DNA from: Microcoleus sp. FACHB-1515
GTDB taxonomy: Bacteria > Cyanobacteriota > Cyanobacteriia > Elainellales > Elainellaceae
NCBI RefSeq assembly: GCF_014696105.1
Contig: NZ_JACJPO010000061.1
Location: 1-64,000 of the forward strand
Length of the DNA stretch: 64,000 nt
Direction: 5' to 3'
Shown here: positions 1 to 64,000 of the stretch, one piece after another
Position numbering within the stretch: position 1 is the first letter of the stretch
Layout of the letters: each line of letters starts with the position of its first letter
Program-made: the position numbers and the translations under genes
Notes under the pieces: generated by a model
The model's input: only the letters and a program-made list of their open reading frames with translations
Told to the model about the DNA's origin: nothing
The model's database searches: none

Positions 1-41
1 GTATGTGGGTTACTTTGAATAAACTGTTCGAGCGTTTCCAT
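1..41 (-). pseudogene. N-terminal start of an IS630-type transposase ORF, cut by the window edge
   Basis: Reading leftwards from an ATG at 41, the first 14 codons give METLEQFIQSNPHT. This resembles from memory the opening of the helix-turn-helix ORF of cyanobacterial IS630-family elements, which typically begin with a similar 'FI-SNP' segment. Only 14 residues are visible, so the family is a guess and it is unknown whether the gene is intact beyond the edge. Confidence 0.35.
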
Positions 42-122
42 TGTCTGAGAGGGTAGAGTTTGAGGCACACCCTCAGCCTACCATTTGTTCACATCCTATT
101 TAGGCTGCCTGTAAAAGACTAG

Positions 123-434
123 CATTACTTTAAGTGCCTCACAAGTGCGGAGGATATTGAAGCGAAAAAAAGTTATCACGAGCGCCTAGATATTCGCTCA
201 AAAATTTGTGAGGAGTTTCCAAATATTGTGCTGGAGTTTCTACCTGCTTACAGTCCTGATTACAACTTGATTGAATTAGTTTGGCATAGTTGCAAAGAAT
301 ACATCGCCCATCGCTTATTCACATCGGTTGAAGAATTAAGAAGCTTACTTGATAGGCTCCTCAATCAGAATGAGCTTTGCATTCAATGGCAGCGCAAGAT
401 CAAAAACAAAGGCAACAGTAGTACTGCAACTTAA
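123..434 (+). pseudogene. C-terminal fragment of an IS630-family (DDE_3) transposase
   Basis: The open frame runs from just after a stop at 120-122 to a stop at 434. It encodes the end of an IS630-type DDE endonuclease: the block LPAYSPDYNLIELVW is the hallmark around the third catalytic acidic residue (the E of NLIE), followed by the usual helical tail. A full DDE transposase has about 300 residues, and the first two catalytic Asp motifs are missing. No good initiation codon precedes the conserved block (a GTG at 228 lies inside it), so this is a decayed remnant rather than a working gene. Together with the divergent fragment at the left edge it suggests an insertion hot spot upstream of the window. 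Confidence 0.75.
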
Positions 435-513
435 ATGCCGATTAGCTTATGACTTGAACGATTAGCCCGAAATTGATTTCAGGGTGGGTGAGGCAACAGT
501 GGCAAGATCTGAG

Positions 514-3500
514 CTAAAGCAACTGCTGCAAAATCGTCGGGTCTTGAATCTCTTTGTCTCGCGCCAGCAGCAGCACTTTTGAGACGACTTCCGCCGTTTT
601 CGGGTCAGGATCAACAAACGGCAGGAAAATTCTGCCGCGCTGCTGCGAATGCACGGGCACAATGCACAGTGCGCCTCCGGGCTGACGGTGGACGATCGCG
701 CTACCCAAATGCACCGAATAGCTGCCCAACTGTCCTTCGATCAGGGCGTGAGCGCTCTGCAAATGGACGTTGTGCAGCTTCAAGAGGCGGCAGGTTTCGC
801 GCACCAAGGTCGATCGCATTTCGACAGTCGAGGCGGTTGCTTCGGGATCAACGCCGCCCATGTGCGCGACGCTGACCACCAAATCGAGATCGCGCATCAC
901 TTCGCTAAACAGGCGCGGCGGCACGTCGGTCAGCGAAATCGGTTTCCATTCGTCACGACGGTAGAAGCGAACCCCTTCGATCGTCAGTCCTTCAATTTCC
1001 AAAGGCGTGAAGAAGCCGCCGACAAAATCAACTTCCGCGATCAGCTTCTCCACGTGGAACGTGCGCCGAACGCCAACTTCCGGTGAGGCAATCCAGCCGC
1101 GCTGCCCGAACAGTGCCAACGCCTGCTTGGGATTCACCTGATGGCCTTCATAGCGATGCGAAACAGGTTCCTTTTGCTCGGCCACTGTGGGAACGTAGAG
1201 TTCGCGGAAAATTTGCTTGAAGGGCTGGACGAGATCGCGCTCAAAGCAATCGTGCTGCCACAAATGCCACTCCTGCGTGACAAGCAGATCGTGCGGATGA
1301 GCGATTCTCAACTGGCTCGATCGAATCGGCGTCACGGTCTGAGCGTGATTTTGCAGCGCGGTTCCCTGATTGACGAGATAGCCGATTTCGCCGTCATCCC
1401 CGATCAAAATAAGCTGGCTGAGCATCGGGAAGAGGACGGGATGCTTGGCGAGTTGGACGAGTTCAGCAGCGGTGAAGCGATCGCCCCGACACATCGCCTG
1501 CTCCAGCGAAATGCGGATGCGCGAAGCTTGCTGCGTAATTTCCTGCTTGCGACTCGTCAGAGCTTGAATTTCCGGCTGTTTTTTCAGCTTGGCGGGAATG
1601 CTTTTAAGCGGTTTGCCCTGTTTCGTCACCGTAATTTCCGGTTCGCCCTGCGGCGTGATCGACAGACTGACGCTGACCTGATCGATCGAAACCGTCTGCG
1701 ATCGATCGACCAGATCCGCGATCGCCTGTGCTTCCATTGCCCACTGAAGCCGAATTGGATCGACAAAGCCCGCCGTTCGCGCCAAGTTTTCCATGCCGAT
1801 CGAGACGGCGAGCTTTTCGCTGGCCTGCCGCTGCGACCCGAATTTTTTGCTGGTGCGGAGAAATTCTTGCAAAATTTGGTAGCGATCGAGAATATCGCGA
1901 TCGCGCTGTTTGCCTTTGGCGAGCGGCAGCAGTCCCAAGGCGCGGACGGAATCTTGATGGCGCTTGGTGGTGATGCGATCGCGCAAAGTCTCAGCTTCTA
2001 AATTGCCCAGCATTGCGTCTGCGAACAGTTTGGCGCGTTGGTGTCCGCCGCTGGTTGAGGCGTATTGCGCGGCGTCGTAGAGTTGATTCCAGCGATCGGC
2101 TTTCAGAATTTTGTAGAGCCGCTGAAACCATTCGACATCGACCGCACCCTCGACCAAACTTTGTGCCGAAAGCGGAGTGCGTTCGCTGATTTGGGCAACC
2201 CAGGCTTCGCGGATATCCTGCTGAATGCTCCAGCCGTTGTCTTTGGTGTGGGCGTGAAACCACCAGACGGCTTCGGCAAATCCTGACCACTCGATCGCCG
2301 CTTCCACGTAGTTGACCCACTGCGGCGCGTAAAAGGCAAACTGAATTAGATGTTCCGTCTTGATTTGAGCCGATCGCACCCGCTGAGCAAATTCGGCAGG
2401 CGAATCGTCAGTGGCCGGAAAGCTGACGCGCATCAAATGACTCAAGACGGCGGCTTTGCTTAGACTGTTGTAGCTGTAGTAGCGCACCAGCTTGGCGCGA
2501 TCGAGTGCCTGGATCAGTTGAATCACCGTTGACATTCCGGAAACCGATCGCAAAGCCAGCGCCGCATTCGAGGCGGCTGTCGGCAAGTCGCCGCGCTGAA
2601 GTTCGATCGCCAAAATTCGCTGACGGGCGCGATCGGCCAGTTCCAGCAAGAAGGGGTGCTTGGCGTAAGCTTCCGGCGGATTGCGGCGCGTCAGTTCCGA
2701 CAAATCGTGAAAAGACGTTCTCAGATTCGCTTTCGCTTCGGCGGCATTGCTCGATCGTCGCTGCACCTGATCTGAGTGTTCTTCTGCGCCAATCAGGTGA
2801 AACATCACGTCTGCCTCGGTTGCGCCGCCACCCTGATAGGCGTTGAACACGTCCCAAAGATTTGCTCTGGCATGGTAGCCGTAGTAGCTGGGCAGATGTC
2901 GATCGCTCCAGCGCATCAGATGCCACCAGCGAATTTGCTGTTCTGCCGTTGCACCGCTGCCAAAACGTCGCGCCACATGAATCCAACTGTCGATGAAATC
3001 ACCAATCTGCTTTTTAACGCCGTAGTAGCTAGAGTCCTGCCACTGCGATTCCTGACTGAGTTCAGCGATCGGCAGGGTGCAAAGCAGCGTCGAAATTGCA
3101 TCGAGCCAATAATCAAAGACGGCATCGATCGGATGCAGGTAGATCAGCCAGTCGATGATGCCGCGAACCTGTTGCGGATAGCGCAGTTCAGCATTCGTTT
3201 GTCCAGTGCGAGATTGCAAATCGGCCACGATGCGATCGACCAAACTGAACGAAGTGGATTCACTAGATGTTGCAGGCTGTCCGCCGTAGGGATCAACGCG
3301 ATAGCTGAATCGGGGCACGATCGCTCGAATCAGTTCCAGCCCGTCGGGATCGCGAAGATCATCCGTGCGATCGCGCCACCAGTTGAGCCACACATCACTC
3401 AGCGGCAACCGCTCCAAATTTTCTTCCCGCGACAGCTTCGGATTGATGCGCGGAAATTTCCAGGTGAGATTGCCGAGCAATTCTTCCTCTTCGCCGTTCG

Positions 3501-5478
3501 AGTCAATCTTGACGGGCGTTTGATGATGCTCGTGGATCAGTTCATCGATCGCCAGCAGGCAGCTTTCGGCGGACGGCGTGACGATCGCCACTTCTGCTAA
3601 AACCTGCGGATCAGCGATCGCAGTCAACTCGTCCGGCTTCACCAAACCGAGCGCATCCGTCAGCGTCGGCTCAGTTTCCGATCGCAAAATTCCCGTCAGC
3701 AGTTGATTTTCGGTTGTCGTCAGCTTCGATCGAGCGGTCTGATACTGAGTTGCCAAAGCCTGAGCGCGATCGATCGATCGATTTTTCTGCACCAGTTCGC
3801 GCAGCAGTTCGAGTCCGGCCTGACGCTGCGGTGCTTGTTTCGCGGTTGTCAGTCGTTCCGCAGATGCGATCGCCACCTCGTCCGGCTGATTGAGCAAAAC
3901 ACCGAGAATTCCACGCCGCAGATCGCTGGCTTTGCGGGTCAGCAGTTGTTCAAGCTGCGCGGTTTCCGGGGGATCGATCGTGCAGCCTTGCAGTAGTCGG
4001 ATCACCGTTTCGCGAACGGTCGTGCTGGCATCGCCCAGCAAATCAAACAGCGTGGCACGAACTTCGCCATCCCAAGGCCGAAGCTCAGCCAGCTTTTGAG
4101 CGACATTGCGGCGATCGTAAGCATCAAGCAGCGGCAAATACGGAATTAAACGCTTGGGGGAGCGGTCGCCCAACGTCGCCAGCAGCGCGGACGCGATCAA
4201 CACCTGACTCGCTTCCAGCTTGATCCACTCCCACACGATCGACTCGGTTTTCGGCTTGGTGGGAAAGTGCGGCAACGCCTGCTCCAGTCGCTCAAACGCA
4301 TCCGATTCTGTGGCGATCGCGGGATCACGCGCCATCGACAAAGCCTGCACAGCGGCAGTTGCGACGCGCAAATCGCCATCGCCTACAGCCGACAGCAGCA
4401 CGAATCGGGCGGGCGTGATCTCTAGCTGCCTGAGAAAATGCACGGCGACAAATCGATGCGTAGCTTCAGGGTGATCGAGTAGAGGAGCAGCGAGATCGAT
4501 CGCGGCGATCGCATCTTTAAATCCGCTTGTCCACAGCGCGAGATACACCGTTTGCGGATCGTCGCTTTGCAGCGCGGCAGCGTGAGCTTCTGGGCTTTCA
4601 AAACATTCCAAAATCTGAGCGATCATTTGTTTCGCAATCTTTTCGCTCAGCACTTCCAGCCCAAAACCCAGCCACACATCAAAAGCGCGGAGCGTGGCAC
4701 TAAAGCGGATCAAATTGTGATCCAAAATCAGCCACAGCATTCGCTGAAATGCGAGCGGATTGGCTTCATCGATCGTTTCCAAAATTGATTGCCGCAGTCC
4801 TTCTTGTCGCTGTGCCGCTAACAGCAATCGCTCAATCAATTCCCAGCCGTCCGATCGATTTGCCACCAGCAAAGCGCGAATTACGTGCCGCCCCATTGCG
4901 CCAACTTCATGATTGTTGCTGGCGGAAGCAATCAAAATATCAAAAATTGTTTGACCTAGAGCGTCGTTCTGCTCGATCGCCGTTGCAAATAACAGCCCCA
5001 ACGTATCTTCAGCATAATAGCGAAGGTAAGGTGTCCAAGCGGCAAACCAGGCAAGATCTTGGTCATAACCTTCCACAATGCGAATTAGATGGTCGAGCCA
5101 ATTGCGGCGTTTTTCTGCACTATATTCAGGATGATTGGGAGCGCGAAACGCCCGCCGCGCATAGCCAGATGGATATGGCAACTGCACCAATCGCTGCCAG
5201 GTTGCTTCCACCAGATCAGCAAATTTGGGAAAGAAAATGTTGAGAATTTGCAGGCGATCGCTGGCGGGTAATTCATCAATTTGCTGAAACGCTCGCGTCT
5301 CAATCTCGTAATACTCTTGACCTCGCAATGCCTGACCGTTCGCATCGTGATTGATGATGCCCAAGCCGATCGATCGCAGCGGTTCTGGAAGCGCAATCAG
5401 TTGTTGAACTTGCTGCGATCGCCAGTCGGCCTGATAGATCGTTTCCAGTTGAGCCTTTGCAACTTCGCGATTCAGCAT
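514..5478 (-). CDS. Giant DUF5724/DUF4132-family protein (1654 aa)
   Basis: Very large soluble protein without a signal peptide. The N-terminal two thirds are helical and Leu/Ala-rich, with HEAT-like stretches at about residues 200-560. The C-terminal third resembles the DUF4132/DUF7737 region of the MolR/YehI-type proteins: a segment around ELYVPTVAEQ, an RTFHVEKLIAEVDF block, and a terminal segment LGSAIVHRQPGGALCIVPV that is typical of the family end. The family is widespread but biochemically uncharacterised, so no function is assigned. Transcription is leftwards, 101 nt downstream of the 141-residue gene at 5580-6005, and the two probably form an operon. The start is the ATG at 5478. The long open frames on the opposite strand are shadows of this gene. 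Confidence 0.85.
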   Translation of the reverse strand: MLNREVAKAQLETIYQADWRSQQVQQLIALPEPLRSIGLGIINHDANGQALRGQEYYEIETRAFQQIDELPASDRLQILNIFFPKFADLVEATWQRLVQLPYPSGYARRAFRAPNHPEYSAEKRRNWLDHLIRIVEGYDQDLAWFAAWTPYLRYYAEDTLGLLFATAIEQNDALGQTIFDILIASASNNHEVGAMGRHVIRALLVANRSDGWELIERLLLAAQRQEGLRQSILETIDEANPLAFQRMLWLILDHNLIRFSATLRAFDVWLGFGLEVLSEKIAKQMIAQILECFESPEAHAAALQSDDPQTVYLALWTSGFKDAIAAIDLAAPLLDHPEATHRFVAVHFLRQLEITPARFVLLSAVGDGDLRVATAAVQALSMARDPAIATESDAFERLEQALPHFPTKPKTESIVWEWIKLEASQVLIASALLATLGDRSPKRLIPYLPLLDAYDRRNVAQKLAELRPWDGEVRATLFDLLGDASTTVRETVIRLLQGCTIDPPETAQLEQLLTRKASDLRRGILGVLLNQPDEVAIASAERLTTAKQAPQRQAGLELLRELVQKNRSIDRAQALATQYQTARSKLTTTENQLLTGILRSETEPTLTDALGLVKPDELTAIADPQVLAEVAIVTPSAESCLLAIDELIHEHHQTPVKIDSNGEEEELLGNLTWKFPRINPKLSREENLERLPLSDVWLNWWRDRTDDLRDPDGLELIRAIVPRFSYRVDPYGGQPATSSESTSFSLVDRIVADLQSRTGQTNAELRYPQQVRGIIDWLIYLHPIDAVFDYWLDAISTLLCTLPIAELSQESQWQDSSYYGVKKQIGDFIDSWIHVARRFGSGATAEQQIRWWHLMRWSDRHLPSYYGYHARANLWDVFNAYQGGGATEADVMFHLIGAEEHSDQVQRRSSNAAEAKANLRTSFHDLSELTRRNPPEAYAKHPFLLELADRARQRILAIELQRGDLPTAASNAALALRSVSGMSTVIQLIQALDRAKLVRYYSYNSLSKAAVLSHLMRVSFPATDDSPAEFAQRVRSAQIKTEHLIQFAFYAPQWVNYVEAAIEWSGFAEAVWWFHAHTKDNGWSIQQDIREAWVAQISERTPLSAQSLVEGAVDVEWFQRLYKILKADRWNQLYDAAQYASTSGGHQRAKLFADAMLGNLEAETLRDRITTKRHQDSVRALGLLPLAKGKQRDRDILDRYQILQEFLRTSKKFGSQRQASEKLAVSIGMENLARTAGFVDPIRLQWAMEAQAIADLVDRSQTVSIDQVSVSLSITPQGEPEITVTKQGKPLKSIPAKLKKQPEIQALTSRKQEITQQASRIRISLEQAMCRGDRFTAAELVQLAKHPVLFPMLSQLILIGDDGEIGYLVNQGTALQNHAQTVTPIRSSQLRIAHPHDLLVTQEWHLWQHDCFERDLVQPFKQIFRELYVPTVAEQKEPVSHRYEGHQVNPKQALALFGQRGWIASPEVGVRRTFHVEKLIAEVDFVGGFFTPLEIEGLTIEGVRFYRRDEWKPISLTDVPPRLFSEVMRDLDLVVSVAHMGGVDPEATASTVEMRSTLVRETCRLLKLHNVHLQSAHALIEGQLGSYSVHLGSAIVHRQPGGALCIVPVHSQQRGRIFLPFVDPDPKTAEVVSKVLLLARDKEIQDPTILQQLL

Positions 5479-5579
5479 TGTTCAATCCTGTGACGAGTGA
5501 GCTTTTGATTCAGTTCAATTAAAACCAAGACAGCCGTAGATCGTCACGCTATCTTGCCATTGATTTCTTGTAATAAAAT

Positions 5580-6005
5580 TTACCCGCCAACCAGGGCAAC
5601 GAGTCGTAGGAACAGCAGTTGCGAATTGGGCTGCAAGGTGACAAACTCATCGAGGTTTTCTTGCTGCTCATCATCGATGAAAACGAAGTACAAGCCGTCT
5701 TCAAACGCTTGCAGAGCCGTGTCGATCGCCTGCTCAATGTCTACTTCTTGTGCAAGATCGCTGCCGCCCAAATCGATTTTTCCCTGCTCAACGCCCAAAC
5801 GAATCTCGGCAGGCGTAAGCATTTGAAGCAGCCGACGCTGGCGTTGTCGCGCTTCAAATTCGGCAACTTCAGCGCAAACAATTTGAGTGAGCAAATTTCG
5901 CAGGGTCAAGCTATTTTCGGCTTGGGGAAGGGCAAGCTCCCAATCGGTAAAAATGGGCTGAGATTTGCCCATCACTTTTCCAGAAACGGTGAGTGTAGAA
6001 GCCAT
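5580..6005 (-). CDS. Small partner of the DUF5724 protein; possible beta-grasp (ubiquitin/ThiS-like) fold ending in Gly-Gly
   Basis: 141 residues. I know no named family for it. The N-terminus (MASTLTVSGKVMGKSQPIF, then SLTLRNLLTQIV) reads like the beta-hairpin plus helix that opens a beta-grasp domain. The C-terminus (LQPNSQLLFLRLVALVGG then stop) matches the way ThiS/MoaD and ubiquitin-like proteins end: a hydrophobic strand followed by a free diglycine. A charged helical insert of about 70 residues (EFEARQRQRRLLQMLTPAEI and following) separates the two halves, which is longer than in ThiS or MoaD. The gene is first in a probable operon with the giant protein downstream. Its promoter overlaps the perfect palindrome at 6025-6036. 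The reading frame and its ends are clear; the fold is inferred by eye only. Confidence 0.75.
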   Translation of the reverse strand: MASTLTVSGKVMGKSQPIFTDWELALPQAENSLTLRNLLTQIVCAEVAEFEARQRQRRLLQMLTPAEIRLGVEQGKIDLGGSDLAQEVDIEQAIDTALQAFEDGLYFVFIDDEQQENLDEFVTLQPNSQLLFLRLVALVGG

Positions 6006-6024
6006 GGTGCTACTTTTTCACTTT

Positions 6025-6036
6025 GTACAATTGTAC
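6025..6036. promoter_or_regulatory. Perfect 12-bp palindrome GTACAATTGTAC; candidate LexA-type operator
   Basis: On the minus strand the site reads AGTACAATTGTACA. It agrees with the published cyanobacterial LexA consensus RGTACNNNDGTWCB at 13 of 14 positions (the last base is A). It lies 20-31 nt upstream of the ATG at 6005 and contains a TACAAT that could serve as the -10 element, the right place for repression. The rest of the 322-nt gap to the plus-strand ABC transporter gene (6006-6327) shows no gene. Confidence 0.45.
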
Positions 6037-6327
6037 TACAATAAAGATGGAGTGGGATCACCCCAATTTGGCAAGTTTGCCCGTTGCTGTCCAGTCTTTT
6101 GAAAGCAAAATCAACAGTGCAACTTCCGCCTTTCCCACCAGTTCAGGCTTTGCAAAATTTGGCGTGGAAAATGAGCGATCGCTCATTCACGATTGGTCAA
6201 TCTTCAAGCCTTGAATTTGATGCGATCGTTGTTAGCCATCTGACAACGAAACCTTAAAGAAAATCAATTTGGTGAGCGAATCGAGCAGAGCGCACTAGAA
6301 TGATGGTTTCGTGCTTCATTTTTTGCC

Positions 6328-8139
6328 ATGCAGCTACAGTCTCTCAACCGCGTCCTTGCCAACCTGCGCCGATATTGGCTGATTGTGCTGGGGGCAAGTG
6401 TGAGCCTGCTGTTGCTGACGGCAGCAAATGCGATTACACCGCAGTTGTTTCGTTGGGGAATCGATCGCGGCATTGCCGAACGAAATCTTGATGTGGTGAT
6501 GGAAGTGGCGATCGCAATGGTGCTGGTGGCGATTGGACGGGGACTGTTCAATTTTGGACAGAGCTTTTGGGCAGAACAGCTTGGACAAAACATTGCTTAC
6601 GATCTGCGAAATCGCATTTTCAAGAAGCTAGAAAATCTTAGCTTTAGCTATCACGATCGCACTCAAACATCGCAACTTCTCACGCGAATTACCAGCGACG
6701 TAGAGCAAATTCGCACTTTCATTGGCACTGGTCTACTGCAAGTTGTGAGTTCGCTTGTCACGCTTATAACAACTACTGTTATTTTGCTGATTATGAACTG
6801 GCAATTAGCGCTAGTAAGCTTAGCGCTTGTGCCGATCGCTGCCTATATCTTGTTTCGCTTTTTCACGCGCAATCAGCATTTATTTGGACAAGCCCAAGAG
6901 AAATTAGGCGATCTCAATGCTGTTCTCCAGGAAAATTTGCTGGGCATTCGCGTCGTAAAAGCGTTTGTGCGCGAAGAAGCCGAAATCGATCGCTACACCC
7001 GTTCAAATGATGAACTGGTGCAGGTGAGTATGAAAACGATCGCCGCCATTCGCAACGCTTTTCCCTACATCTTTTTGATCAGTAATTTAATTACATTAGC
7101 TGTCGTTGGCTATGGTGGGGCGCAAGTGATTAGGGGCGATTTTTCGATCGGTGAACTGGTCGCCTTCAACTCTTACTTGCTGTTTATCTTACAGCCAATT
7201 CTGTTAGTTGGATTTGCTGCGCCCGTCATTGCTCAAGCTGCCGCTTCTGCCGATCGCGTCTATGAAGTAGTGGATGCCGAAATTGAAATTCGCGATCGCC
7301 CGAATGCCCTCGTGCTGAGCGACTGCATTGGACGAATTACGTTTGAAAACGTGCATTTTCGCTATCCCGGTTCGTCCACAGAAGCGCTTAAAGGCATTTC
7401 GTTTGAAACGCGCCCAAACGAATTAATTGCTGTTTTGGGAATGACTGGATCGGGCAAAAGTACGATCATGAATTTGCTGCCGCGATTCTATGATGTCACG
7501 TCTGGTTCTGTCCAAATTGATGGCGTAGATGTACGTAATTTTAAGCTATCGAGTTTGCGATCGAAAATCGGCATTGTCTTTCAAGAAACCACCTTATTCT
7601 CTGGCACAATTCGCGACAATATTGCCTACGCCAAACCGAATGCTTCGATCGAAGAAATTATCGAAGTCGCGAAAACGGCACAAATTCACGATTTTATTGC
7701 AGGTTTACCCGAAGACTACAACACGATCGTTGGTGAGCGTGGATTAGGCTTGTCGGGTGGACAGAAACAGCGAATTGCGATCGCTCGAACGCTGCTCACC
7801 GATTATCGAATTTTGATTTTAGATGACAGCACGAGCGCGATCGATGCTAAGACTGCAAGTCAAATTCAAGCGGCGCTGGATGACTTAATGCGACAAAAAA
7901 CCTGCACCAGTTTTGTGATTGCTCAGCGAATTAGTACTGTTAAGAATGCCGATCGAATTTTCTTAATGGATCAAGGTTTACTCGTCGCCCAAGGAACACA
8001 TGAAGAACTGATGCAAACGAGTTCGCTCTACAGCTTGATTCTCGAATCGCAACTGCAAAAAAGCGATTTAACGCCGCAGTCTTCCTTGCTCAAACATCCT
8101 TCCTACACCGATCGTGAAAACAACCATCCGCCGAATTGA
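6328..8139 (+). CDS. ABC exporter half-transporter with degenerate ATP site (603 aa)
   Basis: Type IV ABC exporter (MdlA/MsbA/BmrC-like): six membrane helices in about residues 1-320, then a nucleotide-binding domain. Walker A is GMTGSGKS (371-378), and the signature is canonical, LSGGQ. Two catalytic positions are altered: the Walker B sequence ILILDD has Asp500 where the catalytic Glu should be, and the switch His is replaced by Gln533 (IAQRIS). Such changes are known from the degenerate-site subunit of heterodimeric exporters (TM287, BmrC). The likely partner is the ABC gene at 8873-10657, whose defects are complementary. The substrate cannot be told; the family exports drugs and lipids across the inner membrane. 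The start is an ATG at 6328. Confidence 0.9.
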   Translation: MQLQSLNRVLANLRRYWLIVLGASVSLLLLTAANAITPQLFRWGIDRGIAERNLDVVMEVAIAMVLVAIGRGLFNFGQSFWAEQLGQNIAYDLRNRIFKKLENLSFSYHDRTQTSQLLTRITSDVEQIRTFIGTGLLQVVSSLVTLITTTVILLIMNWQLALVSLALVPIAAYILFRFFTRNQHLFGQAQEKLGDLNAVLQENLLGIRVVKAFVREEAEIDRYTRSNDELVQVSMKTIAAIRNAFPYIFLISNLITLAVVGYGGAQVIRGDFSIGELVAFNSYLLFILQPILLVGFAAPVIAQAAASADRVYEVVDAEIEIRDRPNALVLSDCIGRITFENVHFRYPGSSTEALKGISFETRPNELIAVLGMTGSGKSTIMNLLPRFYDVTSGSVQIDGVDVRNFKLSSLRSKIGIVFQETTLFSGTIRDNIAYAKPNASIEEIIEVAKTAQIHDFIAGLPEDYNTIVGERGLGLSGGQKQRIAIARTLLTDYRILILDDSTSAIDAKTASQIQAALDDLMRQKTCTSFVIAQRISTVKNADRIFLMDQGLLVAQGTHEELMQTSSLYSLILESQLQKSDLTPQSSLLKHPSYTDRENNHPPN

Positions 8140-8860
8140 AGAACGATCGCTTAATGCTTGGGCAGCACCTCGATCGATGCTGCTCGACGGCTGGATTTTG
8201 CGATTTGCATCCGGTTACACAAAGCGAGCAAATTCCGTCAGCGTACTGTATTCAGGCGATCGTTCGATTGTCGAAAAAATTGGGATTTGCCGTCGCATGT
8301 ATGCGCTGCAAAATCTACCGCTGATTTTCAGAATGTCGCCGCTTGCCTCAAGCGAACTCGATCGCAAACTCGCTGAACTTGGATTAACTCAGTTTGATTT
8401 TACGAGCGTACAAATCAAAGATTTATCTCACTATGAGCTTGCTACAGCCGATTGTTTGCAAATCTATTTCGATCATTCGAAATGGCTGGATTGTTTTGCT
8501 CAGGTTTTTGAAACATCGATCGTAGAGCAGCAGCTGTTAACAAAAATTCTGACGAGTGTTGTTCCAGTAAAAGCATTTGCGGTTTTGTGGAAAGAAGACA
8601 AACCGATCGCGGTTGGTTTGGCAGTATTAGAAGGCAAGGATGTCGGCTTATTTGAAATTGGAACGAGCAAAACTTATCGTCGTCAAGGATATGCGCGATC
8701 GTTGATGCTTGGCTTACTCAACTGGGCGAAACAGCAAGGCGCAGCAACCGCCTATCTTCAAGTAGTTGCAGACAATCAACCTGCTTTAAAACTTTATGAA
8801 ACCTTAGGCTTTACTGAGCTTTACCAGTATTTTTATCGAGTTCAAGATTTGAGTTTCTAG
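8114..8860 (+). CDS. GNAT family N-acetyltransferase (248 aa)
   Basis: GCN5-related acetyltransferase. The C-terminal half carries the acetyl-CoA-binding block: VGLFEIGTSKTYRRQGYARS contains the Q/R-x-x-G-x-G/A pyrophosphate loop (RRQGYA), followed by YLQVVADNQPALKLYETLGF, the classic final helix and strand. The N-terminal half (DGWILRFASGYTKRANSV) is typical of a two-lobed GNAT subgroup with a degenerate first domain. The start is a GTG at 8114 that overlaps the end of the upstream ABC gene by 26 nt, implying translational coupling. It lies between two half exporters and may act on the same substrate, but that is inference; the acceptor is unknown. Confidence 0.88.
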   Translation: MKTTIRRIEERSLNAWAAPRSMLLDGWILRFASGYTKRANSVSVLYSGDRSIVEKIGICRRMYALQNLPLIFRMSPLASSELDRKLAELGLTQFDFTSVQIKDLSHYELATADCLQIYFDHSKWLDCFAQVFETSIVEQQLLTKILTSVVPVKAFAVLWKEDKPIAVGLAVLEGKDVGLFEIGTSKTYRRQGYARSLMLGLLNWAKQQGAATAYLQVVADNQPALKLYETLGFTELYQYFYRVQDLSF

Positions 8861-8872
8861 CAAGGAATCATT

Positions 8873-10657
8873 ATGAGAGGTTTCAGTCCGATCGTCGCTT
8901 CTGAACAAAAAGCCAGCCAGCAAATTCCGACGCTGCAACGGCTTTTTGGCTATCTGCGGCCTTATCGTCAAGAAGTGCCGATCGCCATTCTCATGGTGGC
9001 AATTGGAGCCGCGACTCAATCAATCGGACCTGCCTTAATTGGCTGGTCGATCGACAACCTCATTCGCCCTGGCAATCTGCGCGGACTGCTGATTATGTTG
9101 GCAATTCTAGCGCTCAACTATATTGGCGGCATCATAGCAATTCGTCAGCAAATATATCGCGTTGGCTGGATTATGCAGCGCTTGCTGGCGCAGTTGCGGC
9201 AAGATATTTTTCTCAAAATTCAAAGTTTACCTGTGAGCTTTTTTGATCGCTCTGAAGCTGGAGATTTGATGAGCCGCTTGCTCAACGATGTGAGTACCGT
9301 CAATCAGGCGTTTGGACAGACGATCGCGCAAATGTTGGGCAACTTATTCAGCTTAATCGGCATCATTATTGCAATGCTGGTAATCGATATACGACTAGGA
9401 TTGTTGAGCAATTTAATTGTGCCGCTGATGATTTTAACAACCCAGTTTTTTGCTCGCTGGGCGCGATCGCGCTTTCGTTTGACCAGAGAAACGATCGGCG
9501 ATCTTTCCACCAAAATTGAAGAAGATATCGGCAGTATTCGCGAAGCGCAAGCCTTCAATCGCGTTCAAACAAACATTCGCGAGTTTGTGGAGTTAAATGC
9601 CGCAAATCGCGATGCAAATATTAGTGCGGTTGCAATTACGGCAGCGTTCTTGCCCTCGATCGATTTTCTCAATTCGATCGCCACTGCACTCGTTCTTGCC
9701 TATGGTGGTTATTTGGCCGTAACGGGTCAGGCAACAGTCGGCGTTGTCACGGCATTTCTACTTTACGTGCAGCAGTTTTTTCGCCCGATTCAGATATTGA
9801 GTCAGTTCTATACGCAGGCGCAGTCGGCTTTGGCGGGAGCCGAGCGAATTTTTCGCTTGATTGATGAGCCTGCCAAGCTGGAAGATGCACCGAATGCAAC
9901 TACAATGCCACCCGTGCAAGGCGAAGTTGAATTTGAAAGTGTTTCCTTTGGATACACCGCCAAACAACTTGTTTTAAACAATGTTAGTTTGCACGCGAAG
10001 CCCGGACAAATGATTGCTTTAGTGGGGTCAACAGGAGCAGGTAAAAGCACAATCATTAACTTAATTTTGCGCTTTTATGATGTGAGCGCGGGCAGCGTCA
10101 GAATTGATGGAATTGATGTGCGATCGATCACGCAATCTAGCCTGCGTCGCCAGATTGGTCTCGTCTTGCAGGACAACATTTTGTTTAGCGGTACGGTCGC
10201 TGAAAATATCGCCTTCGGTCGTCCCAACGCGACCCAAGCGGAAATTGAAGCAGCCGCTGAAACAGCGAACGTTCATGAATTTATTACGCAACTTCCGCAA
10301 GGCTATGCGACTTTATTGGGTGAGCGCGGATCGAACCTCAGTCAGGGACAGCGGCAACTGATCAGCATCGCCCGCGCTGTGCTGGTGAATCCTCGCATTT
10401 TGATTTTGGACGAGGCAACAAGCAGCATTGATACGCGAACCGAAAAACTTGTTCAGGCCGCGATCGATCGACTGTTGAGCGATCGAACCAGCTTCGTAAT
10501 CGCGCATCGGCTCAGTACGGTGACACAAGCTGATCAGGTGTTGGTGATTCAGCAAGGGCAAATTGTTGAACGTGGAACGCATCAGGAATTAATTGACAAG
10601 CAAGGCGTTTATGCGAATTTGTATGCGCTACAGCTTGGAGCCGCTAGCCCAGTTTGA
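8873..10657 (+). CDS. ABC exporter half-transporter, catalytic partner (594 aa)
   Basis: Six transmembrane helices (about residues 30-330) plus a nucleotide-binding domain. Walker A is GSTGAGKS. Walker B is canonical with Asp513-Glu514 (LILDEATSSID), and the switch His is present (His545, IAHRLS). The signature motif, however, is LSQGQ (489-493) rather than LSGGQ. Paired with the 6328-8139 protein this gives one consensus ATP site (this Walker A/B/H-loop with the partner's LSGGQ) and one degenerate site (partner Walker B Asp and Gln switch with this LSQGQ). This is the arrangement seen in heterodimeric exporters. It lies 12 nt after the GNAT gene and is probably in the same transcript. The substrate is unknown. 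Confidence 0.9.
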   Translation: MRGFSPIVASEQKASQQIPTLQRLFGYLRPYRQEVPIAILMVAIGAATQSIGPALIGWSIDNLIRPGNLRGLLIMLAILALNYIGGIIAIRQQIYRVGWIMQRLLAQLRQDIFLKIQSLPVSFFDRSEAGDLMSRLLNDVSTVNQAFGQTIAQMLGNLFSLIGIIIAMLVIDIRLGLLSNLIVPLMILTTQFFARWARSRFRLTRETIGDLSTKIEEDIGSIREAQAFNRVQTNIREFVELNAANRDANISAVAITAAFLPSIDFLNSIATALVLAYGGYLAVTGQATVGVVTAFLLYVQQFFRPIQILSQFYTQAQSALAGAERIFRLIDEPAKLEDAPNATTMPPVQGEVEFESVSFGYTAKQLVLNNVSLHAKPGQMIALVGSTGAGKSTIINLILRFYDVSAGSVRIDGIDVRSITQSSLRRQIGLVLQDNILFSGTVAENIAFGRPNATQAEIEAAAETANVHEFITQLPQGYATLLGERGSNLSQGQRQLISIARAVLVNPRILILDEATSSIDTRTEKLVQAAIDRLLSDRTSFVIAHRLSTVTQADQVLVIQQGQIVERGTHQELIDKQGVYANLYALQLGAASPV

Positions 10658-10709
10658 GGTTGGCTTGATGAACTTCGATCGCGAAATTGAAACTCAAGAA
10701 AATTGAAAG

Positions 10710-10931
10710 ATGGTGACTGATTCAAACTTCATTAAGCTCGACCAGTTTTTGAAATTTGTGGGAGCAGTGCAGACCGGAGGCGAAGCGAAACTATTAATTC
10801 AAGATGGACAGGTGCAGGTCAACGGCAGCATTGAAACTCGACGGGGACGCAAACTCGTTCAAGGCGATCGCGTCTTCACAATGGGCGAAAGCTATCACGT
10901 TGATTTGGCGGAAGGGCGATCGAATTCTTAG
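10710..10931 (+). CDS. S4-domain RNA-binding protein (73 aa, YbcJ/YaaA-like)
   Basis: Single-domain S4 protein. The pattern IKLDQFLKFVGAVQTGGEAK, then VQVNGSIETRRGRKL and GDRV, is the S4 alpha-L RNA-binding fold with its conserved basic loop. Stand-alone S4 proteins of this size (YbcJ, YaaA) bind structured RNA, often of ribosomal origin; the exact role is undefined. It starts at an ATG at 10710, 52 nt after the exporter gene, and is followed by a 137-nt gap before dnaK. It could be the last gene of the ABC operon. Confidence 0.85.
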   Translation: MVTDSNFIKLDQFLKFVGAVQTGGEAKLLIQDGQVQVNGSIETRRGRKLVQGDRVFTMGESYHVDLAEGRSNS

Positions 10932-11068
10932 CCGCGCCCTGAGAGGTGTGGAAAACCGACCGGACGATGCCAGCTTTTCCCTAGCCACAAAGCCTTTTCG
11001 CGTTCAAGATAGAATGAAGCAATATTATTGTTCTTAACCTTCGGTAGACGCGAGGAGCTTCGCAGCGC

Positions 11069-13738
11069 ATGGGCAGAGTAGTCGGCATTGACCTGGGGAC
11101 AACCAACTCAGTCGTCGCCGTGATGGAAGGCGGCAAACCCGTTGTGATCGCCAATGCTGAAGGTTTGCGAACTACGCCTTCTGTCGTCGGCTTCAGCAAA
11201 GAAGGCGAACAGCTTGTCGGGCAAATGGCACGACGGCAAGCCGTTTTGAATCCGCAAAACACCTTTGCGGGCGTGAAGCGCTTCATCGGCCAAAAATACG
11301 CAGAACTGCGGCCAGAAACCAAGCGCGTTCCGTACACGATTCGCAAAGATGAATACGGCAACGTCAAAATCAAGTGTCCGCGCTTGCAAAAAGAATTTGC
11401 GCCCGAAGAAATCAGCGCGATCGTGCTTCGCAAGCTGGCTGAAGAAGCGTCGCGATATCTAGGGCAAGACGTCACCGGAGCCGTGATTACCGTTCCGGCC
11501 TACTTCAACGATTCACAGCGGCAGGCGACTCGCGACGCAGGGCGGATTGCCGGACTGGAAGTCTTGCGAATTTTGAATGAGCCGACGGCGGCTTCGCTGG
11601 CGTATGGACTCGATCGCGAAGACAGCCAAACGATCTTGGTGTTCGACTTGGGCGGCGGCACGTTCGATGTATCCGTCCTCGATGTGGGTGATGGCGTGTT
11701 TGAAGTTCGCGCCACGTCCGGAGACACGCAGCTTGGCGGCAACGATTTCGACAAAAAAATTGTGGATTGGCTTGCCGAACAGTTTTTAGAGCAGGAAGGC
11801 ATCGACCTGAGAAAAGATCGTCAATCGCTGCAACGCCTGATGGAAGCGGCAGAAAAAGCCAAAATCGAACTTTCCGGCGTCTCCGTGACGGAGATCAATT
11901 TGCCGTTCATCACCGCAACCGAAGACGGGCCGAAGCATCTGGAGACGCGATTGACGCGATCGCAATTTGAAGATTTGTGCGGCGATCTGGTCAGCCGTCT
12001 GCGCGGCCCCGTCAAGCAGGCGCTCAACGATGCCGGGATCAGTCCATATGAAATCGATGAGGTCGTCTTGGTGGGCGGCTCGACGCGCATTCCGATGGTG
12101 AAGCAGTTGGTGCGGGCGCTGATCGATCGCGAACCCAACGAAAACGTCAACCCGGATGAAGTCGTCGCGGTTGGTGCAGCCATTCAAGCGGGCGTTCTGA
12201 CTTCGGAAGTAAAAGACATTCTGCTGCTGGATGTGACGCCGCTCTCGGTCGGGCTGGAAACGATCGGCGGCGTAATGAAAAAGCTGATTCCGCGCAACAC
12301 CACGATCCCGACGCGCAAATCCGACATCTTTTCAACGGCGGAAAACAATCAAACGCTGGTGGAAGTTCATGTTTTGCAGGGCGAGCGCGAAATGGCGAAC
12401 GACAACAAATCGCTCGGTCGCTTCAAGCTGATGGGGATTCCGCCTGCGCCCAGAGGCGTCCCGCAAATTGTCGTTTCGTTTGACATCGACGCGAACGGCA
12501 TTTTGCAGGTCACAGCCGTCGATCGCACGACCGGACGCGAACAGGGCATCACAATTCAAGGCGCATCGACGCTGCTGGAATCCGAAGTGCAGCGGATGAT
12601 TTCGGAAGCGGAGAAGTTCGCCAACGAAGACCGGGAACGGCGCGATCGCGTTGAAAAGAAAACCAAAGCCGAAGCCTTGACCTTTGAGGCGGAACGTAAA
12701 CTGCGCGAAGTCGCCCTCGACTTTGGAATGCAGTTCGCCAGTTCTCGCCGCCGCGAAATCGAAAGCTTGGTGCGCGAACTGCGGCAGGCTTTGGCCGATC
12801 AAGACGAACGGGCGATCGACGTGGCGCAAACGGAACTGCGCGACGCAATTTCAGAACTCAACCGCGAAGCGTATCTCGACGCTAGAGACGAAGAAGCGGC
12901 AGATGGCTTCTTTGGTTCGGTGAAGCGAACGATCAGCGGCATTGGCGATGCGCTGTTGGGCGACGACGATGAAGACTGGTATCGCGACCCGTACCGCGAT
13001 CCGTATGCCAGAGACGATCGCGACTATTATTCTGGTCGCGACACCTACCGCGATTCCTATTCACGTGACAGCTTCAGCCGTCCCGATAGCCGTCCGACAC
13101 GCGATGACTATTACGATCGCGGCTACCGGGACGATTCCTACTCGCGAGGCGGACGCAACGATTATTCCAGCGACAGCTATCGCGACGATCGCTACAGCCG
13201 TCCGAGCCGCAACGGTCAAGATGACTACAGTGGCCGCGACTACGAGCAAGACGACTATCAAACCGACCGCTACAGCGATCGCGACAGCTACGGCCAGGCA
13301 CGCAGCAATCGCAGCGATTACAACAGCTCAAACGACCGCTACAGCGATCGCAGCAGCCGCAATTCCTACGACCGCACCGACCGAAACAGCTACGAAGATG
13401 ATCGTTCCAGTCGGCGCGATCGCTATGCAGAAGATAGCTACTCGGAAGGTAGCTATCAGGCCGATCGCCGCAGCCGCAGCGACTACGAGCAGGACTACGA
13501 CCAGTCTCGCAGTCAGCCGCGCCGCCCCAGCAGCGATGTGAATCCGCGATCGCAGCCGCGCAGCGAAGACGAACGCCGCCGCGACGCCTATGTCGATCGA
13601 TCGGCAGACCGCTATCGCGCCAATGACGATCAAGACGACTGGGACGATCGATCGGAGCGATCGCGTCGTTCAGCCTACGATAGCCGCTATGAGAATCGCG
13701 CCAGCGACGACTGGGACGATGACGACGATGCCTGGTAA
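11069..13738 (+). CDS. dnaK3: Hsp70 chaperone, DnaK3-type, with long R/D/S/Y-rich tail (889 aa)
   Basis: ATP-dependent chaperone. The nucleotide-binding domain starts with [17 protein letters not shown] and includes [16 protein letters not shown]. The substrate-binding domain follows ([20 protein letters not shown]) and then the helical lid, to about residue 630. From about residue 635 to 889 the protein turns into an Arg/Asp/Ser/Tyr-rich low-complexity tail with irregular repeats such as [18 protein letters not shown] and RDSY/RSDY units, ending in acidic residues and Trp. Ordinary DnaK has about 640 residues. Extended C-termini plus an adjacent dnaJ without zinc finger are features of cyanobacterial DnaK3 (Synechocystis sll1932/sll1933), which is membrane-associated. 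The assignment to DnaK3 rests on the tail and the dnaJ neighbour. No CIRCE element is visible upstream. Confidence 0.92.
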
Positions 13739-13773
13739 GCACTAATCGATTCCTGTATTCCTTCTTTTGATCC

Positions 13774-14724
13774 ATGCAGAACTTTCGGAACTATTACGAG
13801 ATTCTGGGAGTTCCCAGAGACGCCACCGCCGAGGAAATCAAAAAAGTCTATCGAAAGCTAGCGCGGCAATATCATCCTGACCTCAATCCAGGCAACAAAG
13901 CCGCTGAGGAAAAATTTAAGGACGTGAACGAAGCCTACGAAGTCCTTTCCGACACGGGCAAACGCGCTCAATACGACCAGTTCAGCCGTTTCTGGAAAAA
14001 AGGCGGATTTCAGGGCGGCAACGCACCGAAAGCTCGTGGTTGGGGTGGCGGTGGCAATCGCACCGCGACGCAAGAAGACGTTGACTTCAGCAAATATGCT
14101 GATTTCGACAGCTTCGTCGATCAGTTGCTCAACCGTCCCCCTGCCGCCAGCGACGATCGCGACCGGTTCCGCCCTGGAACCAGCAAGACCAGCTACACCG
14201 TTTCGCGTCCTGGTCCCCGCAACGCCGAAGCTCGTCTCACCGTACCGCTGGGCAAAGCCTACACCGGAGGCCGCGAGCGAATTCGCTTAGAGGACGGGCG
14301 ATCGCTCGAAGTGAGTATGCCGCCCGCAATGGTCAACGGCCAGCGCATCCGCCTGAAAGGGCAAGGCGTCTCCGGCGGCGATCTCTACCTCAAAATCGAC
14401 GTAGCTCCACACCCGTTTTTTAAGGTGGACGGCGCAGACATTACCTGCCAGCTACCGCTAACGCCGAGTGAAGCGGTTTTGGGAGGGGCGATCGAAGTTC
14501 CCACCCTCGACGGCCTCGTCAAAATGATGATCCCCGCTGGCGTCCGCGCAGGCCAAAAGCTACGCCTTGGCAACAAAGGCTACCCGATCAACGGCAAGCG
14601 CGGTGACCAAATCGTTGAAGTTCAAATCGCCATTCCCAAAGACATCACCCAGCCAGAACGCGACCTCTACGAAAAAATTCGCCAGCTTGAATCCTTCAAC
14701 CCACGATCGAATTTAGCACTTTAG
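13774..14724 (+). CDS. dnaJ3: DnaJ-class co-chaperone without zinc finger (316 aa), DnaJ3-like
   Basis: J domain at residues 5-70 with the HPD motif at 34-36. This is followed by a Gly-rich region (about 75-95) and two C-terminal beta domains ([20 protein letters not shown] and the [19 protein letters not shown] block). The cysteine-rich zinc finger of type I DnaJ is absent, so it is a type II/CbpA-like protein. It stimulates the ATPase of its Hsp70 partner and delivers clients. It lies 35 nt downstream of the dnaK3-like gene, so the two are surely co-expressed. The start is the ATG at 13774. Confidence 0.92.
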
Positions 14725-14789
14725 GCTTGGGTGTCGGGTGATAGGGGTTAGGGGAAGGCAGAGGGCAGGAGGCAGCGGTTCGGAAACCA

Positions 14790-14930
14790 GAGACGCGGTC
14801 GGCACAGCCAATGCGAAGCGCAACATTGACACGCACGAGTAATCCCTTGCGTGGGGGTCAGGGGAAGGCACTCCCCCCTATGGGGTTGGAGGTGTGTGGG
14901 GGCAACCCCAACACTCCACTGGCTCGGAAA
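14790..14930 (+). repeat. Interspersed intergenic repeat, copy A
   Basis: About 140 bp that recurs in inverted orientation at 52421-52563. Shared blocks are GAGACGCGG, CCAATGCGAAGCGC, ACATTGACAC, GGGGTTGGAGGTGTG, GGCAACCCCAACACTCCAC and TGGCTCGGAA. Both copies lie between genes. There is no open frame or transposase in it. It fills most of the 350-nt gap between the dnaJ3-like gene and the MalK-type ATPase; the remaining bases hold only GGGTGTCGGGTGATAGGGG-type degenerate sequence. Confidence 0.8.
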
Positions 14931-15074
14931 CAGGGAATAAGCTGAAAGGCGATCCGGAACGGATCAGCTTTGCTGGCCGCGAAGCGCTGTCCGCAGGAAT
15001 CGATCCCTCCACTTCCGAAAATCTTCGATCGCCCAGTTGTACGATCAAAAAACCGTTTGCAGCTTTCTTTTCCA

Positions 15075-16163
15075 ATGGCAACCGTTCGTCTCGAAGAAAT
15101 CGCCCGCCGCTTCAACAACGTCACCGCGATCGAAAACATCTCGTTTGAAGTGCCAGACGGCCAATTTTGGGTACTCGTCGGGCCGTCCGGCTGCGGCAAA
15201 TCCACGATTTTACGGACGATCGCCGGACTCGAAGCCGCCACATCGGGACGACTTTACATTGGCGATCGACTGGTCAACCAAGTTCCCGCCCGCCAGCGCG
15301 ACGTGGCAATGGTTTTCCAAAACTACGCCCTCTACCCGCACATGAGCGTCGCCGAAAATCTCGCCTTCGGCCTCAAAATGCGGAACACCGATCCCAAAAC
15401 AATTCAATCGCGGATCGAAGCCGTCGCCCGATCACTCGACATCGCCCACCTGCTCGATCGCAAACCGCGCCAGCTATCCGGTGGACAGCAGCAGCGCGTC
15501 GCCTTGGGACGAGCGATCGCCCGTCAACCGCAAGTTTTCCTGCTCGACGAACCACTTTCCAACCTCGACGCCAAACTGCGAGACGAAACCCGCGCCGAAC
15601 TCAAACAGCTTCACCAGCGCGTTTGCAACACAACAATTTATGTAACGCACGATCAGGTCGAAGCGATGACGCTGGCGGATCAAATCGTTGTACTCGATCG
15701 CGGCCACGTTCAGCAGATTGGCGATCCGCAAACAATCTACGCTCAGCCTGCCAATCAAATGGTCGCGACCTTCTTAGGCAGTCCACCGATGAATCTGCTG
15801 GCTGCGACATATGACGGCGCGGCTTTTCGGATTGAAGCGCAGACGATTCCCTGTCCCGATCGCCTCCGTCCAGCCTTACGATCGGCTCAAGGTCAGCGCG
15901 TCAATCTCGGCATCCGTCCAGAACAGATTCACCTGTCGGATGCCGACGCACACTTGAAGGCGGAAGTGACGATCGTAGAACCGTTGGGACGCGAAATTCT
16001 GGTGCGGGCAGTTGTTCCCACCGCCGAACTTCCCGCTCCGATTCTCAACATTCAGCTTGCACCTGAACTGCGTCCGCGAGTGGGCGATCGCTTGTCGCTG
16101 CGGCTGAATCTCGATCAGTTGTTTGTGTTTGATCCCACAACGGGCGATCGACTGAATCGGTAA
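15075..16163 (+). CDS. ABC transporter ATPase of the MalK/UgpC (CUT1) class (362 aa)
   Basis: Energises import of a sugar or related solute from the cytoplasmic side. The ABC domain carries Walker A GPSGCGKS, Q-loop, signature LSGGQQQRVALGRAI, Walker B VFLLDEPLSNLDAKLR and switch His (VTHDQVEAM). After residue about 235 comes an OB-type regulatory extension of the MalK/UgpC kind (LGIRPEQIHL). The start ATG at 15075 (MATVRLEEIARRF) is preferred because the frame upstream has no homology. It stands alone with no permease or binding-protein gene nearby, as is common for a shared CUT1 ATPase in cyanobacteria. It converges with cysQ, 16 nt away. Confidence 0.9.
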   Translation: MATVRLEEIARRFNNVTAIENISFEVPDGQFWVLVGPSGCGKSTILRTIAGLEAATSGRLYIGDRLVNQVPARQRDVAMVFQNYALYPHMSVAENLAFGLKMRNTDPKTIQSRIEAVARSLDIAHLLDRKPRQLSGGQQQRVALGRAIARQPQVFLLDEPLSNLDAKLRDETRAELKQLHQRVCNTTIYVTHDQVEAMTLADQIVVLDRGHVQQIGDPQTIYAQPANQMVATFLGSPPMNLLAATYDGAAFRIEAQTIPCPDRLRPALRSAQGQRVNLGIRPEQIHLSDADAHLKAEVTIVEPLGREILVRAVVPTAELPAPILNIQLAPELRPRVGDRLSLRLNLDQLFVFDPTTGDRLNR

Positions 16164-16179
16164 GTTCGATCGATTGTCG

Positions 16180-17064
16180 CTAGCTAGCTGCTGCGTCAAT
16201 CTGCTGAAGAATTTTTCCCGCTGCGCTGCATAATTCCGCATGGCAGTGACCGTTACTTGCCATCAAGCCGCCCCACTGATTCACATCTCCGGTGTTGTAG
16301 CGCAGCGGATTTCCATTGAAGTGCGTGAACTGTCCGCCTGCTTCGGTCAAAATTAATTCGGGTGCAGCCATGTCCCAATCTTTCGGAGCAGATTTGCCGG
16401 AAAGCGAAATGTAAACATCAGCTTTTTGCTCGACGATCGCCGCAATCTTGCCGCCGACGCTCCCGACAAATACTTGATTTTGACAGGGCAACTGCTCTAG
16501 AAGCTGATTGAAGCGATCGTCTCGGTGCGATCGACTCACGACGACACGCAAATCCGACGATCGCGATCGGCCTGACACGCGCACCTGTCGCACCGTTCCA
16601 TTCGGCGTTTCCACAAACGCTCCGCCGCCCAAAGTCGCGTAGTACAGCTTTTCGAGTTCCGGGCAAGCAACAACGCTGAGGACAGGCCGACCCTGGTAGG
16701 CCAAGGCGAGGTGAAAGGCGAATTCTCCGGTGCGATCGATGAAATCTCGCGTCCCGTCGAGCGGGTCAAGAATCCACACCCACTCTTGCGGCAGTGCGGC
16801 AGATTTGGCTTTGTAGGTTTCTTCGCTGAGATAGCCGAATGCCTCAGTGCCAAGCGCATCTTCAAGCTTGCTGAGGACATAGCGATTGACGGCGAGATCG
16901 GCGGCGGTGACAGGTCCGTCTTTCTTTTCTTTCACGTCGAGATCGCTGGTGGCAAGTTCGCGATAGTAGGTGCGAAGAATGTCGGATGCGCCCCAGCCCA
17001 AGGTTCGAGCGATCGCCAGAATGTCTTCAACGGGCGATCCCGCGATCGAGTGTAAAGTGTTCAT
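16180..17064 (-). CDS. cysQ: 3'(2'),5'-bisphosphate nucleotidase / inositol monophosphatase family (CysQ-like, 294 aa)
   Basis: Mg2+-dependent, Li+-sensitive phosphatase fold. The metal-binding motifs are visible: acidic Glu-Glu in YLSEETYK, then WILDPLDGTRDFI (the D-P-L-D-G-T signature), and the distal WDMAAPELILTEAGG that supplies the last Asp. CysQ members hydrolyse 3'-phosphoadenosine 5'-phosphate, a by-product of sulphate assimilation; others act on inositol phosphates or fructose bisphosphate, so the substrate is inferred from overall similarity. Transcribed leftwards, 55 nt from the convergent-side PfkB gene region, with its own ATG at 17064. Confidence 0.85.
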   Translation of the reverse strand: MNTLHSIAGSPVEDILAIARTLGWGASDILRTYYRELATSDLDVKEKKDGPVTAADLAVNRYVLSKLEDALGTEAFGYLSEETYKAKSAALPQEWVWILDPLDGTRDFIDRTGEFAFHLALAYQGRPVLSVVACPELEKLYYATLGGGAFVETPNGTVRQVRVSGRSRSSDLRVVVSRSHRDDRFNQLLEQLPCQNQVFVGSVGGKIAAIVEQKADVYISLSGKSAPKDWDMAAPELILTEAGGQFTHFNGNPLRYNTGDVNQWGGLMASNGHCHAELCSAAGKILQQIDAAAS

Positions 17065-17119
17065 CGCATTCCTTTCACAACTGCCTCACCGCATTATAGG
17101 CGCGATCTCGTTCAATCCT

Positions 17120-17980
17120 TTACGCTTTAGCTTGGGTTATCCAGCTTCGCGTTCCAAAAAATTGACAGGATCGACCCGCAACGATCGCTGCTTGCGTCAA
17201 AGCTTGCTCAAATTGATGTTCAAACAAGAAGTGGCAGAAAGCACCATGAAAGATATCACCTGCTCCTGATGTATCAATTGCATCAATTGGCGCGACTGCA
17301 ATCTTGCCACTTTCCGATCGATCGCGCCACAAAATCGGTCGATCGCCCTGCGTTATCGCCATCTGTTCAACGCCTTGTGCAGCAAGGTACTCGAAGATTT
17401 CTGCTGCGGTATGGCAGTTGGGCGGCAAAAAGTTTGCAGAGCAAATGGCGTAATCCGCGTTTGATAAAACCTGCTCGAAACCAGCTTTCCAACTTCCCGC
17501 ATCGACGACAACGGGGATCGATCGCGCCCGCGCTGCCTGAGCGATCGCTGCTCCGATCGCCATCTGATGCCCATCTACCAAAACGACATCAACCTGGTCT
17601 AGCCAGTTGATTTGCAAAGCTTCTGCTTCCACCTGACGATGGACGGCGTTGATCGAAACGACGGCTCGATCGCCTCCTGCCGTTACCAAAATGGAAGACA
17701 CCGCAGGCGAATCAGTGCGATCGGGCGTGAGATCAATCAGTTGGACATGATGCGGTTGCAGTTCAGCGCGGATGAGGTTGGCGATCGCATGAGTTCCTAC
17801 CGCAGCCAGCAGCGTCGCTGAATTGCCCAAATGGGCAAACGTAACGGCGGCATTGGTGGCAGGGCCGCCCGCAGCGATCGCGCTTTCTTTCGCCACAACT
17901 TTTTGATTTTCCTGCGGCAGGGCATCGACACGATAAAGCAGATCCAGCGTGGCTAGCCCGACGAAAAGACCGGAAGCCAT
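17120..17980 (-). CDS. PfkB-family carbohydrate kinase (286 aa)
   Basis: Ribokinase-like sugar or nucleoside kinase. The N-terminal signature region is GLATLDLLYRVDALP with the Gly-rich AAGGPATNAAVTFAHLG. The C-terminal catalytic motif DTSGAGDIFHGAF contains the anion hole and the catalytic Asp. The lid is short. The substrate cannot be deduced, since the family includes ribokinase, fructokinase, adenosine kinase and others. It begins only 3 nt after the trpG stop on the same strand, so it is probably in the ybeY-dgkA-trpG transcript. Confidence 0.85.
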   Translation of the reverse strand: MASGLFVGLATLDLLYRVDALPQENQKVVAKESAIAAGGPATNAAVTFAHLGNSATLLAAVGTHAIANLIRAELQPHHVQLIDLTPDRTDSPAVSSILVTAGGDRAVVSINAVHRQVEAEALQINWLDQVDVVLVDGHQMAIGAAIAQAARARSIPVVVDAGSWKAGFEQVLSNADYAICSANFLPPNCHTAAEIFEYLAAQGVEQMAITQGDRPILWRDRSESGKIAVAPIDAIDTSGAGDIFHGAFCHFLFEHQFEQALTQAAIVAGRSCQFFGTRSWITQAKA

Positions 17981-17983
17981 TTG

Positions 17984-18595
17984 CTAAACGGCTGCGAGTT
18001 GGCGATCGCTCAGCGGCACAAGAAAGTTTCGCAGCAGCGCTTTTCCGGCTCCAGTCAGAATGCTTTCCGGATGAAACTGGACGCCTTGAATGTGCGGATA
18101 GTCGCGATGGCGAACGCCCATAATCGTACCGTCTTCAACCCAAGCGGTAATTTCGAGAACGTCCGGACAGGTGGCGCGATCGATCACCAAGCTGTGATAG
18201 CGCGTGGCCGTAAACGGATTGTCAAGCCCAGCAAACACGCCGATATTGGTGTGATGAACAGGTGAAGTTTTGCCGTGCATCAAGACGGGAGCCGATGTCA
18301 CCTGACCGCCGAAGACCAAGCCGATCGCTTGATGGCCGAGACAAACGCCTAAAATCGGAGTTGTTTTTCCCAGTTCCGTAATCACCTGCGGCGAAATTCC
18401 GGCATCTTCAGGCCGACCGGGACCCGGAGAAATCACGATGCCGTCCGGCTGAAGCTGCTGAATTTGGGCGATCGAAATTTGGTCGTTGCGATAAACCTGG
18501 ATGTCTTGAGCAACGGGCAATTCTGCGCCGAGTTCGCCAATGTACTGCACCAGGTTGTAGGTGAAGCTGTCGTAATTATCAATGACCAAAATCAT
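17984..18595 (-). CDS. trpG: Anthranilate / aminodeoxychorismate synthase glutamine amidotransferase subunit (203 aa)
   Basis: Class I glutamine amidotransferase that supplies ammonia from glutamine to chorismate-using synthases (TrpE, or PabB for folate). It shows the oxyanion motif [12 protein letters not shown], the nucleophile Cys85 in [10 protein letters not shown] and the His-Glu pair in VQFHPESIL. The start is the ATG at 18595 ([14 protein letters not shown]); the longer open frame upstream overlaps dgkA and is not coding. No trpE or pabB is nearby, so whether it serves tryptophan, folate or both is open. It lies 11 nt after dgkA. Confidence 0.9.
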
Positions 18596-18606
18596 AAAAA
18601 ATCGCC

Positions 18607-19071
18607 CTAGAGTGACTGCAATTTTAGCAATAACGGCGGCAGCAGCAGCGATCCGGCCACCAGCACAGCCGCCAGCGCAGAAATCAGCACCGCACCTGCC
18701 GCGCAGTCTTTGGCGATTTTTGCCAGTTCGTGATAGGTCTGCTTGACGGTCAGATCGACAACCGATTCGATCGCCGTGTTCAGCAGTTCCATCGTCAGAA
18801 CGGCTCCGGTCGTCAAGCCGATGATTGCCAGTTCTGCCCGCGTCAGTTGCAGCCACAGGGCAAGCGCGATCGCTACAATGCCCACCAGCAGATGAATCCG
18901 AAAGTTACGCTGCGTCAAAAACGCATAGCGAACGCCTGCCCAAGCGTAGCGAAAGCTGATAAATAGGCTGGGAGCGACCTGCCAAGCCAAATCTCGATTA
19001 ATCGTTCCCGACGGGGCTGGACTAAACGGCGATCGCGGAGCATCGGTCATAGGATGGTGCATATTCAGCAA
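18607..19071 (-). CDS. dgkA: Diacylglycerol kinase / undecaprenol kinase family membrane protein (154 aa)
   Basis: Small integral-membrane lipid kinase. After a soluble N-terminus of about 35 residues come three hydrophobic helices, with the family signature [13 protein letters not shown] (catalytic Glu and Asn) and [13 protein letters not shown] in the third-helix region. Gram-positive-type DgkA enzymes phosphorylate undecaprenol and E. coli-type enzymes phosphorylate diacylglycerol; the lipid substrate cannot be decided here. It is located between ybeY and trpG, a common cyanobacterial order. The annotated start is the most upstream ATG; starts at residues 4 or 8 are also possible. Confidence 0.9.
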
Positions 19072-19195
19072 TGTCGGCAGGTGAACAAGCAGTGTTAGTC
19101 AAATCCAGCATTCCCTGCGGATTCGCTCTCTTACCAAAAGTCTACAGGTGCGATCGGCTTGTGAGATCCATCGAGCGAGTAGAATTCATGCTGGC

Positions 19196-19687
19196 TTAAT
19201 CATAAGCAGTCGGCATTCCCACGATTTGTAGCAAAATTGCCTGCTGGCGCAACATCTGCTCTAATTGCTCGTCATCAGGATGATCCCAGCCCAGCAGATG
19301 CAGCAGCCCATGTGCCGCCAGCCACGCCAATTCCTGCTGAAGCGAATAGCCTTGGGTTTCGGCTTGAGCGATCGCCGTCTCGATCGAAATCACAATATCG
19401 CCCAAGTACAGCGGTTCCGCTTCAGACGGTATGGGTGCCTCGACTTCCAAGGCCGCAAACGCGAGCACATCTGTCGGCTGATCTTTCTGACGATATTGCG
19501 CGTTCAGTGTTTGAATTTCGCGATCGTCCGTCAAGCGCAAACTGAGTTCGTAGGCATCGATCGGAGATGCGACGGGTTCCAGTTCCGCCAGCCAACGAGT
19601 GAACCAGCGTTGCCAGGTTTCTAAATCGACTTCAGGAGCGATCGCGCCTGCTTGCTCAACGTAAACTTCAACTTGCAGATCTTTCAT
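19196..19687 (-). CDS. ybeY: Endoribonuclease YbeY, rRNA maturation factor (163 aa)
   Basis: Zn-dependent RNase involved in 16S rRNA 3'-end maturation and ribosome quality control. The metal site HGLLHLLGWDH (H-x3-H-x5-H) is complete, and the upstream core (YRQKDQPTDVLAFA) is typical. It lies 124 nt upstream of dgkA on the same strand. The ATG at 19687 begins MKDLQVEVYVEQ. A palindromic repeat element separates it from the DUF3285 gene. Confidence 0.93.
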   Translation of the reverse strand: MKDLQVEVYVEQAGAIAPEVDLETWQRWFTRWLAELEPVASPIDAYELSLRLTDDREIQTLNAQYRQKDQPTDVLAFAALEVEAPIPSEAEPLYLGDIVISIETAIAQAETQGYSLQQELAWLAAHGLLHLLGWDHPDDEQLEQMLRQQAILLQIVGMPTAYD

Positions 19688-19711
19688 GAAAGATGAACGT
19701 GTAGTGAACAG

Positions 19712-19812
19712 CCGCCCTCACCCTAAATCCCTCTCCCCTAGGGGAGAGGGACTTCCGATCCGGTTCTTGTCCCCCTTCTCCCCCAGGGAGAAGGGGCTAG
19801 GGGATGAGGGTA
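19712..19812. repeat. Palindromic interspersed repeat (CCCTCACCCTAAATCCC type)
   Basis: About 100 bp with two nested hairpins: CCCTCTCCCC/GGGGAGAGGG at 19731-19750, and CCCCTTCTCCC/GGGAGAAGGGG just after. Flanking arms CCCTCACCC and GGGATGAGGG also pair. This is the familiar 'CCCTCACCCTAAATCCCTCTCCC' element found in many bacterial genomes. It lies between ybeY and the DUF3285 gene and encodes nothing. Confidence 0.85.
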
Positions 19813-19820
19813 GTTTGGAA

Positions 19821-20027
19821 TTAGCGCGTTAGATATGAAACGCCCACAAAGAACGCCAGCAGCCCGATTGCCGTCAGTGCAAAGTGGTAGAGCGATTTGC
19901 CGCGCTTGCGTACCATGTTTCGCATTGCCAGCTTGACGTAGCTCGGCGGCTTTTCAGCTTTCGGCGTTGCTTCAGTTGAAGCGGGTTCAACGGGAATGGA
20001 TTCAGTTGCGATTGGTTCTTCAGCCAT
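19821..20027 (-). CDS. DUF3285-family small membrane protein (68 aa)
   Basis: Conserved cyanobacterial protein. A Glu/Pro/Thr-rich N-terminus of about 28 residues is followed by the conserved PSYVKLAMRNMVRKRGKSLY and a single transmembrane helix (FALTAIGLLAFFVGVSYLTR) that ends the protein. No biochemical role is known. It lies 12 nt downstream of the prfB stop on the same strand, a linkage that is common in cyanobacteria, so the two are probably cotranscribed. Confidence 0.85.
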   Translation of the reverse strand: MAEEPIATESIPVEPASTEATPKAEKPPSYVKLAMRNMVRKRGKSLYHFALTAIGLLAFFVGVSYLTR

Positions 20028-20039
20028 GATGAATTCCTA

Positions 20040-21165
20040 TTAAATCGTTGCAGTTTCAATCATTTGGTTTTCTTGGCGCAGACAGGCCTGGATGAACACA
20101 TCAAGATCGCCATTCATAACGTCTTCGATCGCTGTCGTTTCAACGTTTGTTCGCAGATCTTTGACAAGCTGATAGGGATGAAAGACGTAATTGCGAATTT
20201 GATTTCCCCAAGCTGCTTCAACCATATCGCCGCGAATGTCTGCGATTTCTTTAGCTCGCTGTTCTTGAGCAATCACTAACAGCTTAGCTTTAAGAATTGC
20301 CAAAGCTTTTTCTTTGTTTTGCAGTTGCGATCGCTCCTGCGTACAGCGGACAGCGAGTCCGGTTGGCAGGTGCGTAACTCGCACGGCAGTTTCGACTTTG
20401 TTGACGTTTTGCCCACCTTTGCCACCAGCGCGAGACGTAGTGATTTCCAAATCTTTTTCGGGAATTTCCAGGTTCACATCGCGATCGAGAACAGGCATGA
20501 CTTCCACGCCTGCAAAGCTCGTTTGCCGCTTGCCGTTGGCATTAAACGGCGAAATTCTCACCAGTCGATGTGTGCCTTTTTCAGCTTTCAAATAGCCGTA
20601 GGCATAGCGTCCAGTTATTTCCAAAGTTGCTGATTTTAGTCCAGCTTCATCTCCTTCTGAAAGCTCAGCAAGCTGTACTTTATAGCCATGATTTTCGCTC
20701 CAGCGCGTGTACATTCGCAGCAGCATTTCTGCCCAGTCTTGTGCATCAGTTCCTCCGGCTCCTGCGTTAATTGTTAGCACGGCTCCGCCAGAATCATACG
20801 GGCCAGAAAGCAATTGCTGAAGTTCCCACTGGTCAAGTTCGCGGCTCAAATTGTTGAGATTGATTTGGGCTTCTTGCAGCAAAGATTCATCCGATTCGAG
20901 TTCTAAAAGTTCGAGAATTGCTTGGGAATCTTCGAGGCGCGATCGCCATTCATCAAGCTGCTGCACGTGCGCTTTCAGGTCGCTGAGTCCTTGCAGCGTG
21001 CGCTGAGCCGAATCTTGATCGTTCCAGAATTCGGGTTGTGCCGCAACCTGTTCGAGGTCTTGAATTTTGGCGTTGAGGGCAGGCAGGTCAAAGATAGTCC
21101 TGAGTTTTACCCAGGCGCTCAGACAGCAGTTCAATCTCGCGTTTAATCGTCAATGCTTCTAGCAC
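20040..21165 (-). CDS. prfB: Peptide chain release factor 2 with programmed +1 frameshift (374 aa)
   Basis: Recognises UGA and UAA stop codons and triggers hydrolysis of peptidyl-tRNA. A first short frame starts at a GTG at 21165 ([19 protein letters not shown]...) and stops at an in-frame UGA (21090-21088) after 25 codons. The site is TAT CTT TGA C, preceded by AGGAC acting as a Shine-Dalgarno-like stimulator: the classic autoregulatory RF2 slip on CUU. The +1 frame continues as [14 protein letters not shown] to 20040. The GGQ loop is intact ([14 protein letters not shown]). Calling the gene without the frameshift gives the artefactual start at 21134. Confidence 0.95.
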
Positions 21166-21472
21166 GGAAACGAAGTTCTCCTAGCGTCAATTGGCTTTCT
21201 CCATCTTATCTTCATCCCGATCGGACAAACCGATTCCAGCAGTATCGATCGCTCAAACCCGCCATTTTGCGTTCTTTCACCGCTGATATTCAACAGTCAG
21301 CAGGGCGAATCGTTCGTTCTGTGAGTCGATCGAAGTTTTTCGATGGTTCGGTGCGACTGACATCAATGTGTTTATTCTTTCAGGAAAGAAAGTTGACAGA
21401 GCTATAAACTTACGTTATCTTCAAACTCACTTACGTCTAGTCTGCTTAATTTGGCTTGCGCCTACCTTGATG

Positions 21473-21640
21473 TATCGCTCAATCCAAAGCGGAGGAACCA
21501 TTTACCGGGGCTAATCTTGCGCCAGCTAAAGCAACGCTGAAAATCGTCCATGTATCGTTTTTGTGCTTTAGCGCCCAGAAGGACATCTCTCAGTCCTCGC
21601 CCGTCAGCTAACTTCGTCAGCGTTTGAGAGGAGCCTGTTT
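21473..21640 (+). ncRNA. c-di-AMP riboswitch (ydaO/yuaA class)
   Basis: The 3' half carries the near-invariant block CCGTCAGCTAACTTCGTCAG followed by CGTTTGAGAGG (from 21601). The 5' half carries GGAGGAACC...ACCGGGGCTAATC (from 21491), matching the GGGGGACC...GGGGUGAAUC core of the class. CTCAA (21478-21482) can pair with TTGAG (21624-21628) as the closing stem, and AGGAC/GTCCT (21580-21597) forms an internal hairpin. The aptamer ends about 165 nt before the glycosyltransferase start. I see no obvious intrinsic terminator after it, so the switch mechanism is unclear. Members sense cyclic di-AMP and usually turn genes off. Confidence 0.88.
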
Positions 21641-21805
21641 AGACTGGCATTCTTTCGATTATTTCAATTCAAAGAAAGCTTGATCTTGTCAGTATTCCTT
21701 TGGCTGGTCAATTGCTTCGCTGTGCCTATCCCAATCAAGGCGCGGCAAATTTTGCCTGAGCTTTTTGCGGGAGCGGCGGTTCAACTGTATGAGGTGAAAC
21801 CATCT

Positions 21806-23059
21806 ATGCTCTTGACTCCAGAGAACCGTGTTGCATTGATTTCTGTTTCTGGCGATCCCGCGATCGAAATTGGTCGTGAAGAAGCCGGAGGCCAAAATGT
21901 GTATGTGCGTCAGGTCGGCTTGGCCTTGGCGCAACAAGGCTGGCAAGTGGATATGTTTTCGCGTCAAACCAGCCCTGACCAAGAGGCGATCGTGCAGCAC
22001 ACGCCCAACTGCCGCACGATTCGCCTCAAAGCTGGAGCCACCGAATTTATTTCGCGAGATCGCGTTTTTCCCCATCTGCCCGAATTTGTGCAAGCCCTGC
22101 TCGATTTTCAGAAGCAAGAAGGGCATCAGTATCAGCTTGTCCATAGCAACTATTGGCTGTCGTCTTGGGTGGGAATGCAGCTTAAAAAGCATCAGCCCCT
22201 TGCTCAAGTCCACACCTACCACTCGCTCGGCGCAATCAAGTATCAGGCGATCGATCAGATCCCGCCGATCGCTGCCAAACGCCTGACCGTGGAAAAAACC
22301 TGCCTGGAAACTGCTGAACGCATTGTGGCAACTAGCCCGCAAGAGCAAGAACACATGCGGACTTACGTTTCAACCAAAGGCAAGATCGACATGATCCCCT
22401 GCGGAACCGATACCGATCGCTTCGGCAAAGTCGATCGCGCTGCTGCTCGCGCCGCTTTGGGCTTCAGTCTGGATGACAAAATCGTGCTGTATGTCGGACG
22501 GTTTGATCCGCGCAAAGGCATTGAAACGCTGGTGCGAGCGATCGGGCAATCCTGCCAGCGCTCCAACGTCAAGCTTGTCATTGGTGGCGGCAGCACACCC
22601 GGACAGGTAGACGGACAAGAGCGCGATCGCATCGAGTCGATCGTTGCGGAACTCGGCTTGCAGGAAAACGCAATCTTCCCCGGACAGCTTGGCGATCCCA
22701 AGTTGCCGCTGTACTACGCTGCTGCGGATGTCTGTGTGGTTCCCAGCCACTACGAACCGTTTGGACTGGTGGCGATCGAAGCGATGGCAAGCCGGACTCC
22801 GGTTGTTGCCAGCGATGTTGGCGGCTTGCAGTTCACCGTGATCCCAGAGGTGACGGGTTTGCTCGTTCCGCCCAAAGATGATTTTGCGTTTGCCGCTGCG
22901 ATCGATCGGATTTTGCTCAATCCCGACTGGCGCAACCAGCTTGGGCAAACGGCTCGTCAGCGAGTTGAAATCGCATTTAGCTGGCAAAGCGTCGCGATTC
23001 GCCTCAGCCAGCTTTACACCAAGCTGCTTGATCAAACGGTTCAAGAGCAGGCCGCCTAA
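21806..23059 (+). CDS. GT4-family glycosyltransferase, sucrose-phosphate-synthase/MshA-like (417 aa)
   Basis: Two-domain GT-B enzyme using a nucleotide sugar. The N-terminal loop EEAGGQNVYVRQVGLALAQQ is the SPS/MshA-type GGxN motif. The C-terminal domain has VGRFDPRKGIETL and the donor-binding E-x7-E (EPFGLVAIEAMA). The closest groups are sucrose-phosphate synthases and inositol glycosyltransferases; the acceptor is not decidable. The start is set at the ATG at 21806 (MLLTPENRVALISVSGDP), since the upstream extension from a TTG at 21680 looks non-coding. A predicted c-di-AMP riboswitch lies in the leader, which suggests control by osmotic or wall signals and fits a compatible-solute or envelope glycoside product. 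Confidence 0.87.
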   Translation: MLLTPENRVALISVSGDPAIEIGREEAGGQNVYVRQVGLALAQQGWQVDMFSRQTSPDQEAIVQHTPNCRTIRLKAGATEFISRDRVFPHLPEFVQALLDFQKQEGHQYQLVHSNYWLSSWVGMQLKKHQPLAQVHTYHSLGAIKYQAIDQIPPIAAKRLTVEKTCLETAERIVATSPQEQEHMRTYVSTKGKIDMIPCGTDTDRFGKVDRAAARAALGFSLDDKIVLYVGRFDPRKGIETLVRAIGQSCQRSNVKLVIGGGSTPGQVDGQERDRIESIVAELGLQENAIFPGQLGDPKLPLYYAAADVCVVPSHYEPFGLVAIEAMASRTPVVASDVGGLQFTVIPEVTGLLVPPKDDFAFAAAIDRILLNPDWRNQLGQTARQRVEIAFSWQSVAIRLSQLYTKLLDQTVQEQAA

Positions 23060-23104
23060 CAGTTCGATCGATTCTGTAACCCCCCAATTTTGAGGAATCC
23101 CCCC

Positions 23105-23290
23105 ATGTTTCAGTTAAACGACTACGCTCAACATCAAGCTTCTGGCCGCATTGGTAAAGTCATTGGCTTCGGCCATCAAATGCTCGACAGCGTCTACCTG
23201 CCCACGCTCAAAGTTCGGATCACCGAGGGCAACGCTTTGGGCAGCTTTCTCGAAGATGTCTCGTCTGCTTGGGTTCCCGTGAAAGTGTAG
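23105..23290 (+). CDS. Conserved small protein of unknown function (61 aa)
   Basis: Starts MFQLNDYAQHQASGRIGKVI and has the look of a compact beta-rich domain (GKVIGFGHQML, then LPTLKVRIT, ending SSAWVPVKV). I do not recognise a named family. The ATG at 23105 is chosen over an upstream in-frame codon. It sits 45 nt downstream of the glycosyltransferase on the same strand and is followed by a hairpin terminator, so it is probably the last gene of that transcript. Confidence 0.65.
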   Translation: MFQLNDYAQHQASGRIGKVIGFGHQMLDSVYLPTLKVRITEGNALGSFLEDVSSAWVPVKV

Positions 23291-23362
23291 GTTGGGTGTT
23301 GGCTGTCAACCTGTGAAGCCGATCGATTCGGTCTGATTCCACCCGCACTAGTGGCGTTAATC

Positions 23363-23389
23363 AAGGGGGCATCGATCGATGTCCCTTTT
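23363..23389 (+). terminator. Intrinsic terminator after the 61-aa gene
   Basis: AAGGGGGCATCG pairs with CGATGTCCCTT (one G-T wobble), followed by TTTTG. The U-run is on the plus-strand transcript, so it ends the glycosyltransferase operon. It lies in the convergent gap before the minus-strand gene ending at 23397. Confidence 0.65.
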
Positions 23390-23396
23390 GTCACGA

Positions 23397-24146
23397 CTAG
23401 CGCAGCAGTGCGCCCCAAGTGGCCGACCCAACGACTCCATCGGGAGTCAGGCCGAATCGTCGCTGAGCCGCTTGCACGGCAGCTTGCGTTTGTGGGCCGA
23501 ATACGCCATCGATCGCTCCGCTGTAGAATCCGGTCGATCGCAGTCGCTCTTGCAGGCGGGTCACGGCTGAACCTCGCATTCCCAAGCGCAAAATTGGAAA
23601 ATCAACTGAGGCCGCAGTGGAAGCCGTCGGCGTGGGCGTCGGACTAGCCGCAGCCGCTGGAGTGGGACTGGCGGCAGGCGTTGGGGTCGGCGTCGGAGTT
23701 GGGCTAGGCGATGCAGGAGGAGAACTCGCGATCGGACTGGCAGGCGTGGGACTGGCGGCGATCGTGGAATTGGGAATGAGCCGATTCCACGTGTTGATCC
23801 CCACGATGCCGTCTGGTGTCAGTCCGGCGGCTCGCTGAAAGGCGGCGACAGCAGTAGCGGTGCTCTCCTGAAATCGACCGTCGATCGCGCCTGTGTAGTA
23901 GCCCAGCAGCTTCAAGATCGCCTGCACTTCCGCCACCAGATAACCCTCAGCGCCCAATCGCAGTGTGATGAATCGAGGGGGCGTCGTCGTGGCGGGTGTA
24001 AGGGCGGGTGCTGAGGGCGTCGATTGACTGCGGGCAATGGTGTAGCTGCCGCTCCAAATCAATGCAGCGATCGCGCCGCTGCTGAGGAACAATCGCCAAA
24101 TTGAATTTTGCAGGCGAGAAGATGGCACGCGCATCGATCGATTCAC
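23397..24146 (-). CDS. Secreted protein with two peptidoglycan-binding domains and a Pro/Thr linker (249 aa)
   Basis: An N-terminal hydrophobic segment (WRLFLSSGAIAALIWSGSYT) acts as a signal peptide or anchor. Two PG_binding_1 domains follow: residues about 55-112 (LRLGAEGYLVAEVQAILKLL ... GIVGINTWNRL) and about 187-248 (LRLGMRGSAVTRLQERLRST ... GVVGSATWGALL). Between them lies a Pro/Ala/Ser/Thr-rich spacer with PTPTPTP repeats, typical of a wall-spanning linker. There is no hydrolase domain, so it probably tethers to or senses the cell wall. The ATG at 24146 is used; ATG at residue 5 is an alternative. Confidence 0.85.
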   Translation of the reverse strand: MNRSMRVPSSRLQNSIWRLFLSSGAIAALIWSGSYTIARSQSTPSAPALTPATTTPPRFITLRLGAEGYLVAEVQAILKLLGYYTGAIDGRFQESTATAVAAFQRAAGLTPDGIVGINTWNRLIPNSTIAASPTPASPIASSPPASPSPTPTPTPTPAASPTPAAAASPTPTPTASTAASVDFPILRLGMRGSAVTRLQERLRSTGFYSGAIDGVFGPQTQAAVQAAQRRFGLTPDGVVGSATWGALLR

Positions 24147-24293
24147 AATATCGATTCAAAATGGGACTTCGCAATTATCAGCGATCTGATCGCCTTTGCG
24201 CGATCGACCGCGACAAATTATTGCACTGCTCTGGAAGCCTGAGAGCTTGGGTAGACTGATATTTAGCGATTTTCAGTTATTTTGGTCGTTCTG

Positions 24294-25184
24294 ATGCAAT
24301 TGCTGCTGAGGCGGTTTCAAGGTGCGTTGCGAGGAGCCGCGATCGGCGAGGCAGTGGCAGCAGCCCGCGATCGCTTCACCTGGCAGCAAGTTAAATCCGG
24401 CCAATGGCACGTTGAGCCGCAAAACTGGCAGCAGCAATGGCCGCAAAGTCGTTTGCTGATCGCCGCAGTCGATCGAACGATCGCTCACGCCCTGAACCGC
24501 CCGCTCGATCGATCCCCGACTGCCGAAGCCCGACAGCCAACATCCATTTCCCGACTGGACTGGCTACCGATCGCCTTGTTTTTTCACGAAAATCCGATGC
24601 TGTTGCGCCAGCAGATCGATCGCCTCACAGGACAATCGGATGCGATCGAACAAGCTTGTATTTTGGCTTTGAGTGAAGCGATCGCCCTTGCCCTGCGCGA
24701 AGAACTGCTGATCGATCAACTGCTGCCGCGTCTGAGTGAATCTGTCGCACCTGTCAGCCCAATCGTGAGCAATCAGCTTTTGCAGGTGCAGGCTTGGCTG
24801 GAAGCTGAAGCGAGTTTGGTAGCGGTGGAGCGATCGCTCGCGAAACGGCCTGTCTCGCTCGCTCGATTCAGTCTTGGACTTTACGGCTGGCTAAGTACAC
24901 CGCAAGATTTCAACCTTGCCCTGTTGCGAATGCAGCGATTCGATGCTGCCGTTTGGCTTGGTGCTTTGGCAGGTGCGTATCAAGGAATGAGCGGCATCGC
25001 GATCGACTGGTGGCAACCGTTCACTTCATCTGCTGTGCATCACACTTGGCAAACCGAAATTCTAGCGCCGATCGATTGGCTAGCCGCTGAACTACTCGCA
25101 GCTTGGGCGGGTGCGGATGCGAATGCATATCCAAGAATCGATCGCGTGGGGATCGCTGCCGCTGGCTTGATTCGTCCGCGCTAG
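24294..25184 (+). CDS. ADP-ribosylglycohydrolase-like protein lacking obvious catalytic acids (296 aa)
   Basis: Helical protein whose ends resemble the ADP-ribosylglycohydrolase (DraG/ARH) fold: RRFQGALRGAAIGEAVAAAR at the N-terminus corresponds to the 'F-G-L-G-A-G-D' opening, and AAVWLGALAGAYQGMSGI near residue 230 to the 'AGA..GA..G' block. The clusters of Asp/Glu that bind the two Mg ions (GDALG and DTDT-type motifs) are not apparent, so it is probably non-enzymatic. The start is the ATG at 24294 rather than a TTG 12 nt earlier. It precedes the PgpH-like gene by about 100 nt on the same strand. Confidence 0.6.
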   Translation: MQLLLRRFQGALRGAAIGEAVAAARDRFTWQQVKSGQWHVEPQNWQQQWPQSRLLIAAVDRTIAHALNRPLDRSPTAEARQPTSISRLDWLPIALFFHENPMLLRQQIDRLTGQSDAIEQACILALSEAIALALREELLIDQLLPRLSESVAPVSPIVSNQLLQVQAWLEAEASLVAVERSLAKRPVSLARFSLGLYGWLSTPQDFNLALLRMQRFDAAVWLGALAGAYQGMSGIAIDWWQPFTSSAVHHTWQTEILAPIDWLAAELLAAWAGADANAYPRIDRVGIAAAGLIRPR

Positions 25185-25285
25185 CTTCCCTCGTATACTG
25201 TTATTCGGAGTTCGCAGTTGCTCGCTGACCCGTTTCACCCAGCTACCGATCGCGCCAGTTGCTGGGATTACCTAGGGGTGCCTTC

Positions 25286-27673
25286 ATGAAACTGTTTCGA
25301 TCGATTCAGCAGCAACTCACTCACAAGCCAATTTTGCCGAAGATTGCTCGACGCTGGAAGCCGCTGCGACGATTTTACCTGCGACGCTGGCGACGCCTGC
25401 TGCAACAAAAAATTCCGCGTCGGAAAGTGGCTCGATCGGGCATATCGCGGCCTGTGCTGCTGCTGCTGGCGATCGTGCTGCTCACCAGTGCGATCGGGCA
25501 TCGCTTTTATAATGAGCCGCAGTTGGCCGTGAATACGATCGCGCCGCAAACGCTGAGAGCGCCCGCATCCGCCCAGGTTGAAGATACCAAAACCACTGCC
25601 GAACATCGGCTGGCTGCCCGCACCGGATCGACCCCGGTGTTGATGGTGGACGAAACGGCCAATCAAGAAATTCAGCAGGCACTCCAGCGCTATTTCAACC
25701 AGGGAAACGAACTGCGAGCCAAAGCCGGATCGCTGCCATTTGCGCCGCCGTTTGACCTTTCGATGCAATCGCAGCAGTATCTGAGACAGGCTACGGATGC
25801 GGACTGGCAAACGATTCTGCAACTTGCCAGCGGTGCTTCCGATGCGGTTTCTGCCAATCTTACGCCTGTTGAGCAGTTTGTTGTTCTTGAACTGCAAAGC
25901 TATCGCCGCAATAGTTCAGCCGAAGAATTCGCAAGTTTGCAAAAGGTGATCGATCGCGTCCGACAACGCTATGCTGCCGCCGTTGCCGCGATCGCCACCC
26001 AAACCAAAGACGATCCCCAAGCCCTCTACACGACAAGCCTGCTCGATCTCTCGGACGAGGATTGGGAGGCAACTCAATTTGCTGTGCAGCAAGCGCTCGA
26101 TCGCATTCTGATTCAGGGCATCGCGCCCGGACTGCCCGATACGCAGTTTTCTCAAATTGCCCAAGCTCATCTAATTGATGTGCCGCCTGCCGGACAACCG
26201 ATCGCCACTGCAATGCTTACGCAGGTTCTCCAGCCCAATTTGGTGCAAGACCCAGAGCAAACCCGCCTGCGAGCCGAGCAAGCCGCTCAGTCTGTCAAGC
26301 CAGAAATCGTCAAAATTCGCCAGGGCGAAATCATCGTCGCAGCGGGCGATCGAATCAGCCAGTCGGATTTTGTCCTGCTCGATTACTTCAACCTCAGCCG
26401 TCGATCGCTGAATGGTTGGGCAATTTTGGGTTTCACGGGCTTGGTCAGCGCTGCCGTTGTGATCTTTATATATGTCGAACGCTATTCGCACAGCGGACTG
26501 CGAAAGCGCGACTATCTGCTAGTGCTGCTGCTTGCTCTCAGCGCTCCCTTGACGGTGATGCTGAGTTTGCCGACCACGAGTCTGCCTGCGATCGCCCTGC
26601 TGCTCGGCAGCTTTTACGGCTCGGCCTTGGGCGCAACAACCGTTCTGCTGCTAAGTCTGCTGCTGCCGATCGGCCTGCCAATCGGCAGCAGTGCCCTCGT
26701 TGCCAGCAGCATCGGCAGCATTGTCGGAGCACTGCTGGCGGGCAAGCGGCGATCGCGCGAAGAACTCGCCTTGTTGGGCGGCGCGATCGGCTTGACGCAG
26801 GGCGTCCTGTATCTGCTGCTAAACGTGCTGGACAGTCCGGTTTGGTACAGCGTTTTGATGGCGGCGTTGATGCAGGCGTTGCTCGGTGTGGCGTGGAGCG
26901 TGGTGGCGATCGGGCTGAGTCCGTATTTAGAGCATGTTTTCGATCTGGTGACGCCGATTCGCCTGGCAGAACTGTCGAACCCGAACTGTCCGCTGCTCAA
27001 AAAACTCGCCGCCCAAACGCCCGGAACCTTTCAGCACACCTTATTTGTAGCAACGTTGGCAGAAGCAGCGGCGCGATCGCTACGCTGCAACGTCGAACTG
27101 GTGCGAGCCGGAACGCTCTATCACGACATCGGCAAAATGCACGACCCGCAGGGCTTCATCGAAAATCAAATGGGCGGCGTCAACAAGCACGATCTAATCG
27201 ATGATCCCTGGCAGAGTGCCGCCATTATCAAAAAGCACGTGACCGAGGGGTTGGCGATCGCTCGCCGTTACCGTTTGCCCACCGCAGTTCAGGCATTCAT
27301 TCCCGAACATCAAGGCACAATGACGATCGCATATTTTCATCATCAGGCGCAGCGGCGAGCGCAAGAACACGCGGAATTTCTCGTGGACGATTCCGATTTT
27401 CGCTACGATGGCCCGATTCCGCAGTCACGCGAAACCGGAATTGTCATGCTGGCCGATTCCTGTGAAGCCGCGTTGCGATCGCTCAAAGAGGCCACGCCCG
27501 AAGAAGCCTTGGCAATGGTGAATCGCGTCCTTCGCGCTCGCTGGCAAGACGAACAACTGGTTGAATCCGGCCTGACTCGTGCCGAAATGTCGCAAATTGC
27601 CGAAATTTTTGTGCGCGTTTGGCAGCAATCCAACCACCAGCGCATTCCCTATCCGAAAGCGCGATCGGCATGA
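25286..27673 (+). CDS. Membrane HD-domain phosphodiesterase, PgpH/7TMR-HDED type (795 aa)
   Basis: Architecture of the PgpH family that degrades cyclic di-AMP. A basic cytoplasmic N-terminus is followed by one membrane helix (around residues 52-70), an extracytoplasmic 7TMR-HDED domain of about 300 residues, a bundle of seven hydrophobic helices (about 380-560) and a cytoplasmic HD domain. The HD domain shows HTLFVATLAEAAARS, the catalytic HDIGK at 613-617, KKHVTEG and FIPEHQGTM, the metal-binding His/Asp set of the family. The start ATG at 25286 (MKLFRSIQQQL) is preferred over an upstream TTG. A strong terminator follows. With the riboswitch at 21.5 kb it points to c-di-AMP signalling; the ligand is inferred from the family. 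Confidence 0.88.
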   Translation: MKLFRSIQQQLTHKPILPKIARRWKPLRRFYLRRWRRLLQQKIPRRKVARSGISRPVLLLLAIVLLTSAIGHRFYNEPQLAVNTIAPQTLRAPASAQVEDTKTTAEHRLAARTGSTPVLMVDETANQEIQQALQRYFNQGNELRAKAGSLPFAPPFDLSMQSQQYLRQATDADWQTILQLASGASDAVSANLTPVEQFVVLELQSYRRNSSAEEFASLQKVIDRVRQRYAAAVAAIATQTKDDPQALYTTSLLDLSDEDWEATQFAVQQALDRILIQGIAPGLPDTQFSQIAQAHLIDVPPAGQPIATAMLTQVLQPNLVQDPEQTRLRAEQAAQSVKPEIVKIRQGEIIVAAGDRISQSDFVLLDYFNLSRRSLNGWAILGFTGLVSAAVVIFIYVERYSHSGLRKRDYLLVLLLALSAPLTVMLSLPTTSLPAIALLLGSFYGSALGATTVLLLSLLLPIGLPIGSSALVASSIGSIVGALLAGKRRSREELALLGGAIGLTQGVLYLLLNVLDSPVWYSVLMAALMQALLGVAWSVVAIGLSPYLEHVFDLVTPIRLAELSNPNCPLLKKLAAQTPGTFQHTLFVATLAEAAARSLRCNVELVRAGTLYHDIGKMHDPQGFIENQMGGVNKHDLIDDPWQSAAIIKKHVTEGLAIARRYRLPTAVQAFIPEHQGTMTIAYFHHQAQRRAQEHAEFLVDDSDFRYDGPIPQSRETGIVMLADSCEAALRSLKEATPEEALAMVNRVLRARWQDEQLVESGLTRAEMSQIAEIFVRVWQQSNHQRIPYPKARSA

Positions 27674-27710
27674 AAAAGCTCCGCGATCGAACTCGAAGCG
27701 GAGCTTTTTT
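27673..27710. terminator. Strong bidirectional intrinsic terminator
   Basis: AAAAAGCTCCGC (27673-27684) pairs with GCGGAGCTTTTTT (27698-27710) around a 13-nt loop that contains GATCG. A-tract and T-tract on the two sides let it stop both the plus-strand PgpH-like gene and the minus-strand peroxiredoxin gene, which converge here. Confidence 0.9.
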
Positions 27711-27729
27711 CATTCAAGCCAATTGCAAA

Positions 27730-28335
27730 TTAAACCGAAGCGAAGAACACTTTCGACTTCACCGGATCGGGAGACATCGTTTTGTCTCCAGGCTGCCAAC
27801 CTGCGGGGCAAACTTCATCCGGGTGCGACTGCACATATTGAATCGCTTGCAGGGTGCGGAGCGTTTCTTCGACGCTGCGGCCAAACGACAAGTTGTTGAT
27901 CGTCGAGTGCTGGATTACGCCATCTTTGTCGATGATGAACAAACCGCGCAACGCAACGCCTGCATCCGGATCAAGCACATTGTAGGCCGAGCTAATTTCT
28001 TTTTTGATGTCCGAAACCAGCGGATAGTTCAGATCGCCCACGCCGCCCGATTTGCGATCGGTTTGAATCCAGGCCAGGTGCGAAAATTCGCTATCCACCG
28101 AAACGCCCAAAACTTCGGTGTTGATGTTTTTGAAGTCTTCGTAGCGATCGCTAAAGGCGGTGATTTCGGTCGGGCAAACGAACGTAAAATCGAGCGGATA
28201 GAAGAACAAAACGACGTATTTGCCGCGATAGTCGGACAGTTTGATTTGCTTAAATTCTTGGTCGAATACAGCCGTTGCCGTAAAGTCGGGAGCCGTTTGA
28301 CCGACTCGAAGGCAGCCCTCATTGCTGTAACCCAT
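27730..28335 (-). CDS. Typical 2-Cys peroxiredoxin (201 aa)
   Basis: Reduces H2O2 and organic peroxides using thioredoxin-type donors. The peroxidatic Cys54 lies in DFTFVCPTE and the resolving Cys176 in DEVCPAGW. The C-terminal extension past Cys176 ([12 protein letters not shown]...) includes the segment associated with overoxidation sensitivity. A good Shine-Dalgarno sequence (AAGGAGAG) lies upstream of the ATG at 28335. An inverted repeat at 28483-28497 could be a peroxide-responsive operator. It ends at a bidirectional terminator. Confidence 0.95.
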
Positions 28336-28482
28336 GCGATACTCTCCTTAATATTCGTGCGTCTACGTTCGCAGATGATGGGAAGAAACATCGGCTGACG
28401 ATCGCCGCTTTACAAGTGGAAGCGCTGCAAGTCGAAGCATTGCAAGCCGATCGCCCAATCCGCAATGTTTGCAATCTGTTAA

Positions 28483-28497
28483 GACTATATCATAGTC
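28483..28497. promoter_or_regulatory. Inverted repeat GACTAT-ATC-ATAGTC upstream of the peroxiredoxin gene
   Basis: Perfect 6-bp arms with a 3-bp spacer; as a 7-1-7 arrangement it has one mismatch. It lies about 150 nt upstream of the peroxiredoxin ATG in an AT-rich stretch that could hold the promoter. FUR-family regulators (PerR/FurC) bind AT-rich 7-1-7 repeats and control peroxiredoxins in other cyanobacteria, so this is a plausible but unproven operator. Confidence 0.35.
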
Positions 28498-28607
28498 ATA
28501 ACGATTTTGAGTAGAGAATTTTAGGTTGAGTGTTGGGTGTCGGCTCCGCACCGATGAGTAGGCAGCCATTTAAGCCCCATCGAGCGTAGCTGATCTGCTG
28601 CTCGCGG

Positions 28608-29678
28608 TCAATTTTCAGTCGATCGCTGCAAAATAATCATGTCCGTTCCAACGATCGGACTGCGGGCAACCAGCGTTCCTTGCGAATCGGTGATTTCCAG
28701 TCGGCGAAAGTCGAGCGATCGAGCGCGATCAAGCATATCTGAGGCAAGCTGATTTTGCCGTGCTTCGCTCAATTCGTACCACGAATCGTTAATTTTCACC
28801 GTCAACCGACCGCTGCGAAAATTCGCCTGAATGTTCTCAATCAAGCCATTTCCATACTGATTGGTCAAATTGCCCACCTGATCTTGAATCGCTGCCACCA
28901 AGGTTTGCTCTGGCGTTAGCTGGGGTGGTGGCGGAGGTTCGGTGGCTTCGCCGCCTTCGGACGCCTTTTCAGTGGAAACTTCTGGCGGCGGTTCTTCAGC
29001 TTCGGGTTCTGGGGGCACTTCGATCGCTTCCGGCTCCGGTTCCAGCTCAATCATTTCCGGTTCCCTAATTTCCGGTTGAGGTTCAATTTCTGGAACTTCC
29101 GCCACCGAAGGCTCGATCGGCTCTGGTGCGATTTCGATCGGTTCCGGTTCGATCGCTAGAGATTCGCTCGGCTCTGGTGCGATGGCTTCGCCGCCTTCGA
29201 TCGCGGGAGTCGGTTCAGCGGGCGCAGGCAGCGTATCGGGAATCGGAACATCTGGAGCAGGCTGTTCGATCGCGGGACGCGAAGCAATGATCGGTTCCGG
29301 TGCAGTCGGCTTCAGGGCAGAATTGATCCACAAAGCCAGCAGAACGGTTCCGATAATGATGCCGCTGAGGGCAGTATCCGAGAGTTTTTCGCGCTGCGAT
29401 CGCGGCAGGATCGATCGAATTGTCTTCAGCAGCCACGCCCAAACTCGACCGATTTGCCGAAACAGCGGCGGTGCTGGCTCGGCTGCGATGCGGGGGGCTT
29501 CCGGTGCGTTGGGTTCCACTTTGACGAGTGCCTGTTCGAGCAGCCAAATGATGCTCCGCAGCGATCGCGCCGCTGTTTTGTTCAAGACGGGCTGCGTTTT
29601 TTGCCACAGGTTTTCCAGCGCGTTGTTGCGAGGGGCAGGCGGTTTCGCGTTCCCGGAATTTGGTGGCGGTTGCGGCAT
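28608..29678 (-). CDS. Single-pass membrane protein with acidic Pro/Glu-rich region, unknown function (356 aa)
   Basis: I do not recognise the family. The order is a cytoplasmic Pro/Asn/Lys-rich N-terminus, an amphipathic segment LRSIIWLLEQALVKVEPN, a single membrane helix (SGIIIGTVLLALWINSAL, near residue 125), then about 130 residues of Pro/Glu-rich low-complexity sequence with repeated PEPxEI-like units. It ends in a folded domain of about 90 residues (TLVAAIQDQVGNLTNQYGNG ... LEITDSQGTLVARSP). The start ATG at 29678 has AGAGG 8 nt upstream, better than the earlier in-frame ATG at 29708. The Pro/Glu-rich part may span the periplasm or wall. Confidence 0.7.
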   Translation of the reverse strand: MPQPPPNSGNAKPPAPRNNALENLWQKTQPVLNKTAARSLRSIIWLLEQALVKVEPNAPEAPRIAAEPAPPLFRQIGRVWAWLLKTIRSILPRSQREKLSDTALSGIIIGTVLLALWINSALKPTAPEPIIASRPAIEQPAPDVPIPDTLPAPAEPTPAIEGGEAIAPEPSESLAIEPEPIEIAPEPIEPSVAEVPEIEPQPEIREPEMIELEPEPEAIEVPPEPEAEEPPPEVSTEKASEGGEATEPPPPPQLTPEQTLVAAIQDQVGNLTNQYGNGLIENIQANFRSGRLTVKINDSWYELSEARQNQLASDMLDRARSLDFRRLEITDSQGTLVARSPIVGTDMIILQRSTEN

Positions 29679-29788
29679 CGATCGAACCTCTGGCAAGGGC
29701 AGCAGCATCAATCTACCATCTTGAGGCGGCAAGCTTTCGCCCCCTCAATTCCCCACTCGTGCCCGACTTTGAGGTCTGCTAGTTTGCC

Positions 29789-30301
29789 TCAATAAATCCA
29801 GGGAAGCAGCTTTTTCACTTGCTGGCGATAGGTGGCGTATTCGGGGTGCTTTGCGCTCAGCCAAATTTCTTCGCGGCTGGCTTTGGCGTTGAAGAATGCG
29901 AAGGCGGCGATCGCTCCCATCAAATGCGTCACGCTCAACTGCAACACTGCCCAACTAAACATCGCCAGCACGATCGCACCATACAAAGGATGTCGCACCA
30001 CGCTGTAAACACCCGTCTGCACCAAAGTTCCGCTGTCTTTCGGATGCGGCAAAGGCGTTAGATTATCTCCCAGTTCCGACAAGCCGCGCACGGCGAGCAA
30101 AATGCCGCCTGTGAATAGAATCAGCGCGATCGGTAAGGTCACGTAAATCAGCGCATACGGCACTCGAAACCCCGCAGGCTGATAGACGGGCAGCAGCACG
30201 AAACCAACAATTAAAAGCGCTTGCGCGACGACCCAATATTCGCCGCGATCGCCTGTGCGCCATCCGGCTTTGGTGAAGCCCCAGTCAGAGAAAAGTTTCA
30301 T
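29789..30301 (-). CDS. Isoprenylcysteine carboxyl methyltransferase-family membrane protein (170 aa)
   Basis: Four or five hydrophobic helices with the C-terminal ICMT/PEMT motif: GVYSVVRHPLYGAIVLAMFS (the R-H-P-x-Y SAM-binding signature), then KASREEIWLSAKHPEYATY (the E-E helix and Y of the family). Such proteins methylate lipids, quinone-like or small thiol/carboxyl substrates in the membrane; the bacterial substrates are mostly unknown. It is a separate unit from the downstream membrane-protein gene, with its ATG at 30301. Confidence 0.85.
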   Translation of the reverse strand: MKLFSDWGFTKAGWRTGDRGEYWVVAQALLIVGFVLLPVYQPAGFRVPYALIYVTLPIALILFTGGILLAVRGLSELGDNLTPLPHPKDSGTLVQTGVYSVVRHPLYGAIVLAMFSWAVLQLSVTHLMGAIAAFAFFNAKASREEIWLSAKHPEYATYRQQVKKLLPWIY

Positions 30302-30328
30302 GGTGATGCGATCGATCGACGATTACTT

Positions 30329-30535
30329 TTATCCGTTCGACTCTAATAAACTGCTATTTTCCTGCTGACGTTGAGCAATCTGCATTAGTAATCGCAATGC
30401 TGCATTGACATCGGCTGCGGTGGGAAAAGCCTGCGCCACATCTGGATCTAAAAGAATCAAATTCGTACCGCTTCGATAGCGCTCAATGTATTTTCCTCGA
30501 ACGCCGCCTTCTTCAGGCCGCAAATCATCTTCCAT
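30329..30535 (-). CDS. Small cyanobacterial protein, possibly antitoxin-like (68 aa)
   Basis: The sequence MEDDLRPEEGGVRGKYIERY, then GTNLILLDPDVAQAFPTAAD and VNAALRLLMQIAQRQQ, matches a type of short protein common in cyanobacteria, often in clusters with small toxin-like genes (a RHH/CopG-like 'D-x-D-V...F.....VN.AL' pattern). No partner toxin gene lies next to it here, so it may be an orphan. The family assignment is by impression only. Confidence 0.6.
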   Translation of the reverse strand: MEDDLRPEEGGVRGKYIERYRSGTNLILLDPDVAQAFPTAADVNAALRLLMQIAQRQQENSSLLESNG

Positions 30536-30744
30536 CTCAACATCGTCCTTCCAATAAAATACCGTCTAACTTAATGAGCAACTTCGATATACTTACGGCC
30601 TCTAAATCAGTCTTTAGGTAGATTCTCCTAATTTTACTAGACATTTGTATTGAACAGAAGCTATATTGAATACATATAAGAAATGTAATTCTACAGACCG
30701 TGTTTCTGAAATGTAACAAAAATTACAATTTTGGAAATGCAAAT
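30536..30744. other. AT-rich intergenic stretch, no supported gene on either strand
   Basis: About 210 nt, clearly richer in A+T than the surrounding sequence, with runs of TTTAGG, ATATAAG and AAAATTAC. The short minus-strand frame here (30537-30719) has Cys/Ile-rich composition and no homology, so I do not call it. A GTAN8TAC match occurs at 30713-30726 but fits no -10 element at the usual distance. Confidence 0.6.
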
Positions 30745-30960
30745 ATGAAAAAAATTAAAGAAATAGTAAAGCACAATGAGAAAAATCAACATAAGAAAAA
30801 GAGCGTAAATTGGAGAAAAATAGTAAGGGGACTTCCAGCCGTTGTCACATTCTCTGTGACAAATTACATGCCCTTTGGGGGTGTAGAAATTGAAAGGGCC
30901 GCTTGCAAGCTCCAACCTATATCCTGTGAGGTAGTGTTTGTAGAACGGGAGGTTGATTAG
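30745..30960 (+). CDS. Orphan small ORF in an AT-rich island (71 aa), unknown
   Basis: Possible gene starting at ATG 30745. It has a very basic N-terminus (MKKIKEIVKHNEKNQHKKK), then SVNWRKIVRGLPAVVTF and a C-terminal part with two cysteines in the segment from AACK to ISC, ending EVVFVEREVD. I know no homologue. It could be a secreted or modified peptide precursor, or it may not be translated. In favour: a strong plus-strand terminator 80 nt downstream. Against: a weak ribosome-binding site and codon use unlike its neighbours (AAA/AAT-rich start), which could also mean recent transfer. Confidence 0.4.
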   Translation: MKKIKEIVKHNEKNQHKKKSVNWRKIVRGLPAVVTFSVTNYMPFGGVEIERAACKLQPISCEVVFVEREVD

Positions 30961-31037
30961 AGCATAGATAAACGCAATTAAATTAACTTGATTCTATTTA
31001 TCTGAAACACGGCTGATAGTTATTTCTTAGAAGACCT

Positions 31038-31078
31038 AGCAAGTGGCTATACCAAGGTATAGCCACTTGCTTTTTGCT
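31038..31078 (+). terminator. Very strong intrinsic terminator
   Basis: A 16-bp perfect stem, AGCAAGTGGCTATACC (31038-31053) with GGTATAGCCACTTGCT (31056-31071), separated by AA, followed by TTTTGCTT. It is placed to end a plus-strand transcript covering the small ORF at 30745-30960; no other plus-strand gene lies upstream within 3 kb. Confidence 0.85.
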
Positions 31079-31149
31079 TAGCATAGTAGCGATTGACCTG
31101 CTGGACAAAGCTTAAAAAACTTTTGCAGGATATCACCCGTATTTCGACA

Positions 31150-31932
31150 TTATTTTAGGTGCAGAAATCGATCGAGTGCGGCCACCATTGCCGGAGGCCA
31201 GCGGCGCGTATTTGCCACCCAATCAAGATTTTTGTAGCGCGAATCGAGACCGACCGCAGCCACCCAGTTGCTTTCCGCTTCGCCCTGCTGCCCGTTCACC
31301 CACAGCACAGCCGTCAGCGCGGCTCGCATATCGGCAAACTGCGGATATTTGCGGACGAGATTTCGCATCGTGCGGAGGGCTTCATCCGTTTGGCCGGACT
31401 GGTAGAGGGCAAGCGCATAGTTGGCGCGGGCAAAGGCATAGTCGGGCGCGAGGTCGGCAGCGTAAAGGTAATCCGCGATCGCCGCATCCCAGTTGCCCGA
31501 CCCCGCTTCGGCATTGCCGCGATTGTTGTAGGCGGCGGGGTCTTGCGGGTCAAGTTCCAGGACGTGGTTATAGTCCGCGATCGCCTCGTCCCATTTGCCC
31601 AAGCCTTCCAAGGCCGTACCGCGATTCAGGTAGGGATCGGGCGCGTCGGGCGCGAGTTCAACGGCTTGGTTGTAGTCTGCGATCGCCGCTTCCAGCTTGT
31701 TTTGGCTGACGCGAGCATTACCGCGATTGCTCCACAGGGCAGCACTGTCGGGATACTGCTCGATTAATTGCGTCCAGTAGGTTTCCGCTGTGGCGAAGTC
31801 GCCGCGATTCGTGGCAGAAAATGCCTGCTGGCGGAGTTCTTCAAGCTGGGCGGGTTCCAGCGTCACTTCGGCGCGGGCGGGCGCAGTCCACAAAAATAGG
31901 CAGAGGCAGAAGGCAAGGAGGAGGCGGAGCAT
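31150..31932 (-). CDS. Secreted TPR-repeat protein (260 aa)
   Basis: A signal peptide (MLRLLLAFCLCLFLWTAPARA) predicts export to the periplasm or thylakoid lumen. It is followed by four to five tetratricopeptide repeats between about residues 35 and 190, for example ALWSNRGNARVSQNKLEAAI and DPYLNRGTALEGLGKWDEAI. These repeats mediate protein-protein contacts. The C-terminal 60 residues (LDSRYKNLDWVANTRRWPPA) are conserved in cyanobacterial and plastid homologues. It lies 23 nt downstream of ruvB on the same strand, so it is probably cotranscribed. The partner is unknown. Confidence 0.88.
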   Translation of the reverse strand: MLRLLLAFCLCLFLWTAPARAEVTLEPAQLEELRQQAFSATNRGDFATAETYWTQLIEQYPDSAALWSNRGNARVSQNKLEAAIADYNQAVELAPDAPDPYLNRGTALEGLGKWDEAIADYNHVLELDPQDPAAYNNRGNAEAGSGNWDAAIADYLYAADLAPDYAFARANYALALYQSGQTDEALRTMRNLVRKYPQFADMRAALTAVLWVNGQQGEAESNWVAAVGLDSRYKNLDWVANTRRWPPAMVAALDRFLHLK

Positions 31933-31955
31933 GACAGGTTCGATCGCAACTGCCC

Positions 31956-33071
31956 TTAGAGTACCAAGGGAAGCTGACTGTCGGGCGGCGAATAGCCCAT
32001 GTGCTTCCAGGCGGCAGGCGTGGCGATTCGGCCTCTGGGGGTGCGCTGGAGGTAGCCAAGCTGCATCAAATAGGGTTCATAGACTTCTTCGATCGTCTGC
32101 GAATCTTCTCCCGTCACGGCGGCGATCGTATCGAGTCCGACGGGACCACCGCCAAAATTTTCGATCATGACGCTGAGCATTTTGCGGTCTGTCCAGTCCA
32201 GCCCGCAGGGATCAACGTTGAATAGCTGCAAGGCTTCGGCGGCGATCGCTTCGTCGATCGTGGCGACCTGCTTCACCTGAATGTAGTCACGCACTCGGCG
32301 CAAAAGACGATTGGCAATCCGGGGCGTGCCTCGCGATCGACGAGCAATTTCTGCCGCGCCGTCCGGCTGAATAGGCGTATTCAAAATGCTGGCCGTGCGT
32401 AAAACGATCTGCGTTAGTTCGTCGTGTTCATAGAAGCGCAGACGTTGGACGAGGCCGAATCGATCGCGCAGCGGAGAACTGAGCGCTCCGACTCTTGTGG
32501 TTGCGCCGACGAGGGTAAAGCGCTTGAGCGGAAGAACTTGCGTCCGGGCGCTTTGGCCTTTGCCGATCGTAATGTCGAGCCGAAAATCTTCCATTGCCGG
32601 ATAGAGAATTTCCTCGGTGACTTTCGGCAAACGGTGAATTTCATCGATAAACAATACGTCTCCGGGCTGCAAGTTGATCAGCAGACCAACGATATCGCGG
32701 GGACGCTCCAAGGCGGGTGCACTGGTGATTTTGCAGTTGACACCCATCTCGGTTGCCAAAATTAGCGACATGGTGGTTTTGCCGAGTCCAGGTGGCCCAT
32801 AGAGCAGCAGGTGATCGAGCGGTTCCTGCCGCGCCTGTGCCGCCTGAATCGCGATGTTCAGCACTTCTCGGAGGTCTTTTTGCCCGACGTAATCCGCGAT
32901 GCGCTGGGGACGCAGCTTTTCTTCTTGTTTGCCGTATTCGTCGAGCGTGACGACGGGCTGAAGCAAATCTTCGGTGGGCGGTTGGACGGCAGCTTTTTTG
33001 GAGCGCGATCGCACTTGTTCCGACGATCGCGGCTCAGACGGCTCCTGCTGTTTGGAAGAGATTATCGCCAT
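31956..33071 (-). CDS. ruvB: Holliday junction DNA helicase RuvB (371 aa)
   Basis: AAA+ motor for branch migration at Holliday junctions with RuvA. It has Walker [10 protein letters not shown], Walker B FIDEIHRL, sensor 1 VGATTR and the arginine-finger region (PLRDRFGL), then a C-terminal winged-helix domain ending near [15 protein letters not shown]. An N-terminal extension of about 45 Ser/Glu-rich residues precedes the usual start, as in other cyanobacteria. The ATG at 33071 is used. A one-mismatch LexA-type site lies 72 nt upstream. Confidence 0.97.
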
Positions 33072-33142
33072 GTCTCACCTCCGCTCGCGCTTGGGCAAAC
33101 TGCCTGCTGGAATCGCTCTTAGCTTAACTGTACTCTGCATTT

Positions 33143-33156
33143 CGGACAACTGTACT
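33143..33156 (-). promoter_or_regulatory. Candidate LexA-type site upstream of ruvB
   Basis: On the minus strand AGTACAGTTGTCCG fits the cyanobacterial LexA consensus RGTACNNNDGTWCB with one mismatch (C for W). It lies in the short gap between ruvB and the divergent gene at 33216. ruvB is an SOS gene in many bacteria, which makes the site worth noting, but one-mismatch matches also arise by chance. Confidence 0.3.
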
Positions 33157-33215
33157 AATTTTTGCCACTGTTAATGGGTGCGATAGTATCAGACTGTGGC
33201 TATTTCGCGCTCATT

Positions 33216-33743
33216 ATGCCCGAAAATTCTTTGCAAGTCCCTGAAAATTTGTCGTTTCCCGATGCGATCGCCCTGACGCAAATTCTGCTTGATCGATTCA
33301 GCGATCTTGCGGATGCCGACATCGAATCGACGGTGACGGCTCTGGTCGCGACTGAAAACGGCGCACGGGGCTTTTTCGTCACCTATTTAAGCAACGATCG
33401 ATCGCTAGCAGACCACCCATCCGCAGCGATTGTAACCGCTTTGCGATCGTCTCCCGACATCGTTTCCGAACTCTTAGTCAAAAATTTAGCCATGTCCGCA
33501 GCAATGGCCGTTCATCATCGTCGCAATCAAGATGAAAGCGCGGCACAAGGGTCAGATCGAGTGCAACGGCGATCGCTCGATCTGATTCGCCTGCTCGATC
33601 TGCCGCAGATGCGCGATCTCGCCCAAAAGCTGCACGAAAGCGCGGCCACAGGGCGCGGAGAATATAAAGCGTTTCTCGATCGCTGGAACTACGATGCCGA
33701 ACAGCGTCAAACGATCGAGCAGGCAGTGTCAGCAGTGATGTAA
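33216..33743 (+). CDS. Conserved cyanobacterial protein of unknown function (175 aa)
   Basis: Helical, soluble protein starting MPENSLQVPENLSFPDAIAL. It has two visible parts: residues 10-110 (LTQILLDRFSDLADADIEST ... SPDIVSELLVKNLAMSAAMA) and, after a charged spacer, a C-terminal helical hairpin (LDLIRLLDLPQMRDLAQKLH ... YKAFLDRWNYDAEQRQTIEQ). I know no domain name. The ATG at 33216 is preferred over earlier in-frame starts that overlap the ruvB promoter region. It is immediately followed (3 nt) by the phosphoglycerate mutase gene, so translation is coupled. Confidence 0.75.
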   Translation: MPENSLQVPENLSFPDAIALTQILLDRFSDLADADIESTVTALVATENGARGFFVTYLSNDRSLADHPSAAIVTALRSSPDIVSELLVKNLAMSAAMAVHHRRNQDESAAQGSDRVQRRSLDLIRLLDLPQMRDLAQKLHESAATGRGEYKAFLDRWNYDAEQRQTIEQAVSAVM

Positions 33744-33746
33744 GCA

Positions 33747-34442
33747 ATGTCAAGACTGATTCTGATTCGACACGGACAAAGCATATGGAACGCCGCCAAC
33801 AAATTCACAGGCTGGGTGGATGTGCCGTTGAGCAAGCGTGGACGAGCGGAAGTGATGATCGCCGCTGACAAACTGCGAAGCTACCGAATTGACGTTTGCT
33901 TTACCAGCCTGTTAATTCGGGCGATCGAAACTGCGATTCTTTGCCTCACCGAATACGAAGAACTCTCAGGTGGCAAAACGCCGATTCTCAAGCACGAAGC
34001 CGACGATCTCGATTGGCACGGCTGGGATCACTATGACGGCGAACCCGATCAAGAACTGCCGATTTTTCCGAGCGTTGCCCTGGATGAGCGCTATTACGGT
34101 CAATTGCAGGGACTCGACAAGGCACAGACTGCCGCCAAGTTTGGGGCGGCGCAGGTGCAGGAATGGCGGCGATCGTACTCCACTCGTCCACCCGGAGGCG
34201 AAAGTTTAGAAGATACGCAAAAGCGCGTCATCCCTTATTTCACCAGCCGGATTTTGTCGCACATTACCGCAGGCGAAACGGTTCTCGTCGCGGCACACGG
34301 AAATTCATTGCGATCGATCATCATGAAGCTGGAAAATCTCGCCGCCGAAGCAGTTCCCGCCCTCGAACTTGCAACCGGAATTCCGCTGGTTTATGACATT
34401 GCTGCAAATGGGGAAGTGCGCGAGAAGCGAATTTTAATTTGA
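33747..34442 (+). CDS. gpmA: 2,3-bisphosphoglycerate-dependent phosphoglycerate mutase (231 aa)
   Basis: Interconverts 3- and 2-phosphoglycerate in glycolysis and carbon export from the Calvin cycle. The histidine-phosphatase motif LILIRHGQSIWN supplies the phosphorylated His, FTGWVDVPLSKRG and the YYGQLQGLDKAQTAAKFGA block (with its substrate-binding residues) are diagnostic, and VLVAAHGNSLRSIIM holds the second His. The active-site tyrosine/tryptophan region follows the dPGM pattern, so GpmA is more likely than a generic GpmB-type phosphatase. It converges with the YciI-like gene, 6 nt away. Confidence 0.92.
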   Translation: MSRLILIRHGQSIWNAANKFTGWVDVPLSKRGRAEVMIAADKLRSYRIDVCFTSLLIRAIETAILCLTEYEELSGGKTPILKHEADDLDWHGWDHYDGEPDQELPIFPSVALDERYYGQLQGLDKAQTAAKFGAAQVQEWRRSYSTRPPGGESLEDTQKRVIPYFTSRILSHITAGETVLVAAHGNSLRSIIMKLENLAAEAVPALELATGIPLVYDIAANGEVREKRILI

Positions 34443-34448
34443 AGCGGT

Positions 34449-34718
34449 TTAGACAGCTTGAATCCATTCGCGCAGATCATATTCTGTCCAGATGCCGTTT
34501 TGCCAGTAGGGGTCGGCTTCGACGATTTGCCGTACAGTGGCTTCGTCGGGTGCGTCGTAAATGGCAAAGACGCGAGTTAGGTCTTTGGTGGGACCGATCG
34601 TTACCAAAACGCCGGATTCTTTTTGATCAGCAAGTCCGTCGAGGTGAGCTTGACGGTAAGGGGCACGTTTTGCCAGCACGTCGTCGCAGTAGCGCCCCCA
34701 CATCACATATTTCGGCAT
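34449..34718 (-). CDS. YciI-family protein (89 aa)
   Basis: Small ferredoxin-fold protein: MPKYVMWGRYCDDVLAKRAP, then HLDGLADQKESGVLVTIGP, and the conserved D-P-Y/F motif in IVEADPYWQNGIW. The His and Asp of this motif are the putative active-site pair of the YciI superfamily, whose biochemical roles are largely undefined. The ATG at 34718 is used. Upstream lies a 280-nt gap with a degenerate palindromic repeat (34817-34851) and the terminator of the HLIP gene. Confidence 0.88.
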   Translation of the reverse strand: MPKYVMWGRYCDDVLAKRAPYRQAHLDGLADQKESGVLVTIGPTKDLTRVFAIYDAPDEATVRQIVEADPYWQNGIWTEYDLREWIQAV

Positions 34719-34930
34719 CGATTTAAAGATTGAACGGTCAAAATCAGTTTAGAACGCTGGCATGGCAGAAATCCGGGCATTGCTGAAACTGAGTATGAAT
34801 CGAAAACAGGCCAGTCTCAAAGTCCCCCAAGCGAGAGGATTTAGGGGGCGATCGCAGGCATGACGTCCTCACAATTCATTCCTCAATTCAGCAACGCCGA
34901 CATCCGATCGCATCCCAAAATCATCGAGGC

Positions 34931-34959
34931 AAAAAAAAGGCCGAGCATTGCCCGACCTT
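34931..34959 (-). terminator. Intrinsic terminator of the HLIP gene
   Basis: On the minus strand AAGGTCGGGC pairs with GCTCGGCCTT (with G-T wobbles) around a short AAT loop, followed by an uninterrupted run of six more T. It lies about 40 nt downstream of the HLIP stop codon. Confidence 0.85.
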
Positions 34960-34999
34960 GACCGTCATCTTGGAGAAGAAATATTAAATTGTTTGTGTC

Positions 35000-35203
35000 T
35001 TACACGAGGCCGAGCCAGTGCAAGAAGCCTTGGCCGGAAACCAGCTCGATCGCAACGGCGGCCAAGAAGCCGATCATTGCCAAGCGACCGTTCCAAACTT
35101 CGGCGCTGGGGTTGGAACCAAATTGGAACTTGGTTGCAAATTCGCCGTACTTCCGCTCGGACTGTTGCTTGTAGTAGTCTTTCTCGTTCGGTGTGCTTTG
35201 CAT
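35000..35203 (-). CDS. High-light-inducible protein, one-helix CAB-like (67 aa)
   Basis: HLIP/SCP protein of the chlorophyll a/b-binding superfamily. The single thylakoid-membrane helix carries the chlorophyll-binding signature E-x-x-N-G-R-x-A-M within [20 protein letters not shown]. These proteins bind chlorophyll and carotenoids and protect photosystem assembly under light stress. The ATG at 35203 ([12 protein letters not shown]) is preferred; the in-frame codons before it lie in the leader. The upstream sequence GTTACATTAGTTAGCAG resembles a degenerate HLR1 (RpaB-binding) element at about 35247-35263. Confidence 0.92.
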
Positions 35204-35578
35204 GGTGGGGACTCCAATCAATCGTTGTTTGTTCATCCAACCTGCTAACTAATGTAACAAACTATTTCGGAATCGTCACAATCAAAAGGTAGATTTTCAA
35301 AGATTTGTTTCGTTTATGCGATCGATTGCCGCAATTATGCCTCAAAGGTTTCAAGGCTGTAATTTAGCAACTTCGATTCCCTGCTAAGATGACCAAACCG
35401 CGACGTTCTTTACATTTCATCGCGGTTATCCCTCTCCAAGGGTACTAAACCATCCCGCTCTACGGAGAGTAAACTTGTATAAAAAGTCAAGCATTTGCTT
35501 AATGTGGATGCGTGAAATGCAATCAGGGTGCTTCAGGTCCAGCGTACAGATGGGTCACGCCGAATTAGAGAATTCACC
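35204..35578. other. Divergent leader region between HLIP and the cyclic-nucleotide-binding protein
   Basis: About 375 nt without a gene. It holds the HLIP promoter (possible HLR1-like element near 35247-35263) and, on the plus strand, a leader with two inverted repeats: ACCGCGA/TCGCGGT (35397-35426) and CTCTCC/GGAGAG (about 35431-35469), then TATAAA at 35478. The plus-strand gene may thus have a structured 5' end. No tRNA-like cloverleaf is visible. Confidence 0.5.
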
Positions 35579-36094
35579 ATGAAGCAAGTTTTATTTATTT
35601 TGGGCGAGTTGAGCGATGCGGATATTGACTGGCTGATTCAAACGGGCGATCGCCAAGATGTTGAGCCGGGAACGATTTTGATTCATGAAGGCAAGTCGGT
35701 CGATGCGCTGTATATCCTGCTTGAAGGAACGCTCGTCGTGACGATTTCGGCGCTAGAAGGACGGCAAATTGCGCGATTGGCAAGCGGCGATGTGGTCGGA
35801 GAAATGTCGTTTGTTGAATCGCGCCCCCCTTCGGCAACGGTGCAGACCTTAGAAAAATCGGTTGTGCTGGCCGTCCCGCGATCGCTGCTGAGCGAAAAGC
35901 TTCAGACCGATGTGGGCTTTGCAGCTCGCTTTTATCGAGCGCTGGCGATTTTGCTGTCGAGTCGCTTGCGCGGCACGGTGCGGCAGTTGAGCAATTCTCC
36001 CGATCGCACCCAGACCGAAACGGAAACGGCGGCGATCGCTCAGCAGCGATTTGACAATTTGCTAGAGCGGCTAAAAGGCAACGAATCCGCTTAG
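35579..36094 (+). CDS. Cyclic-nucleotide-binding domain protein without HTH (171 aa)
   Basis: A cupin-like CNB domain: VEPGTILIHEGKSVDALYIL, then IARLASGDVVGEMSFVESRP with the phosphate-binding cassette (GEMSF...RPPSATV). A helical C-terminal tail follows (ARFYRALAILLSSRLRGTVR and a short coiled region). There is no DNA-binding domain, so it is not a CRP regulator; such stand-alone proteins occur in cyanobacteria, and the ligand (cAMP, cGMP or other) is unknown. The start ATG at 35579 begins MKQVLFILGEL. It ends 4 nt inside the convergent cnaT-like gene. Confidence 0.85.
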   Translation: MKQVLFILGELSDADIDWLIQTGDRQDVEPGTILIHEGKSVDALYILLEGTLVVTISALEGRQIARLASGDVVGEMSFVESRPPSATVQTLEKSVVLAVPRSLLSEKLQTDVGFAARFYRALAILLSSRLRGTVRQLSNSPDRTQTETETAAIAQQRFDNLLERLKGNESA

Positions 36095-37155
36095 CGCAAC
36101 GCAACAGGCTGAAGCTGAGCGATCGAGCGATGCAGTTCGCTCAGCTTTTGCGCGGCTTGACCATTGGCAATCAGCTCTTGGGCGAGGGCAAGGCCGGATT
36201 CTAGATCAGCACAAGCACCCGATCGCCACAGATAAAAGCCGCTGTTCCACACGATCGAGCTTTGCAGGTCGCCGCCTTCGTTTCGCAAAACGGCCTGCAT
36301 CAAATCGGCGATCGTGGCTTCGTCGAGCGGCACATCAGTTCCCGCAAACCCGTAGTCGCGGGGATGCAGCAACAAGCGTTCGATCGGTTCTCCGGGCTTG
36401 TGGCCGAGGCCGATGATGCAGGTGCGATCGCGCGGCAAATCACAACTGCCTTCTAGACCTTTGACGGTGATGTAGTTTCCAGTTCCGCGCAGCGAAAACG
36501 CTTCATATGCCATGCCCTCGGTCGGCGGATGGACAAAGCCGGAAACCAGCAGACAGTCTCCGGCATATGGACACCAAAACAGTTCCAGCGTGGCAAACGG
36601 CGGACGCTTGCCGATCTGGTCGCGAAATTCCACGAGTCCTTCTGCGAGGGGAAAGTGACGCGGCTGGTAGACAAAGCCGATTTTGGTTTGGGCGAAAATT
36701 TGCTGCGCCTGATCGAGATCGAGCTGCGTCCAGTCAATTCCCAACGCCTGCCACACTTCCGTCAGCGGAATGCCGTACTTGGTGGGAATGCGTCCGCCGC
36801 CATGCAGCACGATCGGCAGGTCTGCGGCTGCTAGCACCAAGGCCGTCAGTGGACTCAACGGCAGGGTGCGCGATCGCCCGTCATACGGCAGGCTGAACAC
36901 GATCGGAGGGTGGGGACTGTCGATCGGCTGAAGCTTCGCGCCGAATTGGTCGTAGGCATCCAACATTCCCGCTAGTTCTTCCCCGGTCGGACGCTTGATG
37001 CGGTGGGAAATCATGAATGCGCCGATTTGGGCGGGAGTCGCTTCTTGCGTCAAGATCATGCGCGTGGCGGCTGCGGCCTCGCTGCGGGTGAGGTCAACGC
37101 TGGTGTGGGTGCCGCTGGCAACTTTGCGGAGTAGGTCGCGGAAGGTGTCACTCAT
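36091..37155 (-). CDS. cnaT: CnaT-like protein: anthranilate phosphoribosyltransferase homologue (354 aa)
   Basis: Resembles TrpD2/YbiB-type nucleoside-phosphorylase/phosphoribosyltransferase-fold proteins: helical N-terminal domain (LTRSEAAAATRMILTQEATP, GAFMISHRIKRPTGEELAGM) and a C-terminal domain with LPIVLHGGGRIPTKYGIPLT and EVWQALG. The PRPP-binding GTGGD loop of true TrpD is not present, so it is unlikely to make phosphoribosylanthranilate. In Anabaena a gene of this kind, cnaT, beside ntcB is needed for expression of the nir operon. Here it likewise follows ntcB (64 nt) on the minus strand of the nitrate locus, which is why I use the name. Confidence 0.72.
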   Translation of the reverse strand: MSDTFRDLLRKVASGTHTSVDLTRSEAAAATRMILTQEATPAQIGAFMISHRIKRPTGEELAGMLDAYDQFGAKLQPIDSPHPPIVFSLPYDGRSRTLPLSPLTALVLAAADLPIVLHGGGRIPTKYGIPLTEVWQALGIDWTQLDLDQAQQIFAQTKIGFVYQPRHFPLAEGLVEFRDQIGKRPPFATLELFWCPYAGDCLLVSGFVHPPTEGMAYEAFSLRGTGNYITVKGLEGSCDLPRDRTCIIGLGHKPGEPIERLLLHPRDYGFAGTDVPLDEATIADLMQAVLRNEGGDLQSSIVWNSGFYLWRSGACADLESGLALAQELIANGQAAQKLSELHRSIAQLQPVALR

Positions 37156-37219
37156 GGCGATCGAGGGTCAGGTGTCGGGTGTTGGGGATCGTGTCGGATG
37201 TCGATTTCACTTTCAACCC

Positions 37220-38134
37220 CTAGGAAACAGGCAGAGCAGAACGCGAGGTGATGTGCTGATGAACGAGATCGCGGAAGCGCTGAATCGGTGGAATTTGCAG
37301 GCGGTCTTGCGAGGTGACGAGGACGACCTGCCGAACAAGTGACGGTTCTGCGGTGGGACGAACAGCGAGTGTCGGATCGGTGTGTCCGTCTACGATCGCC
37401 GATCGCGGCAAGAGCGCAACGAGTTCACCCTGCCGAACAATGCCGCGAAACGCATCCAAGGTATTCAACTCTAGCGCGGCGTTGAGCGCAACGCCCTGCC
37501 GTGCAAACTGCTCTTGAACCAAGCGCTGCATTCCATAGCCGTCCTTGAAGACGACTTGCGGAAAGCGAGCGAGTTCTGCCCAAGGAACGCGATCGAACTC
37601 GGTCAAGGGATGGTTCGCCGCCATCAGCACTTCAACGGCTTCATCGTAAAGCGGATCGACGATGAGTTCTGGCGTTGTCGTGAGAAAGCGGTTGTTCATC
37701 ACGATCGCCACGTCCACCAATCCGTCTTTGAGGACTTTGATAGCGCGATCGCTGCCGAGCGACGTAACGCGCAACTGCACTTCCGGGTATTCCTGGCAAA
37801 AGCTTTGTAGAACCGGAGGTAAATACTGAGCGCAGATCGAGTGAATGGCGGCGACGCAAAGTTCCGGCTGCTTTCCGGCCAGCAAATCTGCGAGTTCGGT
37901 GGAAGCGGTGCGCCATTCATGACAGATTTTGCGAGCGCGGGGAAGAAAGCGTTCTCCGGCGATCGTCAGCTTGGCCTGTGCGTTGCGGTGAAACAGCGGC
38001 AGGTTGAGTTCAGCCTCCAAGCCTTGCACTTGACGACTGATCGTGGATTGCGTCAATCCACATTTTTGTGCAGCCTGCTGAAAACTTCCGGTTTCCGCCA
38101 CCGCCAGAAATGCTTGCAGTTGTTCCAGTCGCAT
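37220..38134 (-). CDS. ntcB: LysR-type nitrate-assimilation activator NtcB (304 aa)
   Basis: N-terminal winged HTH (MRLEQLQAFLAVAETGSFQQ, LTQSTISRQVQGLEAEL) and a LysR effector domain with the block CVAAIHSICAQYLPPVLQSF and VTSLGSDRAIKVLKDGLVDV, closely like the NtcB proteins I know. NtcB activates the nirA operon in response to nitrite together with NtcA. Its place between a nirB-like and a cnaT-like gene, divergent from nirA, is that of NtcB in other cyanobacteria. A GTAN8TAC site lies about 127 nt upstream, within the end of the nirB-like gene. Confidence 0.85.
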   Translation of the reverse strand: MRLEQLQAFLAVAETGSFQQAAQKCGLTQSTISRQVQGLEAELNLPLFHRNAQAKLTIAGERFLPRARKICHEWRTASTELADLLAGKQPELCVAAIHSICAQYLPPVLQSFCQEYPEVQLRVTSLGSDRAIKVLKDGLVDVAIVMNNRFLTTTPELIVDPLYDEAVEVLMAANHPLTEFDRVPWAELARFPQVVFKDGYGMQRLVQEQFARQGVALNAALELNTLDAFRGIVRQGELVALLPRSAIVDGHTDPTLAVRPTAEPSLVRQVVLVTSQDRLQIPPIQRFRDLVHQHITSRSALPVS

Positions 38135-38260
38135 AAACCCCGCAGCGCAGCGATTCCACGCAGTTCAAGTAACTTGACCTTACCGGATATTGAAAGGGGG
38201 TTTAGTGATGTTGGCTACAGACTGAGCGAGCCAGCGCGTATGAGCAAGCAAATACTATTG

Positions 38261-38274
38261 GTAGCCTATATTAC
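38261..38274 (-). promoter_or_regulatory. NtcA-type site GTAN8TAC upstream of ntcB
   Basis: Matches GTA-GCCTATAT-TAC exactly and spans the stop codon of the nirB-like gene. On the minus strand a near -10 (TACGCG, one base off TAN3T) lies about 20 nt downstream. This would give ntcB its own NtcA-dependent promoter, as known for ntcB in other cyanobacteria. By composition alone about 15 such matches are expected in 64 kb, so position is the main support. Confidence 0.5.
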
Positions 38275-39536
38275 CATTCGGCCAGCGCGGTCGCGATCGC
38301 GTCTCGCCACTGATTCGGTAAATTTTCCGTAGCGGCTAAGGTTTGCAGGCGATCGAACGCTGATTCAATTTGCTTTAGGCCAGCGATCGCATGAAGTCGC
38401 ACACTTTCATCGGGATCAGCGAGCAAATTCAGGAGCGGCTCGATCGAGTCAGGCTGCTCCAACTGGCCTAGGCTCAAGGCTGCGGTTTGCTTCAGGGTGG
38501 AACTGGGAAGCGCGGCGATCGACTCGGCCAGAATTTGGGCGGCGATCAACTTGAGATCGTCCGGTTCGATGCGACCGAGCGCCAAGAGAATTTCTTGAAT
38601 CACACTTTCGTCGGCGGATGGTTTGAGGTGCTGCTGCAACACTTCGATCGTGGCTTTAGTCTGTATCCAATTCAAAGCACGAACGGTTTCCACCTGAAGC
38701 GGAATCGGCGTGTGGGGCGATCGGAGCAGCGCAAACAAAGCATCTGCGGCGGCAGGTGACTGGAGCCGACCGAGCGCGATCGCCGCCTGCCGACAAACCT
38801 CTAGGTTGAAGTCGTATAGACAAGCTTGTAGTCGAGGGACGATCGCATCGGCGAGCTGTTGATGAAATCCCAGCCCAACGATCGCCTCGCGCCGCACCGG
38901 GGCCGCGATGTCACCCAGCGCATTCAGCAGAACCGGGGGAATACGGACATCGTGAAAACTCGATAAAGCTTCGATTGCCGCTGCGCGAATTTGCGGATCG
39001 GCATCCTGCACGACTTCCAGGAGAGGGGCGATCGTTTCCGAATGGCGAATCTGCGAAAGTGCCTGAACTGCTAGCAAGCGCCATTCCGCTTCGCCTAAGA
39101 GATTGGTGAGGGGGGCGATCGCTTTTGTGCCCTGTGCGGCGATTACTCCTGCCGCCATTGCCCGCAGTTCTTCGCTTTGCGCGGATTTGAGCGTTTCCAT
39201 CAAAGCTGCCAGCACATCGGGATGCTCGATCTGTCCTAAGATTCGCACGATGAACCAGGCGAGTTCTTCTTCCATGTCTTCGTCAAGCAGATCGAAGAGC
39301 GCATCGATCGCCAGTTGAGGCGTGATCAGTTCGGCTGAAACGATTTGGGGCAGCAGCTTTGAGACTTCCCAACGCGCCTGAAAATCGCCGTTCTCCAAAA
39401 CGGACAAGGTGCGATCGAGCAGTTCATCAACCTCGGTGATGCTGGCGGCGCGTGAATTGTCGATTGTGGCAAGCTGAGAAACAAATTGCGACAGCACTTC
39501 AGACGGGGCGGCAGATGACGTGAGCGATTTTGGCAT
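38271..39536 (-). CDS. HEAT-repeat protein, NirB-like of the cyanobacterial nitrate locus (421 aa)
   Basis: Built of about ten HEAT/PBS-lyase-type repeats, e.g. LAAQALSQIRHSETIAPLLE-like units and AEWRLLAVQALSQIRH, and IEALSSFHDVRIPPVLLNAL. No catalytic motif. In Synechococcus and Anabaena a protein called NirB (unrelated to the enterobacterial nitrite reductase subunit) is encoded divergently from nirA and is needed for full nitrite reductase activity; the location and the HEAT repeats match my recollection of it. The start ATG at 39536 (MPKSLTSSAAPSEVLSQF) is preferred over one at 39632, because the extension (FYFCDRLNNQD) looks like leader sequence. Confidence 0.6.
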   Translation of the reverse strand: MPKSLTSSAAPSEVLSQFVSQLATIDNSRAASITEVDELLDRTLSVLENGDFQARWEVSKLLPQIVSAELITPQLAIDALFDLLDEDMEEELAWFIVRILGQIEHPDVLAALMETLKSAQSEELRAMAAGVIAAQGTKAIAPLTNLLGEAEWRLLAVQALSQIRHSETIAPLLEVVQDADPQIRAAAIEALSSFHDVRIPPVLLNALGDIAAPVRREAIVGLGFHQQLADAIVPRLQACLYDFNLEVCRQAAIALGRLQSPAAADALFALLRSPHTPIPLQVETVRALNWIQTKATIEVLQQHLKPSADESVIQEILLALGRIEPDDLKLIAAQILAESIAALPSSTLKQTAALSLGQLEQPDSIEPLLNLLADPDESVRLHAIAGLKQIESAFDRLQTLAATENLPNQWRDAIATALAEW

Positions 39537-39673
39537 GGCGGATGTGAGCACAGCGAAAGGGCGATCGATATCTTGATTGTTAAGCCGATCGCAAAAATAA
39601 AACAGGTTTTTTAGCCTGTGAATGCTAAACATTCATCGAACGAATGCAGTCTTTGCATTGGCGGTTTTGCTCA

Positions 39674-39687
39674 GTAGTTTTTGTTAC
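39674..39687 (-). promoter_or_regulatory. NtcA-type site GTAN8TAC in the nirB-side promoter region
   Basis: GTA-GTTTTTGT-TAC on the plus strand (GTAACAAAAACTAC on minus). It lies 138 nt upstream of the nirB-like start. The best minus-strand -10 (TAGCAT) is 47 nt downstream, too far for a class II promoter, so it may act as an upstream site or be accidental. The nirA-nirB intergenic region of Synechococcus is known to hold several NtcA sites. Confidence 0.4.
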
Positions 39688-39774
39688 AAATCTACGGCTT
39701 TACTTTTCTTAACGTGCTAATTTTCAACGATCTCGCGTTTTTGAAAGCTTTAGCAATCTAGTAAAAGCGCGATC

Positions 39775-39810
39775 GTCATTTCAGACCGTGTTCAGTTTGA
39801 CTGAAATGAC
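39775..39810. repeat. 10-bp perfect inverted repeat in the nir regulatory region
   Basis: GTCATTTCAG (39775-39784) and CTGAAATGAC (39801-39810) with a 16-nt loop. There is no U-run on either side. It lies in the middle of the divergent region between the nirB-like gene and nirA, 280 nt from the NtcA site. Confidence 0.7.
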
Positions 39811-40087
39811 AATCTAGGTTCGGTTCAATTGAGAGATTTAAGACCGCCTTCTCACTGAAACTCGCAGAACTTCGGTTCGGTTTTCGTCGTAAGTTCGCCG
39901 CTTTCAATCAGAAGACACCACATTTCGATCGCGCTGATACAATGTCAAATTCTCCTGACTTTCTGCCTGTTGGTAGAGCGAAATTGAGCGATCGAACCGC
40001 TAAAACCCGCCTTAAGACAGAGGAATTAGCCGATTATGCAGTTTCCGCATTTGCAAAATGCACAATCTTCATCAAATGTGAAATTTA

Positions 40088-40135
40088 GTAACAACAGCTA
40101 CCAATTCACTCGTTTGAAATTTCTAACCTGAGTGC
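40088..40135 (+). promoter_or_regulatory. nirA promoter: NtcA box plus -10
   Basis: GTA-ACAACAGC-TAC (40088-40101) is an exact NtcA box. TAACCT (40124-40129, fits TAN3T) begins 22 nt after it, the canonical class II NtcA spacing. Transcription should start near 40136, leaving a leader of about 200 nt before the GTG of nirA. TGCA-rich sequence just upstream (TGCA at 40037, 40052 and 40059) could be the NtcB-binding zone. Confidence 0.75.
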
Positions 40136-40334
40136 ATGAGGTCAAGGAAACGCGATCGAAACAAGTTTGGAAAAAGCGAAATCGATCGAGTGCAATTCGA
40201 GTCGCAATGCATCCACAAAGCGATTTGAACTGCTAGCCAAAAGTTTCATTCGTTTGAAGTTCGATTTGTCTGATTGTTTGCCCTGGTTCGCTCAAGCTTT
40301 GTTTATTTGCAGGTAGCATCGAGGATATTTCCCC

Positions 40335-41885
40335 GTGACCGAAGCCACCCTTAACCCAACGGCTAGCCTCAATAAGTTCGAGAAATTCAAGGCCGAAAAA
40401 GACGGTCTTGAAGTCAAAAAAGAGTTAGATCAGTTTGCTCAAATCGGCTGGGAAGCGATGGACGAAATCGATCGCGACCATCGCCTCAAGTGGATGGGCG
40501 TGTTTTTTCGTCCGGTCACTCCCGGCAAGTTCATGATGCGGATGCGGATTCCCAACGGCATCATCACCAGCGGTCAGTTTCGCGTCCTAGCGGAAATTGT
40601 GCAGCGCTACGGTGAAGACGGCGTGGGCGATGTGACGACGCGCCAAAACATTCAGTTGCGCGGCATTCGGGTTGAAGATCTGCCCGACATCTTTCGTCGC
40701 TTCGAGGCGGCAGGTTTAACCAGCGTTCAAACTGGGATGGATAACGTCCGCAACATCACCGGATCTCCGGTTGCTGGAATCGATGCCGACGAACTGATTG
40801 ACACTCGCGGCTTGGTTCGCAAAGTGCAAGACATGATTACGAATAACGGTGAGGGCAACCCCTCATTTACGAATCTGCCGCGCAAATTCAACATTGCGAT
40901 CGCCGGATGCCGCGACAACTCCGTTCACGCCGAAATCAACGACATTGCCTTTGTTCCCGCCTTCAAGGATGGCACGCTGGGATTCAACGTCTTAGTCGGC
41001 GGTTTCTTCTCGGCCAAGCGCTGTGAAGCTGCCGTGCCGCTCAATGCCTGGGTCGATCCGCGTGATGTCGTGGCGATGTGCGAAGCGATTTTGCTGGTCT
41101 ATCGCAATCACGGACTCCGCGCCAATCGTCAAAAAGCCCGCCTCATGTGGCTGATCGATGAGTGGGGCATGGAGAAGTTTCGGGCTGAGGTCGAGCAGCA
41201 GTTAGGCTACCCGCTGCAAACGGCTGCTGAGAAAGATGAAATTTTGTGGGACAAGCGCGACCACATCGGCATTCACGCCCAAAGCCAACCGGGATTGAAC
41301 TATGTCGGCCTGCATGTTCCGGTGGGTCGCCTGTTTGCCGGAGATATGTTCGACCTGGCAAGGCTGGCGGAAGTCTACGGCAGCGGCGAACTGCGCTTGA
41401 CAGTGGAACAGAACATCATCATTCCTAACATTCCCGATTCGCGCTTGGGGCCGTTCCTGAAAGAGCCATTGCTAGAGCGTTTTTCGGTCGCTCCTGAGCC
41501 GCTGGTGCGATCGCTCGTCTCCTGTACGGGAGCACAATTCTGCAACTTTGCCCTGATCGAAACCAAGAATCGCGCTCTGGCGATGATCAGCGAACTGGAG
41601 CAAGAAGTCAGCGTTCCCCGTCCCGTCCGGATTCACTGGACAGGATGCCCCAACTCGTGCGGTCAGCCGCAAGTTGCCGACATCGGTTTGATGGGAACCA
41701 AAGCTCGCAAAGACGGCAAAACCGTCGAAGCGGCAGACATCTACATGGGCGGCAAAGTCGGCAAAGAAGCCCATTTGGGAACCTGCGTCCGCAAAGCCGT
41801 CCCCTGTGACGACCTCAAAGATGTCTTGCGCGATCTGCTGGTCACTCAGTTTCAGGGTCAACTCAAGGACGCTGTCACCGTTTAG
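40335..41885 (+). CDS. nirA: Ferredoxin-nitrite reductase (516 aa)
   Basis: Six-electron reduction of nitrite to ammonium with reduced ferredoxin. The siroheme/[4Fe-4S] cysteines are all present: Cys397 and Cys403 (SCTGAQFCNFALIETK) and Cys438 and Cys442 (GCPNSCGQPQ). The first half carries the two-fold related NiR/SiR ferredoxin-like domain (RMRIPNGIITSGQFRVLAEI, DVTTRQNIQLRGI). The GTG at 40335 is used (MTEATLNPTASLNKFEKFK), with GAGG upstream. First gene of nirA-nrtABCD-narB-narM, controlled by NtcA and NtcB. Confidence 0.97.
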   Translation: MTEATLNPTASLNKFEKFKAEKDGLEVKKELDQFAQIGWEAMDEIDRDHRLKWMGVFFRPVTPGKFMMRMRIPNGIITSGQFRVLAEIVQRYGEDGVGDVTTRQNIQLRGIRVEDLPDIFRRFEAAGLTSVQTGMDNVRNITGSPVAGIDADELIDTRGLVRKVQDMITNNGEGNPSFTNLPRKFNIAIAGCRDNSVHAEINDIAFVPAFKDGTLGFNVLVGGFFSAKRCEAAVPLNAWVDPRDVVAMCEAILLVYRNHGLRANRQKARLMWLIDEWGMEKFRAEVEQQLGYPLQTAAEKDEILWDKRDHIGIHAQSQPGLNYVGLHVPVGRLFAGDMFDLARLAEVYGSGELRLTVEQNIIIPNIPDSRLGPFLKEPLLERFSVAPEPLVRSLVSCTGAQFCNFALIETKNRALAMISELEQEVSVPRPVRIHWTGCPNSCGQPQVADIGLMGTKARKDGKTVEAADIYMGGKVGKEAHLGTCVRKAVPCDDLKDVLRDLLVTQFQGQLKDAVTV

Positions 41886-41929
41886 TTTTCCTTCAACCTC
41901 ATACACCCTTCCTCTTAGAGAGTTCACCC

Positions 41930-43252
41930 ATGTCTATTTCTCGTCGCCATTTTCTTTCGATCGCCACCACAGCGGCAGCCGGAACTTTGATTCTCAACGG
42001 CTGTAGCACTCCCAGCAGTCGAGGAGGCGGCGAAAGCACCACGACTTCCGCCAACGCTGAAGCGATCGAACTCACACCAGAAACTACGCCCGAAGTCACT
42101 ACCGCCAAATTGGGCTTCATCGCGCTGACCGATGCCGCTCCCTTGATCGTGGCGCAAGAAAAAGGCTTCTTCGCCAAGTACGGCATGACCGATGTGGAAG
42201 TTGCCAAGCAAGCCTCTTGGGGAACGACTCGCGACAACCTCGTTCTCGGTTCGGGCGGCGGCGGCATCGATGGCGCACACATCCTTTCCCCGATGCCCTA
42301 CCTGATCAGCGAAGGCATTGTCACGGATGGAAAGAAAGTGCCGATGTACATCTTGGCGCGGCTGAACGTGAACGGACAAGGCATCTCAGTTGCCAACGCT
42401 CACAAAGACTTGGGCGTTCAGCTTGATAGCTCAAAGCTGATGTCGAAAGTGCAAGAAACCAAGTCGGCAGGCAATCAGATGAAGTTTGCCGTCACCTTCC
42501 CCGGTGGCACACACGATCTTTGGATGCGCTACTGGCTAGCAGCGGGCGGCATCGACCCGAATACTGATGTGTCTACGATCGTCGTGCCGCCGCCGCAAAT
42601 GGTCGCCAACATGAAGACCGGAACGATGGATGCGTTCTGCGTCGGAGAACCCTGGAATGCTCAGTTGGTTAACCAGAAAATCGGCTACACCGCCCTCACG
42701 ACTGGACAACTGTGGAAAGACCACCCGGAAAAAGCCTTTGCCATGCGAGCCGATTGGGTGGACGCGAACCCGAAAGCCGCGCTTGCCATGATTAAAGCCG
42801 TGCAGGAAGCGCAAATCTGGTGCGAAGCCAACAAAGCCGAAATGATCGATATCGTCTCGAAGCGATCGTGGTTTGGCGTTCCCGCCGCTGACATTCAAGA
42901 CCGACTCAAAGGCACATTTGACTTTGGCGATGGTCGTCCGGTCGAAGAAAACAGCCCGCACGTGATGAAATTCTGGGCAGACAACGCCTCCTATCCCTAC
43001 AAGAGTCACGATATCTGGTTCATGACCGAGGAGCAGCGCTGGGGCTATCTGCCTGCGAATACCGACGTGAAGGCTTTGGTCGATCGCGTCAACCGTGAAG
43101 ATCTGTGGAAAGAAGCGGCCAAGGCGATCGGTCAAGAAGCCGCCATTCCCGCCAGCACGTCGCGCGGTGTCGAAACCTTCTTCGATGGCGTCACGTTTGA
43201 CCCGGAGAACCCCGCCGCTTATTTGAGCAGCTTGAAGATTAAGAAGGCTTAA
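41930..43252 (+). CDS. nrtA: Nitrate/nitrite ABC transporter substrate-binding lipoprotein (440 aa)
   Basis: High-affinity periplasmic binding protein of the NrtABCD importer. It has a twin-arginine-type signal (MSISRRHFLSIATTAAAG) and a lipobox LNGC, so it is anchored at Cys24 or nearby. The mature part has the CmpA/NrtA family blocks KLGFIALTDAAPLIVAQEKG, FFAKYGMTDVEVAKQASWGT and DAFCVGEPWNAQLV. Near-identical blocks recur in the C-terminal half of NrtC. It lies 44 nt after nirA, and a stem-loop follows its stop codon. Confidence 0.95.
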   Translation: MSISRRHFLSIATTAAAGTLILNGCSTPSSRGGGESTTTSANAEAIELTPETTPEVTTAKLGFIALTDAAPLIVAQEKGFFAKYGMTDVEVAKQASWGTTRDNLVLGSGGGGIDGAHILSPMPYLISEGIVTDGKKVPMYILARLNVNGQGISVANAHKDLGVQLDSSKLMSKVQETKSAGNQMKFAVTFPGGTHDLWMRYWLAAGGIDPNTDVSTIVVPPPQMVANMKTGTMDAFCVGEPWNAQLVNQKIGYTALTTGQLWKDHPEKAFAMRADWVDANPKAALAMIKAVQEAQIWCEANKAEMIDIVSKRSWFGVPAADIQDRLKGTFDFGDGRPVEENSPHVMKFWADNASYPYKSHDIWFMTEEQRWGYLPANTDVKALVDRVNREDLWKEAAKAIGQEAAIPASTSRGVETFFDGVTFDPENPAAYLSSLKIKKA

Positions 43253-43260
43253 TTCCGATG

Positions 43261-43288
43261 CGGGAGCAGCGATCGAACTCTGCTCCCG
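43261..43288 (+). promoter_or_regulatory. Intercistronic stem-loop between nrtA and nrtB
   Basis: CGGGAGCAG (43261-43269) and CTGCTCCCG (43280-43288) form a perfect 9-bp stem with a 10-nt loop just after the nrtA stop. No U-run follows, so it is not a full terminator. Such hairpins behind binding-protein genes often protect the upstream mRNA and raise its level over the permease genes. Confidence 0.6.
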
Positions 43289-43336
43289 TGCTGATCAACT
43301 CAATTCCCCTCACCCTCAAGGATTTTTGCAAGCAAC

Positions 43337-44164
43337 ATGACTGCACTCACCAGCCGATCGCGCCGCCGCTTTGATGCTCCTGGAATTGCTGCCCTGATTC
43401 TTCGCCGCTTGGTTCCGCCTGTCTCGGCGCTTGCCGTTTTCCTCCTGATCTGGCAAGGACTTTCGATCAGCGGCATTCTCGCCTTGCCTAGCCCGACTCA
43501 AACTTTTGCGGATACTTGGGAACTGATCGCCAATCCGTTCTATGACAATGGCGGCACAGATAAAGGTTTGCTGTTGCAAATTTTCGCCAGCATTCAGCGC
43601 GTCGCTTTGGGCTTCACCCTGGCGGCGATCGTGGGCATCGCACTCGGCATCGTCACGGGCATGAGCCAGTTCATGTACGAAGCGGTTGACCCGATCTTTC
43701 AAGTGCTGCGAACGATTCCGCCGCTGGCATGGCTGCCGATTTCGCTGGCCGCTTTCCAGCAAGCGCAGCCCTCCGCCATCTTCGTGATTTTCATTACGGC
43801 AATCTGGCCGATCATCATCAACACCTGCGAAGGCGTTCGCCAAATTCCGCAAGACTACAACAACGTCGCTCGCGTTTTGAAGCTGTCGCGCCCCGAATAT
43901 TTCACCAACATCCTCTTTCCCGCCACCGTTCCCTACATCTTCACCGGACTGCGAATTGGTGTCGGTCTGTCTTGGCTGGCGATCGTCGCCGCAGAAATGC
44001 TGATCGGCGGCGTGGGCATCGGCTTCTTCATCTGGGATGCCTGGAACAACTCGCGCATCAGCGACATTATTATCGCTCTGGTTTACATCGGCGTGGTTGG
44101 TCTGCTGCTCGATCGATTGGTTGGATACATCGCCACTTTGGTTGTCCCCACTGAGCAGAAATAA
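43337..44164 (+). CDS. nrtB: Nitrate/nitrite ABC transporter permease (275 aa)
   Basis: Integral-membrane subunit with about six helices of the binding-protein-dependent type. The cytoplasmic EAA loop is EAVDPIFQVLRTIPPLAWLP followed by QIPQDYNNVARVLKLSRPEY, where it contacts the ATPases. The C-terminal part (LRIGVGLSWLAIVAAEMLIG) is typical of NrtB/SsuC/TauC. Probably a homodimer that pairs with NrtC and NrtD. The ATG at 43337 is used. Confidence 0.95.
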   Translation: MTALTSRSRRRFDAPGIAALILRRLVPPVSALAVFLLIWQGLSISGILALPSPTQTFADTWELIANPFYDNGGTDKGLLLQIFASIQRVALGFTLAAIVGIALGIVTGMSQFMYEAVDPIFQVLRTIPPLAWLPISLAAFQQAQPSAIFVIFITAIWPIIINTCEGVRQIPQDYNNVARVLKLSRPEYFTNILFPATVPYIFTGLRIGVGLSWLAIVAAEMLIGGVGIGFFIWDAWNNSRISDIIIALVYIGVVGLLLDRLVGYIATLVVPTEQK

Positions 44165-44211
44165 GTAATCGGTTCCACGCTCGACTCCCGAATCCCCTTA
44201 CTTCAAACGCC

Positions 44212-46206
44212 ATGACATTTGTCGAAGTTGACCATATCGATCGCGTCTTTCCCCTCCCGGATGGCGGCGAATACATTGCGCTCAAAAATATCGACCTCAA
44301 GATCCGCAAAGGTGAATTCATCACGCTCGTCGGTCACTCTGGCTGCGGCAAATCCACCCTGCTCAACATCATTTCCGGTCTCGATAAGCCGACTGTGGGC
44401 GGTGTCGTCCTGGAAGGGCGGCAGGTGACAGAACCGGGACCCGATCGCATGGTCGTCTTCCAAAACTATTCGCTCCTGCCCTGGCTGACGGTTCGCCAAA
44501 ACATTGCTTTGGGCGTGAATCGCGTCCTGCGAGAGTTGCCGGAAAGTGAGCGCAACGGCATCATCCAAAAGCATATCGATATGGTCGGGCTGGCTCATGC
44601 CGCTGACAAGATGCCCGGACAAATTTCAGGTGGGATGAAGCAGCGGGTTGCGATCGCCCGTGCCCTCGCCATTCGTCCCAAACTCTTGCTGCTCGATGAA
44701 CCGTTTGGCGCACTCGACGCTTTGACGCGGGGCGGCTTGCAAGAGCAACTGATGCGAATCTGCGAAGAAAGCCAAGTCACCTGCGTCATGGTGACGCACG
44801 ACGTAGACGAAGCTTTGCTGTTGTCCGATCGCGTCGTCATGCTCACAAACGGCCCCGAATCGAATGTCGGTCAGGTGCTTGAAATTCCGTTTGAGCGTCC
44901 GCGATCGCGCATGGAAGTCGTCAACCATCCGAACTACTACGGACTGCGAAACGAGATTGTCTACTTCCTCAACCAGCAAAAGCGCGTCAAGCAAAAGAAA
45001 GTCAAGCCCCTCGTTGCCGTCGCGAAAAACGGACTGGAGAAAGTCAACCTCGATATCGGCTTCATTCCGCTCACCGACTGCGCTCCCCTCGTCGTCGCAA
45101 AGGAAATGGGCTTCTTCGAGAAGCACGGCTTGACCGAAGTAACGCTATCGCGTGAGCCAAGCTGGAAGGCGATCGCCCAAGGAATCACAGGTCGCCGCCT
45201 TGATGCCGCCGCGATGGTAACGGGAATGCCGCTTGCCCTCACCTTGGGATTGGGAGATAGTGCGCCACAGCCGATCGTCAGCGCGCTCACCTTGTCGCGC
45301 AACGGCAATGCGATCGTGTTCAGCAAGCAGCTTTATAACGAAGGCGTTCGCACTCTGGAGGATTTCAAGGCGCTGATCGATCGCACTCCCGACAAAGTTC
45401 ACACCTTGGGAATGGTTCACGCTTCGTCGATGCACAATCTGATGCTGCGCTACTGGCTGGCATCTGGCGGCATTGATCCCGACAAAGATGTGAGTCTGAC
45501 CGTAATTCCGCCCGCGCAAATGGTGGCGAACCTGAAAGCTGGAAACATCGACGGCTACTGCGTCGGAGAACCCTGGAACGCCCGCGCCGTTCACGAAGGT
45601 TTGGGATTTGTGATCGCCAACGACCTCGACATCTGGCAGGGTCACGCCGAGAAAGTTCTGGGAGTCCGCGAAGATTGGGCGAACCAGTATCCCAAAACGC
45701 ATCTCGCCCTCGTGAAAGCTTTGCTGGAAGCTTGCGAATACTGCGACGATCGCCGCAACCGCGAAGGCATTCTCGAAGTGCTGTGCCGTCCGCACTATCT
45801 GGGAACCGATCCGGCCTACACGCGCCCCGGTTTTCTGGATGCTTACGATCGCGGCGACGGTTCACCGCTGCGCTCCTACCTCAACTACAACCAGTTCTTT
45901 ACGAGCAAAACGAACTATCCCGATCGCGTCGAGGCGCTGTGGGCAATGGTGCAAATGGCACGGTGGGGCATTGTGGATTTTCCGCGCAACTGGCTGGAAG
46001 TTACTGAACGCACTTGGCGGACGGACATTTTCGGCCAAGCCGCCCGCGAACTGGAAATGCTCGACTTTGGCCGCGATCGCCGCCCGATCGTGCTGGGTGA
46101 TGGCACGGTGTTTAACCCCGACGACCCAATTGCGTATCTGAACGCACTGGAAATTAAGCGCGACATCAATATTGTTGAAGTTGCCCTTGACCCGATCGCC
46201 GTTTAG
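44212..46206 (+). CDS. nrtC: Nitrate transporter ATPase fused to NrtA-like domain (664 aa)
   Basis: N-terminal ABC ATPase (residues about 1-260): Walker A GHSGCGKS, signature ISGGMKQRVAIARA, Walker B LLLLDEPFGALDALTR. After a Lys-rich linker (QKRVKQKKVKPLV) comes a domain of about 380 residues clearly homologous to NrtA (LDIGFIPLTDCAPLVVAKEM, DGYCVGEPWNARAV). In Synechococcus this C-terminal domain is needed for ammonium-promoted inhibition of nitrate uptake. No signal peptide: the binding-protein-like domain is cytoplasmic. The start ATG at 44212 is used. Confidence 0.95.
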   Translation: MTFVEVDHIDRVFPLPDGGEYIALKNIDLKIRKGEFITLVGHSGCGKSTLLNIISGLDKPTVGGVVLEGRQVTEPGPDRMVVFQNYSLLPWLTVRQNIALGVNRVLRELPESERNGIIQKHIDMVGLAHAADKMPGQISGGMKQRVAIARALAIRPKLLLLDEPFGALDALTRGGLQEQLMRICEESQVTCVMVTHDVDEALLLSDRVVMLTNGPESNVGQVLEIPFERPRSRMEVVNHPNYYGLRNEIVYFLNQQKRVKQKKVKPLVAVAKNGLEKVNLDIGFIPLTDCAPLVVAKEMGFFEKHGLTEVTLSREPSWKAIAQGITGRRLDAAAMVTGMPLALTLGLGDSAPQPIVSALTLSRNGNAIVFSKQLYNEGVRTLEDFKALIDRTPDKVHTLGMVHASSMHNLMLRYWLASGGIDPDKDVSLTVIPPAQMVANLKAGNIDGYCVGEPWNARAVHEGLGFVIANDLDIWQGHAEKVLGVREDWANQYPKTHLALVKALLEACEYCDDRRNREGILEVLCRPHYLGTDPAYTRPGFLDAYDRGDGSPLRSYLNYNQFFTSKTNYPDRVEALWAMVQMARWGIVDFPRNWLEVTERTWRTDIFGQAARELEMLDFGRDRRPIVLGDGTVFNPDDPIAYLNALEIKRDINIVEVALDPIAV

Positions 46207-46220
46207 CGACTGTCCGAACC

Positions 46221-46320
46221 GCCCCCTAGCCCCCAAGCTTGGGGGAACCGAACCAACCGCCTTTGCCGCACCGCAAACATCCCGGTTCAAAATCCCCCAA
46301 GCTTGGGGGATTTGGGGGGC
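46221..46320. repeat. Twin palindromic repeat between nrtC and nrtD
   Basis: The 16-bp palindrome CCCCCAAGCTTGGGGG occurs twice, at 46230-46245 and 46294-46309, flanked by CCCCCTAG and ATTTGGGGGG. It belongs to the CCCCCTAAATCCCCC-type interspersed family also present near 34817-34851, 52703-52750 and 60119-60165. Here it lies inside the nitrate operon in the 155-nt gap before nrtD, where the transcript would form two strong hairpins. Confidence 0.85.
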
Positions 46321-46361
46321 AAACCCAAGTCTCGATCGCCTGACCCTTCTAGCAACTGACC

Positions 46362-47204
46362 ATGCAAACCATTCCAACCACCACGACAACCCCCAGCACA
46401 GCGGCCACGCTCAAGCCCGATCCCTTCTTGGTGATCGAAAACGTCTCGAAGGTGTATCCCACGCCCAAAGGCAACTACACCGTTTTGCAAGACGTGAATC
46501 TGACCGTGCGCGAAGGCGAATTTATCACGCTGATCGGTCACTCTGGCTGCGGCAAATCCACCCTGCTCAACATGGTGTCGGGCTTCAACAAACCGTCATC
46601 GGGTGAAGTGCGCGTCCAATCGAAGCGAATCACCGAACCGGGACCCGATCGCATGGTCGTGTTCCAAAACTACTCGCTGCTGCCTTGGAAAACCGCTTTC
46701 GAGAATGTTTACATCGGGATTCACTCGGTTTATCCCGACAAATCCAAGGCGGAAAAAACCGAGATTGCCAATGAACACCTTGCCCTTGTCGGCCTGACCG
46801 AAGCCGCCAACAAAAAGCCCACTCAGCTATCGGGCGGCATGAAGCAGCGCGTTTCGATCGCCCGCGCCCTCGCCCTGCGTCCTCAAGTGCTGTTGCTAGA
46901 CGAACCGTTTGGCGCACTTGACCCGATCACTCGCGAAGAACTGCAAGAAGAACTTCTGGCGATCTGGCGCAGTTCTCGCGTCACCGTCTTGATGATCACG
47001 CACGACATCGACGAAGCGCTGTTTCTGAGCGATCGCGTCGTAATGATGACCAATGGCCCCTCTGCGACGATCGGTGAAATTCTCGAAATTCCTTTTCCCC
47101 GCCCGCGCAACCGCACTCAGCTTCTCGAAGACCCCGACTACTACGATCTTCGCAACCAAGCGCTTGACTTCCTCTACCGTCGCTTTGCCCACGACGACGC
47201 TTGA
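46362..47204 (+). CDS. nrtD: Nitrate transporter ATPase (280 aa)
   Basis: Second ATPase subunit of the nitrate/nitrite importer: Walker A GHSGCGKS, signature LSGGMKQRVSIARA, Walker B LLLLDEPFGALDPITR and switch His in MITHDIDEAL. It matches the N-terminal half of NrtC closely but lacks its binding-protein-like domain. Preceded by a Thr-rich N-terminus (TIPTTTTTPSTA). It forms the heteromeric ATPase pair with NrtC at the NrtB permease. The ATG at 46362 is used. Confidence 0.95.
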   Translation: MQTIPTTTTTPSTAATLKPDPFLVIENVSKVYPTPKGNYTVLQDVNLTVREGEFITLIGHSGCGKSTLLNMVSGFNKPSSGEVRVQSKRITEPGPDRMVVFQNYSLLPWKTAFENVYIGIHSVYPDKSKAEKTEIANEHLALVGLTEAANKKPTQLSGGMKQRVSIARALALRPQVLLLDEPFGALDPITREELQEELLAIWRSSRVTVLMITHDIDEALFLSDRVVMMTNGPSATIGEILEIPFPRPRNRTQLLEDPDYYDLRNQALDFLYRRFAHDDA

Positions 47205-47270
47205 TTGGGGATTAGGGAAACAACCCCACCTATCTCCAACCCCGAACCCCGTTGCATTCTACAAACCGCC

Positions 47271-49460
47271 GTGTCTGACCCAATCAAAACCGTTTGCCCC
47301 TATTGTGGTGTGGGCTGTGGCCTTGAGGTCGTTCCGACTGTCAAAGGCGACAAGATTACTGGCATTAGCAAAGTGAGGGGCGATCGCTCTCATCCATCCA
47401 GTCAAGGCATGGTCTGCGTGAAGGGCGCAACGGTGGCTGAGTCGATCGGCAAAGACCGCTTGCTGCACCCGATGCTGCGCGAATCGCTGGATGAACCGTT
47501 TCGGCGGGTGACTTGGGAGGAAGCGATCGATCGACTTGTCACTGAAATTCAAAAGGTGCGTTTCACCTGGGGAGCCGACGCGATCTGCATGTACGGGTCG
47601 GGTCAGTTTGTCACCGAAGATTACTACGTCGCCCAAAAGCTGATGAAAGGGGCGCTGGGCACGAATAACTTTGATGCGAATTCGCGCCTGTGCATGTCGT
47701 CTGCCGTGATGGGCTATCTGCAAAGTCTCGGCTCGGATGGCCCACCCTGCTGCTATGACGATCTTGAACTCACCGATTGTGCGTTTTTGATTGGCACAAA
47801 CACGGCGGAATGCCATCCGATCGTTTTCAATCGCCTCCGCAAGCATCACAAGCAAAATCCCCACGTCAAGCTGATCGTTGTTGATCCGCGCTGCACTCCG
47901 ACTGCGGAAGTTGCGGATTTGCACCTCGCGATCAAACCGGGAACGGATATCGATTTGCTCAACGGCATTGCCTATTTGCTGCTGGAGTGGAATTATTTCG
48001 ACGCTGACTTTATTGAAGAATGCACGAACGGCTTTGCTGAATTTGTCGAAGTCGTGCGCCACTATCCGCCGGAGCGGGTGGTCGATCGCTGCGGCATTTC
48101 CGTAGAAGACCTGAAAAAAGCCGCGCAATATTGGGGCGAATCGTATCGCGTCCTTTCCTTATGGTCGATGGGGATCAATCAGTCAAGCGAGGGAACGGCC
48201 AAGGCGCGATCGCTGATTAACCTGCACCTGATGACCGGACAGATCGGACGGGCGGGAGCAGGACCCTTCTCGCTGACCGGACAGCCAAACGCGATGGGCG
48301 GACGCGAGGCAGGCGGCTTGTCGCATCTTTTGCCGGGATATCGATCGGTGAGAAATCCGCAGCACCGTGAGGAAATTGAGCATTTTTGGAATTTTCCTGC
48401 CGGACGCATTCAGGCCGAGCGTGGACGTACCGCTTGGGAAATGATCGAAGGACTCGAATCGGGCGACGTGAAGCTGTTGTGGATTGCGGCGACGAATCCT
48501 GCTGTGAGTTTGCCGGATTTGGAGCGGGCAAAAAAAGCGCTGAAGCGATCGCCCTTCACCGTTTACCAGGAAGCTTACTATCCGACCGAAACCGCTGTCT
48601 TCGCGCATCTGCTGCTGCCTGCAACCCAGTGGAGCGAAAAAACCGGAGTGATGACGAATTCCGAACGGCGCGTTTCTCTCTGTCCCGCTTTTCAATCGGC
48701 GGATGGCGAAGCGAAAGAAGACTGGGCGATCTTTGCCGAAGTGGGTCGCCGCTTGGGATTTGTCGAGCAGTTTTCTTTCAACTCGTCGGCTGAAGTGTTT
48801 GCGGAATTCGTCAAGCTGACGCACAATCGGCCTTGCGACATGAGCGGACTAAGTCACGATCGCCTGCGCGAACAGGGGCCGACGCAGTGGCCGTATCCGG
48901 TTGGGGAAACGAAGCGATCGCCTGCCTCATCGCAGCGGCTCTACACGAATTTGCAGTTTGCCACGCCCGACCATCGCGCCCGCTTTGGCGCAGTCCACTC
49001 GAAAGGCTTGGCCGAACCGCACGATCCTGCTTATCCGTTTGTGTTGACGACGGGGCGCGTTTACGGCCACTGGCACACCTTGACGCGAACGGGACGAACG
49101 GAAAAAATTCAGCAGCTACATCCCGAACCGTTCCTCGAAATTCATCCGCGCGATGCAAAGGAATTGGGCATCATCGAAGGAAATTTGGTGGAGGTACGAT
49201 CGCGACGCGGTTCCGCTAAACTGGCAGCTAAAGTGACGCGATCGATTTCACCCGGAACCGTGTTCATGCCGATGCACTGGGGAGCGCTTTGGGCAGACGA
49301 TGCCGAAGTCAACGCCTTGATGCATTCTGCCGCCTGTCCCGATTCGCTTCAGCCAGAACTGAAGGCTTGCGCCGTTCAGGTGATTCCGCTGACGGCAGTG
49401 GCGACGGCGCGATCGGAGCAGTTCGATCGCGCGATCGCCGCGCCCGCTGCCATTTCTTGA
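47271..49460 (+). CDS. narB: Ferredoxin-dependent nitrate reductase, molybdenum enzyme (729 aa)
   Basis: Reduces nitrate to nitrite with electrons from ferredoxin. N-terminal [4Fe-4S] ligands CPYCGVGC plus the fourth Cys in GMVCVKG. Bis-MGD-binding domains follow, with the Mo-ligand Cys in [34 protein letters not shown] and [16 protein letters not shown]. The C-terminal molydopterin-dinucleotide barrel contains [17 protein letters not shown]. The start is the GTG at 47271 ([12 protein letters not shown]), giving the usual length; a TTG at 47205 that overlaps nrtD is unlikely. Confidence 0.95.
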
Positions 49461-49465
49461 ACCGG

Positions 49466-49924
49466 ATGACCGCTGTGACGTTTTTTCAGTTTGAGCAAGA
49501 TTTTGTCGATTCGCTCCGCTGTATTCCGATGCAGGTGCGCTACAAGCTCGACACCTGCGGCGTGAAGCTGAAGCTGTCACACTGGTCGCATTTCACCGAG
49601 GCGGAACGGCAGGCGATCGTCAACGCTCCCTGCGAAACTGACTCAGAAATTGAGGATTACCGAAATCTGGTGCAGCAGTTTGTCACACAGCACATGGGGA
49701 CGCCTGCGGGGACGCTAGCGATCGATCCGCATCCGGCTTGGCTAAACGGCAATTCGGTTCCGGCTGAAGTGCAGGAAAAGGCGATCGAATTTGGGGTGGC
49801 GATCGATTTGCCGCGCTGGAATGCTTTAACGCCGCTTCAGCGATTTGTGCTGATCAAGCTGAGTCGTCCTGGACATGAAAACAAAAACTTTCAGCCTGCG
49901 CTGACGGAATTTCACTTGGTTTGA
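49466..49924 (+). CDS. narM: Nitrate reductase-associated protein NarM (152 aa)
   Basis: Member of the nitrate-reductase-associated family described in cyanobacteria, where NarM is required for active NarB; the mechanism (maturation or stability) is unresolved. Visible features are FFQFEQDFVDSLRCIPMQVR, LDTCGVKLKLSHWSHFTEAE, and LPRWNALTPLQRFVLIKLSR near the end. It starts with the ATG at 49466, only 5 nt after the narB stop. It is the last gene of the operon and ends 3 nt before the convergent dnaA stop. Confidence 0.85.
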   Translation: MTAVTFFQFEQDFVDSLRCIPMQVRYKLDTCGVKLKLSHWSHFTEAERQAIVNAPCETDSEIEDYRNLVQQFVTQHMGTPAGTLAIDPHPAWLNGNSVPAEVQEKAIEFGVAIDLPRWNALTPLQRFVLIKLSRPGHENKNFQPALTEFHLV

Positions 49925-49927
49925 TAT

Positions 49928-51283
49928 TTATTTGCGCGGTTGCTGACTGGTGAAGTTGATGCGATCGCTCAACTGCCGCAGGTTACGAGCTAAATCCAAA
50001 TCCGTTTCTTTTAGCTGTGAAATTTTGTCACAGCTATACATCACCGTTGTGTGATCTTTGCCGCCGAAGACTTCACCAATTTTGGGCAGGCTCAAATCGG
50101 TATGCTGGCGCATCAGATACATGCCAATTTGCCGCGCCATGCTGATTTCGCGACGGCGCGAGTTGCCTTTGAGGTCTTCGATCGCCACCTTATAAGTTTC
50201 GGCTACTGCTGCGATCACGGCTTCTGGCGAAGCTTCTGCCTGTTCGCTGGGTGGATTTAGAACGGGAGCAATGTTTTCGACCGTCATCGGCAAACCGGAA
50301 ATTGAAATGTAGGCAACGGCACGAATGAGTGCGCCTTCCAGTTCTCGAATATTGGTTGTGTAGCTTGATGCAATGTACTCAATTACATCGCGAGGCAATC
50401 GCATATTTTCGTATTCTGCTTTCTTTTGCAAAATTGCCATTCGCGTTTCAAAATCAGGCGATTGAATATCAGCAATTAAGCCCATCGAAAAGCGCGAACA
50501 GAGGCGTTCTTGCAATCGCGGAATTTGGCTGGGGGGGCGATCGCTCGCCAACACAACTTGCTTTCCGGCTTCGTGCAGCGTATTAAAGGTGTGAAAAAAT
50601 TCTTCCTGCGTGTATTCTTTTCCTTCGATGAACTGAATATCATCCACTAGCAGTACGTCCACAGCGCGATAGTGTTCGCGAAAGCTTTGCATACTGTCTT
50701 TGCGAATGGCTGCGATCAAATCGTTGGTAAACTGTTCGGTGGAAACATAAAAAATTCGCGAATCGGGATGATTGTCCAATCGGTAGTTGCCGATCGCCTG
50801 CATCAGATGCGTCTTTCCCAGTCCAACGCCGCCGCACAAAAACAGCGGGTTAAATTCGCGTCCGGGTGATTCGGCAACGGCTAGTGATGCGGCGTGCGCC
50901 ATGCGGTTGTTGGAGCCGACGACGAAGCGCGAAAAGGCGTATTTTGAGTTGAGTTCGGTCGATCGAGGTCGATGACTTGATTCGGCAGGTGTTTCGGCGG
51001 GCAGCGGCCACATTAAATCGCCGTTGTCGTCGCCTTGGCGGACGGTGAAGTGAATTTCGATCGGGCGACCGAGAATGTCGTGAACGGTATCGGCGATCGT
51101 TTTGACGTAGTACTTTTGCAGCCAATTTCGCGCAAACGGATTGGGCGTGCAGACCGTCAGGCGATCGCCTTCGAGCTGTTCTGCGGTTGCGGTTTTGATC
51201 CAGGTGTCAAACGTGGGGCGGCTAAGCTGCACTTGAAGCCGCTCTAGAACTTGATCCCACAGACTTTCTAACAGAACTTCCAC
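49928..51283 (-). CDS. dnaA: Chromosomal replication initiator DnaA (451 aa)
   Basis: Binds DnaA boxes and opens the origin. Domain I spans about residues 1-75 ([20 protein letters not shown]) and linker domain II is short. Domain III is AAA+ with Walker [12 protein letters not shown] and Walker [11 protein letters not shown]. Domain IV has the duplex-binding signature [12 protein letters not shown]. The GTG at 51283 is chosen because GTAGAGG lies 6-7 nt before it; a TTG two codons upstream would overlap that site. No dnaN neighbour and no DnaA-box cluster is seen nearby, so the origin is probably elsewhere. Confidence 0.97.
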
Positions 51284-51455
51284 GCCCAACCTCTACCTTT
51301 GATTTGCTGTCGATCGAAAATTCTGCCTGCCGAACTGCAAGAGGACTAGACGACGATAGCTTGCTCTTGCTGGAGCAATTAAACCAGAAGTCTAGCTCGA
51401 TCGGGCGATTTGTTGAGGCAAATTTTAGATTCGATCGCGTCTTTCACCGTCGGAA

Positions 51456-52352
51456 TTAGCGGAACTGTCGAGCGGTGAGCCAAGCGGCGTAGGGCGTTTC
51501 GTGCAGGTAGGCTTTGCCAACAGAGCCGAAGAGTTCGAGTTTTTCGGTGATCACTTCCTGCATGGCTTCGATCGCTTCTCCCGCGATGTCAAGCAAATCT
51601 TTGGGACTTTGGCCGCAAATTTCGGCTTTGAGGGCTTGCATGTAGGCTTGGCGAACTTCGGTGTTGACGTTGAATTTGCACACGCCCCGCTGAATTGATT
51701 CGCTGATCATGTGGGGCGGCAGGCCGGATGCGCCGTGCAGGACAAGCGGAATGTCGATTAGGCGGCGGATGCGATCGAGTCGGTCAAAATCGAAGCGGGG
51801 CGGATTTTTGTATTCACCGTGAACGTTGCCGATCGTGACGGCCAGGGAATCGACTTGCGATCGCCGCACGAAGTCGAAGGCTTCAGATGGATCGGTCATT
51901 TTGGCTTCTTTTTCGGCGATCGTCAGTCCGTCTTCTGTACCGCTGATTCTGCCGATTTCGGCTTCGACGACTGCGCCGTAGCTGTGGGCGAGGCGGGTCA
52001 TGTTGGCGGTGAATTTGAGGTTTTCCTCGTAGCTGAGGTGGGAGCCGTCGGCCATGATCGATCGCACTCCGGCTTGCAGGGCGAGTTGGATGTCGGGGGC
52101 GGAGGTGCTGTGGTCGAGGTGGACGGCGATCGGGACGTGGGTGGCTTTTGCGGCTTCGAGGCAGAGGGCGACGAGGGGAAGTTTGCCGTATTTGAGGGCG
52201 CTGGGGTGGAGTTGCAGCATGGCCGGACTGCGGGTGAGTTCGGCGGCGTTGATCACGGCTTTGACGCCTTCGAGGTTGTAGATGTTGAAGGCTCCGATCG
52301 CGTAGGCGTTGCGGCGGGCGGTTTCGAGCAGGTCTTGGGTGGAGGTGAGCAT
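51456..52352 (-). CDS. Class II fructose/tagatose-bisphosphate aldolase family protein (298 aa)
   Basis: Zn-dependent aldolase fold. The metal and catalytic motifs are visible: HLDHSTSAPDIQLAL (His and Asp), GAVVEAEIGRISGTEDG, LAVTIGNVHGEY, PLVLHGASGLP and FNVNTEVRQAY. Length and motif spacing resemble the GatY/KbaY/FBA group; fructose 1,6-bisphosphate versus tagatose bisphosphate specificity cannot be told. It stands alone on the minus strand, 172 nt downstream of repeat copy B. The ATG at 52352 is used. Confidence 0.88.
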   Translation of the reverse strand: MLTSTQDLLETARRNAYAIGAFNIYNLEGVKAVINAAELTRSPAMLQLHPSALKYGKLPLVALCLEAAKATHVPIAVHLDHSTSAPDIQLALQAGVRSIMADGSHLSYEENLKFTANMTRLAHSYGAVVEAEIGRISGTEDGLTIAEKEAKMTDPSEAFDFVRRSQVDSLAVTIGNVHGEYKNPPRFDFDRLDRIRRLIDIPLVLHGASGLPPHMISESIQRGVCKFNVNTEVRQAYMQALKAEICGQSPKDLLDIAGEAIEAMQEVITEKLELFGSVGKAYLHETPYAAWLTARQFR

Positions 52353-52420
52353 GATGGTTTGCCTATTTTGAGAATGGATCGAGTGCGGATGGACTTCTTG
52401 CGGTTAGGATTGCCTTCTGC

Positions 52421-52563
52421 TTCCGAGCCAGTGGAGTGTTGGGGTTGCCCCTCCTCCACACCTCCAACCCCAGCAAAGGGCGGCTGCCCTCTGCACTCCC
52501 GCAAGGGGTGATCTGTGAGTGTCAATGTAGCGCTTCGCATTGGCTTTCCCGCCGCGTCTCTCG
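52421..52563 (-). repeat. Interspersed intergenic repeat, copy B (inverted relative to copy A)
   Basis: The reverse complement matches 14790-14930 over most of its length. It lies in the 405-nt gap between the aldolase and Fd-GOGAT genes, which otherwise holds the GOGAT terminator, the palindromic CCCCCAT repeat (52703-52750) and no gene. Confidence 0.8.
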
Positions 52564-52654
52564 TGTTGCTCGTTTGCTGCCAAATCCATTCGCCTGACTG
52601 CTGCTAGCATACCGGGACAGCCTAAGCCAACTGCAATTTCAACATCAAACCATA

Positions 52655-52685
52655 CAAAAACAGGAGGCTCGATCGAACCTCCCGT
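52655..52685 (-). terminator. Intrinsic terminator of the Fd-GOGAT gene
   Basis: On the minus strand GGGAGGTTCGA pairs with TCGAGCCTCCT (two wobbles) and is followed by GTTTTTG. It lies about 75 nt after the gltS stop. Confidence 0.8.
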
Positions 52686-52757
52686 CAATCATTGAACTCT
52701 CAGCCAACCACCCTCAAAGTCCCCCATTCATGGGGGATTTAGGGGGCTTTCCCAAAA

Positions 52758-55700
52758 CTACTGCACAGGCGTCAAAACCTTCTCTTCGATCGCTTTCGCC
52801 TCTGGACTGTCCGCCTCGGAAGCGGGCACAAGCTGCCAGAAGCGGGGCAAGTAGTTCGACCAGTCGTCGAGGATTTGCTTGGCTTTGGGGCTGCTTGTTC
52901 GATCGAGGTGCAGTTCGATCAGTTCTTTGAGTTGCTGTTCGCCAGCCTGTGTGCAGATGCGCTGCATTTTGACTTCGGGGTTGACGCGATCTGGGAAGCT
53001 GCCGTCTTCGTCGAGGAAGTAGGCCAATCCTCCGGTCATGCCTGCGCCGACGTTGCGCCCGGATTTACCCAGGACGACAACCACGCCTCCGGTCATGTAT
53101 TCGCAGCAGTGGTCGCCTGCGCCTTCGATCACGGCTTGTGCTTTCGAGTTGCGGACGGCGAAGCGTTCTCCGGCTTGACCGTTGGCGAGCAGGAAGCCGC
53201 CCGTTGCACCGTACAGGCAGGTGTTGCCGATGATTACGTTGGTTGCGGCTGCGTAGGTCGCTTCGGCAAAGGGTTTGATCACGATTTCGCCGCCGTGCAT
53301 TCCTTTTCCAACATAGTCGTTGGCTTCGCCTTCCAGGTTGAGCGTCATGCCGGGAAGGATGAACGCGCCGAAGCTCTGGCCGACGCTGCCTTTGAAGTTC
53401 AGTGTGATTTGGCCTTCAAAGCCGCTGTCGCCGTACTGCTTGGCGATCGCGCCCGAAATCCGCGTTCCGACTGTGCGATCGGTGTTCACCACATCGGCAG
53501 AATAGGTGACGCTCGATTGATTCTGAATTGCCGCTTGAATGTCGGCATTCGCCAGAATTTGATCGTCAATCACGATGCCGTTGCTGTGAACGGTTTCGTG
53601 ATCGAGCCAGGATCGATCGCTCTTGGTGTCCGGCAACTGAGTCAAGCAGTTGAGGTTGAGCGTTTGCGTTTTGGCAAGCTTCACGTCGTCGCGCTGGGTC
53701 AGCAGATCGGCGCGGCCAATAATCTCCTTGAGCGAGGTGTAGCCGAGTCGGGCGAGGAGCGATCGCACTTCTTGCGCCACGAAGTAGAAGAAGTTGACGA
53801 CGTGATCGGGCGTTCCGGTAAAGCGCTGCCGCAGTTTTTCTTGCTGCGTGGCAACGCCGACCGGACAGTTGTTGGTGTGGCAGATGCGAGCCATGATGCA
53901 GCCTTCGGCAATCATCGCAACCGAGCCGAAGCCGTATTCTTCCGCGCCCATCAGCGCGGCCATGACGACATCCCATCCGGTCTTGAAGCCGCCATCGGCG
54001 CGAAGCAGGACGCGATCGCGCAACTCATTTTCGATCAGAACGCGATGCACTTCAGTTACGCCTAGTTCCCAGGGAACGCCTGCGTGTTTGATCGAGCTTA
54101 AAGGTGAAGCGCCCGTACCGCCATCGTGACCGGAAATCTGGATGATGTCGGCGTTGGCTTTGGCAACTCCAGCGGCGATCGTGCCAATCCCCACTTCCGC
54201 GACCAGCTTCACCGACACTTGCGCGGCGGGGTTGATCTGGTGCAAATCGAAAATTAGCTGCGCCAGATCTTCGATCGAGTAAATGTCGTGGTGGGGCGGC
54301 GGCGAGATTAGCGGCACTCCCGCTTTCGATCGACGCAGCATCGCAATATAAGGACTGACCTTCTTACCGGGAAGTTGTCCGCCTTCTCCGGGTTTTGCGC
54401 CCTGCGCGATCTTGATTTCGATCTGGCGGGCACTCATTAAATATTCAGGCGTGACACCAAATCGACCGGATGCGACCTGCTTGATCGCAGAACTGGCGAT
54501 GTCGCCGTTCCGCAAGCCTTTCAGGTGTGGGAACGTGGCCGAGATGCCGTTTTCATCGACATCCGCGATCGCCTTGTACCGCGCCGGATCTTCGCCACCT
54601 TCGCCGGAGTTCGATTTGCCGCCCAAACGGTTCATCGCGATTCCCAGCGTTTCGTGCGCTTCTCGCGACAGCGATCCCAAGGACATCGCTCCTGTGCAGA
54701 AGCGCTCAACGATCGATTCGATGGGTTCCACCGATTCGATGTCGATGGCGGGGCGATCGCTGCGGAAGGTGAGCAAGTCGCGTAGAGCCGTAATCGGTCG
54801 TCCGGCGAGGTGCTGCTGATAAACTTCGTAGTGGTCGTAGTCTTTGCCCTGTACGGCTTTGTGCAGCGCTTTCGACATTTCTGGGCTGTTCATGTGGTAC
54901 TCGCCACCGGGCTTGTACTGCACGAAGCCGTAGTTTTCCAGCTTTTTGCTCGTGGTCGGGAAGGCGCGACGGTGGAAGGACATCACTTCTTGCGCCAAGT
55001 CTGCGACGCTGATGCCGCCCAGACGTGAGGCGGTTCCCGTGAAGCCGAGGTGGAGAAGATCGCCGCCAATGCCGATCGCCTCGAAGATTTGCGCCCCATG
55101 ATAGCTCGACAGCAAGGAAATCCCCATCTTCGACAGAATTTTCAAGAGTCCGGCTTCGGTGGCTTTGCGGAAGTTGGCTTGGGCTTGGGCGATCGACACA
55201 GACGGAATTTTGCCGCGCTCCATCAAGCTTTGCGTCTTGGAATCGTGCCACCAGTGCCGCACGGTTTCCCAAGCGAGATACGGACAAACGGCACTCGCGC
55301 CATAGCCGATCAGACAGCCGAAATGATGTGTACTCCAGCACTGAGCGGTATCGACAATCAGCGAGGCTTTCATCCGCAAGCCCTGCCGGATCAGGTGGTG
55401 GTGAACGGCTCCGATCGCCAAAAGCGGCGGAATATAGCTTTGGGCTTCGGTTAGGCTGACGGGTTCGCCGGATGGGGAGACGCGATCGCTCAGCACCAAG
55501 ATTTTTTTGCCGTCGCGCACTGCCGCTACTGCCGCCTGACACAATCCGGTCACGGCTCTTTGCAAGCCTTCTGGCCCCGACTCAACCTCAAACAAAGTCG
55601 AGAGCGTGGCGGTTTCAAATCCGGATTCGCGAATCTGCGCGAGGTCGTTGTCGTTGAGGACGGGCGAATCGAGTTTCAGCAAGCGGGCATATTCCGGCTT

Positions 55701-57395
55701 GGCTTTCAGCAGATTGCCGCGATCGCCCAAATGCACGGTCAGCGACATGACAAGGCTTTCGCGCAGGGGATCGATCGGCGGGTTTGTCACCTGCGCGAAT
55801 CGCTGCTTGAAGTAGTCGTACAAGAGGCGCGGCTTGTCGGACAGCACGGCCAGCGGAATATCGTCGCCCATGCAGAAGGTCGGCTCTTTGCCCTGCGATG
55901 CCATCTCTTCGATGATCATCTCCACGTCTTCGCTGGTGTAGCCGAAGGCGATTTGGTTGCGGAGGAGCGTTTCGCGATCGATCTGCTTCTCATCCAAAAA
56001 CGGCTGCGGGCTGTGCGTTTTGCCGTGCTGGGCAATCCATTCGCCGTAAGGCTGAGCACTGGCGATCCGCTGCTTCAGCGTCCAGTTGTTGAGAATTTCG
56101 TGCGTTTCGAGATCGACGGCGATCGCTTCTCCGGGTCCCAACCGTCCCTTCTCGATTACCTCAGCATTGGGCAGATCCACGACTCCGGCTTCCGACGCGA
56201 CAATCACCATGCCGTCCTTCGTGATGCTGTAGCGGGCGGGACGAAGGCCATTGCGATCGAGTGCTGCCCCGACTTTGCGCCCGTCGCTAAACACAATCAG
56301 CGCGGGACCGTCCCACGATTCTTGCAACGGACTGTAGTATTCGTAGAAGTCGATAATTTCGGGATGATTCGCCAGTTCCGGCTGCTGCTTGTAGGCTTCG
56401 GGAACCATGATCATCAGCGCTTCTAGGGGAGTGCGACCGGACTGCACCAGCAGTTCCATCACGTTGTCCAGGTTGGCCGAGTCGCTGTTTTCCGCATTGA
56501 CGGTCGGCTTCAGGACGGAAAGGCGATCGCCCCAGCACTCGTGTTCCAAATCGGCTTCCCGCGCCATCATCCAGTTGATGTTGCCCAGCAGCGTATTGAT
56601 TTCGCCGTTGTGACCCAGCAGGCGCATCGGGTGAGCCAGCGGCCATTTGGGAAGCGTATTGGTACTGAAGCGGCGATGATAGATGGCAAAGGCGCTTTGA
56701 TAAAGCGGATTTTTCAGGTCGCTGTAGTAGTCACCCAAGACCGCCGATCGCACCATGCCCTTGTAGACGATCGTGCGGGCAGAGAGCGAGCAGATGTAGC
56801 ACTCGGCCAGGGTGGGCGTTGCTTTGGCTGCGGCGGAAATGGCTCTGGCGACTTGCTTGCGGGCGAGGTAAAGCTGCCGCTCGAATTCGTCTCCGGTAGA
56901 GGGCGATCGCACCAAGATCTGTTCGCTGCGCGGCTCGTTTTCACGCGCTTGTCTGCCTAAAACTTCCGGGTGAACGGGAACGACACGCCAGCCCAGAATC
57001 TGAAGATCGTTATCCGTCAGGGTTTGCTCGATGATTTGGCGGGCAAACTGAGCACTCGCTGCATCTTTCGGCAAAAACACCATGCCAACGGCAAATGGGA
57101 TTGCAGCGTCAATGTCGTTGGCGGTGAGCCAATCTTGCAGCAGTTCAACCGGAATTGCCGTCATTAAGCCTGCACCGTCGCCCGAATCTTGATCGGCGCT
57201 ACAGCCGCCTCGGTGTTCCATACACGAAAGGGCATCGAGCGATCGCGCCACGAGCGAATGGCTGCTGCGACCATGCTGATCGGCAATAAATCCGACACCG
57301 CAGGCGTCGCGCTCTTCCACGAGCCAGCGCTGTCCGGCATAGGTCGATGATGGTTCCTGGTTCAACTGGTCTTGATTCACGCTCGTGCTACCCAT
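52758..57395 (-). CDS. gltS: Ferredoxin-dependent glutamate synthase (1545 aa)
   Basis: Makes two glutamate from glutamine and 2-oxoglutarate with ferredoxin electrons, completing ammonium assimilation. After a propeptide of about 32 residues the N-terminal nucleophile Cys follows ([11 protein letters not shown]) in the amidotransferase domain. The FMN-binding synthase domain carries [15 protein letters not shown] and [14 protein letters not shown], and the [3Fe-4S] cysteines are [16 protein letters not shown] with one more upstream. The C-terminal beta-helix ([20 protein letters not shown]) ends the protein. The length is that of cyanobacterial Fd-GOGAT, and no NADPH-binding small subunit is needed. 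The ATG at 57395 is used. Confidence 0.97.
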
Positions 57396-57857
57396 AAAAG
57401 TGGTGGTTTTGGATTCGGAGAAAACGGTACAGGACGCTTGAAATGATGGCTGTTCGTAGCCTTAAGCTGTCAGTGGCCTCTGGCTGTCAGTGGTCTCTAC
57501 AGGAGTGGAAGCATGGGTGTCAAAGTGGTCACATTTGGAATCAATAAGATTGTTACCGGATGAATGGCGCTGTCCTGCCGCAAAACCGCCGCCCGAACCT
57601 GCATATCGGCTCAGACATTCAACGAGCGACGCGCACCAGCCGAAGTAGCTTTCTCCACGCTTGTAAATAGGAGAGACTAAGAATCTTATAGAAAGTAGAT
57701 TGCCTTTGCAATCCCTCACTCCAAAGCGGTTGGTAGAAGGAAGTTTGAATTGCCCTGCTGCTCGACTTGCCGATGTCTGCCAGAAATCTAGGCCGGATCG
57801 AGCAGTCTGCTTGGGCAGATATCTTCATTATGAAACGAAATCTTTAACATGAAGTCA
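57396..57857. other. Upstream region of gltS, no supported gene
   Basis: 460 nt. A 16-bp unit GCTGTCAGTGGYCTCT is repeated at 57466-57481 and 57483-57498. No GTAN8TAC box is present here. Short open frames on the minus strand (around 57619-57828) have no recognisable features. No tRNA or structured RNA is apparent. Confidence 0.5.
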
Positions 57858-58067
57858 TCATATCTTGATGAAATGGTGCTTGCGATCGAGTTCCACAAAT
57901 GCTATTGGAAGTGTCGATCGACACCCGTAGCCTTTAACAATTTGTGAATGAATCTGGGCAACTTCTAGAAAGACAGGAGATCCTGGTAACAAGGCACTGC
58001 CGCATTCGCAATCCACACAGTCACACCTTGGGTTAGGCCAGCTTGAGGATGCGATCGCGTCTGCCAA
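57858..58067 (-). CDS. Possible small Cys-rich protein (up to 69 aa), tentative
   Basis: The minus-strand frame reads protein-like through its C-terminal half: ECGSALLPGSPVFLEVAQIH, then CRSTLPIAFVELDRKHHFIKI-type sequence before the stop. The N-terminal part has an alternating CDCVDCEC cluster that could bind a metal. A TTG at 58067 is the only far-upstream start; a GTG inside the cluster with AAGG about 8 nt before it would give 52 residues (MDCECGSALL...). I do not recognise it; it could be a small zinc-ribbon protein or an accidental frame. Confidence 0.35.
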   Translation of the reverse strand: MADAIASSSWPNPRCDCVDCECGSALLPGSPVFLEVAQIHSQIVKGYGCRSTLPIAFVELDRKHHFIKI

Positions 58068-58104
58068 ATCTACCCTTCCTTTTGTCCACGCTCCTCACAC
58101 CCTT

Positions 58105-59994
58105 GTGGCTAGAATTCATCGTGAACGCCGCCAGCGCCAGCTTCGCAGGATGGGCGTTCGTTCTGCAAACTCTTCCAAGCTTTTGGTTGCCCTGCCGCTG
58201 TTGGCGCTCGTGTATGCCTTCGCCCCAAAAGGCGGAACGGCGGAAGCGCTGCGGATGCAAGCCGCGCCATCGATCGCCCAATCTTGGCTTCCCGAAGTTG
58301 CTCAAGCTCAACCCGTCCCGATCGTGCAAGGCAGCCAAATCAACCTAAACGGGCGATCGATCCCCGCCTTTTGGAGTTCGCGTCAGCAGCGCATCGGCCT
58401 ATCCGATGCCGCGTTGCTGCAAGCGATCGGCGTGGATTTGCTCAATTCTCAGCAGCCGATCGCCCAACCTGTCCAGTGGTTTTCGCAGCCTTCCACCGAA
58501 CCGCTCAATCTGACAACCTGGCTGACTTCGCAATATCGCTACCTCGACATCACCGATTTTGCCCAGCGCTATGGCTGGCAAATCCAGGCAAGCGGAGCAA
58601 CCTTGGCAATTCGCACTCCTGCCGCAAGAGTGACCACTGTGCGGCAGGGACGGCAAACTTGGGGCGATCGCATCGTCCTCGATCTCGATCGTCCTGCGCC
58701 GTTTCAGGTGAGCGAGCAGGGCAGCGAAATTGTCGTGGCGATCGATGGTGCGATCGATCCAGCAATTGCCCAGAGTTTTGTGCCGACACCGGGAAATCGG
58801 CTGACGAGCCTGCGCGTGGAATCGAGTGGGGCGCAAACGCTCGTTCGTATTGGCGTTCCTAACAATTTGCGGCCTCGCGTTTGGACATTGCCAAATCCGA
58901 ACCGACTGGTGATCGACATTCGCCCGGACAACGTAATCGATCGCGATATTGCCTGGGCACCCGGAATCCGCTGGCGGCAGCAAACCGTCCGCACGGCAAG
59001 AGGTCAATTTCCCACGATCGCTTTGATTATTGATCCCCGTCAGCCCGGAGTGTCACTTCAGCCCATTTGGTCAAATCCGGCGAGTGCAGTAGGAACGGCT
59101 CCCTTGATCTCGATGGCGCAGCGGTGGCAGGCGATCGGCGCCATCAACGCCGGATACTTCAACCGCAACAATCAGCTACCGCTCGGTGCGCTGAGGCAGA
59201 ATAATCGCTGGGTGTCGGGTCCGATTCTCGGACGAGGCGCGATCGGCTGGGGAAACGGCGGCGCGGTGGCGATCGATCGCTTTGCCCTGCAAGAAGCCAT
59301 TCAGACAGTGGCCGGAACGCAAATTCCCATTCTGACGCTCAACAGCGGCTATGTCCAGGCAGGCGTTGCCCGCTTTACGGCGGATTGGGGCGCAACCTAC
59401 AGCCCAATCATCGACAACGAAGTTTTGATTACCGTCCAAGCCGATCCTCAAAATTCCGGAGCGTTTCGAGTCGTGCGGCAGCAGCAGGGCGGGGCAGCAG
59501 GCTCAACCTCTGTTCCCCTGCCCAGAGACGGCTTTTTGCTGGTTGTGCGATCGAACAGTGCTGTTGTCAACGCCCTACCGCAAGGAACAACGCTCACCCT
59601 TGCCTCAGCCACCCAGCCGCCTGAATTTGCTCAGATGCCGCAGATTGTCGCTGCTGGTCCCTTGCTCGTGCGAAATCGTCAAATTGTTTTGAACGCCCAG
59701 GGCGAACAGTTTACGTCTGCATTCATTGGACAGTCAGCGGTGCGAAGTGCGATCGCCACCACAGCCGAAGGAAACCTGATGCTCGTCACCGTCCAAAACC
59801 GCATCGGCGGCCTTGGTCCCACGCTGGCCGAACACGCCCAAGTCATGCAGCAGCTTGGCATCATCAACGCCCTCAACCTGGACGGCGGCAGTTCTACCAG
59901 CCTCTATCTCGGCGGCCAACTGCTCAACCGCGCTCCTCGGACGGCGGCTCGTGTGCACAACGGGATCGGGGTGTTTATTCAGCCGACGCAGTAA
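58105..59994 (+). CDS. Secreted phosphodiester glycosidase (NAGPA)-domain protein (629 aa)
   Basis: A positively charged N-terminus and hydrophobic segment (LLVALPLLALVYAFAP) form a signal or anchor. Residues about 70-330 hold a copper-amine-oxidase-like and AMIN-like part (IPAFWSSRQQRIGLSDAALL, VIDIRPDN), and the C-terminal 300 residues are a NAGPA/exopolysaccharide-type phosphodiester glycosidase domain: AINAGYFNRNNQLPLGAL, then ALNLDGGSSTSLYLGGQLLN and PRTAARVHNGIGVF. This domain hydrolyses sugar phosphodiesters in other bacteria and in lysosomal enzyme processing; here it probably acts on cell-surface polymers. GTG at 58105 or ATG at 58150 (MGVRSANSSK) could be the start. Confidence 0.82.
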   Translation: MARIHRERRQRQLRRMGVRSANSSKLLVALPLLALVYAFAPKGGTAEALRMQAAPSIAQSWLPEVAQAQPVPIVQGSQINLNGRSIPAFWSSRQQRIGLSDAALLQAIGVDLLNSQQPIAQPVQWFSQPSTEPLNLTTWLTSQYRYLDITDFAQRYGWQIQASGATLAIRTPAARVTTVRQGRQTWGDRIVLDLDRPAPFQVSEQGSEIVVAIDGAIDPAIAQSFVPTPGNRLTSLRVESSGAQTLVRIGVPNNLRPRVWTLPNPNRLVIDIRPDNVIDRDIAWAPGIRWRQQTVRTARGQFPTIALIIDPRQPGVSLQPIWSNPASAVGTAPLISMAQRWQAIGAINAGYFNRNNQLPLGALRQNNRWVSGPILGRGAIGWGNGGAVAIDRFALQEAIQTVAGTQIPILTLNSGYVQAGVARFTADWGATYSPIIDNEVLITVQADPQNSGAFRVVRQQQGGAAGSTSVPLPRDGFLLVVRSNSAVVNALPQGTTLTLASATQPPEFAQMPQIVAAGPLLVRNRQIVLNAQGEQFTSAFIGQSAVRSAIATTAEGNLMLVTVQNRIGGLGPTLAEHAQVMQQLGIINALNLDGGSSTSLYLGGQLLNRAPRTAARVHNGIGVFIQPTQ

Positions 59995-60449
59995 AGGATG
60001 GAGGCTTAGGGCTTAGGAGGCGCAGCGCAGGCTCCTCCTGTGCGGGAGTTGGAGGGATGTGTGGAGGTGGCACTGGGGCGCGTTCTCAAAGCTCCAGAGG
60101 GAGTGGAAAGTCTAGGGTCGATCCCCCTAAATCCCCCTTAACAAGGAGGACTTTGAGGGGTGGTTCGGCTCCCTCCTTTTTTATGGGGTTGGGGAGGATC
60201 AAGCGGTTTGGACATCGCGCCCTAGCCTCCACAGGCTCGGCGGAGCGAAAACTGCAAGAAATTAAACAGTGGAAGATCCATCTGCGATCGCTCCTCCATC
60301 CAACCGTCATTTTCTTGATTTTCAAGCGAAAAAATCACCCTTCAATCGCAAAAGTTTCCTGATTACCCCGAATTTTTCAGCAATAAGTGGTCATAGCCTC
60401 GCGATCGCCTTCACGATTGGAACGACCGATGATCTGCCAACAGGATGCA
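59995..60449. other. Intergenic region with degenerate repeats, no gene
   Basis: 455 nt. It contains one CCCCCTAAATCCCCC-type repeat (60119-60165) and segments at about 60030-60080 and 60180-60254 that resemble parts of the repeat at 14790-14930 (GGGGTTGG, TCCACAGGCTCGG). Nothing else is recognisable. Confidence 0.55.
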
Positions 60450-61457
60450 ATGAATGCTGAAGAACTCTTAAAGCAATACACCACCGGAACCCGCGACTTT
60501 AGCGGAGCGCAGCTTCAGCACGTCGATTTGTCCCAAGCCTCGATCGCCGACATCGACCTGTGGCAGGCAGATCTCAGTCACGCCAACCTTACGCAAACCA
60601 ACCTCACCGCCGCCAGTCTCCGAGAAACCCAACTCACCGCCGCCAACCTCAGCAGCGCAAATTTGCAAAACGCCGACCTGCGCGAGGCCAACTTCGAGCA
60701 GGCAATTTTGGAAAACACCCAATTCCAAAACGCAATTTACGACAGTACAACTCACTTTCCAGATTCGTTTGAGCCTGCCGCCGCTTGGAAAATCGAGCCA
60801 GAAAGCAACCTGCAAAGCGCAGTGCTTGCCAAAGCCGACCTGAGCGGCGTTGATCTGAGTCATGCCAATTTACAAGATGCCAATCTGCGCTCGGCTAACC
60901 TGTACGGCTGCGATCTCGATCGCGCCAACCTCACCAACGCCTGTTTAGTCGAAGCCGATTTGTCCGAGGCGAACCTGAGTCGATCGAACCTTTCCGGCTG
61001 CAATCTAGAATCTGCCAACCTAGAACGCGCCGATTTGCGGCAGGCGAATTTATTTGGCGTGGATTTGCGATCGACCCGACTGACCGGAGCCAACCTGCAA
61101 GCAGCCTTGTGCAACGAAGCCACGCAGTTTCCCGCCGAGATTTCTCCTGCTGCTGTCGGCGCGATCGTCATTGCTCCCGGCATTTCCCTTCAAGGTGCAG
61201 ATCTGGCTCAAGTTTCGCTGGTCGGAGCCGATTTGCGCGGAGCGAATTTGACTGAAACGAATTTGCGCGGCAGCGATTTGTGGGGCGCGGATTTAAGCGA
61301 TGCTGCTTTGGTGCGAGCCGATCTGACGGGCGCGAATTTGTGGGGCGCACAGCTTACGGATGCGGATTTGACAGGCGCGATCGTGCGAGATGCCGATTTA
61401 ACAGGCGCAGAATTGAGCGGCACAAACTTGGCGGACGAGTCGATCGATCGCCTGTAA
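60450..61457 (+). CDS. Pentapeptide-repeat protein (335 aa)
   Basis: Nearly the whole protein consists of A(D/N)LXX pentapeptides in two blocks (about residues 25-110 and 125-335), e.g. LSHANLQDANLRSANLYGCD, interrupted by short irregular segments FPDSFEPAAAWKIEP and FPAEISPAAVGAIVIAPG. Each block should form a right-handed quadrilateral beta-helix. Such proteins are abundant in cyanobacteria and mostly of unknown role. The N-terminal MNAEELLKQYTTGTRDFSGA is a conserved cap; the ATG at 60450 is preferred over one at 60429. Confidence 0.9.
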   Translation: MNAEELLKQYTTGTRDFSGAQLQHVDLSQASIADIDLWQADLSHANLTQTNLTAASLRETQLTAANLSSANLQNADLREANFEQAILENTQFQNAIYDSTTHFPDSFEPAAAWKIEPESNLQSAVLAKADLSGVDLSHANLQDANLRSANLYGCDLDRANLTNACLVEADLSEANLSRSNLSGCNLESANLERADLRQANLFGVDLRSTRLTGANLQAALCNEATQFPAEISPAAVGAIVIAPGISLQGADLAQVSLVGADLRGANLTETNLRGSDLWGADLSDAALVRADLTGANLWGAQLTDADLTGAIVRDADLTGAELSGTNLADESIDRL

Positions 61458-61831
61458 GCACAGGAATGTCACCTTAACGCATCAGTTCAGTGAATACACG
61501 CATATCACAGAATTTCTTGATGAAGTTTAATCGGAATAAATTATGGTAAAAGTTTAAGAAGTCAATGACTTTTTGTAACGCTCCAGCCCTTCGAGCAGCT
61601 TGATTGGGTCTTGTTGTCTTCCGTTCCATCGCTTCGAGAATCGGGATTTGAGTAGCCACCTGGTGAAACTCAGCCCCACCATTCAATTTTGGGTGAACGC
61701 CTGTCTCAACAGTCCCGATTTTGCGATCGCCCGCGTTCCCCTTGGAACATCGTTCCGCGATCGCCAATGCCTCAAAAACAACGTCCCGTTCGTGTTTTTT
61801 CCAAAAAGCGACTGGAGCGGTTGAATTACTC
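61458..61831. other. Upstream region of cphB, no supported gene
   Basis: 374 nt with a locally AT-rich part (61490-61570). A minus-strand open frame (61474-61938) overlaps the cphB start and has no known motif. No GTAN8TAC box is seen. Confidence 0.5.
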
Positions 61832-62704
61832 ATGTCCAAGCGCGATATCATGCTGCAACTAGACCTCCAACAGCCTCCGCACCCGATGCCCCAGGTGACC
61901 AAAGCCGCCGTCATGATTATTGGCGGAGCCGAAGACAAAATTCACGGTCGTCAAATCCTCAGCACCTTCTTTCAACGGGCGGGCGGTGTTGACGCTCGAA
62001 TTGCAATCATTCCCTGTGCCTCTCGCGAACCTGCGGCGATCGGTTTGCGCTATCAAACGATTTTCGAGGAAATGGGCGCAAAAGAAATCGAAGTGATTGA
62101 CATCCGCGATCGCGATCAAGGCGAAAATCTGGCGTGGCAGCAGTTTCTCGATTCCTGTACGGGCGTGTTCATGACCGGAGGCGATCAGCTTCGGCTGTGC
62201 GGTCTGCTGATGGACACGCCCATCATGGAAAAAATGCGAATTCGAGCGCAGCTTGGTGAAATTACGCTTGCCGGAACGAGCGCAGGTGCAGCGGTGATGG
62301 GGCATCACATGATCGCAGGCGGCGGATCGGGCGAATCTCCAAATCGATCGCTGGTTGATATGGCAACCGGAATGGGAATCATTCCCGAACTGATTGTCGA
62401 TCAGCACTTTCACAACCGCAATCGCATGGCAAGATTGATGAGTGCGATCGCTGCTCACCCGGACTGTACGGGCATCGGCATTGATGAAGACACCTGCGCG
62501 ATGTTTGAAGGCGATAGCTGCTTTCAGGTGATTGGCAAAGGCACGGTGACGGTGATCGACCCGACCGACCTTTCCTACACGAATCAGCCGGACGTAGCCG
62601 CTGGTGAACCGTTGAGCCTGCACAATTTGCGGGTTCACATTCTCAGTCATGGCGATCGCTACGACCTCAACCATCGATCGACCCTGACAGGCAGCAACTG
62701 CTAG
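61832..62704 (+). CDS. cphB: Cyanophycinase (290 aa)
   Basis: Serine exopeptidase of family S51 that cuts cyanophycin to beta-Asp-Arg dipeptides in the cytoplasm. The nucleophile Ser is in TLAGTSAGAAVMGHHMIAGG. GGAEDKIHGRQIL and MTGGDQLRLCGLL are family signatures, and QHFHNRNRMARLMSAIA is another conserved block. Length and motifs fit the bacterial enzyme. The ATG at 61832 is used (MSKRDIMLQLDLQQPP); ATG 61850 is close to the usual cyanophycinase start. cphA follows after 145 nt. Confidence 0.95.
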   Translation: MSKRDIMLQLDLQQPPHPMPQVTKAAVMIIGGAEDKIHGRQILSTFFQRAGGVDARIAIIPCASREPAAIGLRYQTIFEEMGAKEIEVIDIRDRDQGENLAWQQFLDSCTGVFMTGGDQLRLCGLLMDTPIMEKMRIRAQLGEITLAGTSAGAAVMGHHMIAGGGSGESPNRSLVDMATGMGIIPELIVDQHFHNRNRMARLMSAIAAHPDCTGIGIDEDTCAMFEGDSCFQVIGKGTVTVIDPTDLSYTNQPDVAAGEPLSLHNLRVHILSHGDRYDLNHRSTLTGSNC

Positions 62705-62793
62705 TCTCTGTCTTTCGCCCGAATCAAAAAGTTTCACGAAACGGCAAACTGTTCTTTATGGACAGTTCAAGATTCTTCTTAATTAGAGACTAG
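62702..62793. repeat. 9-bp inverted repeat between cphB and cphA
   Basis: CTAGTCTCT (62702-62710, includes the cphB stop) and AGAGACTAG (62785-62793) are perfect complements separated by 74 nt. They could close a long stem in the cphB-cphA transcript. Confidence 0.5.
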
Positions 62794-62849
62794 ACAACTG
62801 CTGCTGATAGCTGCCTTTCTTGTCGCTCGACCCCTGAATCGCGAATTTT

Positions 62850-64000
62850 ATGAAAATCCTTAAGACTCAAACGCTGCGCGGCCCGAACTACTGGAGCATC
62901 CGCCACCACAACTTGATTTTGATGCGCTTAGATCTTGAGGATTTGCGCGATCGTCCCTCCAACGAAATTCCCGATTTCTATCAGGGCTTAGTCGAAGCGC
63001 TGCCCAGCCTTGTCGAACACTACTGCTCGCCCGGATGCCGAGGCGGTTTCCTCAGTCGCGTTCAGGAAGGCACGATGATGGGGCACATCGTTGAGCATGT
63101 CGCCCTGGAACTGCAAAGCTTAGCCGGAATGCAAGTCGGCTTTGGACGCACCAGAGAAACTTCGACGCCCGGCGTGTATCAGGTCGTGATTGAGTACACA
63201 GACGAGCAGGCCGGACGCTATGCCGCTCGCGCCGCCGTTCGCTTGTGCCAAAGCATCGTGGAAACCGGACAGTATCCCCAGATCGAGCTAGAGCAAGATC
63301 TAGCCGATTTGCGCGATTTTGCCGCTCAAGCTGCGCTGGGTCCCAGTACCGAAAACATCGTCAAAGAAGCAGAAGCCAGGGGCATTCCCTGGACGGCGCT
63401 CAGCACAAGAGCGATGATTCAATTTGGGCACGGCGTTTATCAAAAGCGGATTCAAGCGACGCTGTCGAGTCAAACGAGCGTTTTGGGCGTGGAACTTGCG
63501 GGCGACAAGGAAAGTACCAAGAGAATTTTGGGCGATGCGGGCGTTCCAGTGCCGCGCGGCACGGTGATTTACTATCTCGATGAACTCGAAGGCGCGATCG
63601 AAGCGGTCGGCGGCTACCCGATCGTAATCAAACCCTTGGACGGCAATCACGGACGCGGCATCACCATCAACATCACCTCCTGGGAGCTGGCTGAAGAAGC
63701 ATACGACGCTGCCAAAGCCGAATCGCGCAACAAAGGCGTGATCGTCGAGCGCTACTACACCGGACGCGATCATCGCGTTTTGGTGGTGAATGGCAAAGTC
63801 GTGGCGGTTGCCGAGCGCGTTCCTGCTCACGTGGTGGGAGATGGACAATCCACGATCGCCCAACTGGTCGAACTCACCAATCAAGACCCCCGACGTGGCG
63901 AAGGGCACGACAACGTTTTGACGCAAATTGAAGTCGATCGCGCCAGCTTTCAGCTTCTCGAACGGCAAGGCTACACGCTTGACACGATTCTGCGTGCGGG
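62850..64000 (+). CDS. cphA: Cyanophycin synthetase, 5' part (383 codons visible, runs off the window)
   Basis: ATP-dependent, primer-dependent polymerisation of Asp and Arg into cyanophycin. The visible part has the N-terminal cyanophycin-synthetase domain (MKILKTQTLRGPNYWSIRHH, CSPGCRGGFLSRVQEGTMMG, HIVEHVALELQSLAGMQVGF) and then the ATP-grasp domain that adds Asp (VLGVELAGDKESTKRILGDA, YPIVIKPLDGNHGRGITINI). The Mur-ligase-like arginine-adding domain lies beyond the edge. The start is the ATG at 62850. No frameshift is seen. Confidence 0.97.
   Translation, partial: MKILKTQTLRGPNYWSIRHHNLILMRLDLEDLRDRPSNEIPDFYQGLVEALPSLVEHYCSPGCRGGFLSRVQEGTMMGHIVEHVALELQSLAGMQVGFGRTRETSTPGVYQVVIEYTDEQAGRYAARAAVRLCQSIVETGQYPQIELEQDLADLRDFAAQAALGPSTENIVKEAEARGIPWTALSTRAMIQFGHGVYQKRIQATLSSQTSVLGVELAGDKESTKRILGDAGVPVPRGTVIYYLDELEGAIEAVGGYPIVIKPLDGNHGRGITINITSWELAEEAYDAAKAESRNKGVIVERYYTGRDHRVLVVNGKVVAVAERVPAHVVGDGQSTIAQLVELTNQDPRRGEGHDNVLTQIEVDRASFQLLERQGYTLDTILRA

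Follow-up and report, generated by a model that had tools for sequence, protein, structure and literature searches.

In the window (the whole 64-kb stretch of DNA analyzed here, from genome G000 of 5.79 Mb), a c-di-AMP riboswitch lies ahead of a gene for a putative sucrose-phosphate synthase (SPS). We consider it fairly likely that the riboswitch controls this gene, and probably the small downstream frame ORF61 as well, by which c-di-AMP would directly set the synthesis of the compatible solute sucrose. The element is a well-supported new member of a known riboswitch class; its target is meaningful, and its expression platform may work by tail exchange. All features are summarized in Table 1.

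Table 1. Features of the putative riboswitch-SPS operon in the window.
Feature	Position	Strand	Details	Basis
Promoter-like site	21393..21421	+	TTGACA 21393-21398, 17 nt, TATCTT 21416-21421	sequence
5' element AGUCUGCUUAAU	21439..21450	+	P0 strand AGUC 21439-21442, P1 strand 21443-21446, then UAAU	
P2 hairpin	21450..21488	+	UUUGG 21450-21454 with CCAAA 21484-21488	segment fold
Rest of aptamer	21489..21612	+	GCGGAGGAACC, GGGG, variable arm, P5, CCCGUCAGCUAAC	RF00379 alignment
Variable arm	about 21518-21580	+		RF00379 alignment
P5 hairpin	21580-21597	+	loop CUCUCA 21587-21592; pairs in 99.6% of cells	
P1 3' strand and tail	21619..21637	+	P1 21619-21622, P7 strand 21625-21631, P0 strand 21633-21636; tail is also the predicted 5' arm of helix A	
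Helix A (predicted)	21629..21699	+	21629-21638 pairs with 21689-21699, using the tail that P7 and P0 also need	
Helix B (predicted)	21702..21730	+	GGCUGGU 21702-21708 with 21724-21730; one of six pairs non-standard in the window	
Shine-Dalgarno GAGGUGA	21791..21797	+	8 nt before the start codon; kept in five family leaders	
Minimal GT4-type sucrose-phosphate synthase (predicted)	21806..23059	+	417 aa; two GT4 domains; Tll1590 448.8 bits	
ORF61, 61-aa small protein	23105..23290	+	begins 45 nt behind the SPS stop codon; 16 of the 23 riboswitch-SPS loci carry a homologue	

The riboswitch was confirmed by a cmscan search of the 64-kb window, in which RF00379 (c-di-AMP, ydaO/yuaA) gave the single above-threshold Rfam match (21466-21637, + strand; 60.6 bits against a curated cut-off of 38; E 1.4e-11). 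The match covers the full length of the model (positions 1-134 of 134), and no second Rfam element was found in the leader up to E 10. An earlier sequence-only reading had placed a riboswitch of the ydaO/yuaA class ahead of a GT4 glycosyltransferase gene and had proposed this Infernal search as a check; both parts of the assignment held, the GT4 domains being detected in the gene product. The conserved core blocks reported there were all located within 21489-21612 on the RF00379 alignment, namely GCGGAGGAACC at 21489-21499, GGGG at 21507-21510, and CCCGUCAGCUAAC at 21600-21612, and the core hairpin AGGAC-AUCUCUCA-GUCCU spans 21580-21597. The features by which a c-di-AMP riboswitch is recognized, i.e., the GGAGGAACC, GGGG, and GUCAGCUAAC blocks together with the pairing between loop and tail, were thus found in the window. 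The aptamer runs from 21439 to about 21637 and is expected to bind c-di-AMP.

The 5' border of the aptamer had to be moved. A start at 21473, as drawn earlier, is out of register: the closing stem P1 does exist, as had been claimed, but about 30 nt further upstream, with its 5' strand within 21439-21450. Comparison with 104 other leaders places P1 of the window at 21444-21446 paired with 21619-21621, and the aptamer therefore starts near 21439 and carries a long P2. With the corrected register, 315 of 315 cells are paired in the 105 aligned leaders, compared with 142 of 305 for the register drawn by Rfam in the window, where CGCU at 21476-21479 is taken as the 5' strand. The corrected 5' strand of P1 belongs to a 12-nt element, AGUC[A/U]GCCUAAU. 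With at most three substitutions allowed, this element was found ahead of the GGAGGAACC block in 138 of 148 leader entries, a count that includes duplicates, and its GCC pairs with the GGC behind GUCAGCUAAC in all 116 distinct instances. As the search pattern itself contains GCC and AGTC (at most three substitutions), it favors those letters in P1 and P0; the rows with double changes in P1 (GCU/AGC in eight instances including the window, ACC/GGU in one) are not favored by it. Rfam itself places P1 at the 5' element in L242 (85.3 bits) and in L185 (67.1 bits, with 33 nt inserted in P2 of the alignment) and misses it in L263, as in the window, so that a general misplacement of P1 by Rfam in cyanobacterial members was rejected.

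The remaining aptamer helices were evaluated in the same way. The P2 segments reached a mean z of -3.65 relative to shuffles, with 97 of 105 leaders below -1. The P7 pseudoknot, formed by the tail and the loop CUCUCA, is paired in 97.7% of cells in the 105 leaders, and none of 300 shuffles was as high. For P0 (AGUC with the tail GACU), 95.0% of cells are paired and three are double-changed in these leaders; here, 10 of 300 shuffles reached the observed pairing and 12 of 300 the observed number of double changes. In the window, P0 has one mismatch.

Downstream of the aptamer, RNAalifold on 25 SPS leaders first indicated pairing of the aptamer tail with CUCGUCAGUGUCCUU, a helix termed helix A. 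In a set of 76 cyanobacterial riboswitches that serve several targets, 77.0% of the cells of its 14 pairs are paired, against 39.6-49.4% when the strands are slid; double changes occur at 13 of the 14 pairs, and 0 of 500 shuffles reached the same score for pairing and covariation. Across the 105 leaders, the nine core pairs are formed in 89.7% of cells, a level that none of 300 shuffles reached; for one of the nine, just 10 of the 105 rows carry a letter on each side. Two of these nine pairs are non-standard in the window, and in its lowest-energy fold the tail goes to another nearby local hairpin, which would still compete with P7. Helix B is paired in 96.7% of cells in 45 SPS leaders, with double changes at three pairs. 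Taken together in the same 45 leaders, helix A, helix B (GGCUGGU with ACCUGCC), and helix C, a small helix just before the Shine-Dalgarno sequence that the window lacks, are paired in 92.3% of cells and show double changes at 9 of their 24 pairs, values that none of 500 shuffles reached. A long-range helix CCUGCC/GGCAGG ahead of the ribosome binding site was rejected: it shows no double change, and all 500 shuffles scored as high. The idea of a platform exclusive to SPS genes was likewise discarded, as its first 107-133 nt match elsewhere in Nostocaceae, several of the matches being known RF00379 sites.

These helices suggest a switch by strand exchange. With c-di-AMP bound, P1, P7, and P0 would hold the aptamer 3' tail (21619-21636); with c-di-AMP absent, the tail would pair with 21689-21699 to form helix A, followed by helix B. 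Competition of P7 and P0 with helix A for the tail is a plausible and likely basis for switching, and the inner pairs of helix A could in principle form alongside P7. The exchange is predicted to take place in the cell. The switch would most likely be OFF at high c-di-AMP, a sign suggested by analogy with the class and with related riboswitches in which the helix-A arm doubles as a terminator arm.

No intrinsic terminator was found by the terminator scan downstream of the window aptamer, in agreement with the earlier remark that a clear terminator is absent; among the 80 SPS-type entries (duplicates included), a single weak one was detected, in G031. Of the non-SPS entries, the scan was positive for 7 of the 26 from the window's family, five of these overlapping the helix-A arm, and for 3 of the 42 others. 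Clean terminator-like hairpins with six or seven U are present immediately 3' of the aptamer in the family members L010, L012, and L030, where the 5' arm is identical to the 3' arm of helix A; in such a layout, the bound ligand would release the arm and transcription would terminate. Judged by eye, L010 and L012 stand ahead of permease-like genes and L030 ahead of an open frame.

Transcription of the leader is expected to start near 21428, behind the promoter-like site, whose TTGAC and TATxxT are invariant in five leaders of the window's family; of 148 leader entries, 78 conform to a loosely defined promoter pattern. The SPS frame is open from TTG 21680, and homologues begin at ATG 21806 behind GAGGTGA. 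By this match to the homologue starts, the start codon of the SPS gene is ATG 21806.

The best solved relative of the encoded enzyme is Tll1590 (6kih) with 448.8 bits, whereas the highest-scoring chain of any other protein, 3c48 (MshA), reaches 219.4 bits. This bears out the resemblance to sucrose-phosphate synthases noted in the sequence-only reading. Tll1590 of Thermosynechococcus elongatus (TeSPS) has been assayed as an SPS (PMC7264703). Six TeSPS residues that were mutated (H158, E331, R249, R253, R178, and R105) are all kept, as H139, E317, R232, R236, R159, and R84, with the chain numbering taken to be the paper numbering plus 3. The NCBIfam model TIGR02472 (SPS, glycosyltransferase domain) scored 138 bits, below its curated cut-off of 576, and TIGR03449 (MshA) scored 288.6 bits, below its cut-off of 462.5, yet at the top of the NCBIfam library. 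Since both models remain below cut-off, we infer the product, and the gene very probably encodes a sucrose-phosphate synthase. A compatible solute or an envelope glycoside had been offered as the possible product; the compatible solute is the better supported of the two, and nothing was found for the glycoside. A second SPS-like gene (66% identity) is located on contig C78 of the genome, where no riboswitch match was found, and an S6PP-domain protein (278 bits) is likely the sucrose-phosphate phosphatase.

ORF61 is a probable operon partner of the SPS gene, presumably co-transcribed with it. It has no Pfam match up to E 10. Its AlphaFold2 model is all-beta with a mean pLDDT of 91.1, and a Foldseek search gave CarD as the best match (E 0.027) and other small barrels, with none at 0.001. 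Homologues also follow the SPS gene in three loci free of the riboswitch (L117, L122, and L177), which belong to the same SPS clade, and no match at E 1e-8 was found within the flanks of the other 61 loci. The frame is rare (13 of 386 genomes), and a second copy is present in the window genome (G000:C20:25280). In G098, a c-di-AMP riboswitch (72.8 bits) is located directly ahead of an ORF61 homologue with no SPS gene between them (loci L263/L328).

The genome encodes one diadenylate cyclase. Its only 7TMR-HD (PgpH-like) gene lies in the window at 25286-27673 on the + strand, 2.2 kb downstream of the SPS gene; 7TMR-HD proteins are a known type of c-di-AMP phosphodiesterase and are present in cyanobacteria (PMC5986932). 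No 7TMR-HD match was found beside SPS within the flanks of the 80 fetched loci, several of whose contigs, including that of L105, end early, and the vicinity of SPS and phosphodiesterase genes may be due to chance. Two more RF00379 copies are found on contig C36 (L067, G000:C36:118500-128500). By eye, one stands before ABC transporter-like permease, binding protein, and ATPase genes, and the other behind ABC transporter-like genes and before a universal-stress-protein-like gene. Elsewhere, at G020:C351:16898-17520 and G022:C3:2587-3197, two c-di-AMP riboswitches roughly 0.3 kb from each other were noted in divergent orientation on opposite strands.

With regard to its distribution, the combination of riboswitch and SPS is rare but recurrent. 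Among the 36 genomes of the window's family, 35 carry RF00379 and 19 an SPS homologue (E up to 1e-100), and in five (G000, G019, G031, G015, and G024) the riboswitch is directly upstream of SPS, the Rfam match and the gene match being separated by 152-173 nt. In a phylum sample of 386 genomes, in which the strict filters of the first scan lose some matches, 94 genomes carry RF00379, 84 an SPS homologue (E up to 1e-110), and five the pair (G000, G404, G366, G219, and G413). Among the named relatives in the scan, Leptolyngbyaceae cyanobacterium SM1_3_5 (L105) comes closest, with 93% protein identity. Of 80 named loci fetched by protein similarity, 23 have a riboswitch core at most 900 nt upstream of SPS; these belong to Nostoc, Desmonostoc, Brasilonema, Scytonema, Tolypothrix, Komarekiella, Iningainema, Goleter, two Nostocales, and L105. 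Between the end of GUCAGCUAAC and the ATG, 22 of these loci have 184-190 nt and one has 201 nt, although the spacing of the two core blocks within the aptamer varies by 96 nt. On the reverse strand of RF00379 sites (e.g., L009, L013, and L014), the core GTTAGCTGAC mimics the forward core under a loose pattern; opposite-strand core matches were removed before counting, which left 70 of 82 rows.

A blastn search of 217 Nostocaceae genomes gave, among the matches listed, 62 rows in 57 genomes covering at least 200 of the 223 query bases, a count made by hand in which a genome's second rows could stem from other genes. Of 50 such loci inspected, 49 showed the core, arm, and start as expected. In a tree of 93 SPS proteins, all 30 riboswitch-bearing rows fall into one starred clade of 41, and the 52 rows outside this clade have no riboswitch. 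The riboswitch label requires six changes on the tree compared with 25.7 in shuffles (quick method, root at midpoint only). The simplest reading is one old acquisition of the riboswitch followed by several losses. One locus, L330 (G129:C50), appears decayed: its riboswitch core falls short of the Rfam threshold and its SPS gene is reduced to a broken remnant, while ORF61 is still open.

Several other explanations have to be weighed against a tail-exchange switch on an SPS gene. A translational output, in which riboswitch and SPS are real and a strand released on ligand binding covers the Shine-Dalgarno sequence, along the lines of the model for C. glutamicum nlpC, is a serious contender, though its chances are rated somewhat below even. 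It would suit the near absence of terminators from SPS leaders, and in C. glutamicum nlpC it is backed by reporter data and a CTCC/GGAG exchange model (PMC9960051). In a folding test of Shine-Dalgarno access with the tail held or free (20 shuffles per row; 17 rows with doubtful start codons dropped by hand, rows lacking a start and L112 left out), 14 of 36 other entries lost more than 0.1 of access and two showed the reverse, with a mean of 0.082 against 0.041 in shuffles, although two of these 36 'n' rows (L002 and L031) are SPS leaders entered twice, being also among the 30 'S' rows. The 30 SPS entries themselves, however, include six above 0.1 and one reverse (mean 0.025 against 0.012 in shuffles), and the change in the window was -0.01. 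With no effect in the window and little in SPS leaders, masking was not adopted as the mechanism and is kept as a rival; the sequence-only reading was right to leave the output mechanism open.

Doubts about the enzyme or the aptamer weigh less. It is unlikely that the riboswitch is real and the enzyme another GT4 transferase, e.g., one that places glucose onto a different acceptor: the score of Tll1590 is far above that of any other solved protein and six of six residues are kept, even if both NCBIfam models stay below cut-off, the genome holds a second SPS-like gene (C78), and the neighboring GT in T. elongatus is the glucosylsucrose synthase tll1591 (PMC9909042). Highly improbable is a decayed or inactive relic that has lost c-di-AMP binding. 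The P0 mismatch and imperfect helix A of the window would be in keeping with decay, as would the sub-threshold remnant in the relative G129, but an E of 1.4e-11 over the full model length, a P1 kept via changes on both sides (GCU with AGC), and an intact gene, promoter-like site, and start argue against a relic.

The preferred reading, c-di-AMP control of SPS through tail exchange, would link turgor and ion signaling to sugar output, and a signal of osmotic balance may directly set the amount of protective sugar made. More tentatively, and with clear reservations, we propose a broader picture in which a cyanobacterial riboswitch form (P0 clamp and conserved 3' extension, with the tail as the exchanged strand) would govern, in one old SPS lineage, a terminator-less sucrose operon with a new small beta-barrel protein, c-di-AMP being the direct signal for sucrose accumulation. 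A 2019 review on Synechocystis and other cyanobacteria calls the signal chains behind ggpS/spsA expression enigmatic (PMC6753628), and a riboswitch on the SPS gene offers one testable answer to this puzzle in the lineages having it. The c-di-AMP level under sorbitol or salt was reported to rise, remain unchanged, or fall depending on the strain in four cyanobacteria, falling in F. diplosiphon with salt (PMC5986932); therefore, a simple scheme in which stress lowers c-di-AMP is not established. The surprise is limited because reviews already tie cyanobacterial riboswitch regulons to osmoprotectant synthesis, citing Nelson 2013 (PMC4284465; PMC5986932), and the SPS target may already be in the gene tables of that work. 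No paper joining SPS with a c-di-AMP riboswitch was found in the literature searched, which did not cover Nelson 2013 or Mantovani 2022. Furthermore, ORF61 is an unstudied candidate member of the same regulon, and the corrected aptamer border and the tail-exchange model define the RNA and the mutants worth examining.

For comparison with known systems, c-di-AMP riboswitches are an established class regarded as OFF switches (PMC9960051), with transporters and cell-wall enzymes as known targets and an osmolyte gene in Dehalobacter (PMC9337991). The window element resembles the RF00379 class in its Rfam score, conserved blocks, P1, P5, and loop-tail pairing (P7), and differs from it in the SPS target, the long P2, the presence of a cyanobacterial P0 and helix A not covered by the Rfam model, and the lack of a terminator. 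The enzyme agrees with TeSPS, its best solved relative, in six of six tested residues (PMC7264703), the window enzyme being known by its sequence. The C. glutamicum nlpC riboswitch likewise has no canonical terminator, and a strand-exchange model was proposed for it; however, its target is a cell-wall peptidase and its translational effect was deduced from reporters, whereas the window element is known from sequence (PMC9960051). The tandem Na+/c-di-AMP riboswitch of Dehalobacter shares a compatible-solute synthesis gene as target, but there a terminator acts, OFF was measured in vitro, and the osmolyte is N-epsilon-acetyl-beta-lysine, while the window has no tandem (PMC9337991). Finally, the Synechocystis slr0753 riboswitch has a putative chloride efflux transporter as its target instead of an SPS, and it shares with the window element the cyanobacterial origin and an osmotic or ionic target (PMC10117731).
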